Source: Microlunatus soli (GTDB lineage: Bacteria > Actinomycetota > Actinomycetes > Propionibacteriales > Propionibacteriaceae). Taken from it: a stretch of 64,000 nt of DNA. Position 1 is the stretch's first letter; each line of letters begins with the position of its first letter. The notes under the pieces are model-generated. The model saw only the letters and a list, made by a program, of their open reading frames with translations, ran no database searches and was not told the DNA's origin. Positions 1 to 64,000 of the stretch are shown one piece after another. A program made the translations under genes and the position numbers. The stretch covers positions 4,960,001 to 5,024,000 of the forward strand of contig NZ_LT629772.1 in the NCBI RefSeq assembly GCF_900105385.1, in the 5' to 3' direction.

Positions 1-775
1 GTTCGGGATCGGCGACCCGGGCGTAGCCGCGGCGCAACAGGTCGGTCCGATCATGCACCAGAGGGCCGGCCGACACCTCCCAGCGGGCCAGATCGAATGC
101 CGGCGATGCCGGGCCGGCGAACTCCCAGTCGATGACTCCGACGATCGCTCCGCGATCGACCAGCAGATTCTTCGGCATGAAGTCGCCGTGGGCCAGTGCA
201 TCCGACGGCGTCGGCAGATTGATCACCTGATCGGCCAGGAAGTCGGCGCCGCGCCGGACGATCGCGGCGGCGTCCGGGCCGAACTGCTCGGCGACAATGC
301 GTACGGCTCGCGCCAACGCGGCGGCGTCGGGCGCTTCCGGCACGTGACGCAAACCCCGGGACGCCGCGACGCTGTGCACCCGGGCGAGTAGCTCGCCACC
401 GTCCACCACGAGGCGTTCACGGTCGGTCGGCGGCAACCCGGGCAGGACGTCGTCCATCGACCGACCGGGCACGAACCGCTGTACCGAGAACGACAGCAAC
501 TGACCGTTGTGCCGGTGTTGCTCCAGGCCGAGCACCTCGGCGATCGGCACCCCGGCACCGGCGGCACGTGTCATCAGCTCGGCCTCGTCGATGAACCAGG
601 GCACAGGTTGGCGCGCGATCCGGACCACGACCGGAGGGTGCTGGTGCAATACGGCGCGGTAGCTCTCGTTCATCCCGCCGCCGCTCAGAGGCGTGAGCCG
701 CTCGACGTCGGCGGCACAGACCGACCGCAGTACCGATTCGACGATCGGACGGGGCGTCTGCGGCTGATCGGACAC
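1..775 (-). CDS. APH-family phosphotransferase (3' end outside window)
   Basis: The minus-strand frame reads as an aminoglycoside/choline-kinase-fold phosphotransferase. A glycine-rich nucleotide loop (LSGGGMNESYRAV) is followed by VVVRIAR, which carries the usual basic residue. The catalytic loop is HGDFMPKNLL and the metal-binding segment is GVIDWEFAG, with the expected His, Asp, Asn and second Asp all present. The frame runs off base 1, so the C-terminus is missing. The start is uncertain: GTG at 775 gives a natural N-terminus (VSDQPQTPRP), and an in-frame ATG at 838 would add 21 residues. It is divergent from the LacI gene. The substrate cannot be told from sequence; resistance is only one of many possible roles. 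Confidence 0.85.
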   Translation of the reverse strand, partial: MSDQPQTPRPIVESVLRSVCAADVERLTPLSGGGMNESYRAVLHQHPPVVVRIARQPVPWFIDEAELMTRAAGAGVPIAEVLGLEQHRHNGQLLSFSVQRFVPGRSMDDVLPGLPPTDRERLVVDGGELLARVHSVAASRGLRHVPEAPDAAALARAVRIVAEQFGPDAAAIVRRGADFLADQVINLPTPSDALAHGDFMPKNLLVDRGAIVGVIDWEFAGPASPAFDLARWEVSAGPLVHDRTDLLRRGYARVADPE

Positions 776-837
776 GGCGACGATTATCGTCCCTGTGGTC
801 CGCGGGCGCCGTCCAATTTCCGCTGTCACCACCGACA

Positions 838-866
838 TTGACGGTTGTCCGGTTCCGGCCTACTCT
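838..866 (+). promoter_or_regulatory. Sigma-70-like promoter of the lacI-type gene
   Basis: TTGACG at 838-843 and TACTCT at 861-866 are separated by exactly 17 bases. The predicted transcription start falls just upstream of the operator palindrome at 879-892, so a bound repressor would block its own promoter. Confidence 0.55.
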
Positions 867-878
867 CGGCTGACGGCA

Positions 879-892
879 TGACAACGATGTCA
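879..892. promoter_or_regulatory. LacI-type operator, copy 1 (autoregulation)
   Basis: An inverted repeat has arms TGACA and TGTCA around the four bases ACGA. The same palindrome, with about seven flanking bases including GAGAGG, recurs at 2019-2032 upstream of the sugar-binding protein gene. LacI-family repressors bind such palindromes, and the adjacent LacI gene is the obvious candidate. Confidence 0.7.
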
Positions 893-923
893 GAGAGGGG
901 ACCGGCGTTCGGCCGAGAAACAG

Positions 924-1940
924 ATGAGCAGATCGCCAGGAGCGCAGGCCGCGCCGACACTGGCTCAGGTAGCCAAGCTAGCCGGTGTCAGTGTCAAGAC
1001 GGCCTCGCGCGTCTTCAACGGGGAGCGCTATGTCGCCGAGGCGACCACCGAAAAGGTGCAGCGCGCTGCCAGCATGCTCGGATTCCGGCCCAACCGGATC
1101 GCCCGCGAACTGCGTCGGGGCTCCCGCTCGACGTTGATCGGGATGGTCACCGGCGATCTCGCCAACCCCTTCTATGCTCGGGTCGCCAGTGTCCTGGAGC
1201 GGGAGTTGCGGACGGCCGGCTACCAGTTGATCACTGCCACCAGCGAGACCGATGCGGGTGCGGAGGAGCGGCTGGTGGAGGAGTTCCTGGAGCGCCGGGT
1301 GGCCGGACTCGTGGTGGCCTCATCGGCGAGCGAACACCATCGCTACCTGGCCAATTCCGCCGGCGTACCGGTGATCTTCCTCGACCGTCCGAAGACCGGT
1401 GTGTCAGCCGACATGGTGATGCTCGACGATCGTGCCGGCGCTCGGATGGCGGTACGAAACGTCTTGCAGGCTGGGCATCGGCGGATTGCGGTGATCGGCG
1501 ATCGCGGCCAGCTGGCGACTCATCAGGAACGGATGCGGGGCTTCACCGAGGCCCTGCGCGAGGGCGGCATCGCCGACGTCGAGTGCTACGTCCGCGACGA
1601 GCCGCACACCGCCCGGACCGCGAAGAACGTCGTTGCCGCAGTGATGTCGCGAGGGTTGCCGCCCACTGCGCTGCTGAGCACCGGGAGTCTGATCACGATG
1701 GGGGCGATCAACGCCTTCCAGCGGCTGAACAGGTCGGCGGCGTTGATCGGCTTCGACGACTTCGAACTGGCCGAGGTGCTGGGGATCAGCGTGATCACCC
1801 ACGACGTCTCCGAACTGGCCCGGGAGGGTGCCCGGTTGCTGCTGTCCCGACTGGCCGATGCCGAGCAGCCGCCGCAGACCGTGGTGATTCCGTGTCGGCT
1901 GATCGACCGCGGCTCCGGGCGTCGCTACGAGTTGGTCTGA
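924..1940 (+). CDS. LacI family transcriptional regulator
   Basis: This 338-residue protein has the classic LacI layout. The N-terminal helix-turn-helix (residues 12-32, TLAQVAKLAGVSVKTASRVF) and hinge region RPNRIARELR are followed by a periplasmic-binding-protein-like effector domain (from LIGMVTGDLANPFY) that should bind a sugar. It precedes a sugar ABC importer on the same strand, and both transcription units carry the same TGACA-N4-TGTCA operator. Repression of itself and of the importer, relieved by the transported sugar, is the likely mode. No other in-frame start lies close upstream of ATG 924, and the ribosome-binding site is weak. The inducer is unknown; the XylF-like transporter suggests a pentose or similar monosaccharide. 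Confidence 0.92.
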   Translation: MSRSPGAQAAPTLAQVAKLAGVSVKTASRVFNGERYVAEATTEKVQRAASMLGFRPNRIARELRRGSRSTLIGMVTGDLANPFYARVASVLERELRTAGYQLITATSETDAGAEERLVEEFLERRVAGLVVASSASEHHRYLANSAGVPVIFLDRPKTGVSADMVMLDDRAGARMAVRNVLQAGHRRIAVIGDRGQLATHQERMRGFTEALREGGIADVECYVRDEPHTARTAKNVVAAVMSRGLPPTALLSTGSLITMGAINAFQRLNRSAALIGFDDFELAEVLGISVITHDVSELAREGARLLLSRLADAEQPPQTVVIPCRLIDRGSGRRYELV

Positions 1941-1972
1941 GGCGCATTCGATGTCTGTCCGGTCACGAAATC

Positions 1973-2032
1973 TTGACAAAGCCCTGATCTCCGCGCACAG
2001 TGGGCCAGGTCATTGATATGACAACGATGTCA
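1973..2032 (+). promoter_or_regulatory. Promoter and LacI operator (copy 2) of the sugar ABC operon
   Basis: TTGACA (1973-1978) and CACAGT (1996-2001) are spaced 17 bases apart. The operator TGACA-ACGA-TGTCA lies at 2019-2032, inside the predicted initially transcribed region, where a repressor would act as a roadblock. GAGAGG right after the operator serves as Shine-Dalgarno sequence for ATG 2049. Confidence 0.7.
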
Positions 2033-2048
2033 GAGAGGTAGTGCGTAG

Positions 2049-3152
2049 ATGCGTATCCGAGCCATTCGCGGGCTGGCTGCTGGTGCAGTCGCCCTGGCAG
2101 CCGTTGCGGCATTCGCCGGTTGCGGCAATCAGAAGGGTCAGGGCAACGAGGGTGGGTCCAACGGCGGATCCGGCGGCGATGGTCCGGCCAAGATCGCTCT
2201 CCTGTTGCCGGAGAACAAAACCACCCGGTACGAGTCTCAGGACCGGCCGAATTTCGAGAAGGATGTCAAGGCCCTGGACCCCAAGGCCACCATTCTGTAC
2301 AACAACGCCAACCAGGACGCGACCCAGCAGCAACAGCAGGTCGAGGCCGCGTTGACCGATGGGGCGAAGGTGATCGTGCTCGACCCGGTGGACGCGTCGT
2401 CGCTGGGTTCGGTGCTGGCCAAGGCCAAGGCCAAGGATGTTCCGGTGATCTCCTACGACCGGTTCTTCGAGGGCGCGGCGTATTACACCTCGTTCGACAA
2501 CGAGAAGATCGGCGAACTGCAGGGCCAGGCCGTGCTCGACGGGCTGAAGGCCAAGGGCGTCGACCCGAAGTCCGGGCCGGTGTGGATGGTCAACGGCGAT
2601 CCGAAGGACCCGAACGCGGCCGACTTCAAGAAGGGCGCCACCAAGGTGCTGAAGGGCGCGGGCGTCGACATCGCCGGATCGCACGACACCCTGGACTGGA
2701 ACCCCGACGATGCCCGCCAGTGGGTGGCCGGCCAGCTGCAGGGTGGCAAGAAGAAGCCGATCGCGATCTACTCGGCCAACGACGGCACCGCCGGCGGCGT
2801 GATCGCCGCGGCCAGCAAGGCCGGTGTCGATCCGGTGGTGACCGGTCAGGACGGCGAGGTGGACGGCTTGCAGAACATCCTCAAGGGTGATCAGTACGCC
2901 ACCATCTACAAGTCCTACGCGCCGCAGGCGAAGTACGCGGCCACCGCGGCCGTCGCGCTGGCGAAGGGTAAGAAGCCGGACGCCAAGGACACCTACAAGA
3001 ACACGCCGACCGACTTCGTCGAGGCCGACGTGATCACCAAGGACAACATCGACAAGGTGTTCAGCGGGGGCCAGACCAAGGCCAGCGACGTCTGCAACAA
3101 CGCAGCGATGAAGAAGCTGTGCAAGGAAGCCGGCGTCGACACGTCGGAGTGA
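2049..3152 (+). CDS. Sugar ABC transporter substrate-binding lipoprotein (XylF-like, CUT2)
   Basis: A 367-residue exported lipoprotein. The N-terminus is basic (MRIRAIR), then an alanine-rich hydrophobic stretch ends in lipobox FAGC with Cys at about residue 25, followed by a Gly/Ser/Asn linker. The mature part is a type I periplasmic-binding fold of the xylose/ribose class: KIALLLPENKTTRY, then QQQQQVEAALTDGAKVIVLD, then VPVISYDRFF, where the segment corresponding to the sugar-contacting part of XylF is recognisable. It captures a monosaccharide at the membrane face for the ATPase and permease encoded next. ATG 2049 is preceded by GAGAGGT at good spacing. Xylose is the best guess by resemblance but is not proven. 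Confidence 0.9.
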   Translation: MRIRAIRGLAAGAVALAAVAAFAGCGNQKGQGNEGGSNGGSGGDGPAKIALLLPENKTTRYESQDRPNFEKDVKALDPKATILYNNANQDATQQQQQVEAALTDGAKVIVLDPVDASSLGSVLAKAKAKDVPVISYDRFFEGAAYYTSFDNEKIGELQGQAVLDGLKAKGVDPKSGPVWMVNGDPKDPNAADFKKGATKVLKGAGVDIAGSHDTLDWNPDDARQWVAGQLQGGKKKPIAIYSANDGTAGGVIAAASKAGVDPVVTGQDGEVDGLQNILKGDQYATIYKSYAPQAKYAATAAVALAKGKKPDAKDTYKNTPTDFVEADVITKDNIDKVFSGGQTKASDVCNNAAMKKLCKEAGVDTSE

Positions 3153-3165
3153 CCTCTTGATGTCG

Positions 3166-3208
3166 TGATCACGGCCGGCTGCCCGATTCGGGCTGCCGGC
3201 CGTGATCA
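3166..3208. terminator. 43-base near-perfect palindrome between binding-protein and ATPase genes
   Basis: A 14-bp outer stem (TGATCACGGCCGGC against GCCGGCCGTGATCA) and a 6-bp inner stem (GCCCGA/TCGGGC) are separated by one T:T mismatch and closed by a minimal loop. It starts 13 bases after the binding-protein stop. In importer operons such stem-loops often protect the upstream mRNA or attenuate read-through, giving excess binding protein. There is no U-run, so full termination is doubtful. Confidence 0.6.
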
Positions 3209-3270
3209 AACACTCATGATCAACAAAGTACGGCTCGGGCGGAGCAGCAGGACGAGGACGAGGAGTTCGG

Positions 3271-4101
3271 GTGTCCGAACAACAACCGGTGTTGGAACTG
3301 ACCGGTATTCACAAGCGGTTCGGAGCAGTGCAGGCACTGACCGACGTCAATCTCACGGTGCACGCCGGTGAGGTGGTCGGTCTGGTCGGCGACAACGGCG
3401 CCGGCAAGTCGACACTGATCAAGGTGATCGCAGGGGTTCACACCGCGGACACCGGCGAGATGCTGGTCCGCGGTCAATCGGTCAGCTTTGCCACCCCGCA
3501 GGCATCCCAGAAGGGCGGCATCGCCACCGTCTTCCAGGACCTGGCGTTGTGCGACAACCTGGACGTTGTCGCCAATCTCTTCCTCGGTCAGGAAGCGATG
3601 GTGGGCGGCCTCATGCTGGACGAGGTCGCCATGGAACGCCGCTCCTGGGAGTTGTTGCGAGCCTTGTCGGCCAAGATCCCGAGCGTGCGGATCCCGATCG
3701 CTGCACTGTCCGGCGGTCAGCGGCAGACCGTCGCGATCGCCCGCTCGCTGCTCGGACAGCCGGCATTGGTGATGTTGGACGAACCGACGGCGGCGTTGGG
3801 TGTTGCGCAGACGGCCGAGGTGCTGAACCTGATCGAACGCCTCCGCGAGCAGGGCCTCGGTGTGCTGCTGGTCAGCCACAACATGGCCGACGTGCAGGCG
3901 GTCTGTGACACCATCCACGTGCTCCGGCTGGGCCGCGACGGCGGCGACTTCCCCGGTGACACCAGCTCGGAGACCCTGGTCGCCGCGATCACCGGTGCGT
4001 CGGACAACGTGGTCAGCCAACGTGCAGCTCGGCGGCACGGGGCCGACGCCATCGACGATGTGCTTCCGGGCACCCCAGCAGGAGAGGAGTCCGGACGATG
4101 A
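3271..4101 (+). CDS. Sugar ABC transporter ATP-binding protein (single-domain XylG/RbsA type)
   Basis: A 276-residue ATPase with Walker A GDNGAGKST (residues 40-48), a Q-loop near VFQDLALCDNL, signature LSGGQRQ (about 146), Walker B VMLDEPTAA (about 167) and switch His in SHN. CUT2 importers usually have a duplicated ATPase of about 500 residues. This one has only one nucleotide-binding domain, so two copies should pair with the permease. The GTG start at 3271 is preceded by GAGGAG. It overlaps the permease start by four bases (ATGA), implying translational coupling. It energises uptake of the sugar bound by the upstream lipoprotein. Confidence 0.92.
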   Translation: MSEQQPVLELTGIHKRFGAVQALTDVNLTVHAGEVVGLVGDNGAGKSTLIKVIAGVHTADTGEMLVRGQSVSFATPQASQKGGIATVFQDLALCDNLDVVANLFLGQEAMVGGLMLDEVAMERRSWELLRALSAKIPSVRIPIAALSGGQRQTVAIARSLLGQPALVMLDEPTAALGVAQTAEVLNLIERLREQGLGVLLVSHNMADVQAVCDTIHVLRLGRDGGDFPGDTSSETLVAAITGASDNVVSQRAARRHGADAIDDVLPGTPAGEESGR

Positions 4102-5315
4102 GCACGCCAACCGCATCACCGATCGCGACCGACGAGCGAGTGCAGCGGCTGAACCCGGTCGCGGCGTTCGGGCGTCGGATGCGTGAAGGCCAGCTGGGCT
4201 TCATCCCGGTGATCTTCGCCCTGGTCGTGATCGTGATCGTCTTCCAGTCGATCAACCACAACTTCGTCTCGCCGTCCAACCTGGTCAATCTGTCCACCCA
4301 GGTCGCCTACGTCGGGATGCTGGCGTTGGCGATCAACTTCATCCTGCTGCTCGGTGAGATCGACCTGTCGTTGGCCCAGCTCGGAGGCCTGTCGGCATCG
4401 ATCCTCGGCGTCCTGATGTTGCGACAGGGGGTCAATCCGCTGCTCGCCGTGGTGATCATGCTCGTCTTCGGCATCGTGGTCGGGCTGGTCCAGGGCTGGT
4501 TCTTCGCCGTGGTGGGGATCCCTGCCTTCGTCGTCACGCTGGCCGGTCTGCTGGCCTACACCGGTCTGACGCTGACCACCTTGGGGCAGCAGAAGAACCT
4601 GTCGATGTCGGACACCTTCGTTGCCGACTTCGCCAACTACTACTTCCCGGCGCCGATCGCCTACACCTTCGGGGTGATCGTGATCGGTGTCTACGTCGTA
4701 GCCCAGGTCGTCGGGCTGATCCGTCGCCGGCGCGCCGGACTGACCACCGGTTCGTACATCCCGATCATCGTCCGCAGCGTCATCCTGGCCGCGGTGCTGT
4801 TCGGGTTCCTGATCGCGGTCAACTACGACTTCGGTCTGGCACTGCCGTTCTTCGCGCTCGGAGTGGTGGCGATCGCCGCTGACCTGATGCTGCGCAAGAC
4901 CCGATACGGACGGGCGATCTACGCCGTCGGCGGCAACGCCGAGGCCGCCCGCCGGTCCGGTATCCGGGTCACCGCCGTCCGGATCAGCGTCTTCATGATC
5001 GCCGGCCTGTTGGCCGCCTTCTTCGGCCTGATCAAGGCCGGCGTCACCACCAACGCCGGATCCACCCTGGTCGGCACTCAGGACCTGCTGAACGCGATCG
5101 CCGCTGCCGTCATCGGCGGTACCTCGCTGTTCGGTGGTCGTGGCTCGGCCTGGGCCCCGATCCTCGGTGCGCTGGTGGTCGGCTCGATCAACAACGGGCT
5201 GTATCTGATCGGCTTCAACTCCGACGCCCAGCAGATCATCACCGCCCTGGTGCTGCTCGCCGCCGTCGTGCTGGACGCGCTGTCCCGGCGTGGCCAGCGC
5301 AACGTGGGTCGCTGA
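4098..5315 (+). CDS. Sugar ABC transporter permease (XylH/RbsC family)
   Basis: A 405-residue integral membrane protein of the BPD_transp_2 family with about ten hydrophobic segments. Characteristic features are the early block AINFILLLGEIDLSLAQLGGLSA, seen in RbsC/XylH proteins, and the cytoplasmic coupling region TRYGRAIYAVGGNAEAARRSGI before the last helices. It forms the membrane channel of the importer with the neighbouring ATPase. The start overlaps the ATPase stop (ATGA). It is the last gene of the operon; a strong hairpin follows at 5346-5385. The length fits the longer XylH-like members. Confidence 0.92.
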   Translation: MSTPTASPIATDERVQRLNPVAAFGRRMREGQLGFIPVIFALVVIVIVFQSINHNFVSPSNLVNLSTQVAYVGMLALAINFILLLGEIDLSLAQLGGLSASILGVLMLRQGVNPLLAVVIMLVFGIVVGLVQGWFFAVVGIPAFVVTLAGLLAYTGLTLTTLGQQKNLSMSDTFVADFANYYFPAPIAYTFGVIVIGVYVVAQVVGLIRRRRAGLTTGSYIPIIVRSVILAAVLFGFLIAVNYDFGLALPFFALGVVAIAADLMLRKTRYGRAIYAVGGNAEAARRSGIRVTAVRISVFMIAGLLAAFFGLIKAGVTTNAGSTLVGTQDLLNAIAAAVIGGTSLFGGRGSAWAPILGALVVGSINNGLYLIGFNSDAQQIITALVLLAAVVLDALSRRGQRNVGR

Positions 5316-5345
5316 CGCCAGGCTCCTGTACGCAATCGCCACCAT

Positions 5346-5385
5346 GGGCGGGATCGGGTCTCCAGATCGAGGCTCGGTCCCGCCC
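5346..5385 (+). terminator. Terminator-like hairpin after the sugar ABC operon
   Basis: GGGCGGGA (5346-5353) pairs perfectly with TCCCGCCC (5378-5385), and the stem extends inward by about five more pairs including G:T wobbles. It lies 30 bases past the permease stop. There is no T-tract, as is common in high-GC actinobacteria. Confidence 0.6.
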
Positions 5386-5746
5386 GTCGTGGTCTGCAGG
5401 CAGTTACCAGACCCGTCGGAACTGATCGACACCGCTCCCGCGTAGTTGTGCGGCGGGTCCGCCGACCGGCCGTTGATCGCGAGGACGCTGAAGCAGGAAG
5501 ACTCCATTGAGAGCTCCGCGGCGTTCGGCCAGGCGTCTTGGTCCGCTGGACGGTCGATGCAGCGGCCGCCGCATCGAGGACATCACAGTCCTGCTCGGCC
5601 GGACGGGCATCGCACGACGCCTGACAGGGGACGGGGCTCGACATGACCTGGAGGTTGCAAACGCTGCCCGCCGGCTGATCGCCGGTCAACGAACTCGAAG
5701 CGGACGCACAGGAGTCGCCAAGTTCGGGCTTCGGTTGCGGAGAAAG
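5386..5746. other. Intergenic stretch without a recognisable gene
   Basis: No open frame here looks like protein in composition, and no RNA gene was recognised. It separates the importer operon from the 3' end of the frameshifted DUF222 gene and may hold decayed sequence. Confidence 0.5.
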
Positions 5747-7443
5747 TCAGGCGGCGTCAGGTTCGGGCGCGCTGGTCTGCCAGATGTGTTGGGCGAAACG
5801 GCCACGTCCGAGGTCGTAGCTGCCGGTCGCGTTGACCAGGAACACTCTGCCTTCCGGCGCCCGGAACACCAACGTTCCGGGCTCGGGTCGTCGCCGTTTC
5901 CACAGTCCGTGGGTGATCACATTGTGCTCCCGGCGCCCGTCGGGGGACAGGTTGCCCTCCCGGGTCTGGGCCGGGACGCCCTCGACGTAGGGGATGTTGT
6001 GGTCAAGATCAAGATGGCTGCCGACCGCCCCGGAGAAGGGGAACATGCTGCCGGGGTGTTTGAGGAACAGGCGTTCCCGCATCGCGCGCGGGATTTCGTA
6101 GGAGTCGACGGGTGTCAGGTCGACTGATAGGTCGATGACGGGTTTGAGGGTGATGTTGCAGTGGCCGAGCCAGTCGGCGACCAGGCTGCTGATCATGGGG
6201 CCGATGTCCTCGACCCGGGTCACCCCGAGTCCGGTGTCCAGGGTTTCTTTGGCGATGTGGACGTAGAGGGTGGCGTTGGGTCGGAACGTGGCGGGGTCGA
6301 TCTTGCCGATCGCGCGGATCGCGAGCTCGGCCAGCCTGCGGTCTTGACCAACACGGGGGAAGCGGCCGGTTGCGCCGTCGTCCAGGGGATCCGGTGGCGG
6401 TTCGTCCTCGGAGTCGTGATCATCGGGTTGCGGCTCACGCGCCCTGTCGTGATCATGCGGCTGTTGGCCCGGTGCGGGCGTCGCGGTCTCGGCGGGCTGG
6501 TCCTGGTCGACATCCTCGCCGAGCGCCGATGATGCGGACGCGTGCGGCCCGGCCGTCCACGTGTCGGCGTCGTTCGTCGGTTTCGGGAAGAGAGAGTCGT
6601 CGGGGTCGGGGTCGGGGTCGGGGTCGAAGAGGGTGGGTTCGGTGTCTTCGGCGATCATCCGGACCGCGTCGAGGGGGTTGGCCAGGACGTCGATGGCGGC
6701 GGCCATCCGTTCGTTCTTGGCGCCGGTGTGGCCGCGGCGGGCCAGGATGTCGGCGATCCGGCTGACCTGGGCGTAGAACCGGATCCCCGCTGGTGAGTCG
6801 GTGAGGATGTAGATGCCCTTGATGCCGTGTTCGTTGCTCTGATTGATGAAGACGCCGACCTCCTTGCCGGCTTCCTCGGCGAGCTTCTTCACGTTCTCGG
6901 CGTCGACCCGGATGATCGTGGCCTCGAGTTGCGCGAGCAGCTTGTTCCAGGACCAGCGGCCGACCATCGACGCGATCGACCGATCCACCTCCAACGCCTG
7001 CTCCAAGGTCAGATGCCGAGTTTGGCGGGCGATGGTCTGACAGTCCAGAGCGTCGACCTCATTCCTACAGAGCCGCCGCCACAGGCAGGGCAGACGGTGG
7101 CGAAGATCGAGCGCGTCGGCGATGATCCGCTCGGCAGAGCCGGTGGACTTGTGCAGGGTGGCGGCGAGATCGGTGACGCAGAATCGGCTGAGTTCGGGGG
7201 TGCCGTCGCCGCCGGGTCGGATCGGGCGGTCGCCGCCGGGGATCGCCAGCTGGTAGGCGGCGATGCTGTCGGCGGGGAAGCGGTCGGCCCAGGTTGCTGC
7301 CACGCAGAGCCTGGCGTTGGTGGTGGCGCGGACGAGCCAGTCGATGGCGCGACGTGGTGCAGGAGTTGGTCGGTGGCCAGGCAGGACGGATCGATGCCCG
7401 CCGTCGTCTGGGCTGTGTGCATCAGCCCGCTGCCGTCGATCAT
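5747..7443 (-). pseudogene. DUF222 / HNH endonuclease family protein, copy 1, frameshifted near its N-terminus
   Basis: A near-identical paralogue of the intact gene at 42035-43645. The 13E12-type DUF222 domain is followed by an acidic Pro/Asp-rich linker and a C-terminal HNH nuclease region (HLDLDHNIP, then RREHNVITHGLWKRR). The N-terminus (MIDGSGLMHTAQ...LLHHV) is read from 7443. The frame is then lost around 7349-7356, where copy 1 has one base fewer than copy 2 (cgacgt against gtgactt). The remaining frame is open from a GTG at 7303 for 518 residues, so a shortened protein may still be made. The linker is longer than in copy 2 (DQDQPAETATPAPGQQPHDH region). The family is probably nuclease-like or mobile, but its role is not established. 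Confidence 0.8.
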
Positions 7444-7491
7444 GTATTCACACTAAGGCCAGGGTCTGACAGTTCTTGGGCTGCGGATTCC

Positions 7492-7665
7492 TCAGCCAGT
7501 AACGGAATCTGGCGAATCGAGAGTCACCGACCCTTCGACAGGCTCAGGGTCCTTCGCTCTGGTGAGCAGACGCCCGCATGCCGCGACGATGGTGTCCGCG
7601 CCGGCGGCATCGAACAGGCTGCTGAACGCCTCGTACTGTTGCTGACCGACCGCCTCGGCATCCAC
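7492..7665 (-). other. Short coding-like fragment ending in the dispersed repeat
   Basis: The minus-strand frame from GTG 7665 reads VDAEAVGQQQYEAFSSLFDA and continues as an amphipathic Ala-rich helix. It then enters the repeat at 7529-7551, where it reads KDPEPVEGS, and soon stops. The helical pattern resembles the N-terminal helices of SIS-domain proteins. It sits head-to-head with the truncated SIS gene, so it may be an inverted remnant of that gene's 5' end. This is speculative; it may not be coding. Confidence 0.25.
7529..7551. repeat. Dispersed 'CCTTCGACAGGCTCAGGG' type repeat unit
   Basis: GACCCT and AGGGTC form inverted ends around a core TTCGACAGGCTC. From general knowledge, this cttcgacaggctcaggg sequence is a short interspersed repeat found in many unrelated bacterial genomes, typically between genes or at their ends. 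Here it lies at the junction of two damaged genes. Confidence 0.55.
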
Positions 7666-7682
7666 CAGGCCGAGCCGCCGAG

Positions 7683-8180
7683 ACGCTGCTGGAGCCGACT
7701 CTGGAACGCGATCCGTCGTTGGCCGGCGACATCTACGCCCTGGCGGCACCGCGGGACACCGACTGCTTCCTGATCGCCTCCAACTCCGGCATCAACGGCT
7801 CGGTGGTGGAGATGGCCAGGATCGTTCGTGATCATGGTCATCGGCTGATCGCGATCACCTCCCTGGGCCACAGCCGTCAGGTCGCCTCCCGACACCCCTC
7901 GGGCGCGAAGCTGTACGAACTCGCCGACGTGGTGATCGACACCGGCACACCGCTCGGCGACGCCGGGCTGCCGATCGGTGACGCGATCGTCGTCGGCGCC
8001 ACCTCGTCACTGGTCGGCGTCACCGCGGTCCAGATGATCACCGAAGGCGTCTGCAGGCGGCTGCTCGACCGGGGCCGTACCCCACCGGTCTACCGATCGA
8101 TGAACGTCCCCGGCAGCGACCAGGCCAACGCCGCCCTGGAAGCCCACTACCGCGGCCGGGTCCGACCGATCGAGCCCTAG
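7683..8180 (+). pseudogene. SIS-domain (sugar isomerase/phosphosugar-binding) protein, N-terminus missing
   Basis: From 7683 the frame reads TLLEPTLERDPSLAGDIYAL and continues through FLIASNSGINGSVVEMARI, LIAITSLGHSRQV and a C-terminal helix ending VRPIEP. The SNSG loop and ITS...HS segment match UPF0309-type SIS proteins of about 245 residues that bind phosphosugars. Only about 165 residues survive; the first roughly 80-95 residues, including the first phosphosugar loop, are absent. The only in-frame start is TTG 7719, inside the domain. The loss point adjoins the dispersed repeat and DUF222 copy 1, suggesting rearrangement. It is probably non-functional. Confidence 0.75.
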
Positions 8181-8198
8181 TCACCGATCCGGCCGGAC

Positions 8199-8699
8199 TC
8201 AGTCGCCGACCTGTTCGACACGGCCGCCGGTGATCGCGATCAGCTCGTCGTAGGTCATCGCGAACAGGGTGTGCGGGGTGCCGCCGGCGGCCCAGAGTTG
8301 CGGGTAGTCGGCCAGGGCGATGTCGATCACGGTCGGCAACGGGGCCGGATGGCCGACCGGGGCGACGCCGCCGATCACCTGACCGGTCGCCGCCCGGACC
8401 TCCTCGGCCCGGGCCCGGTCGATGGCGCCGTGGCCGAGGGTGGCCGCCAGCGCCGTGGTGTCGACCCGGTGCCGACCGCTGGTCATCACCAGCAGCGGGT
8501 TGCGGTTGCCGTCGGCATCGACGCTGACGAAAACCAGGCTGTTGGCGATCGCTCCGACCTCACAGTCCAGCGCCGCGGCAGCCTCGGCGGCGGTCCGGGC
8601 CGAGGACGGCAGGGTGATGATCTCGGCGTCCAAGTCGGCCGCCGCCAGAGCCTGCTGGACGGTACGGCTACGTTCGGGCAGCTCCTCGATGGTGCTCAT
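8199..8699 (-). CDS. YbaK/EbsC-type aminoacyl-tRNA deacylase
   Basis: A 166-residue YbaK/ProX-fold protein. The N-terminal helix carries RSRTVQQALAAADL. The core segment AAAALDCEVGAIANSLVF includes the conserved Lys/Asn-type surface region, and GQVIGGVAPVGHPAPLPTVID contains the GGVxPxGH motif lining the active site. Relatives hydrolyse Cys-tRNA(Pro) or other mischarged tRNAs in the cytoplasm. ATG 8699 gives the normal family length. It is adjacent to, and on the same strand as, the hexapeptide-repeat gene (five bases apart), so the two are probably co-transcribed. Confidence 0.88.
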   Translation of the reverse strand: MSTIEELPERSRTVQQALAAADLDAEIITLPSSARTAAEAAAALDCEVGAIANSLVFVSVDADGNRNPLLVMTSGRHRVDTTALAATLGHGAIDRARAEEVRAATGQVIGGVAPVGHPAPLPTVIDIALADYPQLWAAGGTPHTLFAMTYDELIAITGGRVEQVGD

Positions 8700-8704
8700 C
8701 AGGC

Positions 8705-9256
8705 TCAGAGCTGCCGGTGTTCGGCGGTCAGCTGCAGGTATTCCTGAGCGTTGGCGATCACCTTGTCCACCTCGGCGTCGGACAGCTCGCGGCGGACCTT
8801 TCCTGGCACCCCGGCGACCAGCGATCGGGGCGGGATCACCGTGCCTTCCAGCACGACCGTGCCGGCAGCGACCAGCGAACCGGTGCCGATCTGGGCGCCG
8901 TTCAGGATGGTTGCCCCCATCCCGATCAACACGTTGTCGGCGATCGTGCAGCCGTGCACCACCGCCAGGTGGCCGACACTGACGCCGGCGCCGATCAGGC
9001 TCGGGTGCCCGGTGTCGGTGTGCACCACGACGTTGTCCTGGAGATTGCTGCCCACACCGAGCCTGACCTCGGCCATGTCGGCCCGGATGACCGCACCGTA
9101 GTAGACCGACGATTCCGCCTCCAGGGTGGCGGCACCGATCACGGTGGCGTTCGGCGCGACCCAGGCCTGCGGGTCGATGGTCGGTGCCGTGCCGGCGTAC
9201 GGCAGGATCAGTGCCGAACCGGCGGCTGAGCGGGATCTCGCATCGTTGGTCGCCAT
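8705..9256 (-). CDS. Gamma-carbonic-anhydrase-like hexapeptide-repeat protein
   Basis: A left-handed beta-helix protein with many hexapeptide repeats (from PTIDPQAWVAPNATVIGAAT through VLIGMGATILNGA), a C-terminal helix and the PAKVRREL-like end (VPGKVRREL). Positions for gamma-CA zinc histidines are visible in VHTDTGHP, VGHLAVVHGC, consistent with a trimeric metal site; carbonic anhydrase activity is plausible but often weak in this clade. ATG 9256 is chosen because AGGATGGGG lies upstream and the core begins soon after. An in-frame ATG at 9322 would add 22 residues and is possible. The upstream neighbour is divergent. Confidence 0.85.
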   Translation of the reverse strand: MATNDARSRSAAGSALILPYAGTAPTIDPQAWVAPNATVIGAATLEAESSVYYGAVIRADMAEVRLGVGSNLQDNVVVHTDTGHPSLIGAGVSVGHLAVVHGCTIADNVLIGMGATILNGAQIGTGSLVAAGTVVLEGTVIPPRSLVAGVPGKVRRELSDAEVDKVIANAQEYLQLTAEHRQL

Positions 9257-9370
9257 GGCGCCCCATCCTGTCACGCCGCCGGTCGCGTCGATCGTCGGCT
9301 GTCGGGCCGGTTGAAAAGTCATCCTGGAGGACGACAGATTGTGTCACCGGCGCCCATTACGCTTGCCGCC

Positions 9371-10084
9371 ATGACCGCCCTGGACCCCTCGACCCCGCCT
9401 GAGGCATCCGGTCCGCCTGGGACGTTCGGGCGGACTCGGAGGGTGCCGATGTGGGTCCTGACCGCGGCGTTCGTGGTGTGTTCGATCCTCGATCTGGTCG
9501 CTGAGGCGCTGGGGCTGGACGGCGCCGCCTTCTTCCTCCGGTTGCTGGCGATGCCGCTGTTGATCGGTGTGCTGCTGGCCGCCCGACCGGCACTCAGCCG
9601 CACGGTCGTGCTGGTTCTCGGTGCGCTGGTGCTGTCCTGGCTCGGTGACACCGCGGGCGGCGCCAGCAACCTGGCCAAGATCGTGCTGTTCCTGGTCGCC
9701 CAGTTCTTCTTCATCGCCGCCTTCTGGCCGCACCGGCGACACAGTCTGCTGAGACGTCGGTGGGCGGTGCTGGTCTATGTGGCGTTGGCCGGTGTGATCG
9801 CCGTCGCGCTGATCAGCAAGGCCGGCGACCTGGCGGTGCCGATCGCGATCTACGGTCTGAGCCTGGTCACGATGGCCATCCTGGCCACCGGCATCAGCCG
9901 GCGTGCCGGTGTCGGCGGGCTGCTGTTCGTGATCAGCGACTCGCTGCTCGGGCTCAGTTGGTTCTACCACCCGGTGTCGGACAACATCCTCGACTTCCTG
10001 ATCATGCTCACCTACCTGACTGCGCAGGGGCTGCTGGTCTGGGGTGTGATCCGCGCCGATCAGCGGAGACGGTCACTGGGATAG
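9371..10084 (+). CDS. Lysoplasmalogenase / YhhN family membrane protein
   Basis: A 237-residue protein with about eight hydrophobic helices (for example WVLTAAFVVCSILDLVAEAL and the C-terminal FLIMLTYLTAQGLLVWGVI). YhhN/TMEM86 features are present: LSWLGDTAGGA with the conserved Asp, and FVISDSLLGLSWF with the second Asp. Animal homologues hydrolyse the vinyl-ether bond of lysoplasmalogens; bacterial substrates are uncertain. ATG 9371 follows a long in-frame extension starting at 9311 that looks non-coding. Divergent from the carbonic-anhydrase-like gene. Confidence 0.85.
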   Translation: MTALDPSTPPEASGPPGTFGRTRRVPMWVLTAAFVVCSILDLVAEALGLDGAAFFLRLLAMPLLIGVLLAARPALSRTVVLVLGALVLSWLGDTAGGASNLAKIVLFLVAQFFFIAAFWPHRRHSLLRRRWAVLVYVALAGVIAVALISKAGDLAVPIAIYGLSLVTMAILATGISRRAGVGGLLFVISDSLLGLSWFYHPVSDNILDFLIMLTYLTAQGLLVWGVIRADQRRRSLG

Positions 10085-10140
10085 ACCGGGCGGGGATCGC
10101 TACGATGCGGCGCAATGTCGGCGTCGGATCGGAGTAGTGG

Positions 10141-11445
10141 ATGTCCTTCAACGGCCTCGGGCCCTGGAAGCTGAAGGGCGACGGCAAGAACGTCGGTGCC
10201 GATCAGATCGTCGGCCCCGGCGAGCGGCTCAGTTGGCCTCGTACGATCGGGATCGGCGCCCAGCATGTCGTCGCGATGTTCGGTGCCACCTTCCTGGTAC
10301 CGCTGCTGACCGGCTTCCCGCCCAGCACCACCCTCTTCTTCTCCGGGATCGGGACGATCCTGTTCCTGCTGATCACCGGCAACCGGCTGCCCAGCTATCT
10401 GGGATCCTCGTTCGCCTTCATCGCCCCGATCACGGCGCTGACGGCATCCCACGGTCGTTCCGGTGTGCTGGTCGGCATCATCGCCGTCGGACTGCTGCTG
10501 GCACTGATCGGCGTCGTCGTCCAACTGACCGGCACCCGGTGGCTGCAGGTGCTGATGCCGCCGGTTGTGGCCGGTGCGATCGTCGCCCTGATCGGCCTCA
10601 ACCTCGCGTCGGCGGCCAAGGACAACTTCGTCAAGCAGCCGGTGATCGCGGTGATCACCCTGGCCGCCGTGGTGCTCTGCGCCGTCCTGTTCCGCGGTCT
10701 GCTCGGCCGGTTGTCGATCTTCATCGGCGTGCTCATCGGCTACATCGCCGCGTTGATCGCCCGAGCGGTCGACTTCCAGGCGGTCCGGGATGCGCCGTGG
10801 ATCGGGTTGCCCGACTTCACCGCGCCGACCAATCCGTTCACCCATCCGCAGCTGTGGGGGATCCTGCCGGCCTTCCTGCCGCTGGTGCTTGCGCTGGTCG
10901 CCGAAAACGTCGGGCACGTCCGCGGTGTCGCCCAGTTGACCGATCCGAGCGTCAACAAGCTGACCGGTCGAGCGCTGATCGCCGACGGTGTGGCAACCGT
11001 GATCGCCGGGTCCGGCGGTGGCTCCGGCACCACCACCTACGGGGAGAACATCGGGGTGATGGCGGCCACCCGGGTCTACTCCACGGCTGCCTACTGGGTG
11101 GCCGCGATCGTGGCGATCGCGCTCGGACTGTCACCCAAGATCGGCGCCGCGATCAACACCATCCCGGCCGGTGTGCTCGGCGGTGTCACCACAGCGCTGT
11201 ACGGGCTGATCGGCATCATCGGGGTGAAGATCTGGCTGGACAACAAGGTCGACTTCTCCAAGCCGCAGAATCAGTTCACCGCGGCTATCGCGCTGATCAT
11301 CGGGATCTCCGACCTGACCTTCCACGCCGGTCAGATCACCCTGGGCGGAATCGCCGTCGGCAGCATTGCCGCGATCGTGGTCTACCACCTGATGAGCCTG
11401 GTGGCCCACTGGCGCGGCACATCCAGCGGACCCGCGACCCCGTGA
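10141..11445 (+). CDS. uraA: Uracil/xanthine permease (NCS2, UraA-like)
   Basis: A 434-residue NCS2 transporter with about 14 membrane segments. Diagnostic stretches are QHVVAMFGATFLVPLLTG in TM1, the TM3 segment PSYLGSSFAFIAPITAL, and the TM10 substrate glutamate region VAENVGHVRGVAQL. It is followed by the Gly/Thr-rich SGGGSGTTTYGENIG, matching UraA-type proton:uracil symporters. It should import uracil for pyrimidine salvage. ATG 10141 begins MSFNGLGPWKL. It is convergent with the rhomboid gene, and both stop codons lie inside one long palindrome (11444-11498). Exact nucleobase specificity is inferred. Confidence 0.9.
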   Translation: MSFNGLGPWKLKGDGKNVGADQIVGPGERLSWPRTIGIGAQHVVAMFGATFLVPLLTGFPPSTTLFFSGIGTILFLLITGNRLPSYLGSSFAFIAPITALTASHGRSGVLVGIIAVGLLLALIGVVVQLTGTRWLQVLMPPVVAGAIVALIGLNLASAAKDNFVKQPVIAVITLAAVVLCAVLFRGLLGRLSIFIGVLIGYIAALIARAVDFQAVRDAPWIGLPDFTAPTNPFTHPQLWGILPAFLPLVLALVAENVGHVRGVAQLTDPSVNKLTGRALIADGVATVIAGSGGGSGTTTYGENIGVMAATRVYSTAAYWVAAIVAIALGLSPKIGAAINTIPAGVLGGVTTALYGLIGIIGVKIWLDNKVDFSKPQNQFTAAIALIIGISDLTFHAGQITLGGIAVGSIAAIVVYHLMSLVAHWRGTSSGPATP

Positions 11446-11498
11446 CCCGTCAGTTTCTCCCCGACACGCCCGGCGTGTCGGGGAGAAACTGACGGGTC
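11444..11498. terminator. 55-base perfect palindrome, bidirectional terminator
   Basis: The arms 11444-11470 and 11472-11498 are perfectly complementary over 27 bases with a single central C (in practice a 3-5 base loop). The outer end is GACCCGTCAG and the inner end CGACACGCC. It overlaps the stop codons of both convergent genes, TGA of the permease and TGA (complement) of the rhomboid gene, and would terminate transcription from both sides. Confidence 0.8.
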
Positions 11499-12126
11499 AG
11501 CGGGTTGGGCGGGCGGCGCGGCCGTGCAGCCAGCGGGCGGCGATCACGCCGCCGATGGCACCGCCGAGGTGAGCCTGCCAGGAGACACCCGCCTCGGTCG
11601 GCAGCACACCCCAGATCATCCCGCCGTAGAGCAGCAGTACCGCGACACCGATGATGATCTGGATCGGGCGACGGTCGAACGCGCCGCGCGCGATCAGGTA
11701 GGTCAGCCAGCCCATGATCAGGCCGCTGGCGCCGAGCACGATGGTGTTGGCCGGTGTCAGCAGCCAGGCGGTCAGACCGGACACCACCACACTGATCAGG
11801 GTCGAGCCGAGCCAGCGGGCGAAGCCACCCAGGGCGATGATGAAACCGAAGACCGCGAACGGCACCGAGTTGCCGATCAGGTGATCGAAACCGGCGTGCA
11901 GCAGCGGGGCGGAGAAGATCTCCGGCAGACCGTCCAGCTCTCGGGCATGGATCCCGTACTGGTCGAGCCAGCCGCCGGTGGACTGGTCGAACAACTCCAG
12001 CACCCACATCAGCGCCAGCAGGCCGCCGATCAGCAACGCCGCCGACAGCGGCCCCATCCGCCGGCTCGACGGAGTGCTCGGAGCACGGTACGGGCCGGTT
12101 GCGGCAGGAGGTGAGGTCCAGCTCAT
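11497..12126 (-). CDS. Rhomboid family intramembrane serine protease
   Basis: A 209-residue protein with six or so transmembrane helices. The rhomboid catalytic dyad is visible: GASGLIMGW supplies the GxSx serine, and QAHLGGAIGGVIAARW in the last helix supplies the histidine. The conserved HAGFDHLIGNSVPF segment (His and Asn near the oxyanion site) is also present. It cleaves membrane-protein substrates within or near the bilayer; the substrate is unknown. ATG 12126 gives the usual short cytoplasmic N-terminus, and the open frame upstream lies opposite the hydrolase gene and is not coding. Convergent with uraA across the 55-base palindrome. Confidence 0.9.
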   Translation of the reverse strand: MSWTSPPAATGPYRAPSTPSSRRMGPLSAALLIGGLLALMWVLELFDQSTGGWLDQYGIHARELDGLPEIFSAPLLHAGFDHLIGNSVPFAVFGFIIALGGFARWLGSTLISVVVSGLTAWLLTPANTIVLGASGLIMGWLTYLIARGAFDRRPIQIIIGVAVLLLYGGMIWGVLPTEAGVSWQAHLGGAIGGVIAARWLHGRAARPTR

Positions 12127-12189
12127 GCCCTCCGAGAATACGCAGCCGTGCCAAGGGGCCGCTTCGGCAGCTGCACTACGCTCGCGGTC

Positions 12190-13074
12190 ATGACGTCGGT
12201 AGATGTGCATCCCGATCCGGTGCCGGTTGCCGAGGCGAGCACCGCCGACGGCACGCGTTACTGGCAATGGGGCGACCCGGATGCCGCCACCACCATCGTT
12301 GCCGTGCACGGATTCCGCGGTGACCATCACGGGCTGCTGCCGATCGTCGCGCGGCTCGGACATCATCGGGTGCTGACGCCCGATCTGCCGGGTTTCGGCG
12401 CCAGCCCACCCTTTGACGATCGCCGACACGACATCGCCGGTTACGCCGGTTGGCTGGACCGCTTCTGTGCCGAGGTCCGCCCGCCCGGGGCAACCGGCCG
12501 GCTGGTGCTGCTGGGACACTCGTTCGGCTCGGTGATCAGCTCCGCAGCGGTCGCCGACGGGCTGTCGGTCGACCGACTGGTGTTGATCAATCCGATCGCC
12601 GCTCCGGCGCTGGAAGGTCCGCGCGGCTTCCTGTCCCGGTTGGCGGTCGGCTACTACCGCGTCGGCCGGGCGCTGCCGGAACCGATCGGCGGGCCGCTGC
12701 TCAGCAGCCGACTGATCGTCCGCGGACTCAGCGAGGTGATGGCGACCACCGACGATCCGGATCTGCGCAGCTGGATCCATGATCAACATCACCGGTATTT
12801 CTCCGGGTACGCCGACCGCCGGGTGGTGGTCGAGGCGTTCGAAGCATCGGTATCCCACCACATCGGCGAGTACACCGACCGGTTGCTGGTCCCGACCCTG
12901 CTGATCGGGGGAGACCGCGACGACATCGTGCCGATCGCGGCGCAACAGCGGCTGGCTCGTCGACTCGCCGATGCACGGCTGGTGATCTTGGGTCCGGTCG
13001 GTCACCTGATCCACTACGAGCAGCCCGCCGCCGCAGCCGGCTGGATCGACGAATTCCTGCTGCAGAAGGCCTGA
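12190..13074 (+). CDS. Alpha/beta hydrolase
   Basis: A 294-residue alpha/beta-hydrolase-fold enzyme. VAVHGFRGD provides the HG oxyanion motif and PDLPGFGASP the typical strand-loop. The nucleophile elbow is LLGHSFGSVI (Ser), GGDRDDIVP carries the acid Asp, and GHLIHYEQP carries the catalytic His. It is probably an esterase or C-C hydrolase of small molecules in the cytoplasm; the substrate is unknown. ATG 12190 is preferred over the in-frame 12148, since the earlier 14 codons look non-coding. It is transcribed divergently from the rhomboid gene, and a nested hairpin follows its stop. Confidence 0.88.
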   Translation: MTSVDVHPDPVPVAEASTADGTRYWQWGDPDAATTIVAVHGFRGDHHGLLPIVARLGHHRVLTPDLPGFGASPPFDDRRHDIAGYAGWLDRFCAEVRPPGATGRLVLLGHSFGSVISSAAVADGLSVDRLVLINPIAAPALEGPRGFLSRLAVGYYRVGRALPEPIGGPLLSSRLIVRGLSEVMATTDDPDLRSWIHDQHHRYFSGYADRRVVVEAFEASVSHHIGEYTDRLLVPTLLIGGDRDDIVPIAAQQRLARRLADARLVILGPVGHLIHYEQPAAAAGWIDEFLLQKA

Positions 13075-13131
13075 GCCTCGATCCACCCGTCTGGTGCCGC
13101 TCGCTACGCGGCACATCGGTGGATCCAGGCT
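13074..13131 (+). terminator. Nested stem-loop terminator after the alpha/beta hydrolase gene
   Basis: An outer stem AGCCT-C-GATCCACC (13074-13087) pairs with GGTGGATC-C-AGGCT (13118-13131), with one mismatch. Inside it a separate 7-bp hairpin, GTGCCGC/GCGGCAC (13094-13100 and 13108-13114), forms the apex. The stop codon of the hydrolase is inside the stem base. Confidence 0.65.
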
Positions 13132-13314
13132 GAACACTCCAAGGCTGAGCGACACCTGAACGTCGGCTGCGAATGTCGTGAACCGGCCGACGTCAGACCT
13201 GAGGACTACGCGTGCTGTTGGGCGATCCACCCAGGGTCTGCTCTGGTTAACCCTACAGTGGAGAAGGTGGTCTCCCTGATGGATCGGCAGCTCCGCTCAT
13301 GACACGGTTATGAC

Positions 13315-13455
13315 GTGAACAGGAGCAGCGCGATCGCGATCGACCTCCGGGCCACCGAGCCCGGTCCGATGGGTGGCCGCGCACGCGCCGTGTTCATCGA
13401 AGGTTCCGACGACAGTCACCCGGCCGACGCCGGTCGTCACGCGGGGCACCGATGA
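13315..13455 (+). CDS. Possible 46-residue leader ORF coupled to the DMT transporter gene
   Basis: From GTG 13315 an open frame of 46 codons (VNRSSAIAIDLRATEPG...HAGHR) ends in TGA at 13453-13455, which overlaps ATG 13452 of the transporter gene by four bases. This overlap is the same coupling used between true genes in this window. No homology is recognised, the Shine-Dalgarno sequence is poor, and His/Asp content is high. It could be a regulatory leader peptide or chance. Confidence 0.3.
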   Translation: MNRSSAIAIDLRATEPGPMGGRARAVFIEGSDDSHPADAGRHAGHR

Positions 13456-14543
13456 TCGGTGAAGGCATGTGGACCGTCATTGCGATCGCGCTTGCCGTGA
13501 TCGACTCGATCTGTTTCGCCGCAGCGGCCGTCTATCAGCAGCGGGCCGTCCGGCGCACCGTATCCGACGGTTTCTCCGGCAGCAACGGCACCGACGATCT
13601 CAGCGACCTGCATCCGCGGCACCACCGGCTCAGTCTGCGCGGCCTGCTGGCACTGCCCAAACAACCCGGATGGCTCGGCGGCGTAGGGCTGATGCTGCTC
13701 GGCAGTTGCCTGCATGCGGTGGCGCTGGTGATCGCGCCGGTCTCGGTGATCCAGCCGATCGGCATCCTCGGCGTACCGATCGCGGTGCTGCTCGCCGCCA
13801 AACTCGCCGGGCAGCGGCCGTCCAAGGCGACCGCAGTGCCGATCCTGCTCTGCGTGGTCAGCGTCGGCGCCTTCGTCGCGGTCGCAGCCAAGCAGGTGTC
13901 GACCGCCGACGACGTCCCGATCGGGGCCCTGTTGATCGCCGAGGCCGTGCTGCTCGCGGTGATCGGAATCGCCTTCGGGATCACCCGACGGATCGAGGGC
14001 TGGCGGCGTTGCCTGATCAGTGCGATTGCGGGTGCTCTCGGGGTCGGCATGGTGGCTGCCCTGATGCGGGCGATCGCCCAGAACGTGCAGGCTGGTGCCA
14101 ACGGAGTTGATCTTGGTCGGCTCGTTGATCCGGTCACCCTCGCGATGGTCGGACTGCTGATCCTGAACGCCGTCGTCGGCGGCGCCATGGTGCAGCAGGC
14201 CTACGCCAGTGGGCCCGCCGAGGTGGTGCTCGCCAGTCTGACGGTGGTCGATCCGATGATCGCCGTCCTGATCGGTCTGGTGCTGTTGGGCGAGGGAGCC
14301 GCACTGCCCGGGCCGGCCATGATCGGCATGATCATCTGCGCCGCGGCCTCGGTCGCCGGAGTGATCGTGCTGGCGCGGACCCATCCGGAGGTGGCAGCTC
14401 GCCGGGCCGGCCGGGACGTCGCACCGGCGCTGACCGGGACGGCGACGACGAGCGACAGCTCCTACGACAGACCAATGAACTCTTCAACGATGCGGCCTGA
14501 CCACAGCGGACGGGTCGAGACTCTGGTGAAAGGACGACCATGA
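13452..14543 (+). CDS. DMT-superfamily (EamA/NIPA-like) transporter
   Basis: A 363-residue membrane protein with nine to ten hydrophobic helices, including IAIALAVIDSICFAAAAVYQ, ALVIAPVSVIQPIGILGVPI and VLASLTVVDPMIAVLIGLVL. The internal pseudo-repeat and the PVSVIQPIG / LTVVDPMIAV pair, one in each half, are characteristic of drug/metabolite transporters. About 40 hydrophilic residues form the C-terminus. The substrate is unknown. The start at 13452 overlaps the small upstream ORF; ATG 13467 is an alternative. The stop overlaps the first GT4 gene (ATGA), so it belongs to one operon with the glycosyltransferases and may have a role in envelope glycan export or precursor flux. Confidence 0.85.
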   Translation: MIGEGMWTVIAIALAVIDSICFAAAAVYQQRAVRRTVSDGFSGSNGTDDLSDLHPRHHRLSLRGLLALPKQPGWLGGVGLMLLGSCLHAVALVIAPVSVIQPIGILGVPIAVLLAAKLAGQRPSKATAVPILLCVVSVGAFVAVAAKQVSTADDVPIGALLIAEAVLLAVIGIAFGITRRIEGWRRCLISAIAGALGVGMVAALMRAIAQNVQAGANGVDLGRLVDPVTLAMVGLLILNAVVGGAMVQQAYASGPAEVVLASLTVVDPMIAVLIGLVLLGEGAALPGPAMIGMIICAAASVAGVIVLARTHPEVAARRAGRDVAPALTGTATTSDSSYDRPMNSSTMRPDHSGRVETLVKGRP

Positions 14544-15727
14544 AGATCGTGATCGGGGCCGACAGTTATGCGCCGGACATCAATGGCGCCGCCCGGTTCG
14601 CCGGCCGGCTGGCTCGGGGCTTGGCCGCCCGCGGACACGAGGTGCATGTCGTGTCCGCGTCGACCGAGGGACCGGAGCAACTCGAGCACGACGGTGCGGT
14701 CACCATCCATCGGATGCGGTCGATCCGTTATCGCTGGCACGCGACGATGCGGGTCTGCCTGCCGTGGCTGGCCGGCCCCGACGCCAGGGATCTGCTGGAG
14801 CAGTTGCAGCCCGATGTCGTCCACGTCCAGTCACACATGGTGGTCGGCCGCGCCGTCGCCAACGCCGCGGATCGACTGGGGATCCCGCTGGTGGCCACCA
14901 ACCACTTCGTCCCGGAGAACGTCTTCGGTTACGTCCCGTTCCTGCCGCGCCGGTTCCACGGTCCGGCGGGACGCATGGCCTGGCGTGATCTTGCCCGGGT
15001 CTTCGGTCAAGCCGACGTGATCACCGCGCCGACCCCGTTGGCGGTGTCGCTGTTGACCGAGGCGACCGGATTGTCCGGAGAGGCCGTCTCCAACGGAATC
15101 GACGTCCAGCGCTACCAGGAAGCCGCCCGGCAGGCCGAACTGAACGCCGACCCGCAGGCCGGTCCGGTGATCTTGTTCGTCGGCCGGCTCGACCAGGAGA
15201 AGCGGGTCGACGAACTGATCGCGGCCTTCGCCCGGATCCCGGCCGAGACAGGTGCCCGACTGGAGATCGTCGGGGGCGGCGATCAGTTCGACGCCCTGGT
15301 TGGTTTTGCTGCCGAGCTGGGGGTCGACGATCGCGTGTCGTTCCTCGGTCAGGTCAGTGACGAGGAACTGCTGGCCGCGTACGGGCGGGCGTCGATCTTC
15401 TGCATGCCGGGCGTGGCCGAGTTGCAGAGCCTGGTCACGCTGGAGGCCATGTCGGCCGGCAAGCCGGTCGTCGCGGCGAATGCAATGGCCCTGCCGCATC
15501 TGGTGCAGTCCGGCCACAATGGCTGGTTGTATACCCCCGGTGACATCGGTGAGCTCGCCCTCCGGCTGTCCACCCTGGTGGCCGACCCGCGGCTGCGGGA
15601 GCGGATGGGGCAGCACAGCCGGACGATGGTCAGCCATCACGACTTCGAGGCGACGCTGGACACCTTCACCGAGATCTACGCCTCGGCCGGCGCGGCCGTC
15701 CGTGGCCAGCTCCGTTCGGTGGCCTGA
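14540..15727 (+). CDS. GT4 family glycosyltransferase (PimB/MgtA-like)
   Basis: A 395-residue GT-B enzyme. The N-terminal domain begins MKIVIGADSYAPDINGAARF, with the Gly-rich acceptor-site loop, and continues VVHVQSHMVVGR and VATNHFVPENVF. The C-terminal nucleotide-sugar domain has ILFVGRLDQEKRVDELI, and a GVAELQSLVTLEAMSAGKPVV block at the position of the retaining-GT E-x7-E motif. It resembles actinobacterial mannosyl/glucosyltransferases acting on glycolipids such as PIMs or glucuronosyl-diacylglycerol. ATG 14540 overlaps the transporter stop. Donor and acceptor are not determined by sequence. Confidence 0.9.
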   Translation: MKIVIGADSYAPDINGAARFAGRLARGLAARGHEVHVVSASTEGPEQLEHDGAVTIHRMRSIRYRWHATMRVCLPWLAGPDARDLLEQLQPDVVHVQSHMVVGRAVANAADRLGIPLVATNHFVPENVFGYVPFLPRRFHGPAGRMAWRDLARVFGQADVITAPTPLAVSLLTEATGLSGEAVSNGIDVQRYQEAARQAELNADPQAGPVILFVGRLDQEKRVDELIAAFARIPAETGARLEIVGGGDQFDALVGFAAELGVDDRVSFLGQVSDEELLAAYGRASIFCMPGVAELQSLVTLEAMSAGKPVVAANAMALPHLVQSGHNGWLYTPGDIGELALRLSTLVADPRLRERMGQHSRTMVSHHDFEATLDTFTEIYASAGAAVRGQLRSVA

Positions 15728-15754
15728 GATGATCAGCTACGAGATCGGGTCGGC

Positions 15755-16882
15755 ATGAGACTCCTCGTCGATTGCCGTTACGTCCGGATCGGACGACATG
15801 ACGGGATCAGCCGCTTCACCGCCGGGCTGGTCGGTGCCCTGAGCAAGATCAACTGCACCCCGGCCGGTGCGCCGCTCGAGGTCGAGCTGTTGATCAGTGA
15901 TCGTCGTCAACTGGATCAGTTGCCGACCGGGCTGCGGTGGCATCTTGCCAACGACCCGACCAGCCCGCTGGAACCGCTGGTCGGCCTGCGGGTGCGACGG
16001 ATCCGACCGGATGTGATGTTCAGCCCGATGCAGACGGTCGGTTCGATCGGGCGGGACTATCGACTGCTGCTCACCCTGCATGACCTGATCTACTACCGGC
16101 AGCGGACACCACCGCCGGAGTTCGCCGCCCCGATCAGACTGCTCTGGCGGCTGTTCCACCTGGCCTGGTGGCCGCAACGGTTGTTGCTCAACCGGGCCGA
16201 TCGGGTGATCACGGTTTCGCACACCACGGAGCGCTCGATCCAACGGCACCGGTTGACTCGGCGACCGGTGACGGTGGTCTCTAACGCCGCCGATCCGGCA
16301 CCCGATGGCGGCCGGCTGCCGGCGACCAGATCCCTTGTCTACATGGGATCCTTCATGCCCTACAAGGGGGTGGAGGTGCTGGTCCGGGCGGCGGAGATGT
16401 TGCCCGGGCACACGCTGCATCTGATGAGCAAGATCAGTTCGGAGCAGCGGGAACGGCTGACCGCGCTGGCACCGCACGCCCGGCTGGTCTTCCACAACGG
16501 CGCCGACGACGACACCTACCGCCGGGTGCTCCGCGGAGCGACGGCGCTGGTGTCGGCCTCCCGGGACGAGGGCTTCGGCATTCCCCTGGTGGAAGCGATG
16601 TCGGTCGGCACGCCGGTGGTGGTCACCGACATCCCGGTGTTCCGTGAGGTGGCCGGAGCAGCCGGGCAGTACGTGCCGATCGGCGACGCCGCCGGATTCG
16701 CGCGGGCGATCCGCGAACTGGACGACCCGGGGGAGTGGGAGACTCGCTCGGCCGCCGCTCGACGGCAGGCAGTGACCTTCAGCTGGGAGGGCTCGGCGCG
16801 AGCGTTGCTGGAAGCCGTGGATGCGGTGGCCGGCACGCCCTCGCTGCCCGACAACGTGACACCCCTGCGCGCCGTCTCCTGA
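15755..16882 (+). CDS. GT4 family glycosyltransferase
   Basis: A 375-residue GT-B enzyme whose N-terminus, MRLLVDCRYVRIGRHDGISR, is typical of WbaZ-like mannosyltransferases. The C-terminal domain shows LVYMGSFMPYKGVEVLV and a clear E-x7-E motif in SRDEGFGIPLVEAMSVGTPVV. It lies 27 bases after the first glycosyltransferase and is probably co-transcribed, so the two may act one after the other on a cell-envelope glycolipid or polysaccharide. Specificity is unknown. Confidence 0.9.
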   Translation: MRLLVDCRYVRIGRHDGISRFTAGLVGALSKINCTPAGAPLEVELLISDRRQLDQLPTGLRWHLANDPTSPLEPLVGLRVRRIRPDVMFSPMQTVGSIGRDYRLLLTLHDLIYYRQRTPPPEFAAPIRLLWRLFHLAWWPQRLLLNRADRVITVSHTTERSIQRHRLTRRPVTVVSNAADPAPDGGRLPATRSLVYMGSFMPYKGVEVLVRAAEMLPGHTLHLMSKISSEQRERLTALAPHARLVFHNGADDDTYRRVLRGATALVSASRDEGFGIPLVEAMSVGTPVVVTDIPVFREVAGAAGQYVPIGDAAGFARAIRELDDPGEWETRSAAARRQAVTFSWEGSARALLEAVDAVAGTPSLPDNVTPLRAVS

Positions 16883-17044
16883 CATCGCTCCGCGGATTCG
16901 CGATCTGATCGACGTTGGTTCGGTGCACACTCGCAACGTCCGATTGCCGTCGATGCCGTCGCGGCAGCCGCTTTCTACGGGTGTCGGACTGTTGGACAGG
17001 CGTCTGCTCGGCGGCGAACATCTCCAAGGTCATCTGCGTGATGA

Positions 17045-17707
17045 TCATCCCTCATCCGGTTGGTCAGATCGTTGCTTCGCGGTGAAGGTCAGGTGGGTGA
17101 CGCCACTCGGCGTCGAGGTCGCCTCGATGTCGTATCTCTCTTCGAGGGCTTCCAAGCCGTCCCACACCCGGACACCGCGGCCGAGCACGATCGGAACCTG
17201 AACCAGGTGCATATGGTCGACCAAGCCGGCGGCGACAAAGTCCCGTACGACGGTTGCGCCGCCGCCGATCCGCACGTCCCGCCCGTTGGCGGCCGCACGT
17301 GCCTGGCCGAGCACCTCACTCGGCGTGGCGTCGAGAAAGTGGTACGTGGTGCCGCCCTCCATCTCGACGGACGGCCGCGGCCGGTGGGTGAGCACGAACG
17401 TCGGCGTGTGGAACGGCGGGTTCGGTCCCCACCAGCCCTTCCAGTCCGGGTCGTCCTGCCAACCGGGGGGACCGAACTTGTTGGCGCCCATGATCTCGGC
17501 GCCGATGCCATGGTCGTTCCGCGCCGCGAACGCGTGATCGGCGCCCTCGGAACCGCCGGCCCCGTGCCAGGACCGAGTGGCGAACATCCATCCATGGAGA
17601 CGTTCGCCGGCGTGACCGAACGGGGCCTCGAGGGTCTGGGGTTCGCCGGTGGCGAAGCCGTCCAACGAGATCGACAGATTGTGGATGCGTACCTCGGACA
17701 TCAGCAT
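17045..17707 (-). CDS. Dihydrofolate-reductase-like (RibD C-terminal) protein
   Basis: A 220-residue protein of the RibD_C/DHFR-like superfamily. It has an initial strand with SISLDGFATG, the GIGAEIMGANKFGPPGW loop where NAD(P)H binds in homologues, VRIGGGATVVRDFVAAGLVD, and the strand HLVQVPIVLGRGVRVW. Actinobacteria carry many such stand-alone reductases of unknown substrate, distinct from true DHFR and RibD. The start may be ATG 17707 or ATG 17701 (MSEV); both are compatible. Divergent from the small gene at 17741. Confidence 0.88.
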   Translation of the reverse strand: MLMSEVRIHNLSISLDGFATGEPQTLEAPFGHAGERLHGWMFATRSWHGAGGSEGADHAFAARNDHGIGAEIMGANKFGPPGWQDDPDWKGWWGPNPPFHTPTFVLTHRPRPSVEMEGGTTYHFLDATPSEVLGQARAAANGRDVRIGGGATVVRDFVAAGLVDHMHLVQVPIVLGRGVRVWDGLEALEERYDIEATSTPSGVTHLTFTAKQRSDQPDEG

Positions 17708-17740
17708 GATCCTCTCGATGTGGTGCCGTCGGATATCAGC

Positions 17741-18013
17741 ATGTCATCTGACCAGGCGGTCGACGCCGCCGATCGACGCCAGATCCTTGCCGAGGCAGGT
17801 CCGGTCCAGGCGGTCGGGATCGAGGTCCGGTTCAGCGGCGCGGAGGGACCGGCAGCGGAAGGCGTCGTGCGGGTCGAGCTCCCGGAGGACGGGAGGATCT
17901 GCTGTACCTGGGGCATGAGCATCAGCGATGAGTTTCTGATCGAGCGGATCGGCGTCTGTTCGTCGGAGAAGCGTCGGGAGCTCGACCTGGCCATGGAGTT
18001 GGCTGCCGCCTGA
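17741..18013 (+). CDS. Small protein of unknown function
   Basis: A 90-residue acidic soluble protein (MSSDQAVDAADRRQILAEAG...DLAMELAAA) with one central Cys pair (ICCTWG). No family is recognised. The composition fits coding sequence better in this frame than in the opposite strand. The start ATG 17741 lies just 33 bases from the divergent reductase start, and the two start regions share a repeated ATCAGCATG. It might share a promoter region with that gene. Treat as a probable gene without assigned function. Confidence 0.55.
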   Translation: MSSDQAVDAADRRQILAEAGPVQAVGIEVRFSGAEGPAAEGVVRVELPEDGRICCTWGMSISDEFLIERIGVCSSEKRRELDLAMELAAA

Positions 18014-18094
18014 CATTCGGACACATCGGTGTGCGGTCGAGGATCCCTTGTGCGACACACGTCGGCGGTTCTGAAGTCTGGCAGTATCGGGCAG

Positions 18095-19099
18095 ATGGAG
18101 GCCGCGCCAGGGGAGTCAGGCCAGGATCTCCTGACTGTTTGGCGAAGCGATCCCTGGCGAACGGAAGCGGAGCAGTGGATTCGGTCCCGGCTCAGCCGGG
18201 CTGGGATCGCCGCGATCGGACCGGCGGAGCAGGTGCGACTCAAGCCGTGGTCCACGCATCTGGTCGTGCCGACGGATCAGGGCCGCTTCTGGTTGAAGGA
18301 GAACTGTCCGGCGCTGCGGTTCGAGGTCGGCCTCGTTGCGACGTTGTGCCAGCTGGTGCCGGGGCAGGTGCTGGAACCGCTGGCAATTGATCTTGATCAC
18401 GGGCGAATGCTGACCCCTGACGGTGGCGCGACACTGGACGAATCACGGGCATCCACCGACGCATTCGGACGCACCCTCGCGGGGTTCGGCTGCGTACAAC
18501 GAGCTGTGGCCGATCACCGTGCCGAAGTGATCGCAACAGGTCTGCCGGTAGTACCGGCAGCCCGGGCATGCGAACGCTTCGAGCAACAACTGCGGTATCT
18601 CCGGCGACTACCGGTGGGGCATCCGCTCCGTCTGGACAACGACGTGATCACCCGCGCGGCCAAGCTTCGCACCATTGTGGGCAATGCGACCAGTCAGCTC
18701 GCGATGATCCCGCTACCGGACACCGTGCAGCACAACGACCTCCAACCGAGCAACGCGTTCGTACCCCGCGAGGGTGGCCCGCGGTTCTTCGACTTCGCCG
18801 ACGCGGTCTGGAGTCATCCGTTCTGTGTTCTCAACGTGGCGCGTTACCGAGCTGCCAGCGCATGGAACTGCTCGATCGACGACCACCGCATCAACTACCT
18901 GGTCGACAGCTACCTCGACGGATGGACAGCGACGGCACCGATTCACGACCTGCGCCGCCTGGTTGAGCCGGCGATGACCGTCGCCCAGCTGCACCGGTAC
19001 AACTCATGGCACCAGCTGATTCCGTACATGCCGTACAGCGAGCTGCAACGGCATGCTGGCTACGCCGAAGCGTTGATATCGACAGACCATGCCCGATAG
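18095..19099 (+). CDS. Phosphotransferase-family protein (APH-like fold)
   Basis: A 334-residue protein with a degenerate kinase-like N-lobe (FWLKENCPALRFEVGLV, where the Lys could contact ATP). The catalytic loop is VQHNDLQPSNAFV (HND-x4-N) and the metal site RFFDFADAVW (DFAD instead of DxD). These place it in the aminoglycoside phosphotransferase / fructosamine-kinase clan. ATG 18095 was chosen; an upstream in-frame extension to 18029 lacks support. The substrate is unknown. It is one of three APH-like genes in the window, and the three are not close paralogues. Confidence 0.82.
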   Translation: MEAAPGESGQDLLTVWRSDPWRTEAEQWIRSRLSRAGIAAIGPAEQVRLKPWSTHLVVPTDQGRFWLKENCPALRFEVGLVATLCQLVPGQVLEPLAIDLDHGRMLTPDGGATLDESRASTDAFGRTLAGFGCVQRAVADHRAEVIATGLPVVPAARACERFEQQLRYLRRLPVGHPLRLDNDVITRAAKLRTIVGNATSQLAMIPLPDTVQHNDLQPSNAFVPREGGPRFFDFADAVWSHPFCVLNVARYRAASAWNCSIDDHRINYLVDSYLDGWTATAPIHDLRRLVEPAMTVAQLHRYNSWHQLIPYMPYSELQRHAGYAEALISTDHAR

Positions 19100-19219
19100 G
19101 CCGGGCAGTCTGAAGGACCAGGGGGCTCCGGACTGTGGACGCGTTCGGCATCGTCATCGATCTGCCCGGGCAGCGCGCCCCGGTGTACGGCTGACCGGTC
19201 CAACTGGGACCATGATCGA

Positions 19220-20254
19220 ATGCCTGACGAAACCTCCGAGACGACGGCGGCTCCCAGCCTGCAGGCGCTGGGGATTTCACCGGCGGCCGAAGCCGTCTAC
19301 CGAGCGCTGCTCTCCCGGAGCCAGGCGACCACCGACGACCTGGTCGAGGAGTTGCAACGCACGCCGGCCGAGGTGACCGGACTGCTGTCCGATCTGGAGG
19401 GTCTCGGGCTGGTCAATCGGATGCCAGGTCGTCCGCTCCGGATGCGTGCGGCCCGACCCGACGTCGCGCTCGAGGTGTTGGTCTCGCGTCGGCAGCAGGA
19501 ACTGGCCCGCGTGCAACTGGCCTCCCGGCAGCTGCTGACCCTGATTCCACCCGCCGAACGGCACCGACCCGAGGACATCGTCGAGGTGGTGGTCGGTCCG
19601 TCGGCGATCGCCGCCCGGTTCGAGCAGTTACTGGACCGAACCCGGGACGAACTGCTGGTGCTGGACCGGCCGCCGTACGTGACCGACAGCGCTCGCGCCG
19701 AGTCGACGGTCAAGTCGCTGCTCCGCGACGAGGTCACCGTGCGGGGCATCTATGCGCCGGAGGCGATCGAGGAGCCCGGTGCTCTGCAGGCGGTCCAGGA
19801 CGCGATCCGATCAGGCGAGCAGTCCCGGGTGCATCCCGCGATCGGCATGAAGCTGGCGATCAGCGACCGGGAGCTGGCGATCATGCCGGTCGGCGCCGAC
19901 GAGGCGGTCGAGGCGGCGTTGTGCATCCGACCGTCGGTGTTGCTGGACGCACTGGCCCAGCTGTTCGACCTGCTCTGGCAGCTGGCCACGCCGATCGTCG
20001 TACCCGATTCCGACCACGAGCCGACCGACTCCGACCGCAGCGACCGGGAACTCGCGGCACTGCTGGGTTCCGGGGCCAAGGACGACGTGATCGCGCGGCA
20101 TCTCGGCACCAGCCCGCGGACCCTCAGCCGCCGGATCTCCCAGCTGATGGACAACCTGCACGTCCGGACCAGGTTCCAGGCCGGCGCCCGAGCCGCCGGC
20201 CTGGGGTGGCTGTCACCGGACCCAGAAGGCCCGGATCGTGGTCTGGTCCAGTGA
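19220..20254 (+). CDS. TrmB/LuxR-like transcriptional regulator
   Basis: A 344-residue regulator with two DNA-binding regions. The N-terminal winged helix (residues 10-75, LGISPAAEAVYRALLSRSQATTDDLV) resembles TrmB-type HTH domains. A central domain may sense a ligand. A C-terminal LuxR-like HTH (DDVIARHLGTSPRTLSRRIS) precedes the end. Such proteins are common in Streptomyces and relatives, often next to secreted S8-type proteases. Here the convergent neighbour is a secreted protein resembling the C-terminal part of such proteases, and the two genes overlap by 42 bases at their 3' ends. Target and signal are unknown. ATG 19212 is out of frame; ATG 19220 is the start. Confidence 0.82.
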   Translation: MPDETSETTAAPSLQALGISPAAEAVYRALLSRSQATTDDLVEELQRTPAEVTGLLSDLEGLGLVNRMPGRPLRMRAARPDVALEVLVSRRQQELARVQLASRQLLTLIPPAERHRPEDIVEVVVGPSAIAARFEQLLDRTRDELLVLDRPPYVTDSARAESTVKSLLRDEVTVRGIYAPEAIEEPGALQAVQDAIRSGEQSRVHPAIGMKLAISDRELAIMPVGADEAVEAALCIRPSVLLDALAQLFDLLWQLATPIVVPDSDHEPTDSDRSDRELAALLGSGAKDDVIARHLGTSPRTLSRRISQLMDNLHVRTRFQAGARAAGLGWLSPDPEGPDRGLVQ

Positions 20255-22582
20255 CGACCCTTCGGCATCCTCGGCATGCAGCCGCAGGGACACCGGGCCG
20301 TTTCCGGCAGGCAGGGTGATCCGATAGCGGTCCGTGCCGGCGTGCAGCTTGCTGATCTTGACCGGTGCCCAGCTGTCGCCGTCGTCGTAGCTGGCATCCA
20401 GCTCCACGGTCGTGAACGGGGCGGCTGTCGAGCCGTCCTGATGCAGCAGGCCGAGTTCGAAGGAGCGCTTGCCGAGCCGGTTGCGGAGATCGGTGGCGAC
20501 GTCGTAGTCGGTCAGGATCAGCGGTTCGGTCCGTACGGTGCCGTCGGTGCTGTCGGACTCGAAGGTCCAGCTGGTCTCGGTGTGGCTGGACAATTGGGCC
20601 CACGGCTGTGGATTGTCCGAGCGGAACGAGATGTTGATCTTCGAACTTCTGGCGGGTAACTGCGCGACCCCGCTGGGCAGGTGGGTCGTCTCGCCGATCA
20701 ACTGGTCGTCGGCCTTGATCTGCAGCAGGGTGCTCATGCCGCTGTCGGTGCTGTAGGACTGACCTCTGTTGCCGTCCGCGTCGGCGAATCCGTTGATCAC
20801 GATCCGCATCTGATCACCGGCGCGTTGGACCGGTACGTTCGGCGACGCCGTGATCGGCGCCGTACCGATCGGCTTGTCCACCCGCTGGTGCGGGCGGTAC
20901 GCAACGCGTTGCGGATCGCTCAACAGCATCGGCAGGACGTCCTCGTGCGGGAACAGGGCGTTGTACGACGATTCCGGGGTGACAGCCGAGTAGCTCCAGG
21001 CGGTGTCCGGGTCGGGCAGCCGGTATTCGGTGCGGCTGCGTGGCCCGTCGCGGAACGGGAACACCGTGGAGATCGAGAAGGTGTCCTCGGGCTGGAACTG
21101 ATACGACGCTTCGGAGAAGGTGGAGTCGATCGACGGTTGCCCATGGATCTCCCGCCGCTGAGTGGTGAGGTCACCGGGACCGTACCGGTAGTGCTGGTCC
21201 CGCGGGATCCGATCGTGCTCCTTGATCACCAGGTCGTACAGGTACGGGCTGGCGTCCTCACCGGAGACGGCGACCCGATCCAGGATCGACATCCGGGTCA
21301 AGGCTTTGCCCTCGGCGTGGTCGACCCGCAGCGTCGGGATACTGATCTTGACACCGGTGCCGTTCGGGTCGTCGTTGTCGCCCGGCCCGTCGTTGTAGAT
21401 TACGATCATGGAGGCGCCGGCGCCCGCGGCGGCGTTGGACTGTTCGGCGACCGACAGATCATCGGAGCGTTCGGCGACCGCTATCGCTCCATGGAGCTGA
21501 CGGCCGGCAAGATCGGTGGTGTCGGCCCGACCGACATCCACCACCCGACGCAGGGCCGCTCCGTCGAAGGTCGGCCAGTCGGAGGCGAAGTCGGAGAACC
21601 AGACCGGGTCGTAGTAGGCGGGATGCAACGTCTTCGGCCGCAGGCCGACCGTCCGCATCGTGATGTCCGGTGCCTCGAGCCGGAGCCGGGTGAGGGTGTC
21701 CAGCTCTCCGACCGTCACCGGTGCGCTCGGCTGCAGGTAGAAGGTCTCATCGATCAGCGACGAGGGCCGGTAGTCGAGGGCGAGCTGTTGTCCGTCGGCG
21801 GCGGTTCGCCGGTAGCCGAGTTGCATCGCACCTCCGGGATTGATCTTGGTGCGGTGCCCAGGAGTGTCGACGGTGATCGGCTTCGCGGTCCGTGCATCGA
21901 AGGTGAAGCTGTCGTCACCGGTGATCTTGGTCTCCGGGTCGCCGACCAGCGCAACACTCTGGGCGGTCCGGGAGTCGGCCAGCGGAGCGGTCCCAGCGGG
22001 ATTGGTCTGCACGAACGCCATGATCGAGTACGTCCCCGCGGGCAGCAGCACACAGTCGCTGACCGCCCAGTTGGCGGCGGTGCAGTCGTGGCTGAGGCCC
22101 TCGGTGAGTTGGCGACTGGCCTGGACCTCGCCGCCGGTGACGTCGAAGATGCTGACATGGGCACCGGCCTGTCGGCCGTCCCGACCGATTGCCTTCAGGT
22201 GCAGCTCGACCGGCTCCGCGGCACGGGTGATCATGGTCTCCGGATGTCCGCTGAGCACCGTCGGTGCGGCGTCGGTGTCGGTGGCCTGGACCGTTGTCGA
22301 TCCCGCACTGCTGGACAGCAACAGGCCCGGGTCGCTGCCGTCGGCCCGGGGGAGCGGAAGGACCGTGGTCCGTCCGTCGGAGGTGCTGGTGGAGATGCTG
22401 TCGCCGGCGCCGAGGGAGATGGCGGTGGTCGTCGGCCCATCGGCACGGAAGCCGAGCTGTGCGTCGTTGGGTCGAGCTGTCGCTGGGACGGTGCCGGCGG
22501 TGATCATCAGGATCAACGAGCCGGCGATCGCTGCAGCCGATCGCGGCCGGCGGATAGGGCGGGTGGGCGGGGAGGCAGGCAT
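20213..22582 (-). CDS. Large secreted protein with protease-associated (PA) domain
   Basis: A 789-residue exported protein. The signal peptide is basic MPASPPTRPIRRPR, a hydrophobic core (AAAIAGSLILMITAGTV) and ATA-type cleavage near residue 37. A beta-rich N-terminal half follows. A PA-like segment at about 390-450 (AIAVAERSDDLSVAEQSNAA, then GASMIVIYND) is followed by beta-sandwich repeats up to the end. The arrangement resembles the non-catalytic C-terminal region of large actinobacterial subtilisin-like (S8) proteases, but no Asp-His-Ser catalytic motifs were found. It might be an accessory or adhesive protein, or a protease relic that kept a signal peptide. Confidence in secretion is high, in function low. 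Confidence 0.7.
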   Translation of the reverse strand: MPASPPTRPIRRPRSAAAIAGSLILMITAGTVPATARPNDAQLGFRADGPTTTAISLGAGDSISTSTSDGRTTVLPLPRADGSDPGLLLSSSAGSTTVQATDTDAAPTVLSGHPETMITRAAEPVELHLKAIGRDGRQAGAHVSIFDVTGGEVQASRQLTEGLSHDCTAANWAVSDCVLLPAGTYSIMAFVQTNPAGTAPLADSRTAQSVALVGDPETKITGDDSFTFDARTAKPITVDTPGHRTKINPGGAMQLGYRRTAADGQQLALDYRPSSLIDETFYLQPSAPVTVGELDTLTRLRLEAPDITMRTVGLRPKTLHPAYYDPVWFSDFASDWPTFDGAALRRVVDVGRADTTDLAGRQLHGAIAVAERSDDLSVAEQSNAAAGAGASMIVIYNDGPGDNDDPNGTGVKISIPTLRVDHAEGKALTRMSILDRVAVSGEDASPYLYDLVIKEHDRIPRDQHYRYGPGDLTTQRREIHGQPSIDSTFSEASYQFQPEDTFSISTVFPFRDGPRSRTEYRLPDPDTAWSYSAVTPESSYNALFPHEDVLPMLLSDPQRVAYRPHQRVDKPIGTAPITASPNVPVQRAGDQMRIVINGFADADGNRGQSYSTDSGMSTLLQIKADDQLIGETTHLPSGVAQLPARSSKINISFRSDNPQPWAQLSSHTETSWTFESDSTDGTVRTEPLILTDYDVATDLRNRLGKRSFELGLLHQDGSTAAPFTTVELDASYDDGDSWAPVKISKLHAGTDRYRITLPAGNGPVSLRLHAEDAEGSSLDQTTIRAFWVR

Positions 22583-22781
22583 GGGAAACTCCGTGGTTCG
22601 GCCGGTTCGGGCGGGGGAGAGAGGTGGGGAACGGGAGAGATGATGTCGCCGGCCGCGCGACGTCAGGTGCTTTCCTACTGCATCGACCGGGACCAGCGAC
22701 AGGGCGTTCGGTGGCGCGTTTCGGCATTGGCGGCTGTCCGCCATCGTCGACCCCGGGCCCGGCGCGATGCGGGTGCTCGGT

Positions 22782-23420
22782 TCAGGTCCAGTTGGCGACC
22801 AGGTAGAAGACCCCGAACGGTGCATCAGCGAAGTTGATCTTGGTCTGATAGTCGGACCCGCCGGCGGACCGTGCGAGCTGCTGCCAGACGGGCCCGCCGG
22901 TGGCCATCACCTCCGTCGCCAGCTGCCGGTCCAGAGCCGCCAAGGTCGCGGGGTCGCCGGACCGCCAGGCCCGGACCAGCTGACGATCGAAATCGTCGGC
23001 CCGCGGATGCACCGCTGCCGGGCCGCCCGGATGGGCGAGTGCGCTGCCGTCGGCGATGCCGATGATCAGGTCGGCGTCGTCATCGGCTCGGTCCGAGCCG
23101 GCGACCGTCCGCAAGATCAACTCCGGCGCTGCTTGCGGTTCCGAGCGGTGGCCGACGAGACGGCGACCGACGGCGAGCGGCAGTGGAAGCGACGGCTCGG
23201 ATCCGGCGGCGCCGGTGAGCCGGCCGATCGGGTCGGGAAGGTCGGAGGACCAGTCCGCGGTCTCGTCGCCGGCGGCGAGGACGATCACGCGGCGGATGCT
23301 GTCGTCCAGCACCTCATCGACCGCGCGGAGGCAGACGGCACGGAGGGCGGCAGCAGGATCGGTCCGGCCGCCGACCCGTGGCAGCAGGATCGGCGCGCCT
23401 GGCAGATTGAGCAGTCTCAT
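22782..23420 (-). CDS. LigB-like (class III extradiol dioxygenase fold) protein, Rv2728c type
   Basis: A 212-residue protein resembling the actinobacterial family of M. tuberculosis Rv2728c. Recognisable parts are IADGSALAHPGGPAAVHPRA, then the helix DRQLVRAWRSGDPATLAALD, then LATEVMATGGPVWQQL and the terminal APFGVFYLVANW. The fold is that of class III extradiol ring-cleaving dioxygenases, but enzymatic function is unproven in this group. It starts at ATG 23420, overlapping the folP2-like stop by four bases (ATGA), so the two form an operon. Confidence 0.75.
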   Translation of the reverse strand: MRLLNLPGAPILLPRVGGRTDPAAALRAVCLRAVDEVLDDSIRRVIVLAAGDETADWSSDLPDPIGRLTGAAGSEPSLPLPLAVGRRLVGHRSEPQAAPELILRTVAGSDRADDDADLIIGIADGSALAHPGGPAAVHPRADDFDRQLVRAWRSGDPATLAALDRQLATEVMATGGPVWQQLARSAGGSDYQTKINFADAPFGVFYLVANWT

Positions 23421-24355
23421 ACCAATCCCCGTACGGTGCGTGCCGGGTCGCGATCACCGCGGGCCGCGGCGACGAAGTCGACGACCTGGCGGACCTCGGC
23501 AACCTGATGCACGCGATGGATCGTCGCACCCTGCCAGGCGCAGACGGCGGTCGCCGCGAGTGTCGCCGGGACCCGTTCGGAGACCGGCAGGTCGAGCGTC
23601 TCACCGAGGAAGTCCTTGTTGGACACCGACACCAGCACCGGCCAGCCGGTGTCGACCAGTTCGGCCAGCCGACGGGTGATCTCCAACGAGTGCCAGGTGT
23701 TCTTCCCGAAATCGTGCGCCGGATCGATGATGATGGACTCGGTCGCCACCCCGGTCCGCCGCGCGGTCTCGGCCAGTCCGGTGATCGCGGTGATCGCGTC
23801 GGCGACCACATCGTCATACTCCACCCGGAAGGGCCCGGTCCGCGGTGCCAGCCCGCCGGTGTGCGCACAGACGAGGGCGGCGTCATAGCGGGCTGCGACC
23901 TCGATGATTCCTCGATCGTGGGCACCCCAGACATCGTTGATCAGATCAGCGCCGGCCTCCAGCGCCAACGCCGCAACCGTCGAACGCCAGGTGTCGATGC
24001 TGATCACGATCCGCGGATGGCGATCCCGGACGGCCGCGATGAAGTCGACCGTCCGCCGGATCTCCTCCGCCTCGTCGATCGTCTCGCCCGGTCCGGCCTT
24101 CACCCCGCCGATGTCCAGGATGTCGGCACCCTGAGCGATCACCTCGTCGACCCGGGCGGAGGCCCGCCCCGGGTCCCAGGTCGCACCGTGATCATAGAAG
24201 GAGTCCGCGGTCCGGTTGACGATCGCCATCACGAGTTGGCTGCCGGCCGGGAAGGACTTGTCGCGAAACCGGAGCACGCCGTCGGTGGGCAGCGCCCGGC
24301 TGCCCTGATCTGGTGGTCCATCCGTCGGAGTGTGATGATCTTCGCCGCGGTGCAC
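23417..24355 (-). CDS. folP2: Dihydropteroate synthase paralogue (FolP2 type)
   Basis: A 312-residue TIM-barrel pterin-binding protein with MAIVNRTADSFYDHG (canonical DHPS has N-x-TPDSF-x-DGG), IDIGGVKAGPG, SIDTWRSTVAALALEAGAD, INDVWGAHD, IIDPAHDFGKN and a final RVHQVAEVR. The GVKAGPGE and DFGKNTWH variants match mycobacterial FolP2 rather than FolP1. In mycobacteria FolP2 does not replace FolP1 as a folate enzyme, so its real role is open. GTG 24355 gives the longer N-terminus usual for FolP2. Co-transcribed with the LigB-like gene and divergent from the ROK regulator. Confidence 0.85.
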   Translation of the reverse strand: MHRGEDHHTPTDGPPDQGSRALPTDGVLRFRDKSFPAGSQLVMAIVNRTADSFYDHGATWDPGRASARVDEVIAQGADILDIGGVKAGPGETIDEAEEIRRTVDFIAAVRDRHPRIVISIDTWRSTVAALALEAGADLINDVWGAHDRGIIEVAARYDAALVCAHTGGLAPRTGPFRVEYDDVVADAITAITGLAETARRTGVATESIIIDPAHDFGKNTWHSLEITRRLAELVDTGWPVLVSVSNKDFLGETLDLPVSERVPATLAATAVCAWQGATIHRVHQVAEVRQVVDFVAAARGDRDPARTVRGLV

Positions 24356-24492
24356 CGGACGAGTGTCGCAGGTGGCCGGATGTGCTGCGCCGCGAGGGCC
24401 ACCCGCCGGTCGGGTACCTGCGGCGGAAGCCCGTTGGCCGAAGGCGGTCGGCGACTCCGGCGAATCACCTGACCGGAAGGGCGCAGACCCTT

Positions 24493-24526
24493 GCCGTAAT
24501 TATGTAAAACTGGTTAGCATATTCTC
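24493..24526. promoter_or_regulatory. AT-rich operator/promoter region of the ROK operon
   Basis: An unusually A/T-rich block in GC-rich surroundings (taattatgtaaaactggtta, then gcatatt) lies directly upstream of the ROK gene. ROK/NagC-type repressors bind A/T-rich sites containing TTA...TAA elements, so autoregulation is likely. No exact palindrome is evident. Confidence 0.45.
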
Positions 24527-24528
24527 CG

Positions 24529-25713
24529 ATGTCGCATGATCTTCATCGGCAGGCCAATACGGCCGCCGTTCTGCGGGCGCTGTCCGGCCAGGGGGCCGCC
24601 AGCGTTTCCGAGCTGCGCGCGTTGACCGGATTGTCCCGGCCGACCCTGGACGCGATCGTCGGCAGCCTGCTCGCCGACGGGCTGGTCCTGGCGGAGGAAC
24701 CGGATCGGGTCGGCCGCACGGGTGCCGGCCGACCGGCGCGCAGCTATCTGATCAACGCCGATGCCGGCTTCCTCGCCGGGGTGGATGTCGGACGACACAA
24801 GATCCTGGTCAGCATCGCCGACCTGACCGGCGCCGTCCGGGTCGAGCGGCGGGCCGAGGTGCCGGCGGAGATCGCCGGGCCTGACCTGTTGTCGCTGTTG
24901 CGCCGGACGGTGACCGAGGCGGCGGCAGCCGTCCCGATCCCGGTCGGGCAGTTGCGGGCGATCGCTGTCGGCGTGCCCGGTGTCGTCGACAGCACCGGCC
25001 GGATCACCCGTTCGGTGGTGGTGCCGCAGTGGAGTGGCTTCGACGTTGCGGGTGCGATCCGGGACTGGGTCGACGTGCCGATCGCGATCGGCAACGACGC
25101 CAACCTGGCGGCACTGGCCGAACAATGGCTCGGAGCGGCTCGGATGTGTCGGGACGTGATCTACATCCTGGCCGGTCGCCGGACCCGGGCGGCGATCATG
25201 ATCAACCGCAGTGTGCTGACCGGACGGCACGGCGAGGCCGGTGAGGTCGGCTCGGTCCCGGAACTGTTCTTCGACACCCCGCAGGTGCTGCTCGGGGAGC
25301 AGACCGCCGACAGCACCAGGGTCGCCGAGGTCTTCGCCGCCGCGCGCGCCGGAGATCAGGACGGCGTCGAACGGGTGCGACGCTTCTGCGCCGAGCTGGC
25401 CCGCACCCTCCGCTTCCTGATCACCGTGCTGGACCCCGAGTTGGTGGTGATCGGTGGCGGGCTGTCGGCCGCCGGTGAGCAGATCATCGCCGGAGTTCAT
25501 GATCATCTCGAGCCGGCGCAGCGCCGTACCCCGGTGGTCGCTTCAACGCTCGGTGACACCGCCGTCGCGCTCGGCGGCGTCCGACAGGCCCAACTGATGG
25601 CCGCCGAGAACGACCCGCTGTTCGGGTCGATCATCTCGGTGCCGACAACCGCATCTGCGGTACCCGAAGACCAGTACGACACCACGAATCGGCAAGTTGA
25701 GGAGAGACCGTGA
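24529..25713 (+). CDS. ROK family transcriptional regulator
   Basis: A 394-residue NagC/XylR-type protein. The N-terminal winged helix is RQANTAAVLRALSGQGAASV followed by LTGLSRPTLDAIVGSLLADG. The ROK sugar-kinase fold then shows VGVPGVVDSTG, AIGNDANLAALAEQWLG and VVIGGGLSAAGE. The usual zinc-binding C-x2-C-x4-C motif is missing (the region reads GRHGEAGEVGSVPEL), so sugar phosphorylation is unlikely. It probably controls the three oxidoreductase genes that follow, the first of which overlaps its stop by four bases (GTGA). The effector is unknown. Confidence 0.88.
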   Translation: MSHDLHRQANTAAVLRALSGQGAASVSELRALTGLSRPTLDAIVGSLLADGLVLAEEPDRVGRTGAGRPARSYLINADAGFLAGVDVGRHKILVSIADLTGAVRVERRAEVPAEIAGPDLLSLLRRTVTEAAAAVPIPVGQLRAIAVGVPGVVDSTGRITRSVVVPQWSGFDVAGAIRDWVDVPIAIGNDANLAALAEQWLGAARMCRDVIYILAGRRTRAAIMINRSVLTGRHGEAGEVGSVPELFFDTPQVLLGEQTADSTRVAEVFAAARAGDQDGVERVRRFCAELARTLRFLITVLDPELVVIGGGLSAAGEQIIAGVHDHLEPAQRRTPVVASTLGDTAVALGGVRQAQLMAAENDPLFGSIISVPTTASAVPEDQYDTTNRQVEERP

Positions 25714-26747
25714 CCCAGAACCTTCCGCCCGCGGCGCAGCCGCTGCGGGTCGGCATGATCGGTGCCGGCGGCATCGCGCACGCGCACCTGCCGGCCTGGC
25801 TCGAGCACGGAGCGGAGGTGATCATCTACTCCCTCGAGGGCGCCTCGGAGATCGCCGCCGAGATCGGCGGCACACCGGTCGATTCGTTGGACGAGTTGCT
25901 CGGCCGGGTCGACATCGTCGACGTCTGCACCCCGACGCCGTTCCACCGCGAATACATCGAGGCGGCGGCCGCAGCCGGCAAACACGTCGTCAGCGAGAAG
26001 CCGCTGGGCCGTACCTCCGCCGATGCCCGGGCAGCCATCGACGCCTGTGCGGCAGCCGGTGTCCAGCTGTATCCCGGGCATGTGGTCCGGTTCTTCAGCG
26101 AGTACGAAACGATGCATCGCGAGGTCGCGGCCGGCACGGTGGGCACGATCGCGGTCCAGCGTTTCACCCGCACCGGCTCGCGGCCGGTGAAGGCGTGGTA
26201 CGCCGACGAGGAACAGTCCGGCGGCATCATCCTGGATCAGATGATCCATGATCTTGACTTCGCCCGCTGGAACGCCGGCGAGGTGCGGACCGCTTTCGCT
26301 CGGCAGACCGCGACCGGCGACGGTCTGGATGCGGTGATCAGCGCACAGGTCGTGCTGACCCACGTCGACGGTGCGATCTCCTACGTCGGCGGCACCTGGG
26401 CGCGTCAGGGCACCGCGTTCCGGACCACTTTCGAGGTCGCCGGTACCGGCGGCCTGCTGACCCACGACTCCACCCAGTACAAGCCGGTCGTCATCGACGG
26501 CGGGGCACGCAGTGAGGAAGGGACCGGACTGTTGCCCGCTGTGCACGGGGTCAGCCCGTTCAGCACCGAGATCGGTGAGTTCGCCCGGGCCTTCGCCGGC
26601 GGGCCGGCGCCCCGGGTGGCTGCCGAGGACGGCCTTGCCGCCATCCTGATCGCCGAGGCCGCGATCGACTCGCTGCGGACCGGGCAACCGGTCGCGGTCG
26701 GCGACCCCAACATCACAGGTGCCACCCGGACAGGAGTCTCCGCATGA
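25710..26747 (+). CDS. Gfo/Idh/MocA family oxidoreductase 1
   Basis: A 345-residue NAD(P)-dependent dehydrogenase. The Rossmann motif is VGMIGAGGIAHAHLP (residues 12-26), the catalytic-lysine motif SEKPLGR (residues 94-100) is intact, and a C-terminal beta-sheet domain supplies substrate residues, including GGIILDQMIHDLDFARW with the conserved Asp/His pair. The substrate is probably a sugar, sugar acid or inositol. GTG 25710 overlaps the ROK stop and the stop overlaps the next ATG, so all are translated as one coupled operon. Confidence 0.9.
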   Translation: MTQNLPPAAQPLRVGMIGAGGIAHAHLPAWLEHGAEVIIYSLEGASEIAAEIGGTPVDSLDELLGRVDIVDVCTPTPFHREYIEAAAAAGKHVVSEKPLGRTSADARAAIDACAAAGVQLYPGHVVRFFSEYETMHREVAAGTVGTIAVQRFTRTGSRPVKAWYADEEQSGGIILDQMIHDLDFARWNAGEVRTAFARQTATGDGLDAVISAQVVLTHVDGAISYVGGTWARQGTAFRTTFEVAGTGGLLTHDSTQYKPVVIDGGARSEEGTGLLPAVHGVSPFSTEIGEFARAFAGGPAPRVAAEDGLAAILIAEAAIDSLRTGQPVAVGDPNITGATRTGVSA

Positions 26748-27766
26748 CCACACCGCTGAAGATCGCCGTACTCTCCTTCGCGCATCTGCACGCGATGTCC
26801 TACCTGCAGGCGCTGTCGGCACGATCCGACATCGAGCTGGTGGCCACCGATCCCGATCATGCGACCCGGCCGGAGGGGGAGAGCGGCGGGCCGGAACTTG
26901 CCCAGCAGATGGGGGTCACCTACGTCGACGACTACGACGCGGTCTGGGACTGGGGTCCGGACGCGGTGATCATCTGCTCGGAGAACTCCCGGCACCGGCC
27001 GTTGGTCGAAGCGGCCGCGGCGCACGGCGCCCATGCGCTGTGTGAGAAGCCGCTGGCGACCTCGGTGGCCGATGCCGAGGCGATGGTCGCGGCCTGCGAA
27101 CGGGCCGGGGTCAACCTGATGATCGCGCACCCGGTGCGATTCTCCACTGCCTTCGCCGACCTGAAGGCCGCCTACGACGCCGGCGTGGTCGGAACGGTCA
27201 GATCCGTGCTCGGCACCAACAACGGCCAGCTGCCGATCGGGGTCCGGAAGTGGTTCGCCGACAAGGAGTTGGCCGGTGGCGGTTCGATCACCGACCACAC
27301 CGTGCACGTCGCCGACCTGCTGGACAGCCTGTTCGACGGCGAGGAGGTGGAGACCGTCTACGCCACCAGCAACAAGATCCTGCATGCCGACGAGGTCGAG
27401 GTGGAGACCAGCGGTCTGGTGTCCATCGGCTATCGCAATGGCGTGGTCGCCACCATCGACTGCAGCTGGTCCAAGCCGGACTCCTACCCGACCTGGGGCG
27501 GGCTGACCCTGCAGCTGATCGGCTCGGACGGGATCGCCGACATGGACGCGTTCAACGCTCGGGTCGGCGGTCAGTCGGAGAAGACCAGGAACGGCGTCTG
27601 GTTCCCGTACGGGGTCAGTGCCGACCAGGCGTTGATCAACGAATTCCTGGACTCGATCGCGGAGCAGCGGGCGCCGCATCCCGACGGCCGTTCCGGCCTG
27701 CGCACCGTACGGATCGTGCAGGCCGCCTACGAGTCGGTCCGGACCGGGAAGACCGTCAACCTCTGA
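26744..27766 (+). CDS. Gfo/Idh/MocA family oxidoreductase 2
   Basis: A 340-residue member. The N-terminal strand-loop is altered, KIAVLSFAHLHAMSYLQAL in place of a GxGxxG motif, a variant seen in some clades. The catalytic motif CEKPLAT is intact, followed by NLMIAHPVRF and the substrate-domain segment GGGSITDHTVHVADLL with the conserved D-x2-H. Probably NAD-dependent sugar or polyol oxidation or epimerisation together with its neighbours. ATG 26744 overlaps the previous stop. Confidence 0.88.
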   Translation: MTTPLKIAVLSFAHLHAMSYLQALSARSDIELVATDPDHATRPEGESGGPELAQQMGVTYVDDYDAVWDWGPDAVIICSENSRHRPLVEAAAAHGAHALCEKPLATSVADAEAMVAACERAGVNLMIAHPVRFSTAFADLKAAYDAGVVGTVRSVLGTNNGQLPIGVRKWFADKELAGGGSITDHTVHVADLLDSLFDGEEVETVYATSNKILHADEVEVETSGLVSIGYRNGVVATIDCSWSKPDSYPTWGGLTLQLIGSDGIADMDAFNARVGGQSEKTRNGVWFPYGVSADQALINEFLDSIAEQRAPHPDGRSGLRTVRIVQAAYESVRTGKTVNL

Positions 27767-27780
27767 TACCGGCAGCGATC

Positions 27781-27810
27781 CCGGCGGGTGGGACGGTACT
27801 TGCCCGCCGG
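27781..27810 (+). terminator. Hairpin between oxidoreductase genes 2 and 3
   Basis: CCGGCGGG (27781-27788) pairs with CCCGCCGG (27803-27810) across a 14-base loop, 15 bases after the second oxidoreductase stop. There is no T-run. It may attenuate transcription or stabilise the upstream mRNA. Confidence 0.4.
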
Positions 27811-27837
27811 GGTCGCGACCCTGAGAGGATGATCTCC

Positions 27838-29055
27838 ATGAAGATCGGTGTGATCGGTACAGGACAATTTGCTCGCAGCTTCATCTCGTTGTGGCAGCTG
27901 CATCCCGACGTCGAGGAGGTGTATGCCTGTGACGTCGTGCCGGAGAGGGCCAAGGAGCACGCGGAGAAGTACAACCTCGCCGGGACGTTCGACACCTTCG
28001 AGGACGCGCTGGAGTCCGACATCGACTCGGTCGCGATCCTGACCCAGCGGTGGACCCATGGTCCGTTGGTGTTGCAGGCGCTGGAGGCCGGCAAGAACGT
28101 GTACTCGGCCGTGCCGATGGCGATCAGCGCCGAGGAGATCGGCGCCATCGTGAAGAAGGTCGAGGAGACCGGCCTGATCTACATGATGGGCGAGACCAGC
28201 TACTACAACCCGGCCGTGGTCTGGGCCCGGGGCAAGATCGCCGAGGGCGAGCTCGGCCGGGTGTTCTACTCCGAGGGCGATTACGTCCACGACATGGACA
28301 ACGGGTTCTACGCCGCCTATCAGTACAGCGGCGGTGACGACTGGAAGAAGACCGCCAGCTACCCGCCGATGCTGTACCCGACCCACGCCGTCGGCGGCGT
28401 GCTCGGAGCGGTGCCGTCGTACGCGACCAGCGTCAGTTGCATCGGCATCAAGGACGACCGCGGCGACGGGGTGTTCGACAAGGACGTTTCCTTGTGGGGC
28501 AACGAATTCTCCAACATGACCGCACTGTTCGAGCTGGCTGACGGCGGCACCATGCGGACCAACGAGTTCCGCCGGGTCGGCTACTGGAACGGGCACGAGT
28601 CGCGGTTCCGGTTCTACGGGACCGAGGCCGTGATGGAGCAGTCCGGCCACGGAGCGACGTACAGCGTCAAGACCGAGGGTGAGAACTACGCCAAGGGCAA
28701 GACCCTCGACATCAGCGAGGAGTTCGTCACCCGCAGTAAGCAGCTTCCGGAGGGCTTCGGCGACGTCGACCCGGCGCTGATGCAGAGCTTCGCCTCCGGT
28801 AACGCGAGGGTGCAGGACCGCAGCCGGTTGCCGAAGGAGTTCGAGGGTGCACACAACGGGCACGAGGGATCGCACCACTTCCTGGCCGACGACTTCGCCC
28901 GTGCGGTGACCACCAAGACGCAGCCGCCGGTCAACGCCTGGAAGGCCGCTCGCTTCACCCTGCCGGGCGTCGCGGCGTACGAGTCGGCGCAACAGGGTGG
29001 CGCCCGGATCGCCGTCCCTGACTTCGGCGACGGGCCGGACAACCCGAACTGGTGA
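27838..29055 (+). CDS. Gfo/Idh/MocA family oxidoreductase 3, lacking the EKP motif
   Basis: A 405-residue, longer member with a clear Rossmann motif (KIGVIGTGQFARSFISLW). The segment where relatives have the catalytic EKP reads NVYSAVPMAISAEE, so the lysine is missing. YMMGETSYYNPAVVWAR and a large C-terminal domain (with TMRTNEFRRVGYWNGHESR) follow. It may use a different catalytic residue or bind rather than oxidise its ligand. ATG 27838 is chosen because GAGAGG lies nine bases upstream; in-frame ATG 27829 is less well placed. The gene follows a hairpin and could be partly independent of the operon. Confidence 0.85.
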   Translation: MKIGVIGTGQFARSFISLWQLHPDVEEVYACDVVPERAKEHAEKYNLAGTFDTFEDALESDIDSVAILTQRWTHGPLVLQALEAGKNVYSAVPMAISAEEIGAIVKKVEETGLIYMMGETSYYNPAVVWARGKIAEGELGRVFYSEGDYVHDMDNGFYAAYQYSGGDDWKKTASYPPMLYPTHAVGGVLGAVPSYATSVSCIGIKDDRGDGVFDKDVSLWGNEFSNMTALFELADGGTMRTNEFRRVGYWNGHESRFRFYGTEAVMEQSGHGATYSVKTEGENYAKGKTLDISEEFVTRSKQLPEGFGDVDPALMQSFASGNARVQDRSRLPKEFEGAHNGHEGSHHFLADDFARAVTTKTQPPVNAWKAARFTLPGVAAYESAQQGGARIAVPDFGDGPDNPNW

Positions 29056-29121
29056 TCTCGAGCCGGCCGCGGTCTGCTTTGCCGAGCGCAGACAGACCCG
29101 GCCGGCCGTTATCGTGTCCGG

Positions 29122-29604
29122 GTGATCAACATCGCCCGGTTTCTTCCGCTGATCACCGTCGTGGCGTGGCTGATCACCCTGGCGCTGCCCGTCCTGGACA
29201 GCGGCAACGGCCACGGGCCGAGGATCGTGGTCACCAGCCTCGGTGGTGATCCGTTCGACCTGGCTGGGATCGAACTGCCGTTCGTGCTCGCCTGGATCGG
29301 CATCCTTGGCTGCGCGGTGACGGTGTGGCTGCTGCGCTCGCTCACCTGGTGGTCGGTTGTGGCGGTGCTCGTCACCATCGCGCTGGTGGCACTCGGGGCC
29401 CAGCTGATCACCGATCCGCCGACCCTGATCTGGGGCGGAGTCGACGATCAGGGCCGCCCGACCGGGGGCATGGAACGTGGTGAGCCGGTGGCCGGCGCGC
29501 TCGTCTGGCTGCTGGGTATTGCGGCGCTCGCGACCGCAGCCGTCTGCGGATTCCTCGGCAGCCGCCGCGTCCGGCGCGTTCAGCGGCTGTCGAATGCCGG
29601 GTAG
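29122..29604 (+). CDS. Small integral membrane protein of unknown function
   Basis: A 160-residue protein with four hydrophobic segments (FLPLITVVAWLITLALPVL, LPFVLAWIGILGCAVTVWLL, WWSVVAVLVTIALVALGAQL, GALVWLLGIAALATAAVCGF) and a basic C-terminal tail. No family is recognised. GTG 29122 is used as start. The 3' end overlaps the convergent phosphotransferase gene by 25 bases. Confidence 0.7.
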   Translation: MINIARFLPLITVVAWLITLALPVLDSGNGHGPRIVVTSLGGDPFDLAGIELPFVLAWIGILGCAVTVWLLRSLTWWSVVAVLVTIALVALGAQLITDPPTLIWGGVDDQGRPTGGMERGEPVAGALVWLLGIAALATAAVCGFLGSRRVRRVQRLSNAG

Positions 29605-30740
29605 AGCGGCGCCGGGGGATCGGTCGCATCCGGCCAACGTCGGACCATCGCCGCGGCCAGTCGAGTCAGCCACTCGGTCAGCTCCGGCAGCGTACGGGAT
29701 CGCTCGGCCAGCCGGGCGAAGGTCGCGACCTGTTGGACGACCTGACCACGTCGGCGCCAACTCTCCAGCGGCTGCTGACCGGACGCCGCGATCAGCCGGA
29801 GCCTGCGGACCCGCCCGATCAGGGTGATCGCCGCGCCGTCGGTGAGCATGCCGGTGTCGTCGGCCAGCATCCGGTCCGTGCCGGCAGCCGCCAAGGTCCG
29901 GCGATAGCTGTCCTCGACCTCGTCGACCAGTGGTCCGGGCAGCAGACCCCACGGGTGACTGTGATGGGGGAACGGGTAGATCAGGAACGCAGCGTCGATC
30001 CCCGGATGGCCGAATCGGCAGCCCTCGAAGTCGACCAGCCGGGCGCCGTCGGCGGTGATCAGGACGTTGGTCGGATTGGGATCGACATGGATCAGAGTGC
30101 CGGGCTGCGGATCCGCGGCGCGGGCGAACAGGGCGAGCGCTTCGGCACGCGCCGGCTCGGCGGCCGGCAGATCAAGATCACGACAGGCGGCTTCGAGCTG
30201 CTGCCAGTGCTCGCCGGTGTGCACGTAGCCGGCATCGGAATCGGTATCGGCGGCAAAGCCCTGCAGCGTCCGGCGGTGCTCGTCCTCCCGATCGATGGTC
30301 GTGGCGTGCAGCCGACCGAGAGCTTCGCCGGTCGCGATCATGCCCGCGGCGGCGGCGTCGGGATCGCTGCCCAGCAAGAGCTCCTGCAAGGTGGGCCAGG
30401 TCCCGACATCGGTCTGGATCGCCAGCCCGGCACGATCGTCGAAATGCAGCAGCCGCGGTGTGACGCCGCTGTCGGCCGCGGTCAGCAGCCCGGCAGCCTC
30501 GCGACGAAGGAACGGCGGACCGCCGTGCCCGGCACCGTCGGTGCGACGGGTCTTGATCATCACGCTGTCACCGACTCCGGCCAGGTCCTGGTCGAGACGG
30601 AGCCGCGTCACCGGCGCGTGATCGTGACCGACGTGCTGCTGGTCGATGACGGCGATCGGGCGGCCGGCGATTCGGGACAGGGCGGCAATGATCAGATCAC
30701 GACCGTCATCGGTGAGCGGGTGAACGGGCACCGTCGGCAC
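29580..30740 (-). CDS. Phosphotransferase-family protein (APH-like)
   Basis: A 386-residue kinase-fold protein. The N-lobe has SVMIKTRRTD with the ATP-contacting Lys. The catalytic loop is TLIHVDPNPTNVLI (H-x-D-x4-N) and the metal-binding segment ARLVDFEGCRFG (DFE). These fit the APH/choline kinase superfamily, and length and motifs suggest activity. The substrate is unknown. It is divergent from the small gene at 30769, with only 28 bases between them. Confidence 0.83.
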   Translation of the reverse strand: MPTVPVHPLTDDGRDLIIAALSRIAGRPIAVIDQQHVGHDHAPVTRLRLDQDLAGVGDSVMIKTRRTDGAGHGGPPFLRREAAGLLTAADSGVTPRLLHFDDRAGLAIQTDVGTWPTLQELLLGSDPDAAAAGMIATGEALGRLHATTIDREDEHRRTLQGFAADTDSDAGYVHTGEHWQQLEAACRDLDLPAAEPARAEALALFARAADPQPGTLIHVDPNPTNVLITADGARLVDFEGCRFGHPGIDAAFLIYPFPHHSHPWGLLPGPLVDEVEDSYRRTLAAAGTDRMLADDTGMLTDGAAITLIGRVRRLRLIAASGQQPLESWRRRGQVVQQVATFARLAERSRTLPELTEWLTRLAAAMVRRWPDATDPPAPLYPAFDSR

Positions 30741-30768
30741 GTTACCGCCGATCGGGCATGATGCCCTG

Positions 30769-31194
30769 ATGAGTCGTGCTCCGTTCCCACTGCTCGATCA
30801 ACTGCCGGCGCAGCTGCATGGCATCATTCTCGATTTCCACTGGGACGCCGACCGGCTGCACGCGCTCGCGTTGCCGACCAGCGTCGTCCCGATCGCCGAT
30901 CTGGATTGGCACCTCGCCCTGCCGTTCTGGGCCGTGGACGGGGAGCCGTTCCGGGTCAGTCCGGCGGAGGTGGCCACCGACCCGGTGACTCATCGGCAGC
31001 AGTGGGAACGGACCCAGGCTGCCGATCTCGGGTTTGCGCTGGACGGCTATCGGCGCTCCGACGGTCGGTTGGTGATCTTGGACGGCATCCACCGACTGCT
31101 GAAGGCGAGCGTCACCGGTCGATCGTCGATCTCCGTCCGGGTGCTGCCGGACCATCTCTTCGACGCGATCGCCGTCACCGACGGGCTCGGCTGA
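30769..31194 (+). CDS. Small protein with a ParB/Srx-like segment
   Basis: A 141-residue protein of unknown function. The C-terminal half contains RRSDGRLVILDGIHRLLKAS, matching the DG-x-HR box of the ParB N-terminal/sulfiredoxin fold that binds nucleotides. The N-terminal half has Trp/His-rich segments (LDWHLALPFWAVDGEP). It may be a stand-alone nucleotide-binding or nuclease-like protein. It overlaps the convergent P-loop gene by 20 bases. Confidence 0.6.
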   Translation: MSRAPFPLLDQLPAQLHGIILDFHWDADRLHALALPTSVVPIADLDWHLALPFWAVDGEPFRVSPAEVATDPVTHRQQWERTQAADLGFALDGYRRSDGRLVILDGIHRLLKASVTGRSSISVRVLPDHLFDAIAVTDGLG

Positions 31195-31735
31195 CCAATC
31201 CGACGATCGCCCCGAGGTTGTCCTCGACCGTGGCCGCGGCGTCCAACCTCAGGTCCGGCTCGCGGGGCAGTTCGCGGCAGCCCTGGGAGAACGTCGCAGC
31301 GAGATGAGCGCGGCGGTCGGCGACGGCGGTGCCCCAACGGCGGTCACGAGCGGTCAACCGCTCGGTCTGGGTCACGCTGTCGAGCTCGAGCATGATCAAC
31401 AGATCGCAGCGCGGATGCGGCCGCATCCCGTCCAGCACCAGCACGGGTGCCTCGGCCACCGGGAGACCCCCGTACGGAGCTCGCCACCGGAAGCTCTCGA
31501 AATCGCAGTCCGGTGTGCTGCGTTCCTCGCCGGAACAGGTCAGGACCCGATCGACGGCATCCCAGTCGTAGCCGAAAGCTGCGGACAGATACTCCGCGAC
31601 CGATACCTCGTCGCCGCGCGGCACGAAGAAGAAGTCCACCGGCACCCGGGCGAACAGGTCGGGCCGGGACTCTTCCAGCCGTTTGGCCAACGTCGACTTG
31701 CCGGCGCCCGACGGGCCCATCACGCAGACGATCAT
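31175..31735 (-). CDS. P-loop nucleotide kinase-like protein
   Basis: A 186-residue protein starting MIVCVMGPSGAGKSTLAKRL, a Walker A motif at residues 7-14, followed by FFFVPRGDEVSVAEY and a Walker B-like VLVLDGM. An Arg-rich lid region (TERLTARDRRWG) suggests a small-molecule or nucleoside kinase resembling uridine kinase/AAA_33. ATG 31735 overlaps the stop of the VOC gene by four bases, which supports this start over the in-frame 31762. The substrate is unknown. Confidence 0.78.
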   Translation of the reverse strand: MIVCVMGPSGAGKSTLAKRLEESRPDLFARVPVDFFFVPRGDEVSVAEYLSAAFGYDWDAVDRVLTCSGEERSTPDCDFESFRWRAPYGGLPVAEAPVLVLDGMRPHPRCDLLIMLELDSVTQTERLTARDRRWGTAVADRRAHLAATFSQGCRELPREPDLRLDAAATVEDNLGAIVGLVSRARR

Positions 31736-32118
31736 CCCAGCAGGTCCCACAGATTGCCCCACGGATCACCGAAGACCGCGACTCGTCCGTAGGACTCCGA
31801 TCGCGGTGGGCGGACGATCTCGCAGCCCGCTGAGCTTATCCGCGCCAACGACGCGTCGAAATCCGAGACCCGCAGGAACAGACCGACGCGACCGGCGAAC
31901 TGTCGGCCCATCGCCGCGCTCTGACTGTTGCCGTCGGCGCGAGCCAACACCAGCCCGGTGCCACCGTCGGCAGGTCGGACCACCACCCAGCGTTTGCTGC
32001 GCCCGTCGGTCGTCAGCGCCGGCTCATCGGCGACGACCTCGAAGTCGAGGACCTCGGTGCAGAATTCGATGGCGCGGTCGTAGTCGTCGACGATCAGGCT
32101 GACCAGTTCGAGGGGCAC
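31732..32118 (-). CDS. VOC family (glyoxalase/dioxygenase-like) protein
   Basis: A 128-residue vicinal-oxygen-chelate protein. It shows two beta-alpha-beta3 modules: LVSLIVDDYDRAIEFCTEVLDF at the start, and FLRVSDFDASLARISSAGCEI followed by FGDPWGNLWDLL at the end, including the final metal-ligand-like D-P-x-G-N box. Likely roles are glyoxalase-like, bleomycin-binding or extradiol reactions; the ligand is unknown. It heads a two-gene minus-strand operon with the P-loop kinase and is divergent from the fluoride riboswitch. Confidence 0.85.
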   Translation of the reverse strand: MPLELVSLIVDDYDRAIEFCTEVLDFEVVADEPALTTDGRSKRWVVVRPADGGTGLVLARADGNSQSAAMGRQFAGRVGLFLRVSDFDASLARISSAGCEIVRPPRSESYGRVAVFGDPWGNLWDLLG

Positions 32119-32158
32119 GGCAGCAGTGTAGAAGCCGGGCCTCGGCGATACCTACCGC

Positions 32159-32237
32159 TATGATGTGCGTCGGTGATGGACCCCGCCGGGGCCGCGACGG
32201 ACGGCCCGAACCGCAATGTCGCTGATGGCTCCTGACC
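32159..32237 (+). promoter_or_regulatory. Fluoride (crcB-motif) riboswitch with -10 element
   Basis: TATGAT at 32159-32164 fits a -10 element. The RNA from about 32170 contains the crcB-motif landmarks: GGTGATGG at 32172-32179, a C/G-rich stem, CGAACCGCAATGTC, then CTGATGGCTCCTGAC at 32222-32236. Fluoride riboswitches end in exactly such a CTGATGGCTCCT segment. The two fluoride-channel genes follow at 32302, so fluoride should induce them. A GCTGCC...GGCAG hairpin near 32250-32270 may be part of the expression platform. Confidence 0.88.
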
Positions 32238-32301
32238 GGATACCTGTTGGACGCTGCCGCGCGGACGGCAGTGGTCGGCTGCGCCGTCAGAGGAGTTGAT
32301 C

Positions 32302-32736
32302 ATGGAATCCCGCACCATCCCACCGCATCTGCGCCCGAGCTATCTGGTGATCGTCGGAGCCGGCGGAGCATTCGGAGCTGCTGCCCGGTACGTCATCACC
32401 GAGTCGGCCGCACCGGTGCTGTCTGCGCCGTCGGCGACCTTCCTCATCAATCTGGGCGGTGCATTGTTGCTCGGTGTGCTGTTGGAGGCGTGGGCCTGCC
32501 GTGGTCCGGATGTCGGCCCGCGGCGGATGCTGCGGTTGTTGCTGGGCACCGGCGTGCTCGGCGGGTTCACCACCTACAGCACCCTCGCCCTCGACGCTGC
32601 TGCCTTTCTTCGTGCGGGACAGCCACTGCTCATGATCGGCTATGCGCTGGGTAGCGTGCTGCTCGGCGTGGTCGCCGCTGCTGTCGGCATCGTGATCGCG
32701 GGCCGGTTGCACCGCCGGACAGGCCGGCGCCCATGA
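32302..32736 (+). CDS. crcB: Fluoride channel subunit CrcB (Fluc), first copy
   Basis: A 144-residue four-helix Fluc protein. Signature parts are GAGGAFGAAARYVITE, FLINLGGALLLGVLLE with the pore Asn, and LLGTGVLGGFTTYSTLALDA with the GGxTTxS pore motif. Two CrcB subunits assemble antiparallel into a fluoride-exporting channel. ATG 32302 has AGGAG six bases upstream; TTG 32296 is a less likely start. It is controlled by the fluoride riboswitch upstream, and the stop overlaps the second crcB gene. Confidence 0.95.
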   Translation: MESRTIPPHLRPSYLVIVGAGGAFGAAARYVITESAAPVLSAPSATFLINLGGALLLGVLLEAWACRGPDVGPRRMLRLLLGTGVLGGFTTYSTLALDAAAFLRAGQPLLMIGYALGSVLLGVVAAAVGIVIAGRLHRRTGRRP

Positions 32737-33107
32737 TCATCAGCACGCTGCTGGTAGCTCTCGCCGGCGGCTTCGGCGCGATCACCCGATTCGTGCTGGA
32801 CGGGCTGATCCGGCACCGGACGACGGGTGCTTTCCCGGCCGGGACCATGATCATCAATCTGAGTGGATCGCTGCTGCTCGGACTTCTCGCGGGTCTCGTC
32901 GGCAGCGGACTGTCGCCGCACCTGCAGACGGTGTTGGGGAGCGGTTTCCTCGGTGGCTACACGACCTTCAGCTCGGCGTCGGTGGAGACCGTACGGTTAC
33001 TCCAGGAGCGGCGCTTCCGGTCCGCGGTCGGGTACGGTCTCGGAACGGTCGTGCTGGCGACAATCCTTGCCCTGGTGGGATTCCTGCTCGGTGGTGTGCT
33101 CGGCTGA
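32733..33107 (+). CDS. crcB: Fluoride channel subunit CrcB (Fluc), second copy
   Basis: A 124-residue Fluc subunit with ALAGGFGAITRFVLDG, MIINLSGSLLLGLLAG and GSGFLGGYTTFSSASVET carrying the pore motif. The ATGA overlap with the first copy implies coupled expression. Paired crcB genes in actinobacteria are thought to form a heterodimer. The stop codon lies within a short hairpin shared with the convergent epimerase gene. Confidence 0.95.
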   Translation: MIISTLLVALAGGFGAITRFVLDGLIRHRTTGAFPAGTMIINLSGSLLLGLLAGLVGSGLSPHLQTVLGSGFLGGYTTFSSASVETVRLLQERRFRSAVGYGLGTVVLATILALVGFLLGGVLG

Positions 33108-33123
33108 ACCGGCGGATCAGCCG
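33101..33123. terminator. Short bidirectional hairpin between crcB2 and the epimerase-like gene
   Basis: CGGCTGA (33101-33107) pairs with TCAGCCG (33117-33123). Both arms contain a stop codon, one for each convergent gene. The stem is short (7 bp), so efficiency is uncertain. Confidence 0.45.
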
Positions 33124-34100
33124 GGGCGGCCGACCCGCAGCGTGACCGCGGCTGTGCGTTCCTCGTCGGTGTCCAAGGTCACCGTGCTGGAGGAGATCCG
33201 GCGGGCGTCGTGCAGACCGTGGGCGGGCCAACTGCTGCTCGGAGTCAGCGTCAGGAAGTAGCCGCGACCGAACCAGGGATGATCATCGGTCTCGCCGGCT
33301 TCCAGTTCGTACCAGCAGTGCGGCAACTGCTCGACGTCCCATTCCAGGGTGACCGCACACCGGGCCGTCGGGTTGCTGACGGTCGCCGTCCCCTCGGCCA
33401 GGTCGGTCAGGTAGGCGACCCGATTCTCCGAGCCCGGCTCCGGCAGGAATCGCAAGTTGATCATGGACGACGAGCCCGGGGTCCGTGGCCACGGGTTGAC
33501 GTCGTCGTAGTCGACGTCGTACAGGTGAGTGGCATCGGGATGGACCAGCCCGGCCGGTGCTTCCACCTCGGTGTCCGGACCGACCAACGGGGTGCCGAGC
33601 TGGATCCGGTTGCCCCACATCACCTCGCGTTCCCCGAGCCCGACATTGCGCACGGTCTCGGTGACCGTGACCGCCGGGCCGTCGACGGTGATGATCTTGG
33701 TGAGCTCGAACGGGCTGCGTCGAAGCCGAGTGCGTAGTCGTAGCGTCCCGGCGGGGGAGTCCGGGGTCTGCTCGATGTCGAAATGGGCGATCCGGGCCTC
33801 ACCGTCGAATCCCTGCTCGGCGCCGTTCACGGTCGCGGTATCACCACCGTTGGGGAACAGTGTCTGCCAGCCACCCGGATCGAGGTCGTGGCGCAGCACC
33901 TCCGCCGTCCCACCCAGCGTGATCGACCCGTGCGGAGGCAGTCCCCACGGGCTCTGGTGCAGCAGCTCCAGGTCGTCCTCGAGTCGCCGGATCGAGCAGA
34001 TCGTCCCGCCGAAACCGGGCACCACCTCGACCGCGAGGCTGTCCGAGGTCAGCCTGACCGCCTGCCATCCACGGCGGGACACCAACTGCTGCTCCGTCAT
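33117..34100 (-). CDS. Aldose 1-epimerase-like protein
   Basis: A 327-residue galactose-mutarotase-fold protein. EVVPGFGGTICSIRRLEDD at the N-terminus, WQTLFPNGGD with the substrate-binding NGG, ITVDGPAVTVTETVRNVG, and LPHCWYELEAGE with a candidate acid/base Glu all fit the superfamily of beta-supersandwich carbohydrate mutarotases. It probably interconverts anomers of a sugar or sugar acid in the cytoplasm. Nearby on the same strand is an MFS transporter that may import the substrate (68 bases upstream), but this is not a tight operon. Confidence 0.82.
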   Translation of the reverse strand: MTEQQLVSRRGWQAVRLTSDSLAVEVVPGFGGTICSIRRLEDDLELLHQSPWGLPPHGSITLGGTAEVLRHDLDPGGWQTLFPNGGDTATVNGAEQGFDGEARIAHFDIEQTPDSPAGTLRLRTRLRRSPFELTKIITVDGPAVTVTETVRNVGLGEREVMWGNRIQLGTPLVGPDTEVEAPAGLVHPDATHLYDVDYDDVNPWPRTPGSSSMINLRFLPEPGSENRVAYLTDLAEGTATVSNPTARCAVTLEWDVEQLPHCWYELEAGETDDHPWFGRGYFLTLTPSSSWPAHGLHDARRISSSTVTLDTDEERTAAVTLRVGRPG

Positions 34101-34168
34101 CGATCGTCCTCCACTTCGTGCGCCCTCACCGGGGCGTGGCCCGTGCAGAGCCTACGCAATCGGCCGCG

Positions 34169-35497
34169 TCAGGCGTGATGCACCCGGACCGATTCGGTGA
34201 TCCGGGCCAGCGGGATCAGGCCGATCAGGCAGATCGCGGCCAGGAAGACGTACTGGGCGGTGAAGCCGAAGTGATCGATGATGAAGCCGGAGACCGGTGT
34301 CGCGAGCAGTCCGGACAGCGCGAACGCGATGCCGATCATGATGCCCATGGCCGAGCCGGCGTACTTGGGCAGCGAGTCGATCAGCAGCGCATAGGTGACC
34401 GGGAACGGCGCGTTGCGGAACAATCCCCAGAAGATCAGCACGATCCATCCGCTCGTTGCGCCGGTGATGAAGATCATCGCCAGCAGCGACAGCACCCAGC
34501 CGATGATCAGGAACCGCATCGCGAACTTGCGGCCGGACCGGTCCGACCAGGTGCCCCAGACGACCTGACCGATCCAGCCGGTCAGGCCGGAGGCGCCGGC
34601 GATCAGTGCGGCCTGGGACTGGCTGACGCCGTGCCCGACGAGCTGGGTCGTCAGGAAGGTGGTCGAGCCCGCCTCGCACCACAGGAACAGGAACATCAGG
34701 ACCACCGACATCAGCACGTTCCGGTTGGTCAGTGCTGCCTTGATCGGCTCCATGCTGGTCCGGGTGCTGGTGGTCAGCTCGGGCAGCGGCCGGGTCAGCT
34801 TGTGCAGGTCGATCCACTCATAGACCCGTTCCTGGTTACGCCGGGTGCCGACGAAGATCTGTCCGATGATGATCGGGATTCCGAGCAGCGGGATGATCAG
34901 GAACGCCTCCCGCCAGCCAGCGGCATCCAACACCACCGCGATCAACGCACCGGTCAGGAACTGGCCGAGCGGGAAGCCGGTGTGGTGCACGCCGACGGCG
35001 AATCCGCGGTGCTCCTTGGGCCACCATTCGCTGACCAGGGCGACATTGACCGTCTCCGATCCGCCCCGGCTGATCCCCATCGGGATCCGCAACAGGAAGA
35101 AGGCGATGAAGCTGCCGGCGAAGCCGAAGGTGAGGGCACCGCCGATGATGCCGATCAACATGGCGATGTTCCAGGTCCAGCTGCGGCGGTAGCCGGTCCC
35201 GATCCGGTCCGACAGCAGGCCGAAGGCGACCGCGCCGACCAAGGTGCCGCCGAAGAATACCGAGTTGATCCAGCCGGCCTGGGCGTTGTTCAGCGAGAAG
35301 TCGTCCTTGATCGCCGGCAACACGGCGGGAAGGATCCCGGCGTCGACCGAGGTCATCAGGATCGCCAGGGTGGTGATCACCAGGGTCGCCCAGCTCAGAC
35401 CGTGACCGCGCGGAATGATCGATCGGGAGCCGGGGTTCAGACCGGCCTGCAGCGGACCCTGCTGCTGCTCGGACACGCGAGGTTCCTGCTCGGTCAT
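34169..35497 (-). CDS. MFS transporter (sugar-acid / anion:cation symporter type)
   Basis: A 442-residue MFS permease with 12 helices. TM1 is LSWATLVITTLAILMTSVDAG. The loop-2 motif is GLLSDRIGTGYRR, and TM4-5 carries FFLLRIPMGISRGGSETVNV. A central cytoplasmic loop (RRNQERVYEWIDLHKLTRPL) and the second motif WGTWSDRSGRKFAM separate the halves. Organic acid or sugar-acid uptake is likely for this branch. ATG 35497 (MTEQEPRV) is chosen over in-frame 35524 because it follows GAGTACG-like spacing better. It precedes the epimerase-like gene on the same strand. Confidence 0.87.
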   Translation of the reverse strand: MTEQEPRVSEQQQGPLQAGLNPGSRSIIPRGHGLSWATLVITTLAILMTSVDAGILPAVLPAIKDDFSLNNAQAGWINSVFFGGTLVGAVAFGLLSDRIGTGYRRSWTWNIAMLIGIIGGALTFGFAGSFIAFFLLRIPMGISRGGSETVNVALVSEWWPKEHRGFAVGVHHTGFPLGQFLTGALIAVVLDAAGWREAFLIIPLLGIPIIIGQIFVGTRRNQERVYEWIDLHKLTRPLPELTTSTRTSMEPIKAALTNRNVLMSVVLMFLFLWCEAGSTTFLTTQLVGHGVSQSQAALIAGASGLTGWIGQVVWGTWSDRSGRKFAMRFLIIGWVLSLLAMIFITGATSGWIVLIFWGLFRNAPFPVTYALLIDSLPKYAGSAMGIMIGIAFALSGLLATPVSGFIIDHFGFTAQYVFLAAICLIGLIPLARITESVRVHHA

Positions 35498-35587
35498 CGA
35501 GTACGCCTCTCCGTCGAGATCCATCGGTCGACTATCGGACGTGACTATTCCCTACGGTGATACGAGTCGGCAACTGCCGATGGGCGG

Positions 35588-36262
35588 TCAGGAGATGCGC
35601 AGCGCGGTGACCGACTCCAGCCTCGCATTGCTCATCAGCAGGGTGACCTCACCGCGAGGCATGTCGAAGGCGATCCCGCCGTCGACGGTCTCACCCGCTC
35701 GCAGATAGCCGTTGCCCAGCAGCGGCGGGCGGGCTCCGACCTCGGTCGACTGGTAGAGGTCACTCCTGGAGTCGAAGGTCTGGAAGTACTGCGGTCCGAA
35801 GCTGAGCCGGCCGTCGGTGGCCTCGATCTTCACCTCGAGCTGCAGATAGGCCCCGTTGGCGGCACCCTGACCGGTCCAGCGATGGGACAGCAGGCTCAAC
35901 CGGCCGCTGCCTTCGCTGGAGGTGAAACCGATCGATGTCGAGGTGTCCTGCGGCGCCGCGCTGGTGGTCGGAGTCGGCGGGACGTTGCCGGTCTCGCGCT
36001 GGACAGCGGGATCGGGACGCAGGCTGGCGACCAGCACGATGACGGCGACCAGGGCGATCACCCCGATGGTGATGACCAACGGGAGCCGGCTGTTCGGCGG
36101 GCGTTCGGGTTGTGGCCCGCCGGGCTGCCGACCGTTCCCGTACGGCGCGCCGGGACCGACGAACGGCCGGCCGGGGCCGGGCTGCTGCGAACCGTCGGCC
36201 GACGGTCGCACGAACTCGGGGCCGCGGCGGGTCGGTCCGAGCTCAGGCGGTTGGGAACTCAT
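35588..36262 (-). CDS. Membrane-anchored protein with C-terminal DUF4352-like domain
   Basis: A 224-residue protein with a long Pro/Gly-rich cytoplasmic N-terminus (about 60 residues) and one transmembrane helix (LPLVITIGVIALVAVIVLVA). A Thr/Ser/Pro linker and an extracellular beta-sandwich follow, with YLQLEVKIEATDGRLSFGPQ and the end VTLLMSNARLESVTALRIS, resembling DUF4352/telomeric-repeat-like immunoprotective domains. The role is unknown. ATG 36262 follows 150 bases of frame that look non-coding. Divergent from the DUF4192 gene. Confidence 0.75.
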   Translation of the reverse strand: MSSQPPELGPTRRGPEFVRPSADGSQQPGPGRPFVGPGAPYGNGRQPGGPQPERPPNSRLPLVITIGVIALVAVIVLVASLRPDPAVQRETGNVPPTPTTSAAPQDTSTSIGFTSSEGSGRLSLLSHRWTGQGAANGAYLQLEVKIEATDGRLSFGPQYFQTFDSRSDLYQSTEVGARPPLLGNGYLRAGETVDGGIAFDMPRGEVTLLMSNARLESVTALRIS

Positions 36263-36412
36263 CAGCTCCAAAATACAACCCCGCGGAGTCGTCCGACGCC
36301 GTGCCGTCGTCGGGCGACCCGAGTTATCCACAACCCGGACGATGCGGCGCACCATCTCCGAGCATTGTCCACAGGCTTGGCCAGCTCTGTCCTTTTTCGG
36401 GTAGATCACCAT

Positions 36413-37537
36413 ATGACGACTTCACCGATGCCCACCGCACCACCGCCGCCCGATCCGGGGAACTCCGGAGCGGAGCCGCGCCGGCTGAAGGCCGAGGATC
36501 CCGACGACCTGCTGGCAGTGCTGCCGTTCCTGCTCGGCTACCAACCGAGCGAATCGTTGGTGATGGCCGCCGTCTGCGACAAGGTGATCGCGGTCTGCGT
36601 CCGGGTGGACCTGGCGGAGGACCCGGACCTCGTCTCGGACCGGCTGGCCGAGATCGCGACGAACAATCACGCCAGTGGGGTGCTGTTGGTCGCCTACAGC
36701 GACGAGGCTGCACGGGCGGATCGGTTGCTGTTGCCGATGATCGACCGGCTGCAGACGGTCGGCGTGATCGACGCGATCTACACCGACGGACAGCGACGAT
36801 GGTCGCGGATCTGCAACGCCGACTGCTGCCCACCCGAAGGCATTCCCTATCGGTTGGACACCAACCGACTGGCTGCCGAGGCCGTCTTCCAGGGGATGAG
36901 TCGGCAGACCGATCGTGCGGCGATCGCCGAGCTCGTCCAGGGGCCGCCGGCCGAGCGCCGGCCGGAGCTCTCGGCCCTGACCGAGCAGGTGATCGAGGAC
37001 GTGTTCGCCCGTTCCCAGGACGAGCGGCGACGTGAGATCGCCGGCTGGGTGTCGGCTCACGTACGTCGCCGACTGGAGGGGTTGGCGGTGCAGCCGACCG
37101 AGCGTGAGCTGGTCCGGTTGGCCTGCCTGATCGTCGATGTCCCGGTCCGGGACGAGGCGTGGGCGCTGATGCGCCGGCAGGACGCCTGGGTCCACGTCGA
37201 GCTGTGGCAGCAGGTGGTGTCGCATGCCGTCTCCCCGCTGGACGTGCCCGCGTTGGGGATGCTGGGGATGGCCGCCTGGATCTCCGGGCAGGGCACCCTG
37301 CAGGTCTGCTGCATCGAGCGTGCTCGTCAGCTCGACACCAACTACAGCCTGATCGACATTCTGGACGACATCAACGACCGGGCACTCCCGCCGACCTTCT
37401 GGGAGTCGATCCGCAGCGGCGTGGCGGGGGCGATCGACGACGACGTGATCGGCGCCGGGACGGGGACCGATGCCCGGCCGACGGCGATCGGTCCGCATCG
37501 TCGGACCGGACGTCGGCCCAAGCGGGGTGCAGCCTGA
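36413..37537 (+). CDS. DUF4192 domain-containing protein
   Basis: A 374-residue soluble protein of the actinobacterial DUF4192 family. The hallmark AVLPFLLGYQPSESLVMAAV lies near residues 33-52, followed by VRVDLAEDPD and LLVAYSDEAARADRLL. The C-terminal part contains ALGMLGMAAWISGQGTLQVCCIERA, also typical. The family is widespread in actinobacteria and its function is unknown; some members sit near DNA-metabolism genes. The C-terminus is basic (RRTGRRPKRGAA). ATG 36413 follows a short AT-rich stretch that may hold its promoter. Confidence 0.88.
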   Translation: MTTSPMPTAPPPPDPGNSGAEPRRLKAEDPDDLLAVLPFLLGYQPSESLVMAAVCDKVIAVCVRVDLAEDPDLVSDRLAEIATNNHASGVLLVAYSDEAARADRLLLPMIDRLQTVGVIDAIYTDGQRRWSRICNADCCPPEGIPYRLDTNRLAAEAVFQGMSRQTDRAAIAELVQGPPAERRPELSALTEQVIEDVFARSQDERRREIAGWVSAHVRRRLEGLAVQPTERELVRLACLIVDVPVRDEAWALMRRQDAWVHVELWQQVVSHAVSPLDVPALGMLGMAAWISGQGTLQVCCIERARQLDTNYSLIDILDDINDRALPPTFWESIRSGVAGAIDDDVIGAGTGTDARPTAIGPHRRTGRRPKRGAA

Positions 37538-37563
37538 GCTGACCGGATCGATAGATTGTCGTC

Positions 37564-38586
37564 ATGACGGCTGACCCTGGGCGACGGTTCGTGGTGTGTG
37601 GCGAGACCTTGATCGATCTGGTCAGGGACGAGGATGCGCCGGGCGACACCTTCTCCAGCGGCTGGCAGGCCCTGTCGGCCGGTGGCCCGATGAACACCTC
37701 CGTCGCCCTGGCGATGCTCGGGGCCGACAGTCACTTCCTGGGGCGGGTGTCCACCGACGAATTCGGCCGGCAGCTGACCGGCCACATGGACAAGGCCGGG
37801 GTCGGACTGGATCTTGCCGTGACCAGCGAGCAGTTCACCTCGTTGGCGGTGGTCAGCCTCGACGAGCAGGGCAAGGCGTCCTATGCGTTCCACTTCGACC
37901 AGACGGCCAACTTCGACTGGCGGGCCGAGGAGCTGCCGACCCTGAACGCACAGGACTGGCTGCATCTGGGGTCGCTGGCGCTGGTCGTCCGGCCGGGTGC
38001 CGACGTGTTGCTGGAGTGGGTTCGCCGGGTCGAGGCACCGATCTCGATCGACATCAACGTACGGTCCTCGGTGATCAGCGACCCCGACGAGTACTGGCGT
38101 CGGATCGAGCCGTGGCTGCAGGCGTTGGGCGGCAACGGCATCGTCAAGGCCAGCGACGAGGACGTCGAGTTCCTGGCTCGCGCACTGGCCGTGCCGACGG
38201 TGCCGCCCGAACGGTTGAGCAGCCCCGGCGGTCGGATCGATGCCGGCGGGGCGGCCGAGACCGTGTCCGGCGCCTGGCGTCAGGTCGCCGAACGGTGGCT
38301 GCAGACGTACGGGCTGAAGATGGTCGTGATCACCCGTGGTGAGGGTGGCGCGGCAGCGCTCGCGCCGGCGGCGGACTGGGTCGAGGTGCCCGGTTTCCCG
38401 ACCGAGGTCGTCGACACCGTCGGCGCCGGCGACACCTTCATGGCCGGCTTCCTGGACGGCCACCTGCGGCTCGGCGCCGAGCTGCCCGACGCCTTGCGCA
38501 GGGGTGCCGCGGCCGCGTCCATCGTCTGCTCACGGCAGGGCGCGCAGCCGCCGACCGCGGCGGAGGTCGACGCGTTCCTGCGATGA
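37564..38586 (+). CDS. PfkB family carbohydrate kinase (fructokinase-like)
   Basis: A 340-residue ribokinase-fold enzyme. FVVCGETLIDLV starts the Rossmann-like core, and LSAGGPMNTSVALAMLGADSHFLGRVS carries the sugar-binding GG. ISIDINVRSSV follows, and DTVGAGDTFMAGF near residue 280 is the catalytic anion-hole motif with the base Asp. Such enzymes phosphorylate fructose or related sugars with ATP. The convergent GH172-type gene (alpha-fructofuranosidase family) suggests fructose as substrate. ATG 37564. Confidence 0.88.
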   Translation: MTADPGRRFVVCGETLIDLVRDEDAPGDTFSSGWQALSAGGPMNTSVALAMLGADSHFLGRVSTDEFGRQLTGHMDKAGVGLDLAVTSEQFTSLAVVSLDEQGKASYAFHFDQTANFDWRAEELPTLNAQDWLHLGSLALVVRPGADVLLEWVRRVEAPISIDINVRSSVISDPDEYWRRIEPWLQALGGNGIVKASDEDVEFLARALAVPTVPPERLSSPGGRIDAGGAAETVSGAWRQVAERWLQTYGLKMVVITRGEGGAAALAPAADWVEVPGFPTEVVDTVGAGDTFMAGFLDGHLRLGAELPDALRRGAAAASIVCSRQGAQPPTAAEVDAFLR

Positions 38587-38592
38587 TCACCG

Positions 38593-38937
38593 TCAGTCGC
38601 GGAGCTGGCCCCGCGGCACGGCGGTGAGCAGGACGGCGGAGTCCTCCGACGCGTGCAGCGAATGCGGCGCGTCCGGGACGATCAGCAGGTCTCCCTGGGC
38701 GCCGCGCCAGCTGTCGTCGCCGACCCGGAGTTCGACCTTGCCCGAGAGCACCAGGACGGTGGCCTCGCCGGGATTCTCGTGTTCGTCCAGTGCGGCATCG
38801 GCAGCCAGCGCGATCACGGTCTGCCGCAAGGCGTGCTCGTGGCCACCGAAGACCGTCCGGGCTGCGCGCGATGCGGTACGGCGTCCCGCGTCGGCGGTCA
38901 GCTCTCGGGCCAGGGCTTGAAGGGACAGCTTCTGCAT
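38593..38937 (-). CDS. Cupin-domain protein
   Basis: A 114-residue single-domain cupin. DEHENPGEATVLVLSGKVEL matches motif 1 with H and E metal ligands, and GDLLIVPDAPHSLHASEDS matches motif 2 with the final His. The fold is a small beta-barrel that could bind a metal and a sugar or amino acid. ATG 38937. It lies downstream of the GH172 gene on the same strand (56 bases), so it may be part of the same carbohydrate unit. Confidence 0.85.
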   Translation of the reverse strand: MQKLSLQALARELTADAGRRTASRAARTVFGGHEHALRQTVIALAADAALDEHENPGEATVLVLSGKVELRVGDDSWRGAQGDLLIVPDAPHSLHASEDSAVLLTAVPRGQLRD

Positions 38938-38993
38938 GGTGCTCCCATCTGCGTACGCGTCCGGTTCGTCCGGCTGCAGCCAGACTCTCACGA

Positions 38994-40091
38994 TCAGCGG
39001 GGTGTGCGCTGGGTCCGGCCGGGCAGATCGGGAAACACCTGGTGTGGCTCGGTCTGATACCAGTAGGCGGTACTGGAGATGTCGTCCACCCGTTCGAACA
39101 GTCCGTGGTCCCAGGCGCCGATCTGCTGCAGGGTGACCCGCAGCGATTCGGCGAAGTAGATCGGGTCCGGCAGATGCCAGCGGTAGAGCCCGTGCATCGG
39201 CGCGGTCGCGGTGGCGAACGGTGAGGCCTTGGTCCGGTCGGCACTGCTGGTGAAGGGGTAGCCGCAGTAGGGCGCGGAGAAGTTGATCACCGTCGGCTCC
39301 GGATCGTTGCGCAGTTCGTCCTGGAAGGCCCAGGCGCCGCCGGCGTAGTCCTCCAAGCCGGTGCTGCACAGGGTCGGATGTTCGTCGTCGCCGTCGATGA
39401 AGAACTTGACCTCGCCCTCGCCCCACCAGAAGCGTTGCAGCGAAGCCAGCGCGATGTAACTGCCGAGATAGCGACCGCTGCCAGTGATCCCGTCGACGAT
39501 CACATGATCCTCGCCGGCCTCGGTGTCGGCATCGGACCGGCGCCACTGGGCATGGAAGTACGGTGCCCGGCCACCGATCTCGTCGCCGACGGTGTAGTCG
39601 ATCTGGTAGAACACCGCGGCCACGTCGCCGGCGTGCTCGCTGACCAGTTCGATCCGCGCAGAACTGCGGAACGGCATCGTGAAGTAGCAGTTCATCCCGC
39701 CGGTCGGGGCGACCACGATCGGAATCGAGGTGACCAGTGCCCGGGTGCCGAAGCCGTTGCAGAAGAAGTCGCCCAACGGCACCTCCACCGAGGGGTGCTC
39801 CTCGTCGTCCCAGTACATTTTCAAGATCAGATCGCGGAGCACGAACGGCCCCGCCGAGGTACGGTCCGGGACGGTGATCCAGATGTGCCGGATGACGCCC
39901 GGCCCGTCGATCCGGGCCAGAGTCAGCGTCTGGCCGGCCGCCAACGGCAGGCACGCAGATCCCTTCCGGCCGGGCCCCAGAGCCGAAGCCGCCGTCGCCG
40001 CCGAACCTGGCGCACCGTCGGGATTCTCGGCATTGATCGACCGGCTCCGTACGCCGCCGGCAAGGCCGGGATCGTTCCACAGATCGAGCAT
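38994..40091 (-). CDS. GH172 / DUF2961 family glycoside hydrolase
   Basis: A 365-residue protein of the DUF2961 family. IRHIWITVPDRT, LRDLILKMYWDDEEHPSVEVPLGDFF, CYFTMPFRSSARIEL and STGLEDYAGGAWAF (the conserved G-x-EDY box) are all present. Characterised members are alpha-D-fructofuranosidases/difructose-dianhydride enzymes and some arabinan-degrading enzymes. No signal peptide is seen, so it works in the cytoplasm on an imported oligosaccharide. AAGGG is well placed before ATG 40091. A fructokinase-like gene lies just across the convergent boundary, suggesting fructoside use. Confidence 0.87.
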   Translation of the reverse strand: MLDLWNDPGLAGGVRSRSINAENPDGAPGSAATAASALGPGRKGSACLPLAAGQTLTLARIDGPGVIRHIWITVPDRTSAGPFVLRDLILKMYWDDEEHPSVEVPLGDFFCNGFGTRALVTSIPIVVAPTGGMNCYFTMPFRSSARIELVSEHAGDVAAVFYQIDYTVGDEIGGRAPYFHAQWRRSDADTEAGEDHVIVDGITGSGRYLGSYIALASLQRFWWGEGEVKFFIDGDDEHPTLCSTGLEDYAGGAWAFQDELRNDPEPTVINFSAPYCGYPFTSSADRTKASPFATATAPMHGLYRWHLPDPIYFAESLRVTLQQIGAWDHGLFERVDDISSTAYWYQTEPHQVFPDLPGRTQRTPR

Positions 40092-40147
40092 GACAACCCT
40101 TCATCGCAGGAGCATTGCTGCGACCCATCATGGTGGTTGGGCGTTGA

Positions 40148-41002
40148 TCAACTTGCGTCGGGTGGCCCACCGCCGTCTCGCCGAGCGGCACGGGAGACCT
40201 CCTCCGCGGGCAGTCGAGCAGCCAGCAAGGCGAACGGATTCTCCTGCTCGTCGCGAGATCGGCCGAAGACATGCAGATGGACGTGTGGGGTCTCCTGCCG
40301 TGCGGCGGTGCCGTCGTTGCCGAAACAGCTCAGGCCGGTCGTCCCGGAGGCGAGTGCGAACTGTTCCCGCACCTCAGCCAACTCGGTGGACAGCGCCACG
40401 ATCTCGGCGGGGGTCAGGTCGCCGATGCTGGGCACGTGTCGCAGCGGGAGCAGCAGGACCTGGGAGTCGATCATCACCCGATGCGGACGGATCACCCGGA
40501 CCCCGTCGCGCCGCCAGCGTTCCTGGTCGGTCAGCACGGCACCGGCGCAACCGTCGCATTCGGTATCCGGCGGTGCCGGCACGTCGATCTCGACCGGCGC
40601 CGCCAGCGCCGCCGCCAGCGATTCCGTTCGCGCCGGGTCGGATGCTGCATACCGACGTTCCGCTGGTGGCAGGGCCATCGCCCGGGCGGGGGAGGTGTGA
40701 TCCGAGCCACCCCTGCCGAAGACGTGGATCACCCGATCATGACCTGCGAGCGGGTCGGGCTCACCGACCGCACCCGGGGTGGGGGACCACCCGACGGCGA
40801 AGTTGATCTGAAAGCCCTGACAACCGCCGACCGTCCACAGCGCAGAGCGTGTCCGGCGATAGGCAGTGATCAATTCGGCTGCCGAAACCGATCCCAGCGC
40901 CATCTCCGGTGCGGTCGCCATGATCACCAGGTGCGCCGTCGTCAGCGGCCGGTCGGGCAGTGCGACCTGCCAGTAGGTGCTGCTCCACAGCGCTGTCGGC
41001 AT
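40148..41002 (-). CDS. HIT-superfamily protein with two HIT-like halves
   Basis: A 284-residue protein. The C-terminal half has RVMIDSQVLLLPLRHVPSIG and the histidine triad HVHLHVFGR near residues 246-254, typical of nucleotidyl hydrolases/transferases. The N-terminal half shows a similar pattern, LTTAHLVIMA and the degenerate VIHVFGR, without the full triad. A CDGC pair between the halves may bind metal. Duplicated HIT folds occur in GalT-like enzymes. The probable role is a nucleotide-sugar or dinucleotide reaction; the substrate is unknown. Confidence 0.75.
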   Translation of the reverse strand: MPTALWSSTYWQVALPDRPLTTAHLVIMATAPEMALGSVSAAELITAYRRTRSALWTVGGCQGFQINFAVGWSPTPGAVGEPDPLAGHDRVIHVFGRGGSDHTSPARAMALPPAERRYAASDPARTESLAAALAAPVEIDVPAPPDTECDGCAGAVLTDQERWRRDGVRVIRPHRVMIDSQVLLLPLRHVPSIGDLTPAEIVALSTELAEVREQFALASGTTGLSCFGNDGTAARQETPHVHLHVFGRSRDEQENPFALLAARLPAEEVSRAARRDGGGPPDAS

Positions 41003-41072
41003 CTGTCGACCCTACGGGATCGGGTGGTTCATTCCGGTTGATCTTGACGATGCGGAGGACGATGATCGAGTC

Positions 41073-41963
41073 GTGGCTGACGACGCGATGCGACAAGTCC
41101 AACAGACGGCGCAGGGACCGATGCTGATCGTCGCTCTGGAGCAGTACGAGGACCGCGACCATCGGATCGTCGACGACCCGTTGGCGGCGCGGATGCTGCC
41201 GGCTGCCCAGCGCATTCTGGTCCGCGCACTCCGGCCGGCGCCGCTGCGACACCTCTTGATCAACACCACCGAGCGGATCATGCCCGGATCGTGGGGTGGT
41301 TTCCTGGCCCGCAAGCGCTATGCCGACGACGCCGTCACCGCCGCGACCGGGGCCGGTATCGGCCAACTCGTGGTGCTCGGCGCCGGACTCGACACCCGCG
41401 CGGCACGTCTGCCAGATCCGAACCAGGTCGCCTCCTACGAGGTCGACCTGCCCCGCAATTCGGCGGCCAAGCGCTCCCGGCTGGAAGCCGCACTCGGTCG
41501 ACTGCCGGCCGGTCTGCATCTGGTCCCGATCGACTTCGAGGCCGACGACCTGATCGAGACGTTGACCGGCGCCGGCTTCGATCCGGCGGCGCCGGCGATG
41601 TTCGTCTGGGAAGGCGTGACCCAGTATCTGACCCAGCCTGCGGTGCGGGCCACCCTGACCGCGTTGGCGTCGGCCGCACCGGGCAGCCGGCTGATCTTCA
41701 CCTATATCCTGCGGTCCCTCATCCAGGGAACCGATCTGCACGGCGCCGACAGTCTGTATCGACGCTTCGTGGCCAAGAACCCGATCTGGCATTTCGGCCT
41801 GGAACCGGCCGACGTAACCCCGCTACTGGCAGAATTCGGCTGGACCGCCGCCGAGGACATCGGACCCGAGGACTACGCCGAACGCTACTTCGCACCGGCC
41901 GGCCGCCGACTGCAGGCGATGGAGATCGAGCGATTCGTCGCAGCCGAGCGAGTGGGGCAGTAG
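41073..41963 (+). CDS. Class I SAM-dependent methyltransferase (LCMT/PPM type)
   Basis: A 296-residue methyltransferase. The SAM motif QLVVLGAGLDTRAARLPD, the region YEVDLPRNSAAKRSRLE and VWEGVTQYLTQPAVRATL place it in the leucine carboxyl methyltransferase/PPM clan, abundant in actinobacteria with mostly unknown acceptors. GTG 41073 is the probable start; ATG 41088 is an alternative. Divergent from the HIT gene with 70 bases between. Confidence 0.85.
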   Translation: MADDAMRQVQQTAQGPMLIVALEQYEDRDHRIVDDPLAARMLPAAQRILVRALRPAPLRHLLINTTERIMPGSWGGFLARKRYADDAVTAATGAGIGQLVVLGAGLDTRAARLPDPNQVASYEVDLPRNSAAKRSRLEAALGRLPAGLHLVPIDFEADDLIETLTGAGFDPAAPAMFVWEGVTQYLTQPAVRATLTALASAAPGSRLIFTYILRSLIQGTDLHGADSLYRRFVAKNPIWHFGLEPADVTPLLAEFGWTAAEDIGPEDYAERYFAPAGRRLQAMEIERFVAAERVGQ

Positions 41964-42034
41964 CGCGGCGGCGGCCATCGAGAGCAAGCATGAACTCATA
42001 GCCACGCTCTGCGGCAGCAGATCGGCTCCGTGGA

Positions 42035-43645
42035 TCAGTGTCGAGGTGTGGGCGCGGCGGATTTCCAGAGGTGTTGGGCGAACTGTCCACAACCGAGGTC
42101 ATGGCTGCCGGTCGCGTCGACCAGAAACACTCTGCCTTCCGGCGCCCGGAACAAGAACGTTCCGGGCTCGGGTCGTCGGCGTTTCCACAGTCCGTGGGTG
42201 ATCACGTTGTGTTCCCGGCGACCGTTGGGGGAGAGGTTGTCCTCCCGGGTCTGTGCCGGGAGCCCTTCGACGAACGGGATGTTGTGGTCAAGGTCAAGGT
42301 GACGCCCGACCGCTCCGGAGAAGGGGAACATGCTGCCGGGATATTTCAGGAACATGCGTTCTCGCATCGCCCGTGGGATCTCGTAGGAATCCACCGGTGT
42401 CATATCCACCGTCAGGTCGATGACGGGTTTGAGGGTGATGTTGCAGTGGCCGAGCCAGTCGGCGACGAGGCTGCTGATCATGGGGCCGATGTCTTCGACC
42501 CGGGTGACGCCGAGTCCGGTGTCGAGGGTTTCTTTGGCGATGTGGACGTAGAGCGTGGCGTTGGGTCGGAACTTCGCGGGATCGATCTTGCTGATGGCGC
42601 GAAGGGCGAGCTCGGCGAGCCGGCGGTCTTGATCAACGCGGGGGAAGCGGTCGGTGGTGCCGTCGTCATCCAGGGGGTCGGGTGGCGGCTCGTCCTCGGA
42701 GTCGTGATCATCATCCACGCCGGACGCCGCGGCCGCGGCTGCGGGCGGGAATGCGCTGGTTTCGCAGGTGTCGGCGTCACAGGTCGCCGGCTTGGGGAAG
42801 AGGGAGTCGTCGTCGGCGTCGGGGTCGAAGAGGGTGGGTTCGGTGTCTTCGGCGATCATCCGGACCGCGTCGAGGGGGTTGGCCAGGACGTCGATGGCGG
42901 CGGCCATGCGTTCGTTCTTGGTGCCGGTGTGTCCGCGGCGGGCGAGGATGTCGGCGATCCGGCTGACTTGGGCGTAGAACCGGATGCCGGCTGGTGTGTC
43001 GGTGAGGATGTAGATGCCTTTGATGCCGTGTTCGTTGCTCTGGTTGATGAAGACGCCGACCTCCTTGCCGGCTTCTTCGGCGAGCTTCTTGATGTTTTCG
43101 GCGTCGACGCGGATGATCGTGGCTTCGAGTTGGGCGAGCAGTTTGTTCCAGGACCAGCGTCCGACCATCGGCGCGATCGACCGGTCGACCTCCAGGGCCT
43201 GCTCCAGGCTCAGGTGCCGGGTTTGGCGGGCGATGGTCTGACAGTCCAGGGCGTCGACTTCGTTGTTGCAGAGTCGATGCCACAGGCAGGGAAGACGGTG
43301 GCGCAGGTCGAGGGCGTCGGCGATGATTCGCTCCGCGGTGCCGGTGGATTTGTGCAGGGTGGCGGCGAGGTCGGTGACGCAGAACCGGGTCAGCGCGGGT
43401 GTGCCGTCCCCGCCGGGTCGGATGGGCCGGTCGCCGCCAGGGATGGCCAGCTGGTGGGCGGCGATGCTGTCGGTGGGGAAGCGGTCGGCGAAGGCGGCTG
43501 CGAGGCAGAGTTTGGCGTTGGTGGTGGCGCGGACGAGCCAGTCGATGGCGGTGACTTGGTGCAGGAGTTGGTCGGTGGCCAGGCAGGACGGGTCGAGACC
43601 CGCCGCCTTCTGGGCCGTTTGCATCAGCCCGCTGCCATCGATCAT
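42035..43645 (-). CDS. DUF222 / HNH endonuclease family protein, copy 2 (intact)
   Basis: A 536-residue protein starting MIDGSGLMQTAQKAAGLDPS. The DUF222 (13E12) domain spans roughly residues 30-260. An Asp/Pro-rich low-complexity linker (DDHDSEDEPPPDPLDDD) precedes the C-terminal HNH region (LDLDHNIPFVEG, then RREHNVITHGLWKRR). It shares most of its sequence with the frameshifted copy at 5747-7443; similarity ends with the genes, and no terminal inverted repeats are seen. In mycobacteria these 13E12-type genes are repetitive and associated with prophage insertion. Biological role unsettled. Confidence 0.88.
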   Translation of the reverse strand: MIDGSGLMQTAQKAAGLDPSCLATDQLLHQVTAIDWLVRATTNAKLCLAAAFADRFPTDSIAAHQLAIPGGDRPIRPGGDGTPALTRFCVTDLAATLHKSTGTAERIIADALDLRHRLPCLWHRLCNNEVDALDCQTIARQTRHLSLEQALEVDRSIAPMVGRWSWNKLLAQLEATIIRVDAENIKKLAEEAGKEVGVFINQSNEHGIKGIYILTDTPAGIRFYAQVSRIADILARRGHTGTKNERMAAAIDVLANPLDAVRMIAEDTEPTLFDPDADDDSLFPKPATCDADTCETSAFPPAAAAAASGVDDDHDSEDEPPPDPLDDDGTTDRFPRVDQDRRLAELALRAISKIDPAKFRPNATLYVHIAKETLDTGLGVTRVEDIGPMISSLVADWLGHCNITLKPVIDLTVDMTPVDSYEIPRAMRERMFLKYPGSMFPFSGAVGRHLDLDHNIPFVEGLPAQTREDNLSPNGRREHNVITHGLWKRRRPEPGTFLFRAPEGRVFLVDATGSHDLGCGQFAQHLWKSAAPTPRH

Positions 43646-43759
43646 GTCTTCACACTAGACGTGGCCACTGACAGTCTTGATCGGCCAGGATCCCAACGTC
43701 ACAAGAGACTTCGGCGTTGATCGATCTCCTCGCTGGGACCGACGTCCCGTTCACCGCTG

Positions 43760-46009
43760 CTATTCTGCGACCGGGCCGGTCGCGGCTCGGGTGAGGATCC
43801 GGACCGCCTCGGCGCGACGGTCCTGCGACGGCAAGGTGTCGTCGGGTTCGGTGACGTAGAAGGTGTCGATCGCCTGCCCGGCGAGGGTGGTGACGTGCGC
43901 CGACCGGATGGACAGCCTCGCATCGGCCAGGGCTGCACCGAGGGCGTACAGCAGTCCGCTGCGGTCGGCGACCCGGACCTCGATCACCGCCGCGGTGCGG
44001 CTGGCGCCGGTGAACAGCTGCACATAGGGCGGGTGATCATGATGCCGGGGCCGCGACTCGCGCCGCCGGATCGGGGCCAGGACCCGTTGATCATGATCAC
44101 CGAGCCGCTGCAGTTCGCCGGTCAGGTAGGCGGGGTCGGGCAGGTCGACCGGTGACGCCGCATCCACCCGCCAGGTGTTCACCGCGATCCGGTCGACGGT
44201 GCTGACCAGGGCCGATCGCACCGTCACCTGGTGCGCGGCCAACAACCCGGCGGTGTCGGAGAAGAGCCCGAGCCGGTCCCGGCAGGCGATGATCAATGCC
44301 CAGCCACCGGCCTGCTGCTCGATCCTGATCCGTGGCCGTCCGTCCAGCAACACTGAGCGGGCCAGTCCGACGCCGAGCTCGGAGCGGACGTCGTCGGGCA
44401 CCTCCTCGCCCTCCAACTGCAACATCACCCGCTCGGCCAGCGCAGTGATCAACTGAGCCCGCCACGGCGACCAGGCATTGGGGCCGGCGGCCCGGGCGTC
44501 CGCCTCGGTCAGCGCGAGCAGCAGTCGCAGCGTCTCGGCCCGTCCGTTGACCGCGGCCACCAGCGCGTCGACGGTGGCCGGATCGGCATGATCACGACGC
44601 GTCGCCAACTCGGCGAGTGTCAGATGTTCGCGGACCAACAGCTCGATCAGATCGGCGTCGACCTCGGACACGCCCATCGCCAGCACGATCTCGCGGGCCT
44701 TCGGGGCGCCGCCGGCAGCATGATCGACTCCGGCGACACCCTGCCCCCGCAGCCCCTTGCCGATGTCGTGCAGCAGGCAGGCCAGCAGCAGGATGTCCGG
44801 TCGATCGACGGAGCTGAGGAATCGCTGTGCCTCCACCGCGGTCTGCACCGAATGCCGGTCCACGGTGTGTCGATGGATCGGGTTGTGCTGGGGTTCAGCC
44901 CTGATCAGATCCCAGGACGGGATCCACCGGGTGATGCAACCGTTCAGTTCCAACGCCTCCCACACCGGCGGCAGGGAACGCCCCGACGACAACATCTCCA
45001 GCAGTGCCTCCAGGGCCTCGGACGGCCAGGGCTCCGTCAGCGGTGGGGCGAAACTGCCGAGATGCTCGGCGGTGACAGGGGACAGCACCAGCCCGCGCTG
45101 TGCCGCCAGCGCGCCGGCACGCAATCCGATCAGCGGACCGCTCGGCGGCGTCGATCGATCCAGGCTCACCTCACCGCCGTGCACGATCAGACCGTGCGGT
45201 GCGCGGTCCAGCACCGGCCGTCGCTGCCGCCGGGCGAAGCTGATCACGCGTCGGGCCGGCACCACCTGTCGTGCGGCCCGCACGGTCAGGTCGACCGCGT
45301 GTCCGATCCGGCGCGCGGCCAGTGACACCTGCCGATGCAGCGCATCGGTGGACTCGACACCCAGCCGGTCGGCGACATCGGCGGCTTCGCTTGCCAGCAA
45401 GCGATCCAGGTTGCGACCACTGGTCACGTGCAACGCATCGCGGACGTCGAGCAGGAAGGAGTACGGCGCCCGGACGCTGTCGTGCGGTCGGTCGGTGAGC
45501 CAAGTCGCCGCCAGTGCCCGCAGCATCGTCATGTCCCGGAAGCCGCCCCGGCATTCTTTCAGATCCGGTTCCAGCAGGTAGGCGGCGTCGCCGAAGCTGT
45601 CGGCGCGATCGGTGATCGCGGTGATCAACTCCTCGATCCGCTTCCGGGCACCGCCGCGCCAGGCATCGAGCAGGCTGGTCCGTGCCGCTGCGGTCATCGC
45701 AGCGTCGCCGGCGATCACCCGGAGGTCCAACAGGCCGACGCCGGCGGTCAGCTCCTTGCCGGCGACCTCGGTGCACTCCGCGGGTGTGCGGACCGAGTGG
45801 TCGAGCCGTACTCCCGAGTCCCACAACGGATACCAGAGTCGCTCCGCAATCGCGTTCAGGTCGGATCGCCGACCGTCGTGCAGCAGTACAAGATCAACAT
45901 CGGACTGTGGGCCGAGCTCGCGGCGGGCCAGGCTGCCGACACTGGCCAGGGCGACACCGGTGTCCGGTCCGCCGGCGGAGGCGTACAGCTGGACCAGGGC
46001 TGTCTCCAC
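43760..46009 (-). CDS. glnD: PII uridylyltransferase GlnD (start may be further upstream)
   Basis: The nucleotidyltransferase motif is GSLARRELGPQSDVDLVLLHD at about residues 25-45 (two metal Asp). A central HD domain has RHSVQTAVEA and LLHDIGKG. Two C-terminal ACT domains begin at IIACRDRLGLFSDTAGLL and IEVRVADRSGLLYALGAAL. It modifies and demodifies the PII protein encoded just upstream according to nitrogen status (adenylylation in some actinobacteria). From GTG 46009 the protein is 749 residues and lacks the N-terminal helix usual before the catalytic domain. The frame stays open back to a CTG at 46108 overlapping the glnB stop, adding 33 plausible residues ([18 protein letters not shown]...). 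Confidence 0.93.
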   Translation of the reverse strand: METALVQLYASAGGPDTGVALASVGSLARRELGPQSDVDLVLLHDGRRSDLNAIAERLWYPLWDSGVRLDHSVRTPAECTEVAGKELTAGVGLLDLRVIAGDAAMTAAARTSLLDAWRGGARKRIEELITAITDRADSFGDAAYLLEPDLKECRGGFRDMTMLRALAATWLTDRPHDSVRAPYSFLLDVRDALHVTSGRNLDRLLASEAADVADRLGVESTDALHRQVSLAARRIGHAVDLTVRAARQVVPARRVISFARRQRRPVLDRAPHGLIVHGGEVSLDRSTPPSGPLIGLRAGALAAQRGLVLSPVTAEHLGSFAPPLTEPWPSEALEALLEMLSSGRSLPPVWEALELNGCITRWIPSWDLIRAEPQHNPIHRHTVDRHSVQTAVEAQRFLSSVDRPDILLLACLLHDIGKGLRGQGVAGVDHAAGGAPKAREIVLAMGVSEVDADLIELLVREHLTLAELATRRDHADPATVDALVAAVNGRAETLRLLLALTEADARAAGPNAWSPWRAQLITALAERVMLQLEGEEVPDDVRSELGVGLARSVLLDGRPRIRIEQQAGGWALIIACRDRLGLFSDTAGLLAAHQVTVRSALVSTVDRIAVNTWRVDAASPVDLPDPAYLTGELQRLGDHDQRVLAPIRRRESRPRHHDHPPYVQLFTGASRTAAVIEVRVADRSGLLYALGAALADARLSIRSAHVTTLAGQAIDTFYVTEPDDTLPSQDRRAEAVRILTRAATGPVAE

Positions 46010-46104
46010 GACGTCGGTGACCCAACGCCGACGATCCGGCCCCGCCTGGGTATCCCAGGAGGACCGGATCGCGACGTTGAGGCGCTCGGTGGTCAGGTTG
46101 CGCG

Positions 46105-47819
<1,715 letters not shown>

Positions 47820-47928
47820 ACGCGTGTCCTTCGGTGAACGGAACCTTGCCGGAACGATGGGCCGCTGGAAGGCTCATCGAGGTTGTCGTTCACTCTGCTG
47901 GACGGTTGTTGCAGGGCTGGTCCGTCGT

Positions 47929-47975
47929 ATTACACCGATGTTTCAAAGCCGCGTGCCAGGTGACGTTCGCGTGAC
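47929..47975 (-). promoter_or_regulatory. Candidate GlnR-type boxes upstream of amtB
   Basis: Read on the minus strand, GTCAC-N6-GTCAC (47975-47960) is followed by GAAAC-N6-GTAAT (47944-47929). This resembles GlnR a/b sites (GTnAC-N6-GAAAC repeated at 11-base steps), known upstream of amtB in Streptomyces and mycobacteria. Nitrogen limitation would activate the operon. A glnR gene is not in the window. Confidence 0.45.
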
Positions 47976-47998
47976 GGGCCCGTCAGGGACCCCGGGCA

Positions 47999-48562
47999 TC
48001 AGCTCGCCGGGCGGTGGCCGAGGGCAGCCATCGCGGTGGCGATGATGTGCGGCCGCCAGGCGTGGGTCTTCTGAGACCGTACGGCCGCTTCGGTTGCCAC
48101 CTGGATACCGGCGCAGGCGCTGATCACCTGCACCGGCCGCGGGTCATCGGCCCGCCCGCTCCCGAGCCCGAATGCCTCGATCAGGTCCAGTCCGGCCTGC
48201 ACCAGTGCCGGTGGCGCCGACGCCGGATCGGCCGAGGCCGCGGAGCTCAGGAATGCGGCGGTCCCGGGCCAGCGGAAGGCGTTCTCGACCAGCGCCTCGA
48301 TGAGCAGTGCATCCCGTTCGATGCCGGGTGGGACCTGGGCCGCTCGCTCGACGAGCTCGGTATTGGTCCGGCCCGCTGCGGCGATCGCCGCCTCGGCGAT
48401 CGCTTCCTTGCTGGGGAAGTGGTGCAACAGCCCGGCCTTGGAGTATCCGACCTCGTCGGCGACCTGTTGCAACGAGGTCCTGGCGACACCCTGCCGGGCG
48501 AACAGTCCACAGGCACGGTCCAAGATCTCGGCGTCGACCTGGTCCCTCGTCTGGCGCGGCAT
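47999..48562 (-). CDS. TetR family transcriptional regulator
   Basis: A 187-residue TetR repressor. The N-terminal HTH is ILDRACGLFARQGVARTSLQ followed by VADEVGYSKAGLLHHFPSKE (canonical YSKAGLLHHF box). The C-terminal ligand domain has Ala-rich helices. It is divergent from the SpoIIM-like membrane protein, with a palindromic element between (48583-48613), so it probably represses that gene and itself. The ligand is unknown. Confidence 0.9.
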   Translation of the reverse strand: MPRQTRDQVDAEILDRACGLFARQGVARTSLQQVADEVGYSKAGLLHHFPSKEAIAEAAIAAAGRTNTELVERAAQVPPGIERDALLIEALVENAFRWPGTAAFLSSAASADPASAPPALVQAGLDLIEAFGLGSGRADDPRPVQVISACAGIQVATEAAVRSQKTHAWRPHIIATAMAALGHRPAS

Positions 48563-48582
48563 GGCCCGATGCTATCTCCCCG

Positions 48583-48613
48583 ACCAGGTTGGTAGAAAAC
48601 CGACCAAAATGGT
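48583..48613. promoter_or_regulatory. TetR operator candidate between divergent genes
   Basis: Two similar short palindromes, ACCAGGTTGGT (48583-48593) and ACCAAAATGGT (48603-48613), are spaced two helical turns apart. TTGGT and ACCAA also form a wider inverted repeat. The location, 21 bases upstream of the tetR start and before the SpoIIM-like gene, is typical. Confidence 0.5.
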
Positions 48614-48663
48614 TGAATAGTGTCTCCGAGCCACACCCTCGAGACCTCGAACGGACACAAATC

Positions 48664-49281
48664 ATGAGCGGTCGTACGAAGCCCTGCCAGTTGATTCGCA
48701 CCCACCGTCGGGCCTACCTCGTCATCAATGCCTGCGTCTACGGTGCCGTGCTTCTCGGGATGGCGATCGGGATGCTCTTCCCCGAACTGCACGCGGCGCG
48801 AGCGGACGGGTTCACCAGGTCGCAAGGTGATCTGCTGCTCGCGGTGTTCCGCGATCCGTTGCTGTTCACCGGGACCATCCTCGTGGTCAACGTGCTGCGC
48901 ACGGCGGTGCTGCTGATCGTCCTGCCGTCACTGGTGATCCCATTCGCAGGGCTGGTCGTCTTCGGGATCAAGACGATCGACATGGGCATCATCCTCGCGC
49001 CCGTCGACCGGGTCGGCGCGCTGACACTGATCCCGCACTCGCTGACGCTCCTGATCGAGTTCCAGGCCTACGTGTGGGTGATCTTCGGAGTGTGGCTGCT
49101 CGGTCGGGCGTGGATCCGCCCGGTAGCGGTCGGGGCGCCGACACACCGGCAGGGCTACCTGGCCGGCTTGCGCGCCCTGGGGTGGACCTGGCTGCCGGCG
49201 CTCGTCCTGTTCGTGATCGGCGCGATCTATGAGGTCGCCGAGATCCACCTCCTGATGCCACTCGTTCTCGGCGCCGCGTGA
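48664..49281 (+). CDS. SpoIIM-like (stage II sporulation protein M family) membrane protein
   Basis: A 205-residue integral membrane protein. RRAYLVINACVYGAVLLGMAIG contains the first helix. FTGTILVVNVLRTAVLLIVLPSLVIPFAG, IPHSLTLLIEFQAYVWVIFGVWLL with the conserved PHSLxEL-like region, and a last helix follow. The SpoIIM/DUF95 family is linked to peptidoglycan remodelling in spore formers, but non-sporulating actinobacteria also have members of unknown role. Controlled probably by the divergent TetR regulator. ATG 48664. Confidence 0.75.
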   Translation: MSGRTKPCQLIRTHRRAYLVINACVYGAVLLGMAIGMLFPELHAARADGFTRSQGDLLLAVFRDPLLFTGTILVVNVLRTAVLLIVLPSLVIPFAGLVVFGIKTIDMGIILAPVDRVGALTLIPHSLTLLIEFQAYVWVIFGVWLLGRAWIRPVAVGAPTHRQGYLAGLRALGWTWLPALVLFVIGAIYEVAEIHLLMPLVLGAA

Positions 49282-49300
49282 GGTGCTGTTCGGACAATCG

Positions 49301-50035
49301 TCACGTGTGCGAGGAACCGTCCGGCGCCGTCATTTCTGCTGTCAGCGGGGTCGGCCTGAAACCCTTGGCGATCAGGTACACCCCGAGGGAGAACTCCCAG
49401 ACGGCGATCGGGACGGTGGCGATCGCCGGCACCACGGAGAGCCTGTCCCACAGGTCGAACAGCACGCCGGCATCGGAGATGACGATCGCGGTCGCTCCGA
49501 CGAATCCGAGGACCGGAAGCGAGCGGGGCACCAGCCGTGACTGATACAGCAGCGAACCGAGCAGCAGGGCATTGACGGCCGGAATGAAGCCCTGGCTGAT
49601 GATGAAGATCGAGTCGTAGAAGCCGATCAGGGCCCGACCGATGATCAACCCGTCGGCACCGATTCCCGATCGGCGCAGTTCGATGATCGTCAGCAGGCTC
49701 GCGACGCCGACGAAGATCGCGGCGGCCTCCAGCACCCGTGAGCCGACGAGGCCGAGTGCGCGGGCTTCGCCCTGTCTTTTGATCACCGGATACAGCGCGA
49801 CGGCGGTGCCGATTCCGGCAAGAGCCACGATCACCTCGAGGACCCCGCCGGCGACGACCGCGTTCGCCGATCCCGTGCCTGCGATGTAGTCCGCATCATG
49901 GATCGGCCCGTACAGCGCCAGGGTGGGTATCGAGGCGAAGGTGATCACGTAGAACACGCCGGCGGTCAGGGCGGTCCGTCTCAGATTGTTCGTGGCGGCA
50001 GGTTGTGATGCCGTCCTGCGGGCGATGGTGGTCAT
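49301..50035 (-). CDS. DUF4386 domain-containing membrane protein
   Basis: A 244-residue protein with six to seven transmembrane helices. It is recognisable as DUF4386 by LRRTALTAGVFYVITFASIP, VIVALAGIGTAVALYPVIKR, FDLWDRLSVVPAIATVPIAVWEFSLGVYLIAKGF at the C-terminus. The family function is unknown. ATG 50035 is used (50047 in-frame alternative). Convergent with the SpoIIM-like gene, 19 bases apart. Confidence 0.85.
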   Translation of the reverse strand: MTTIARRTASQPAATNNLRRTALTAGVFYVITFASIPTLALYGPIHDADYIAGTGSANAVVAGGVLEVIVALAGIGTAVALYPVIKRQGEARALGLVGSRVLEAAAIFVGVASLLTIIELRRSGIGADGLIIGRALIGFYDSIFIISQGFIPAVNALLLGSLLYQSRLVPRSLPVLGFVGATAIVISDAGVLFDLWDRLSVVPAIATVPIAVWEFSLGVYLIAKGFRPTPLTAEMTAPDGSSHT

Positions 50036-50251
50036 GCGGCCCCTCACGGTGGATCGGTGCGCATCACTGATGCGCGGGCGACGTTCCGCCGGGGGCTCCG
50101 GGCGTCAGGAAAGACGACGATGGTTGTCGGTATAGCTGATCGTCTGAGGAATCGAGGATCCGCATCCGCTGATCATGATGCCGATCATGGCCGAACACAT
50201 GGGCACAAGCTCAGGTTGCCAGCGGTTGTCGGGTGCGGATAGAGGCGAAGG

Positions 50252-51043
50252 TCACGCCTCGTGTCGGGACCGTTCGGCCGCCAGCAGTCGGTTCGCCAGT
50301 TCCTCGCCATGGCTGCTGGTGAAGGCGATCGTCTCGTCCGTCAGTCGATCAAGATGATCTTGCATCGCCTCGGCGGCCGCGTCGGCGTCGCCGGCGACGA
50401 AGTACTCGCAGATCCGGGCGTGCTCGGCAACACTGGCTCGGCTGATGTGGCGGGTCTGCAGAATGACGTCGAGCATCGCCTCGACGTGGTCGAGACCGGG
50501 AGCGAGCGCGATCCCGGCCATCGTCGCGATCACCGGATTGTCGGTGAAGGAGGTGATCGTCCGGTGGAAGTCCAGCACCAGGGCCCGAGGGATCTCGTCT
50601 CCGTCTCCGGCCAACGCCGTGTCGTGGTCGGCAACCATCCGGGTCAACCGCCGCACTGCGGCCTGGTCCACCCCGGCCGCACCGCCTCGTACGGCTTCGG
50701 GCTCGATGATCCGCCGCGCGCGAAGCAGGTGGATGACGTCGGTGACGGTATGCACCCGGTCCAGACGGCTCAGCATCTCCGACTGCTCCTGTCGCCGCAG
50801 GCTGGACCGCAGCAGTTGCCGGCCCGCGGCGCCCAGCACCCGGCCCTTGCGCTCGACGGGCGTGGTCAGCTGCCGGCCGTCGAGGTCGCGGAGCTTCCGG
50901 CTGATCGTCGCCTCGGAGACCGAGAGCCCCTGTTCGGCCAGTGCCCGGCGGATGTCCCGGGCGCCGATCGGGCCCTGGCCGGCGCCGATCACGGCAAGAA
51001 CCGCCGAAGTGAGGTCGGATCGCGGAGTCACGGCACCAAGCAT
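50252..51043 (-). CDS. FCD-domain regulator with a non-GntR winged helix
   Basis: A 263-residue regulator. The N-terminal winged helix (residues 8-65, LTSAVLAVIGAGQGPIGARD and LSVSEATISRKLRDLDGRQL) resembles NrpR/ArgR-like HTH units rather than a GntR domain. The C-terminal all-helical FCD domain has VLDFHRTITSFTDNPVI and HARICEYFVAGDADAAAEAMQDHL with ligand/metal His and Asp residues. It is divergent from the MFS-ureohydrolase operon, and a perfect palindrome (51048-51061) lies immediately upstream of its start. It probably represses both units until the transported compound binds. Confidence 0.82.
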   Translation of the reverse strand: MLGAVTPRSDLTSAVLAVIGAGQGPIGARDIRRALAEQGLSVSEATISRKLRDLDGRQLTTPVERKGRVLGAAGRQLLRSSLRRQEQSEMLSRLDRVHTVTDVIHLLRARRIIEPEAVRGGAAGVDQAAVRRLTRMVADHDTALAGDGDEIPRALVLDFHRTITSFTDNPVIATMAGIALAPGLDHVEAMLDVILQTRHISRASVAEHARICEYFVAGDADAAAEAMQDHLDRLTDETIAFTSSHGEELANRLLAAERSRHEA

Positions 51044-51047
51044 AGAG

Positions 51048-51071
51048 GACGAACGTTCGTCACTCTTGACA
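51048..51071. promoter_or_regulatory. Palindromic operator and -35 element between FCD regulator and MFS gene
   Basis: GACGAACGTTCGTC (51048-51061) is a perfect 14-base palindrome, and TTGACA at 51066-51071 is a good -35 element reading toward the MFS gene. The corresponding -10 is weak. The operator is five bases from the regulator start codon. Confidence 0.6.
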
Positions 51072-51149
51072 AACGAGGGTCGAGCCACAACCATGACGCG
51101 GACCGGAGGCCGCACCGACCGTCCGGCCGGGCAACGAAAGGAATCGTCC

Positions 51150-52481
51150 ATGAGTCGGCCCGAGATCTCACCACCCGTTCCTCGTCGCGGCAGAGTCCGC
51201 TGGATCCTGATCGGCCTGGCGTTCGCCGCGATCGCGATCAACTACATCGACCGGGCCAACCTGTCGGTCGCGTTGCCCTATATGGACAAGGATCTGGGCC
51301 TCGATCCGGCTGCCTCCGGGCTCGTGCTCGGCGCCTTCTTCTGGACCTATGCGCTGTGCCAGCTGCCGCTGGGCTGGCTGGTCGACCGGCTCGGCGCCCG
51401 GACGATGTTCGCTGCCGCCGTTGCGTGGTGGTCGATCTTCACCGCGGCCACCGTGCTGGCGCGTGGCTTCGGATCGCTGTTCGGGCTGCGGCTGCTGCTC
51501 GGCGTCGGCGAGGCCGGTGCGTTTCCGGCAGCGACCAAGATGGTCGAGGAGTGGTTCCCTCGCAGGGAACGTGGCATCGCCTCGGGGATCTACGACAGTG
51601 GCGCCCGGGGAGGCACCCTGCTGTCGATCCCGATCGTGACCGCCCTGATCGCGGCGCTCGGCTGGAAGGGGTCCTTCATCGTCACCGGCAGCCTGGGGCT
51701 GGTCTGGGTGATCATCTGGTTGTGGGCCTATCACAGTCCGATCAAGCACCGCTGGATCTCCGAGGCCGAGCTCGCCTACATCAAGGCCGGTGGTGCCCGC
51801 GTCGACCCGGACCAGCAAGAAGTCGATCATGATCGGCCGGCCGTGCGTTGGCGTGACCTGTTCACCAACCGGACGGTGTGGGGAATGGCGATCGGCTTCG
51901 GCTGCCAGAGCTACGTGATCTACTTCTTCATCACCTGGTTTCCGTCCTACCTGGTCGAGGAGCGGCACTTCTCGCTGCTGGAGTTGGGGATTTGGGGGAC
52001 CGTGCCGGGTTTCGTCGCCTTCCTGGGCAACTTCCTTGGTGGATGGGTTTCCGATGCGCTGGTGCGACGTGGCCACAGCGTCACCGTCGCCCGCAAGAGT
52101 TGCATCATCGCCGGCATGCTCGGCTCGGCGGTGATCGGATTCGTCGGCTTGGTGCCCAGCGCCGTGCTCGCCCTGGTGCTGCTGTCGTTCTCGTTCGGCT
52201 GCGTCACCTTCGCCACGTCGTCGATCGTCGCGCTGCCGGCCGACGTGGCGCCGACGTCGGGCGCGTCGATGGCCGGCTCGATCCAGGGTTTCCAGAACGG
52301 CATCGCCAACCTCGCCGGGATCGCCAGCCCCGCCGTCATCGGCGCCCTGTACGGCCTCACCGGCAGCTTCGGCTGGGGCCTGGCCTCGGCCGCCTTCGTC
52401 GCCGTCGCCGGCTGCGTCGTCTACCTCATCGTGGTCGGACCGATCCGACCCATGGACCGAAAGGAACCCGCCGCTTCATGA
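51150..52481 (+). CDS. MFS transporter, anion:cation symporter (ACS) family
   Basis: A 443-residue permease. TM1 is WILIGLAFAAIAINYIDRANLSVALPYM (the NYIDRxxLS pattern of ACS transporters). QLPLGWLVDRLGARTMF carries motif A, GEAGAFPAATKMVEEWFPRRERG is also typical of ACS, and 12 helices are present. These import organic anions such as hexuronates, glucarate or nicotinate. Linked by a four-base overlap (ATGA) with a ureohydrolase gene, so a zwitterionic or acidic guanidino compound is likely. ATG 51150. Confidence 0.9.
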   Translation: MSRPEISPPVPRRGRVRWILIGLAFAAIAINYIDRANLSVALPYMDKDLGLDPAASGLVLGAFFWTYALCQLPLGWLVDRLGARTMFAAAVAWWSIFTAATVLARGFGSLFGLRLLLGVGEAGAFPAATKMVEEWFPRRERGIASGIYDSGARGGTLLSIPIVTALIAALGWKGSFIVTGSLGLVWVIIWLWAYHSPIKHRWISEAELAYIKAGGARVDPDQQEVDHDRPAVRWRDLFTNRTVWGMAIGFGCQSYVIYFFITWFPSYLVEERHFSLLELGIWGTVPGFVAFLGNFLGGWVSDALVRRGHSVTVARKSCIIAGMLGSAVIGFVGLVPSAVLALVLLSFSFGCVTFATSSIVALPADVAPTSGASMAGSIQGFQNGIANLAGIASPAVIGALYGLTGSFGWGLASAAFVAVAGCVVYLIVVGPIRPMDRKEPAAS

Positions 52482-53464
52482 ACGAAGATCGACTCAACCT
52501 GCCCTTCGTCGGCATCCCGACCTTCCTGAGGTCGCCGATCCGGACCGATCTGAAGAACCTGGACGCCGACATCGCGTTCCTCGGGATCCCCAGTGACGAG
52601 GGGTCGCCCTGGTATCCGGGTGCCCGGATGGCGCCGCGGGTGGTCCGGGAGATGTCGGTCCGTTTCGCCGAATACGGCGCGGTCCAACAGGCCGCCGGGA
52701 TCTACGACATCGACACCGACAAGCATTACCTGCAATACGAACGCCGCAACGAACGGATCGTCGACTGCGGCGATGTCGACATCCTCTACACCAACCCGGC
52801 GGGGACGTTCGCCAACATCAGCGACGCCACTTCCGACATCCTGCAGGCCGGTGCCATCCCGGTCGTCTTCGGTGGTGATCATGCCGTCAGCTACGGCGTC
52901 GTGCGGGCCTACGAGGAACCCGTGTCGGTGGTGCATTTCGATGCGCATCTGGACTATCGGCCGTTCGTCCACGGTGTGGAATACGCCAACGGTAGTCCGA
53001 TGCTCAAGATCGGCAAGCTGCCCCATGTCCGACAGATGGTGCAGGTCGGCACCCGCAGCATCCGGACCAGCAAGGCCGCGCTGCAGGAATCGCTCGACCG
53101 CGGCAACGACGTGGTCACCGTGAACGGCTTTCGTGATCAAGGAGTCGACGGCATCCTGCGGCATCTGCCGGCCGGTGGAAAGGTCTACGTCAGCATCGAT
53201 ATCGACGTCCTCGACCTGCCCCTGGTGCCGGGCTGTGCGTCGGCCGAACCGGAAGGCTTCCGGTTCGAGGAGATGCGGCAGATGCTGTTCGCCATCGCTC
53301 GACATGCCGACGTCGTCGGTCTGGACGTGGTGGAGATCAATCCGATGCTCGACGTGCGTTCCAACAACACGTCGTTGTTGGGGGCGCAACTGGCGGTGGA
53401 GACGATCGGTCGGGTCGTCGAGCAGCCTGCTTACCTTGCTCGCAAGGGCAGAACGGCGCAGTAG
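52478..53464 (+). CDS. Ureohydrolase (arginase/agmatinase/guanidinase family)
   Basis: A 328-residue binuclear-metal ureohydrolase. Metal ligands are visible in GGDHA (132-136), HFDAHLD (153-159) and SIDIDVLD (239-246), and the end has VVEINPMLD. Such enzymes split a guanidino group to urea plus an amine (agmatinase, guanidinobutyrase, guanidinopropionase, formiminoglutamase or guanidinase). Absence of the arginase-specific pattern and linkage to an anion symporter favour a guanidino acid such as 4-guanidinobutanoate, but this is inference. The start overlaps the transporter stop. A degenerate duplicate of its last codons lies 72 bases downstream. Confidence 0.87.
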   Translation: MNEDRLNLPFVGIPTFLRSPIRTDLKNLDADIAFLGIPSDEGSPWYPGARMAPRVVREMSVRFAEYGAVQQAAGIYDIDTDKHYLQYERRNERIVDCGDVDILYTNPAGTFANISDATSDILQAGAIPVVFGGDHAVSYGVVRAYEEPVSVVHFDAHLDYRPFVHGVEYANGSPMLKIGKLPHVRQMVQVGTRSIRTSKAALQESLDRGNDVVTVNGFRDQGVDGILRHLPAGGKVYVSIDIDVLDLPLVPGCASAEPEGFRFEEMRQMLFAIARHADVVGLDVVEINPMLDVRSNNTSLLGAQLAVETIGRVVEQPAYLARKGRTAQ

Positions 53465-53554
53465 CCGCGTCCGACGCCGGCCCGTGGGGCAGCGGGCCGA
53501 GTTGTCCTTGCTGGTAAGGGAAGTACGAGTCAGTAGCCGAGTCCGGCGCGCGCC
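53434..53554. repeat. Imperfect direct repeat duplicating the ureohydrolase 3' end
   Basis: Positions 53434-53482 and 53506-53554 align without gaps at roughly four bases in five. The offset of 72 keeps frame: unit 1 encodes LARKGRTAQ-stop (the real C-terminus) and unit 2 encodes LAGKGSTSQ-stop. The second unit also contains the stop region of def on the other strand. Confidence 0.6.
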
Positions 53555-54153
53555 GGGTCGAGGTCCGGGCCGGACCAGTGTCGCAGATATTGATCATCAG
53601 TGGTCAGCGAACGGATGATTGCTCGATCCAGATACAGGGTGCCCTCGGTGTGGTCGGTCTCGTGTTGCACGATCCGGGCCTGCCAGCCGGTGAAGCGTTC
53701 ACAGACCGGTGCGAAGTCCTCGTCCCGGCAGACCAACTCGATGGTCACGGCCCGTTCGGTCGCGGCCTGATAGCCGGGAACCGACAGACAACCCTCGTAC
53801 CAGGTGGCCATGTCGTGACCGACCTGGCGGTAGCGCGGATTGATGATCACCGTGTACGGCAGTGGCCGGCGGTCGCGGACGGAGCCGATCTCGGCCGGGA
53901 CCTCGGCGGCATCCTCCAGGACGGCCAGCCGCAGTCCGAGACCGATCTGCGGTGCCGCCAACCCGACACCCGGCGCGGCGATCATCACCTCCCGCATCAT
54001 GGCCAACAGCTCGCCGAGCAGCCCGCGATCCAGGTCCTCCGGGACATCGGCGGCCCGCCGGCGCAGCACCGGATCACCGGCCCGCGTGATCGGCGGGCGC
54101 TCCGGCTGCTGCAGCAGTTCCCTGATCCGATCGGTGATCGTTGCGGTGTCCAC
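53530..54153 (-). CDS. def: Peptide deformylase
   Basis: A 207-residue Fe/Zn peptide deformylase with the three signature motifs: GVGLAAPQ (62-69), EGCLSVPG (120-127, metal Cys) and QHETDHTEG (163-171, the HExxH-type metal site, with the usual His-Glu-x2-His order). It removes the formyl group from nascent proteins. The N-terminal extension of about 22 residues precedes the core PITRAGDPVLRRRA. Convergent with the ureohydrolase gene. Confidence 0.95.
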   Translation of the reverse strand: MDTATITDRIRELLQQPERPPITRAGDPVLRRRAADVPEDLDRGLLGELLAMMREVMIAAPGVGLAAPQIGLGLRLAVLEDAAEVPAEIGSVRDRRPLPYTVIINPRYRQVGHDMATWYEGCLSVPGYQAATERAVTIELVCRDEDFAPVCERFTGWQARIVQHETDHTEGTLYLDRAIIRSLTTDDQYLRHWSGPDLDPARAGLGY

Positions 54154-54376
54154 GGGGCGAGAATAATGGGTCGACGGCCCGCGCGTGTCGTCCGGTGTTC
54201 GTTGGGTGCCGTCGGGGCCTCCAGGCGGGGATATTTGCCATTCCAGTGGCGATCTGCCGCAGATCGGGAAGCCGCAGGCGGGGGTTGCGCCGAATTTTCC
54301 CGTCCCGTTGGCAGCTCGGCCGAACGGGGGCTACTCTGGCCGCTCGGATCAACGTTGATCGGAGGGGTGAGCGCAT

Positions 54377-54724
54377 ATGGCCGTCGTGAACGGTGGTGCC
54401 GTGCTGCAGCAGCATGGCCGACATCCATCGCTGCGTGCCGCACTGGCGGTCGGCGCGGCAGCCGTGCTCCTGGTCGGCTATTTCGTGGTCTCGTCATCGA
54501 TCACGGTGCTGCGACCTGATGTCTGCGGACGCTTCGTCTCCGATGCTCCTGCCATCTCACGCGCGGTCGGCGACGGCTGGCTGGCCAGCCCGCCGCACGG
54601 CGCCAATGTCGCCAATCCGTTCCTGCGGGTCGGATTCGTGGATCATGACGGCAGCAGCGGTCCGGTGCTGCACTCGTTGACCGGCGCCGAGCTGCCGCTG
54701 CGGCCGGCCCGTTCCGGCTGCTGA
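54377..54724 (+). CDS. Small membrane-anchored protein of unknown function
   Basis: A 115-residue protein with one hydrophobic helix (AALAVGAAAVLLVGYFVVSSS), followed by an extracytoplasmic domain with two Cys residues (one in DVCGRF, one at the C-terminus) that might form a disulfide. No family recognised. AGGGGTGAG precedes ATG 54377 at suitable distance, which supports the gene. Confidence 0.6.
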   Translation: MAVVNGGAVLQQHGRHPSLRAALAVGAAAVLLVGYFVVSSSITVLRPDVCGRFVSDAPAISRAVGDGWLASPPHGANVANPFLRVGFVDHDGSSGPVLHSLTGAELPLRPARSGC

Positions 54725-54763
54725 CCGAGGCTGACAGCAGACCTGCGCGGCCCCAGCGGCGGA

Positions 54764-55267
54764 TCAGGCCAGCGGGAGTCGATAGCTGTGACCGTGCTCG
54801 GTTTCGCCGACGATCATGAACCCCGCCGATTCGTAGGCCCGGCGAGATGCCAGATTGTCGTGGAAGATCTCACTGACTTCGACCGAGGGCCAACCCAATG
54901 CGCGGGCCCGCTCGATCAATGCGCCGATCACGGCCCGGCCGATGCCGCCGCCGCGATGGGCCGGCGCCAACACGATCGGCATCGCCCGGGTCTGCAGGCC
55001 GGCGTCGCCGATCGGGGCCCACCGTTGATCGGCGGTCAACCGTTCGATCAGGTAGAGCTCGCCGTGCTCGCTCAGGTACCGAACCATCGCCTTCAGCCTG
55101 CCCAGGTCGTACAGCTCGGCGCCGGGACCGTCGACCATCCGGACGGTGTCACGATCCCGATACCAAACCAACAGCTCGTGCAGCAGGTCGTCGTGCAGGT
55201 CCGACGGACCGACCGGGCGAAGTCGGACCTCCGGGGTCACCGGGATCACCGATGTCGCGTCGGGCAT
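54764..55267 (-). CDS. GNAT family N-acetyltransferase
   Basis: A 167-residue GNAT enzyme. VRLRPVGPSDLHDDLL opens the fold and YLIERLTADQRWAPIGDAGL is strand 3-4. PIVLAPAHRGGGIGRAVIGALIERA contains the acetyl-CoA P-loop Q/RxxGxG/A, and the EIFHDNLASRRAYESAGFMIV segment is typical of the C-terminal half. The acceptor is unknown. The start is three bases from the galE stop on the same strand, so the two are co-transcribed. Confidence 0.88.
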   Translation of the reverse strand: MPDATSVIPVTPEVRLRPVGPSDLHDDLLHELLVWYRDRDTVRMVDGPGAELYDLGRLKAMVRYLSEHGELYLIERLTADQRWAPIGDAGLQTRAMPIVLAPAHRGGGIGRAVIGALIERARALGWPSVEVSEIFHDNLASRRAYESAGFMIVGETEHGHSYRLPLA

Positions 55268-55269
55268 GA

Positions 55270-56271
55270 TCAGTGCGGCGGCACCTCGGGTGTGCCATGG
55301 GTCGGTTCCCAGGCCTGCCAGGCCGAGTCGACCATCGCGGCAAGATCACGGGTCGCCGACCACCCGAGGGTGTCGCGGATCCGAGAGGAGTCCGCGACCA
55401 GGTTCGCCGGGTCGCCGGGCCGGCGGTCACCGATGGTCGGCTCGACGGCGTAGCCGGTCGAACGGCCGATCTGGGCCAGCACCTCGCTGACCGACGACCC
55501 GGTGCCGGTGCCGACGTTGAAGACATCGTGCGGGCGGTCGTCCTGACTCAGGTGGTCCAGCGCGGCGAGATGGGCCTCGGCAAGATCCAGCACATGGATG
55601 TAGTCGCGGATGCAGGTCCCGTCCGCGGTGGGATAGTCGTTGCCGTAGATGACCGGCTGCTTGCCGCTGGTCAGCGCTCGCAATGCGATCGGGATCAGGT
55701 TGAACGCGGTCGGGTCGCCGAGCTCCGGCCAGCCGGCCCCGGCGACGTTGAAGTAGCGCAGCCCGACGCCCCGCAGTCCCCAGGCTGCCGCAGCATCGCG
55801 CATCAGCCATTCGCAGACCAGCTTGGTCTCCCCGTACGGGCTGATCGGTGTGCTCGGGCCGTCCTCCCGCATCAACGATCCGGCCGGAACGTCGGGATTG
55901 CCGTAGGTGGCGGCGGAAGAGGAGAACATCAGCTTGTCCACGCCGGCATGCTGCATCGCCAGCAGCAGGTTGGCCATGCCACCGACGTTCTGCAGGTAGT
56001 ACCAGGCAGGTCGCTCGGCCGATTCGCCGACCTGCTTCTTGGCGGCGATGTGGATCACCGACTGCACGCCGTACTCATCGATCAACTTCTCCAGCGGCTC
56101 GACCACCTCGGGCACGGACAGGTCGAGCTCCATCAAGGGGGTGTCGCCGACGTTGGCCGCGACACCGCTGCTCAGGTCGTCCACGACCACGACATCGTCG
56201 CCCCGATCCCGCAGCAGCCGAACGACATGGGCACCGATATAGCCGGCGCCGCCGGTCACCAGAACAGTCAT
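55270..56271 (-). CDS. galE: UDP-glucose 4-epimerase
   Basis: A 333-residue short-chain-dehydrogenase-fold epimerase. VLVTGGAGYIGAHVVRLLRD binds NAD, MFSSSAATYGNP holds the catalytic Ser/Thr, and SPYGETKLVCEW is the YxxxK dyad. LRYFNVAGA, NLIPIALRALTS and YPTADGTCIRDYIHVLDLA are standard GalE blocks. It interconverts UDP-glucose and UDP-galactose for galactose use and envelope glycan synthesis. ATG 56271. Confidence 0.95.
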   Translation of the reverse strand: MTVLVTGGAGYIGAHVVRLLRDRGDDVVVVDDLSSGVAANVGDTPLMELDLSVPEVVEPLEKLIDEYGVQSVIHIAAKKQVGESAERPAWYYLQNVGGMANLLLAMQHAGVDKLMFSSSAATYGNPDVPAGSLMREDGPSTPISPYGETKLVCEWLMRDAAAAWGLRGVGLRYFNVAGAGWPELGDPTAFNLIPIALRALTSGKQPVIYGNDYPTADGTCIRDYIHVLDLAEAHLAALDHLSQDDRPHDVFNVGTGTGSSVSEVLAQIGRSTGYAVEPTIGDRRPGDPANLVADSSRIRDTLGWSATRDLAAMVDSAWQAWEPTHGTPEVPPH

Positions 56272-56310
56272 GGCACCAACTTATCGGGTGACCGACACCA
56301 CACGCGGACC

Positions 56311-56337
56311 CGTCACGCCCGGGTCCGACAGTTCGAC
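56311..56337 (+). promoter_or_regulatory. Candidate ECF41-type promoter of the CMD gene
   Basis: CGTCACG (56311-56317), a 16-base spacer and CGAC (56334-56337) match the published ECF41 target consensus TGTCACA-N16-CGTC at five of seven and three of four positions. It lies about 40 bases upstream of the CMD gene, the usual target of ECF41 sigma factors. Confidence 0.4.
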
Positions 56338-56378
56338 GAATCCGATGGAGTGCTCAAACGAACCGGAAGGAAAGACGA

Positions 56379-56825
56379 ATGCCTCGTCTCAATCTGAGCA
56401 AGACCTCTGCCGAGGGTTACCGGGCGGTGTACGGACTGGAGAAATTCTCCTCCGAACATGTCGAGTCGGAGATCTATCACCTGATCAAGCTCCGGTCCTC
56501 CCAGCTCAACGGGTGTGCGTTCTGCGTCGACATGCACGGCAGCCAGATGCTGGAGAGCGGCGTGCCGTTCCGCAAGATCAACTCGGTGGCGGCATGGCGT
56601 GAGGTCGGCTGGTTCAGCGACCGGGAACGGGCTGCGCTGGAGCTTGCCGAGCAGGTCACGCTGTTGCCCGGCGGTGTCCCCGACGACGTGTGGAACGCTG
56701 CGGCGGAGGTCTTCGACGAGACCGAGCTGGCCAACTTGTTGATCGCGATCGCGACCATCAACGTGTGGAACCGGCTGATGGTCAGCACCCAGGCCGAGCC
56801 GAATCCGCCGGCCTTGGCCGGCTGA
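56379..56825 (+). CDS. Carboxymuconolactone decarboxylase/AhpD-like protein (COE of ECF41)
   Basis: A 148-residue CMD-family protein. Helix EIYHLIKLRSSQLNGCAFCVDMH carries the redox C-x2-C and the following His, as in AhpD. Catalytic Glu/Cys/His are thus present. Predicted to act as a peroxidase-like or thiol oxidoreductase. In many actinobacteria CMD/oxidoreductase/epimerase ('COE') genes sit beside ECF41 sigma genes and are their only target; the ECF41 gene is here convergent and abutting. ATG 56379. Confidence 0.88.
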   Translation: MPRLNLSKTSAEGYRAVYGLEKFSSEHVESEIYHLIKLRSSQLNGCAFCVDMHGSQMLESGVPFRKINSVAAWREVGWFSDRERAALELAEQVTLLPGGVPDDVWNAAAEVFDETELANLLIAIATINVWNRLMVSTQAEPNPPALAG

Positions 56826-57689
56826 TCACCTTTCCGCCGGCAGCTTGTCGGGGTTGGACAGGTCGTAGATCGCGATGATCTGATCACCTTCGACGTCGAG
56901 GGTGATCAGATGCCGATTTCCGGCCAACGTGATCTCGATGCCGGGTCGGTCGTTGACAGTGATCATGCCGGCGGCGGTCAACCGGTTGCGGCGGCCGATG
57001 CCGACCAGGAAGCGGGCGATCTTGGCCGGCCCGATGATCGGGTTGCGGGCTGCCTTGACCCGTCCACCACCGTCGGAGTAGTAGACGACATCGTCGTGTA
57101 GCAGCTTGATCAACTCGGCGCTGTCGCCGTGCTCCGCTGCGACCAGGAAGCTGTCCAGCAAGCGGCGGGTCAGCCGCTGTTGATCATCGTCGGTGTCGGG
57201 TGCCGTGGGGTCGGAGGTCCTGCCGAGCCGTCGCCGGCCACGGTGCTCGTGCTGCCGGGAGGCCGCTGCGGAGATCTCCAGCAGGGCACTGATCTCGTCG
57301 TGGGAGTAGTCCAGGGATCGCAGGATGATCACGGCTCGCTGGGTCGGGGTCAGCGATTCGGCCAGCCGGAGGAAGCCGATCGACAGGTCGGCGCGTTGGT
57401 CGGCGACGCGCTCCGGACCGGTGCTGTCGTCGCCGATCCGTGGCTCCGGCAGCCAGGGGCCGATGTAGTGCTGCCGTTCCCGCTTCCGGCGACGCAGCAG
57501 ATCCAGCGACCGGCGGATGGTGATCGTGGTCAGCCAGCCGGCGGGATTGTCCGGATCATGATCGCCACGGATCGACTCGACGGCGACGTCACCGATGACA
57601 TCTTCGGCATCGCTCCAGGACCCGAGCATCCGGTAGGCGATCCGGGTCAGCCGCTGCCGTTCCTCCGAGAGCACCTCGACGACCGTCAT
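56826..57689 (-). CDS. ECF41 family RNA polymerase sigma factor (SigJ-like)
   Basis: A 287-residue sigma factor. Region 2 is LTRIAYRMLGSWSDAEDVIG, region 4 is LTPTQRAVIILRSLDYSHDE followed by ISALLEISAAASRQHEHRGR. The C-terminal SnoaL-like extension has DGGGR (about 200) and a terminal YDLSNPDKL. The DGGGK/R and NPDKL motifs define ECF41, in which the C-terminal domain regulates the sigma activity instead of an anti-sigma factor. Target likely the adjoining CMD gene. Confidence 0.92.
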   Translation of the reverse strand: MTVVEVLSEERQRLTRIAYRMLGSWSDAEDVIGDVAVESIRGDHDPDNPAGWLTTITIRRSLDLLRRRKRERQHYIGPWLPEPRIGDDSTGPERVADQRADLSIGFLRLAESLTPTQRAVIILRSLDYSHDEISALLEISAAASRQHEHRGRRRLGRTSDPTAPDTDDDQQRLTRRLLDSFLVAAEHGDSAELIKLLHDDVVYYSDGGGRVKAARNPIIGPAKIARFLVGIGRRNRLTAAGMITVNDRPGIEITLAGNRHLITLDVEGDQIIAIYDLSNPDKLPAER

Positions 57690-57747
57690 GCTCCGATGAT
57701 CGCACGGTGGCGCCGGACAGCACAGCGAGACTGGGCCCCGCGGAAGA

Positions 57748-59847
57748 TCAGTCGTCGGCGTTCCGCGGCCGGATCCCGACGGCGTCCAGAAGTTTGCCGA
57801 TCCGGGCGATCTCCTCGGCGTCGACAGGCATCAGTGGCGGTGCGGGTCGGACCGAATCGATCACTCCGAGGTAGCGCAGCGCCGCCTTGACCGCGCCGAT
57901 CGAGGACGAGCTGGCGCTGATCCGTCCGCGATCGGGGACACCAAGGATCTCGAACAGGCCGAGCACCCGTTGTTGCTCGGCCTGTGCCTCGGCAAGCCTG
58001 CCGCTGCGGACCTGCTCGATGATCGTGACGAACATCGCGGTGTCGACGTTGGCGATCCCGGGGATGATGCCGTCGACGCCGAGCAGCACCGACAGGTCCG
58101 CAGTCACCTCCGAACCGGTCAGGATCGACAGCCCGGTCAGGCCGGCCGCCGTCCGTCCGGTGATCAATCGCCGTAGGTCGGGAAGGGATCCGCTGGAGTC
58201 CTTGATCCCGCTGATCACGCCGTCGGCGGCCAGCTTGATCATCAGCTCCGGCGCGATTCTGGTGCCGGAACGGGACGGGATGTTGTACGCCAGCAGGGGA
58301 GTATCGCCGATGGCGGCGGCGATCATCCGGAAATGCTGTTCGATCTCGGCCGGGTGCGTCGCGACGTAGAACGGAGCCGTGGCCACCAGCGCGGAGGCTC
58401 CGGCGGCGATCGCGTCGGTGGCGAGCTCGATCGCGGCCTCGGTCGACGGTGCCAGGATGCCGACCAGCACAGGTCCCCGGCCGGCGACCGCCCGGACGGT
58501 CGCACCGATCAGTTCGCTTCGTCGGCCCGCGCCGAACGAGGTGCCCTCGCCGGTGCTGCCGAGCACGAAGACACCACTCGCCCCGCCGTCGAACACATGA
58601 TCAACGAGCCGGTTCAGCGAGGAGTGGTCGAGGTCGCCGGTGTCGGTCAGCGGCGTGACCAGGGGCGGGATCACCCCGGCGAACCGCGGGGTCGTCGGAA
58701 TCCGTTGCGCTGCATCACCTTCTTCGTCCTCGTTGACGTTCGGGGTTTCGGTGATCAGATCGGCCGTCGCCCGGACGGTGAAACGGATCTCCTCATTCGA
58801 CGCCGCGGAGCCGGCCTCGTACAGGACGGCGACCCGATCCTGGTCGAGCAGCGCGAGGTCGGAGTAGCCGGAGAAGCCGGAGTTGATCATGGCACCGCGG
58901 CGCCAGGTCGATGCGTCGTCGCTGACGAAGATCGTCAGGTCCTGGCGGCTGGACTGTCGGGCCGGCGTGCTCAGCAGCAGCAGCCGACCGTCCGGGCTGA
59001 TCAGACTGCCCTGGATGTCCGGGGCGCTGACCCGTCGGCAGTCGGTGTAACGGTGGGCGAGGGTCTCGCCGCCGTCCTGCGAAACGGCCTGCACCCGGCG
59101 GCCGCGGGTGCCGTGGTAGTTGCGGGCGTTGAAGATCACCCGGCCGTCGGCGAGCTCGGCAACCGTTGTCTCGTTGGGATTGATCGCATCACCCTGATGC
59201 TCGGCGACGAAGCCGATCCGCCAGCTGCGTCCGCCGTCGTCGCTGAGGATGCAGTGCCCGCCGTACAGCGCATCCCGGTCGTCGGGAACGACGCCGTCGG
59301 CCGGGATGATCGAATGGTTGGCCGGCACCACCAGGCGGCCGCGATGGGCGCCGTGCTGCAGGGCGATGCCGTGGCAGGGGCCGGTCGCGTACCAGCCCCA
59401 GTCCGGTCGGCTGACCTGGTCGGTGATCTCCACCGGGTCGGTCCAGGTCAGGCCGAGGTCGGGGCTGCGCTGGACATAGACCCGGCGCGCGTCCCCGGGA
59501 TCGGCCGCGCCCTGGACGATCGCCGACTCCCGGGTGCCGGCTCCGTTCTGGGTGCTGACCAACACGACGTCACCGGAGGCAGGGTCGAGGATCGGCACCG
59601 GATTGCCGCAGGTCTTCGCCTCGACCCGGCACACGACCTGCAACGGCTGCCAACTCCGTCCGCCGTCCACGGACCGGCGCAACACCAGCTCGATCGGACC
59701 GTGATCGGCTGAGGACTCGATCCGGCCCTCGCAGAAGGCCAGCAGCAGCGGATCGGCGCCGGCGCCGGGCGCCGGGATCGCCAGCAGGGCAGGGATCCGG
59801 AAGGTGTTGTAGTCGGTGCCGGCGGGATCAAACGGAGGCGATGACAT
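57748..59847 (-). CDS. Sialidase / DapA-NanA-family aldolase fusion protein
   Basis: A 699-residue cytoplasmic fusion without signal peptide. Residues 1-365 are a GH33-type sialidase: FRIP (16-19), FCEGRIESSADHG with the acid/base Asp, four or five Asp boxes (for example SVDGGRSW at 59-66, SDDGGRSW at 202-209), NETTVAEL with the Glu, Arg-rich NARNYHGTRGRR, and GYSDLALL with the Tyr nucleophile. An acidic linker (VNEDEEGDAA) leads to a TIM-barrel aldolase (390-699) with GSTGEG, LLAYNIPSRSG (Tyr521) and SGIKDSSG (Schiff-base Lys549). It should release sialic acid and cleave it to ManNAc and pyruvate. The aldolase could also be another DapA-family lyase, since YNIPSRSG resembles DapA too. The ATG lies inside the operator. 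Confidence 0.88.
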   Translation of the reverse strand: MSSPPFDPAGTDYNTFRIPALLAIPAPGAGADPLLLAFCEGRIESSADHGPIELVLRRSVDGGRSWQPLQVVCRVEAKTCGNPVPILDPASGDVVLVSTQNGAGTRESAIVQGAADPGDARRVYVQRSPDLGLTWTDPVEITDQVSRPDWGWYATGPCHGIALQHGAHRGRLVVPANHSIIPADGVVPDDRDALYGGHCILSDDGGRSWRIGFVAEHQGDAINPNETTVAELADGRVIFNARNYHGTRGRRVQAVSQDGGETLAHRYTDCRRVSAPDIQGSLISPDGRLLLLSTPARQSSRQDLTIFVSDDASTWRRGAMINSGFSGYSDLALLDQDRVAVLYEAGSAASNEEIRFTVRATADLITETPNVNEDEEGDAAQRIPTTPRFAGVIPPLVTPLTDTGDLDHSSLNRLVDHVFDGGASGVFVLGSTGEGTSFGAGRRSELIGATVRAVAGRGPVLVGILAPSTEAAIELATDAIAAGASALVATAPFYVATHPAEIEQHFRMIAAAIGDTPLLAYNIPSRSGTRIAPELMIKLAADGVISGIKDSSGSLPDLRRLITGRTAAGLTGLSILTGSEVTADLSVLLGVDGIIPGIANVDTAMFVTIIEQVRSGRLAEAQAEQQRVLGLFEILGVPDRGRISASSSSIGAVKAALRYLGVIDSVRPAPPLMPVDAEEIARIGKLLDAVGIRPRNADD

Positions 59848-59863
59848 GGGACGTACTATGTCA
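59842..59863. promoter_or_regulatory. Palindromic operator covering the start codon of the sialidase-aldolase gene
   Basis: TGACATGG at one end and CTATGTCA at the other flank the centre GACGTA. It differs at one base from the perfect palindrome at 61826-61847. The minus-strand ATG 59847 lies within it, no Shine-Dalgarno precedes, and CATAGT on the minus strand lies seven bases upstream of the ATG like a -10 element, so a leaderless mRNA is likely. Confidence 0.75.
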
Positions 59864-59993
59864 TGCCGCCCGGGTGGCCACAATGGACGACGCCCGTCGT
59901 CGACGGAATCTCGTCGCGTGCCAATGCCGATGACACCTGCTCCGGGTCGTGGGATCCTGAGCAGCGAATATCGGGGGTCGGAAGGGGACCGGA

Positions 59994-60968
59994 GTGCTCG
60001 ACTTCATTCTTGATCCGCAGGTCCTCGGGCAGACCTACTTCACGATCTCGCCACTGGCCGAGGCGGCCTTGAGTCTGCACCAACTCGGCCGTCGGCACGA
60101 CGCGATCCACGCACGCTGGCGCTCGAGGGTGCGTGATCGACTCGCCGACCTCGATCTACCCCTGTTGTTGGCGGCCGTCCCGCCGGGGCCGCGGTTCGCC
60201 GACTGCCTGCTCTCGCCGGCCCCGATCTCGCGGACCCGGATCGAGGACCAGTTGGACGATCTGGTGAAGGTCGAACCGGCGATACTGGCCGCCGACCTGG
60301 GGTTCGTCTGGGGTGCACAGTTGCCGCCGCGGCTCCGCGACCTGGTGGACGCCGGTTCCGACGGGCCGGCCCGGCTGGCCGACCGGTTCGCCGAGTATTG
60401 GGAACGGGTCCTGCGTGACGTCTGGCCGCGGATGCTCGCCGTCCTCGAGGCCGACATCCGCCGTCGCAGCGTCGCCTTGTCCGGTGCCGGGCTGTATCGG
60501 TTGCTGGAGGGGGTGCACCCGGAGATCACGGTCGAGCACGGGACGATGCGCGTCGACAAACCTCATCTGCCTCCGGAGACGCTGCACGCCTCGGCGATGA
60601 CGTTGACCCCGTCGATCTTCGGTTGGCCGAACCTGATCATCCAGGACGGCGAACGTGGCAGGTTCGGGCTGATCTACGGCGCCCAGGGAGTGGCGACGAC
60701 CTGGGAGGGATTGCATTCTGCGCCCAGGCTGGGCGGTGATCAACTGGCGTTGTTGCTCGGCCGGACGAGGGCCGAGATCCTGCGTCGAGCAGACCTGCCG
60801 ATCAACACAACTCAGCTCGCCCGCGAGCTCGGTCAGAGCCTCGGGTCGGTCAACGAGCACCTGACACTGCTGCGCGACAGCGGCCTGCTGGAAAGTAACA
60901 GGCAAGGTCGTTCGGTGCTCTACAGTCAGACCGCGCTGGCGCGTTCCCTGGTCAGTGCGCAGGACTGA
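59994..60968 (+). CDS. ArsR-type winged-helix regulator with N-terminal effector-like domain
   Basis: A 324-residue protein. The first about 235 residues form an all-alpha/beta domain seen in actinobacterial DUF5937-type proteins (MLDFILDPQVLGQTYFTISP). The C-terminal 80 residues are an ArsR-like winged helix (TTQLARELGQSLGSVNEHLTLLRDSGLLESNRQGRSV split here as TTQLARELGQSLGSVNEHLT and LLESNRQGRSVLY). GTG 59994 is the start. It sits between the fusion gene and the GntR regulator; whether it takes part in sialic acid control is unknown. Confidence 0.8.
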   Translation: MLDFILDPQVLGQTYFTISPLAEAALSLHQLGRRHDAIHARWRSRVRDRLADLDLPLLLAAVPPGPRFADCLLSPAPISRTRIEDQLDDLVKVEPAILAADLGFVWGAQLPPRLRDLVDAGSDGPARLADRFAEYWERVLRDVWPRMLAVLEADIRRRSVALSGAGLYRLLEGVHPEITVEHGTMRVDKPHLPPETLHASAMTLTPSIFGWPNLIIQDGERGRFGLIYGAQGVATTWEGLHSAPRLGGDQLALLLGRTRAEILRRADLPINTTQLARELGQSLGSVNEHLTLLRDSGLLESNRQGRSVLYSQTALARSLVSAQD

Positions 60969-60984
60969 CAGCGTCGGCCCGAGA

Positions 60985-61749
60985 TCACGTCTCGGTGGCG
61001 TCGAAGCGGACCCGGATGCCGGTGAAATGATCTTTCATCGCGCGGGTGAAGTCAGCGGCCGAGTTCTTCTTGATCGCTTCCAGCAGATTGCGATGCCAGC
61101 GGGCGGCGTCGGCCGGCGTGTAATGATCACCGGGTAGTCGCTCGTTGACCTCGGCGAAGGTGCGCCAGAAGACGCTCAGCAGGTCGATGATCAGCCGGTT
61201 GTCCAACGGTGCGTACAGGGTGCGGTGGAAGTCCAGATCCTGCTCGGCGAAGGTCTGCCCCCGGGCGGCCATCTGCTCCATCGTGTCGACGATCTCGGCG
61301 AGCCGCTCGTAGCCGGTGCCCCGATAATGCGCGATCACCTGGTCGGCCAGGCCGACCTCGAGGGCTTCGCGGACGTCGAGCACGTCGCGGACGTCACGGA
61401 GGTCGCCGGCCATCGACTGGGTCATCCGGAAGGCGAGCCCGTCCTCGAGTGATCGCAGCGAGAGGGTCCCGACGTAGGTGCCGTGACCATGTCTGATCTC
61501 GACGATGCCGACGGCTTCCAGCGCCTTCATCGCCTCCCGCAGCGGATGCCTGCCGACACCCAGCTGGTTCATCAACTGTTGCTCGGTGGGCAGTGGGTCG
61601 CCGGGCCCGAGATCGCCGGTCAGGATCAGGGACTTGACCTGCTTCTTGATGAAGTTCTGGTTGTCCAGCGCCGTCCGCGGACGGCTCCGGGTGGTGGAGG
61701 TCTCGGCCGTTTCTGCGGCGGTCTGCTTACTGTCGGGCGGTGGACTCAC
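60985..61749 (-). CDS. GntR/FadR family transcriptional regulator (candidate NanR-like)
   Basis: A 254-residue FadR-type regulator. The N-terminal winged helix has SLILTGDLGPGDPLPTEQQL and LGVGRHPLREAMKALEAVGI (canonical GntR HTH). The C-terminal FCD domain has DLDFHRTLYAPLDNRLI and a final AAIKDHF-like segment (MKDHFTGI) with metal-binding His. It lies between two near-identical palindromes, one in front of the importer and one at the fusion gene start, and is the natural candidate to bind them, with sialic acid or a derivative as effector. Start ATG 61749. Confidence 0.88.
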   Translation of the reverse strand: MSPPPDSKQTAAETAETSTTRSRPRTALDNQNFIKKQVKSLILTGDLGPGDPLPTEQQLMNQLGVGRHPLREAMKALEAVGIVEIRHGHGTYVGTLSLRSLEDGLAFRMTQSMAGDLRDVRDVLDVREALEVGLADQVIAHYRGTGYERLAEIVDTMEQMAARGQTFAEQDLDFHRTLYAPLDNRLIIDLLSVFWRTFAEVNERLPGDHYTPADAARWHRNLLEAIKKNSAADFTRAMKDHFTGIRVRFDATET

Positions 61750-61825
61750 AGGGACACCTCTAGCACACCGGACGCCGTGCTGCTGGCGCTGCCGGGCCGG
61801 ACGAATTGCGACGGCGAAGGGTTGA

Positions 61826-61847
61826 TGACATAGGACGTACTATGTCA
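61826..61847. promoter_or_regulatory. Perfect-arm operator upstream of the oligosaccharide importer
   Basis: TGACATAG and CTATGTCA, perfect 8-base arms around GACGTA. TACTAT (61838-61843) inside it could be the -10 element of the importer promoter. It is 56 bases upstream of ATG 61904 and also between this gene and the divergent GntR gene, so it may control both. Confidence 0.75.
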
Positions 61848-61903
61848 TGCTGCCGAGGCAGACCGACAGGTCGGCGTCGTTCCATCGAGGGAGATGGTCT
61901 TTC

Positions 61904-63523
61904 ATGTCGTATGCATTCAGTCGCCGGACCGCACTCGCCGGCAGTGTCTCGATCGCGGCGGTGGCCGGCCTCGGCGGCCTCACCGGATGTTCCAGCAGCA
62001 AGTCCGACCAGGCGGTGGCCAACGCCAAGGTGACGTTGCCGAGCTATCGGCCGTTGTCGACGGTCAAGCCGGATCTGCCCGGCGACGATGTGATCCTGGA
62101 CGGATTCCTGTCCTATCCCGCCGATCCCCGACGGTCGGTGCAGGGCACCATGGGTGACGGCAAACCGATCACCTTCATGACCAACATCCCCGGCGCCATC
62201 CCGCCGTCGGTGGACAAGAACGCGTTCTGGCAGCAGCTCAACGATCGGCTCGGCAGCGAGCTGCAGATCAGCATGTCCTCCAACGACGAGTACCCGAAGA
62301 AGTTCGCGACCAGGATCGCCGGAGATGATCTTCCCGACATCCTGAACATCCCTACCACCACGCCGCAGCTACCGGCGCTGGTCAAGGCCAAGTGTGTCGA
62401 CCTGACCGAGCAACTCAGCGGGGACGCGATCAAGAAGTATCCGAATCTGGCCAACCTCCCGACCGAGGCATGGCGCGGCTGTGTCTTCAACGGCGCGATC
62501 TACGGAGTGCCGGTGGTGCGGTTGATGTCGCGTACGTCCGGACCGCTGTACCGGGAGGATCTGCTGGCCGAACACGGCATCACCGATCCGGCGCCGAAGG
62601 ACTTCGCCGCCTTCCGCGACATCTGCGTGGAGATGACCGACACCAAACGGAACCGCTGGTCCTGGGCAGTGCCGCCGACGAACTACGTCAAGCAGATGCT
62701 GGGGATCGGGCCGGGCTGGACCGAGAAGGGCGGCACCTTCACCCACGCCAACGAGTCCGACAAGGTGCCGCAGGCGTTGGAGGCGGTGCGCACGATGTAC
62801 GCCGACAATCTGATCAATCCCGACGCCCTGACCTCCGGTGCCAGCGCACAGAAGGAGTGGTTCGGCGGCGGGATCGTCAGCTTCGTCTACGACTCCTACG
62901 TCGCCTGGAACCAGTTCTACGCCGACAACACCTCGGTGAAGGGATTCGAGGTCAACATGCTCGACGTACCGGGCTTCGACGGCGGCGACGGTACGCCGTG
63001 GATGGGTGCTGCGCTGAACAATCTGACCGCCTTCACCCAGGGATCCGACCACAAGATCGACACCCTGCTGGCGTTGGCCGACTGGATGGCCGCACCGTTC
63101 GGCACCGAGGAATACCTGTTTCGCAAGTACGGCGTGCCGGGCACCGATTTTTCCTTGCAGGGCAGCGATCCGGTCCCCAACGCCAAGGGAGTCCTGGAGA
63201 CCGGGATCGGATTGCAGTACATCTGCGACTCCCGGATGGCGCTCTACCTGGCCGGCAAGCCCGAGGTGCCGAAGAAGCAGCAGCAGCGCCAGCGTTCGGT
63301 CAAGCCGCGACTGGTCCGCGACGAGTCGTACGGGCTGTACTCGGAGACGATGTCGAAGACGGGGCCGACGATCGACGGCACCCTGAACGACCTGCAGACC
63401 CAGATCATCGCCGGCCGGAAACCGGTGTCGGCCTGGAAACAGGGTGTACAGGACTGGCTGGCCGGCGGTGGTGAAAGGATCCGCGCCGAGCTGCAGAAGG
63501 CCCACGCCGATGTCGCTGGCTAG
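61904..63523 (+). CDS. Extracellular solute-binding lipoprotein (LplA-like, family 1)
   Basis: A 539-residue lipoprotein. The signal has twin arginines (FSRRTALAGS) and lipobox LTGC with Cys at about 29, suggesting Tat export. The mature part is a large family-1 sugar/oligosaccharide binding protein: NAFWQQLNDRLGSELQISMS, GRSWAVPPTN-like loops, and a DGTPWMGAALNNLTAF region. This length is typical of LplA/YtcQ-type proteins that serve LplB/YtcP permeases. Predicted ligand: sialosides or sialylated oligosaccharides, from context. GAGGGAG precedes ATG 61904. It overlaps the permease start by 14 bases. Confidence 0.88.
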   Translation: MSYAFSRRTALAGSVSIAAVAGLGGLTGCSSSKSDQAVANAKVTLPSYRPLSTVKPDLPGDDVILDGFLSYPADPRRSVQGTMGDGKPITFMTNIPGAIPPSVDKNAFWQQLNDRLGSELQISMSSNDEYPKKFATRIAGDDLPDILNIPTTTPQLPALVKAKCVDLTEQLSGDAIKKYPNLANLPTEAWRGCVFNGAIYGVPVVRLMSRTSGPLYREDLLAEHGITDPAPKDFAAFRDICVEMTDTKRNRWSWAVPPTNYVKQMLGIGPGWTEKGGTFTHANESDKVPQALEAVRTMYADNLINPDALTSGASAQKEWFGGGIVSFVYDSYVAWNQFYADNTSVKGFEVNMLDVPGFDGGDGTPWMGAALNNLTAFTQGSDHKIDTLLALADWMAAPFGTEEYLFRKYGVPGTDFSLQGSDPVPNAKGVLETGIGLQYICDSRMALYLAGKPEVPKKQQQRQRSVKPRLVRDESYGLYSETMSKTGPTIDGTLNDLQTQIIAGRKPVSAWKQGVQDWLAGGGERIRAELQKAHADVAG

Positions 63524-64000
63524 CCGATCTGTTGAGCGGTCCTCGGCTCCCGATCACGACCCGGTCACAGCGTCGCCCGCGGCGAGCCGGCCCACCGCGG
63601 CCCGCCGTCGCGGCGTCTGGTCCAAGCTCTGGCGGGATCGGGTGTTGATCTTGTTCTGCCTACCAGGGTTGGCGGTGATCATCGGTTTCCACTACCTGCC
63701 GCTGCTGGGCAACGTCATCGCCTTCAAGGATTATCAGCCGTTCCTCGGCATCGCCGGCAGTGACTGGTCCGGACTGGACAACTTTGCGGTGATCTTCGGC
63801 GGCGATTCCCAGTTCCTGAACGCCCTGAAGAACACACTGATCCTGACAGCGCTGCAATCGGTGTTTGTCTTTCCGGCGCCGATCCTGCTGGCCCTGCTGC
63901 TCAACTCGCTGCTGTCGGAGTCGATCAAGCGGATCGTGCAGAGTGTGCTCTACCTGCCGCACTTCCTGTCCTGGGTGATGGTGGTCGCCCTGTTCCAGTC
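63510..64000 (+). CDS. Sugar ABC transporter permease (LplB/MalF type), 3' end outside window
   Basis: ATG 63510 lies inside the binding-protein gene. The frame reads MSLASRSVERSSAPDHDPVT, then a basic stretch (RRRGVWSKLWRDR), the first helix VLILFCLPGLAVIIGFHYLPL, then NVIAFKDYQPFLG, and helices ALKNTLILTALQSVFVFPAPILLALLLN and SVLYLPHFLSWVMVVALF. AFKDY and LPHFLSW are hallmarks of LplB permeases. It forms the channel with a second permease and an ATPase presumably beyond the edge. Open at base 64000. Confidence 0.88.
   Translation, partial: MSLASRSVERSSAPDHDPVTASPAASRPTAARRRGVWSKLWRDRVLILFCLPGLAVIIGFHYLPLLGNVIAFKDYQPFLGIAGSDWSGLDNFAVIFGGDSQFLNALKNTLILTALQSVFVFPAPILLALLLNSLLSESIKRIVQSVLYLPHFLSWVMVVALFQ

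Follow-up and report, generated by a model that had tools for sequence, protein, structure and literature searches.

Gene content of the locus

The window analyzed here, a stretch of 64,000 nucleotides of the Microlunatus soli genome, carries on its minus strand, from 59847 to 57748, a single frame of 699 codons without an internal stop (57748..59847; ATG at 59847, stop codon at 57750-57748). The plus strand of this stretch is interrupted by stops in the frame that was read. The encoded protein of 699 residues is composed of a GH33-type sialidase (approximately residues 1-365), a linker of about 22 residues, and a DapA/NanA-family aldolase barrel (residues 388-688). Pfam assigns BNR_2 to residues 36-332 (2.7e-31) and DHDPS to residues 389-688 (1.4e-54), each above the curated cut-off. 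The structure model of the fused protein (mean pLDDT 72.6, pTM 0.53, alignment of 10 rows) is good for fold naming only.

The genome, assembled as one contig of 6,732,914 bases with 100% completeness, contains the identical uninterrupted frame. Frame reading and genome copy agree with the first-pass annotation, which had reported this frame from the letters of the window. The fusion in the Microlunatus soli assembly is real.

Several transport and regulatory genes accompany the fused gene. A GntR/FCD regulator gene (60985..61749, minus strand) is divergent from the gene of an ABC solute-binding protein (61904..63523, plus strand; Pfam SBP_bac_8), whose longest frame starts at 61847 and whose N-terminus appears, by eye, to hold a twin-arginine motif and a lipobox-like motif. 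It is followed by ABC permease 1 (63570..64000, plus strand; Pfam BPD_transp_1), which runs past the window end, and by a second BPD_transp_1 permease outside the window. No gene for an ABC ATPase turned up in the portion read around the transporter, a common situation when a single ATPase serves many transporters. Directly behind the permeases, at about 65427-66785 and thus outside the window, lies a sulfatase gene (L057 9428-10786, plus strand), whose nearest model is choline-sulfatase, below its cut-off, and which perhaps points to sulfated substrates. A gene combining DUF5937 with an ArsR-like HTH (59994-60968, plus strand) separates the fused gene from the GntR gene; it is absent from the other clusters read. 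At 56379-57689, a SigJ-like sigma factor gene adjoins a carboxymuconolactone-decarboxylase-like gene. A promoter scan of 57400-62000 gave no sigma-70-like site for the fused gene.

The sialidase half

The sialidase half (58753..59847, minus strand) has as its best solved relative the sialidase of Micromonospora viridifaciens (1eur, 1.1e-27). The Arg triad, the Asp, the Glu/Tyr pair, and the Asp boxes that mark GH33 are all found: Arg17 (in FRIP), Asp48, Glu226, Arg242, Arg301, and Tyr328 are present, with Asp boxes at 59, 128, and 202 plus an incomplete one at 309. Catalytic residues were placed by the alignment with 1eur, Asp48 and Glu226 being matched by their spacing to the next Arg; the gapped HMMER alignment shifts Asp48 by one column from Asp92 and Glu226 by two columns from Glu260. 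Pfam and the 1eur alignment confirm the sialidase landmarks previously noticed in residues 1-365, except that the nucleophile, given there as Tyr329, is Tyr328. Going by these residues, the sialidase half would be hydrolytic on alpha-sialosides.

Propeller fold and catalytic residues are the same as in the Micromonospora viridifaciens enzyme (1eur, 1w8n; GH33), but that sialidase is secreted, whereas the fused protein appears to lack a signal peptide and has a C-terminal lyase. Matches of relatives to the sialidase half begin at residue 5 or 6 and the FRIP Arg is residue 17; hence, a signal peptide would not fit. A parallel in this respect is NanH of Clostridium perfringens, described in an excerpt of PMC4509764 as an intracellular sialidase co-regulated with the nan operon: both sialidases are devoid of a signal peptide and occur in organisms with a sialic acid lyase operon. 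NanH is, however, a separate protein, and the NanR of C. perfringens belongs to the RpiR family and uses a different site.

With the sialidase half as query, no other place in the genome matched at 1e-3, while a search with the BNR_2 profile gave eight places, seven of them outside the fused gene.

The aldolase half

The aldolase half (residues 388-699; 57751..58686, minus strand) was recognized from Pfam DHDPS, its 5c54 match, and Foldseek. Its nearest solved relative is the N-acetylneuraminate lyase (NAL) of Corynebacterium glutamicum, CgNal (5c54, 1.3e-74), followed at 8.6e-36 by the next entry other than CgNal; in agreement with this ranking, the top Foldseek hits of the modeled aldolase half are 5c55 and 5c54. 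Active-site residues are GSTGE at 430-434, Tyr521, and Lys549, the last at the very position previously proposed for the Schiff base. CgNal is about 40-46% alike across the whole lyase half, and the equivalents of its GxxGE, Tyr138, Lys166, and Glu198 are all kept. It differs in being a free enzyme and in two residues, Thr199 and Ser143, which are Val and Arg in the fused lyase.

The aldolase half scores 85.7 bits against the NCBIfam nanA model (cut-off 382), and the best NCBIfam model, dapA TIGR00674, yields 150.9 bits against a cut-off of 206.15. Since NAL and DapA models both remain below their cut-offs, the half is named from its kinship, genomic context, and residues. The sugar-binding set of the E. 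coli type (Asp191, Glu192, Ser208) is absent and replaced by a CgNal-like GSE/GIIPG pattern; CgNal itself is without the E. coli-type set, as stated in an excerpt of PMC5380162, which further reports that CgNal cleaves and makes Neu5Ac, also has DHDPS activity, and groups with DHDPS. With the Schiff-base Lys, the Tyr, the GxxGE motif, and the closest kinship to CgNal in place, an assignment as lyase of the C. glutamicum NAL type is supported by the sequence comparisons. That the aldolase half is instead a dihydrodipicolinate synthase or another pyruvate aldolase unconnected with the use of sialic acid is most improbable: dapA is indeed the best-scoring model, albeit below its cut-off, but the nearest characterized relative is a NAL, the lyase is a conserved neighbor of the sialidase (see below), and the genome contains further genes of the DHDPS family.

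Homologs at loci without a sialidase are mostly linked to sialic acid genes. NanE is encoded beside 13 of 16 distinct loci and NagB beside one (17 loci were fetched, of which L009 and L044 coincide, and only a few kb were seen around each). Microlunatus soli itself has a separate operon of lyase, ROK kinase, and NanE (nanA-nanK-nanE; L061 7297-9834, minus strand) at about 2.864-2.867 Mb, roughly 2.15 Mb away, whose lyase is 42% like the fused one. The Arg in the YNIPSR motif of the lyase was considered as a mark of a different substrate class and rejected, as nanE-linked homologs also have Arg.

A 22-bp site shared by the fused gene and the transporter

A near-palindrome, TGACATAGTACGTCCYATGTC, is common to the sialidase starts of the relatives. 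In the window, the operator-like 22-mer TGACATAGTACGTCCCATGTCA (59842..59863, minus strand) overlaps the ATG of the fused gene, the position conserved at the sialidase start of the relatives, and a second operator-like 22-mer, reading TGACATAGTACGTCCTATGTCA on the minus strand (61826..61847, listed without orientation), is located between the divergent genes of the GntR regulator and the solute-binding protein. These were the only copies in the window, and 100 shuffles gave none. Within 3 mismatches, the 22-mer occurs at only two places in the 6.73-Mb genome (0 in the reversed-pattern control); the same scan did not find it at the nanA-nanK-nanE operon.

Among 97 genomes of the order, 26 contain the site within one mismatch, amounting to 28 sites. 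The vast majority (24 of 28) lie no more than 40 bases upstream of a sialidase match or overlap its start; two of the others precede a lyase, one precedes the Microlunatus soli transporter gene, and one is unplaced. One Kribbella genome carries a second copy, differing by one mismatch, outside its sialidase cluster (G261:C1:4212968-4212988).

NanR (PRK03837) is the best NCBIfam model for the regulator, though at 101.7 of the 260 bits of its cut-off. A GntR homolog adjoins the sialidase-lyase pair in all 13 sialidase-first loci examined, and a homolog of the solute-binding protein is found in 12 of the 13, the 19 kb read for genome G003 being without one. The GntR/FCD protein is probably the regulator of both 22-bp sites.

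Unfused relatives and the origin of the fusion

In 29 genomes, sialidase and lyase are separate neighboring genes on one strand with the sialidase first, the same order as in the fusion. The same tabulation contains five genomes with the lyase first and three with the genes on opposite strands. We refer to neighboring sialidase, lyase, and GntR genes with the 22-bp site at the sialidase start as the conserved Propionibacteriales cluster; all of these elements are found at the fused locus. The unfused clusters of Kribbella and Microlunatus share its genes, order, regulator, and 22-bp site, the differences being that the fused locus has one gene instead of two and the extra HTH gene between fusion and regulator. 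The first-pass annotation had missed that the halves of the fusion are a conserved pair of neighboring genes in the relatives.

The unfused pairs are tightly spaced. In three Kribbella genomes counted in addition to the 29 (G207, G224, and G273), sialidase and lyase share a frame, separated by one TGA and 12-24 bases between the genes. In the nearest relative, G003, with about 63% and 64% identity to the two halves, the TGA that ends the sialidase and the start codon of the lyase overlap within GTGA; the pair in G009 overlaps by 4 bases, likewise that in G019. A lyase spread over two reading frames adjoins the sialidase in Kribbella G198 (L082 8618-9542, minus strand), and a NanA-family gene of Alienimonas chondri (Planctomycetota) immediately precedes a sialidase gene (L025 8692-11240, plus strand).

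In the trees, the sialidase half is nearest to G003 (99/97), and so is the lyase half (89/83), inside a group with G012 (100/99). The sialidase-linked lyases of these clusters form a group (98/97), apart from the nanKE-linked lyases; an exception is G740, whose lyase falls outside the group despite a similar gene cluster. As both halves are nearest to G003, the fusion most probably arose in situ by the joining of neighboring genes. Chance can be dismissed, because both halves are full domains and the closest relatives of both are neighbors in G003. Comparison of the loci shows the protein to have arisen in the Microlunatus soli lineage when two neighboring genes, overlapping or almost touching and still separate in relatives, were fused.

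The junction retains possible traces of this event. The linker (approximately residues 366-387; 58687..58752, minus strand) is, as previously described, short and acidic, the acidic residues lying at its start (NEDEEGD), and is modeled as disordered, with pLDDT below 50 at 368-387 of the predicted structure. By eye, a purine-rich GAAGAAGG at the linker occupies the place of the ribosome-binding-like AGGAAGG before the lyase start of G003, and an ATG in another frame comes after it. The GAAGAAGG element looks like a relic of the former ribosome-binding site of the lyase. From codon 321 to codon 391 of the fused frame there is no in-frame ATG, GTG, or TTG; an internal start at GTG392 is possible, but it would fall within the barrel's first strand and cut the aldolase domain. 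Across the junction, GC at the third codon position (GC3) continues to exceed that at the other two, with values of 0.76-0.80 in 45-codon intervals containing the linker and 0.84-0.96 in those entirely within the sialidase part.

These features bear on an assembly or sequencing artefact, in which an error would join the frames of two genes that are really separate. Such an error would fit the two genes in all relatives seen, the GAAGAAGG element at the AGGAAGG place with its out-of-frame ATG (by eye), and the slight GC3 dip, and a second record of the species was not found. However, the genome is a single contig of full completeness, the interval between codons 321 and 391 holds no in-frame start for a separate lyase, and one indel would, by our reasoning, make the sialidase frame overlap the lyase far beyond the few bases seen in relatives. 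We consider an artefact very improbable.

Search for further fusions

A search for the same domain order in other proteins, as the first-pass annotation had proposed, revealed no second sialidase-lyase fusion in approximately 1,040 different actinobacterial genomes. These come from overlapping sets of 20 (genus), 198 (family), 391 (order), 394 (class), and 296 (phylum) genomes plus 38 Kribbella genomes; in the order, class, and phylum searches, the best 2-3 candidates per genome were scored at a listing threshold of 1e-60 (1e-75 for the phylum). A fusion family of its own is thereby ruled out for the genus, family, order, class, phylum, and Kribbella sets. A scan of genome contigs gave 25 loci, none with a fusion among ORFs of at least 150 codons; within the loci fetched for this check, the Microlunatus soli fusion was the only ORF with both domains. 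Plasmid records contained no match covering 80% of the fused protein. No match was obtained at 1e-66 in 277 genomes of another phylum, a search which also missed the known relative in the set's center genome and so carries no weight.

The open-licence full texts searched yielded no account of a naturally occurring sialidase-lyase fusion, consistent with the earlier remark that no example was known. The fusion stands alone, a single step removed from a conserved operon and seen in this one genome only.

Being a lone case without a sign of selection for the fusion, it might be neutral, with one half inactive or with the linker, short and modeled as disordered, being cut to give two ordinary enzymes. 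Both halves, though, keep their catalytic residues, and we regard neutrality as quite improbable.

Proposed function

Taken together, we favor, at a probability of roughly 0.68, a bifunctional cytosolic enzyme, encoded in a cluster for sialoside use, that would have arisen by fusion of operon neighbors. A lipoprotein-dependent ABC transporter would import a small sialoside whole; the sialidase half, judged by its residues, would free the terminal sialic acid in the cytosol; and the lyase half, by analogy to its C. glutamicum relative, would cleave it via Schiff-base Lys549 to pyruvate and N-acetylmannosamine, which the distant nanA-nanK-nanE operon may take on. As long as no inducer is present, the NanR-like GntR protein would keep both the fused gene and the transporter repressed by acting at their common 22-bp site. 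Channeling between the sialidase and lyase sites is possible. A cytoplasmic enzyme acting on imported sialosides had been suggested earlier; the complete catalytic set, the missing signal peptide, the CgNal-type aldolase, and an ABC transporter sharing the operator-like site now speak for it.

Against this explanation count the occurrence in one genome only, the NCBIfam scores of the lyase half, which are higher for dapA than for nanA, the DHDPS activity and grouping of CgNal, the ATPase gene not found near the transporter, and the placement of the G740 lyase. The fused locus also has no nanK or nanE of its own. Together with the lack of the 22-mer at the nanA-nanK-nanE operon, this leaves room for a different inducer or substrate, perhaps a nonulosonic acid other than Neu5Ac. 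The same architecture could serve Kdn or a related residue from the wall polymers of actinobacteria, or else a sulfated sialoside. The sialidase half would then work as a Kdnase-like exo-hydrolase, and the products of the lyase would be pyruvate and mannose (or another hexose), so that nanK and nanE would be unneeded. The genome already possesses the separate operon without the site, the tree sets sialidase-linked lyases apart from nanKE-linked ones, and the sulfatase gene behind the permeases would fit as well. NALs also accept Kdn, and this alternative therefore overlaps with the Neu5Ac reading; moreover, the residue at Ser143 of CgNal, Arg in the fused lyase, fails to separate the groups. 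Also in favor of this alternative, Kribbella carries most of the unfused clusters, and its walls are reported to contain teichulosonic acid (excerpt of PMC6113628). On balance, another substrate seems unlikely. Its more specific form, a two-step intracellular enzyme dedicated to non-Neu5Ac nonulosonic acids (e.g., Kdn from the wall polymers of neighboring actinobacteria), in which the unstable sugar acid would be handed from propeller to barrel within one tetramer, is slightly less likely still.

If one chain indeed carries out two successive steps in the degradation of sialic acid, it would offer a natural model for asking whether joining a glycosidase to the lyase speeds the pathway, and the unfused homologs are ready controls for such a comparison. 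A natural sialidase-lyase chain may also serve sialic acid chemistry. Beyond the fusion itself, the 22-bp site and the GntR protein outline a compact system for sialosides or nonulosonates among soil actinobacteria. These are not animal-associated, which raises the question of which sialic acid they meet.
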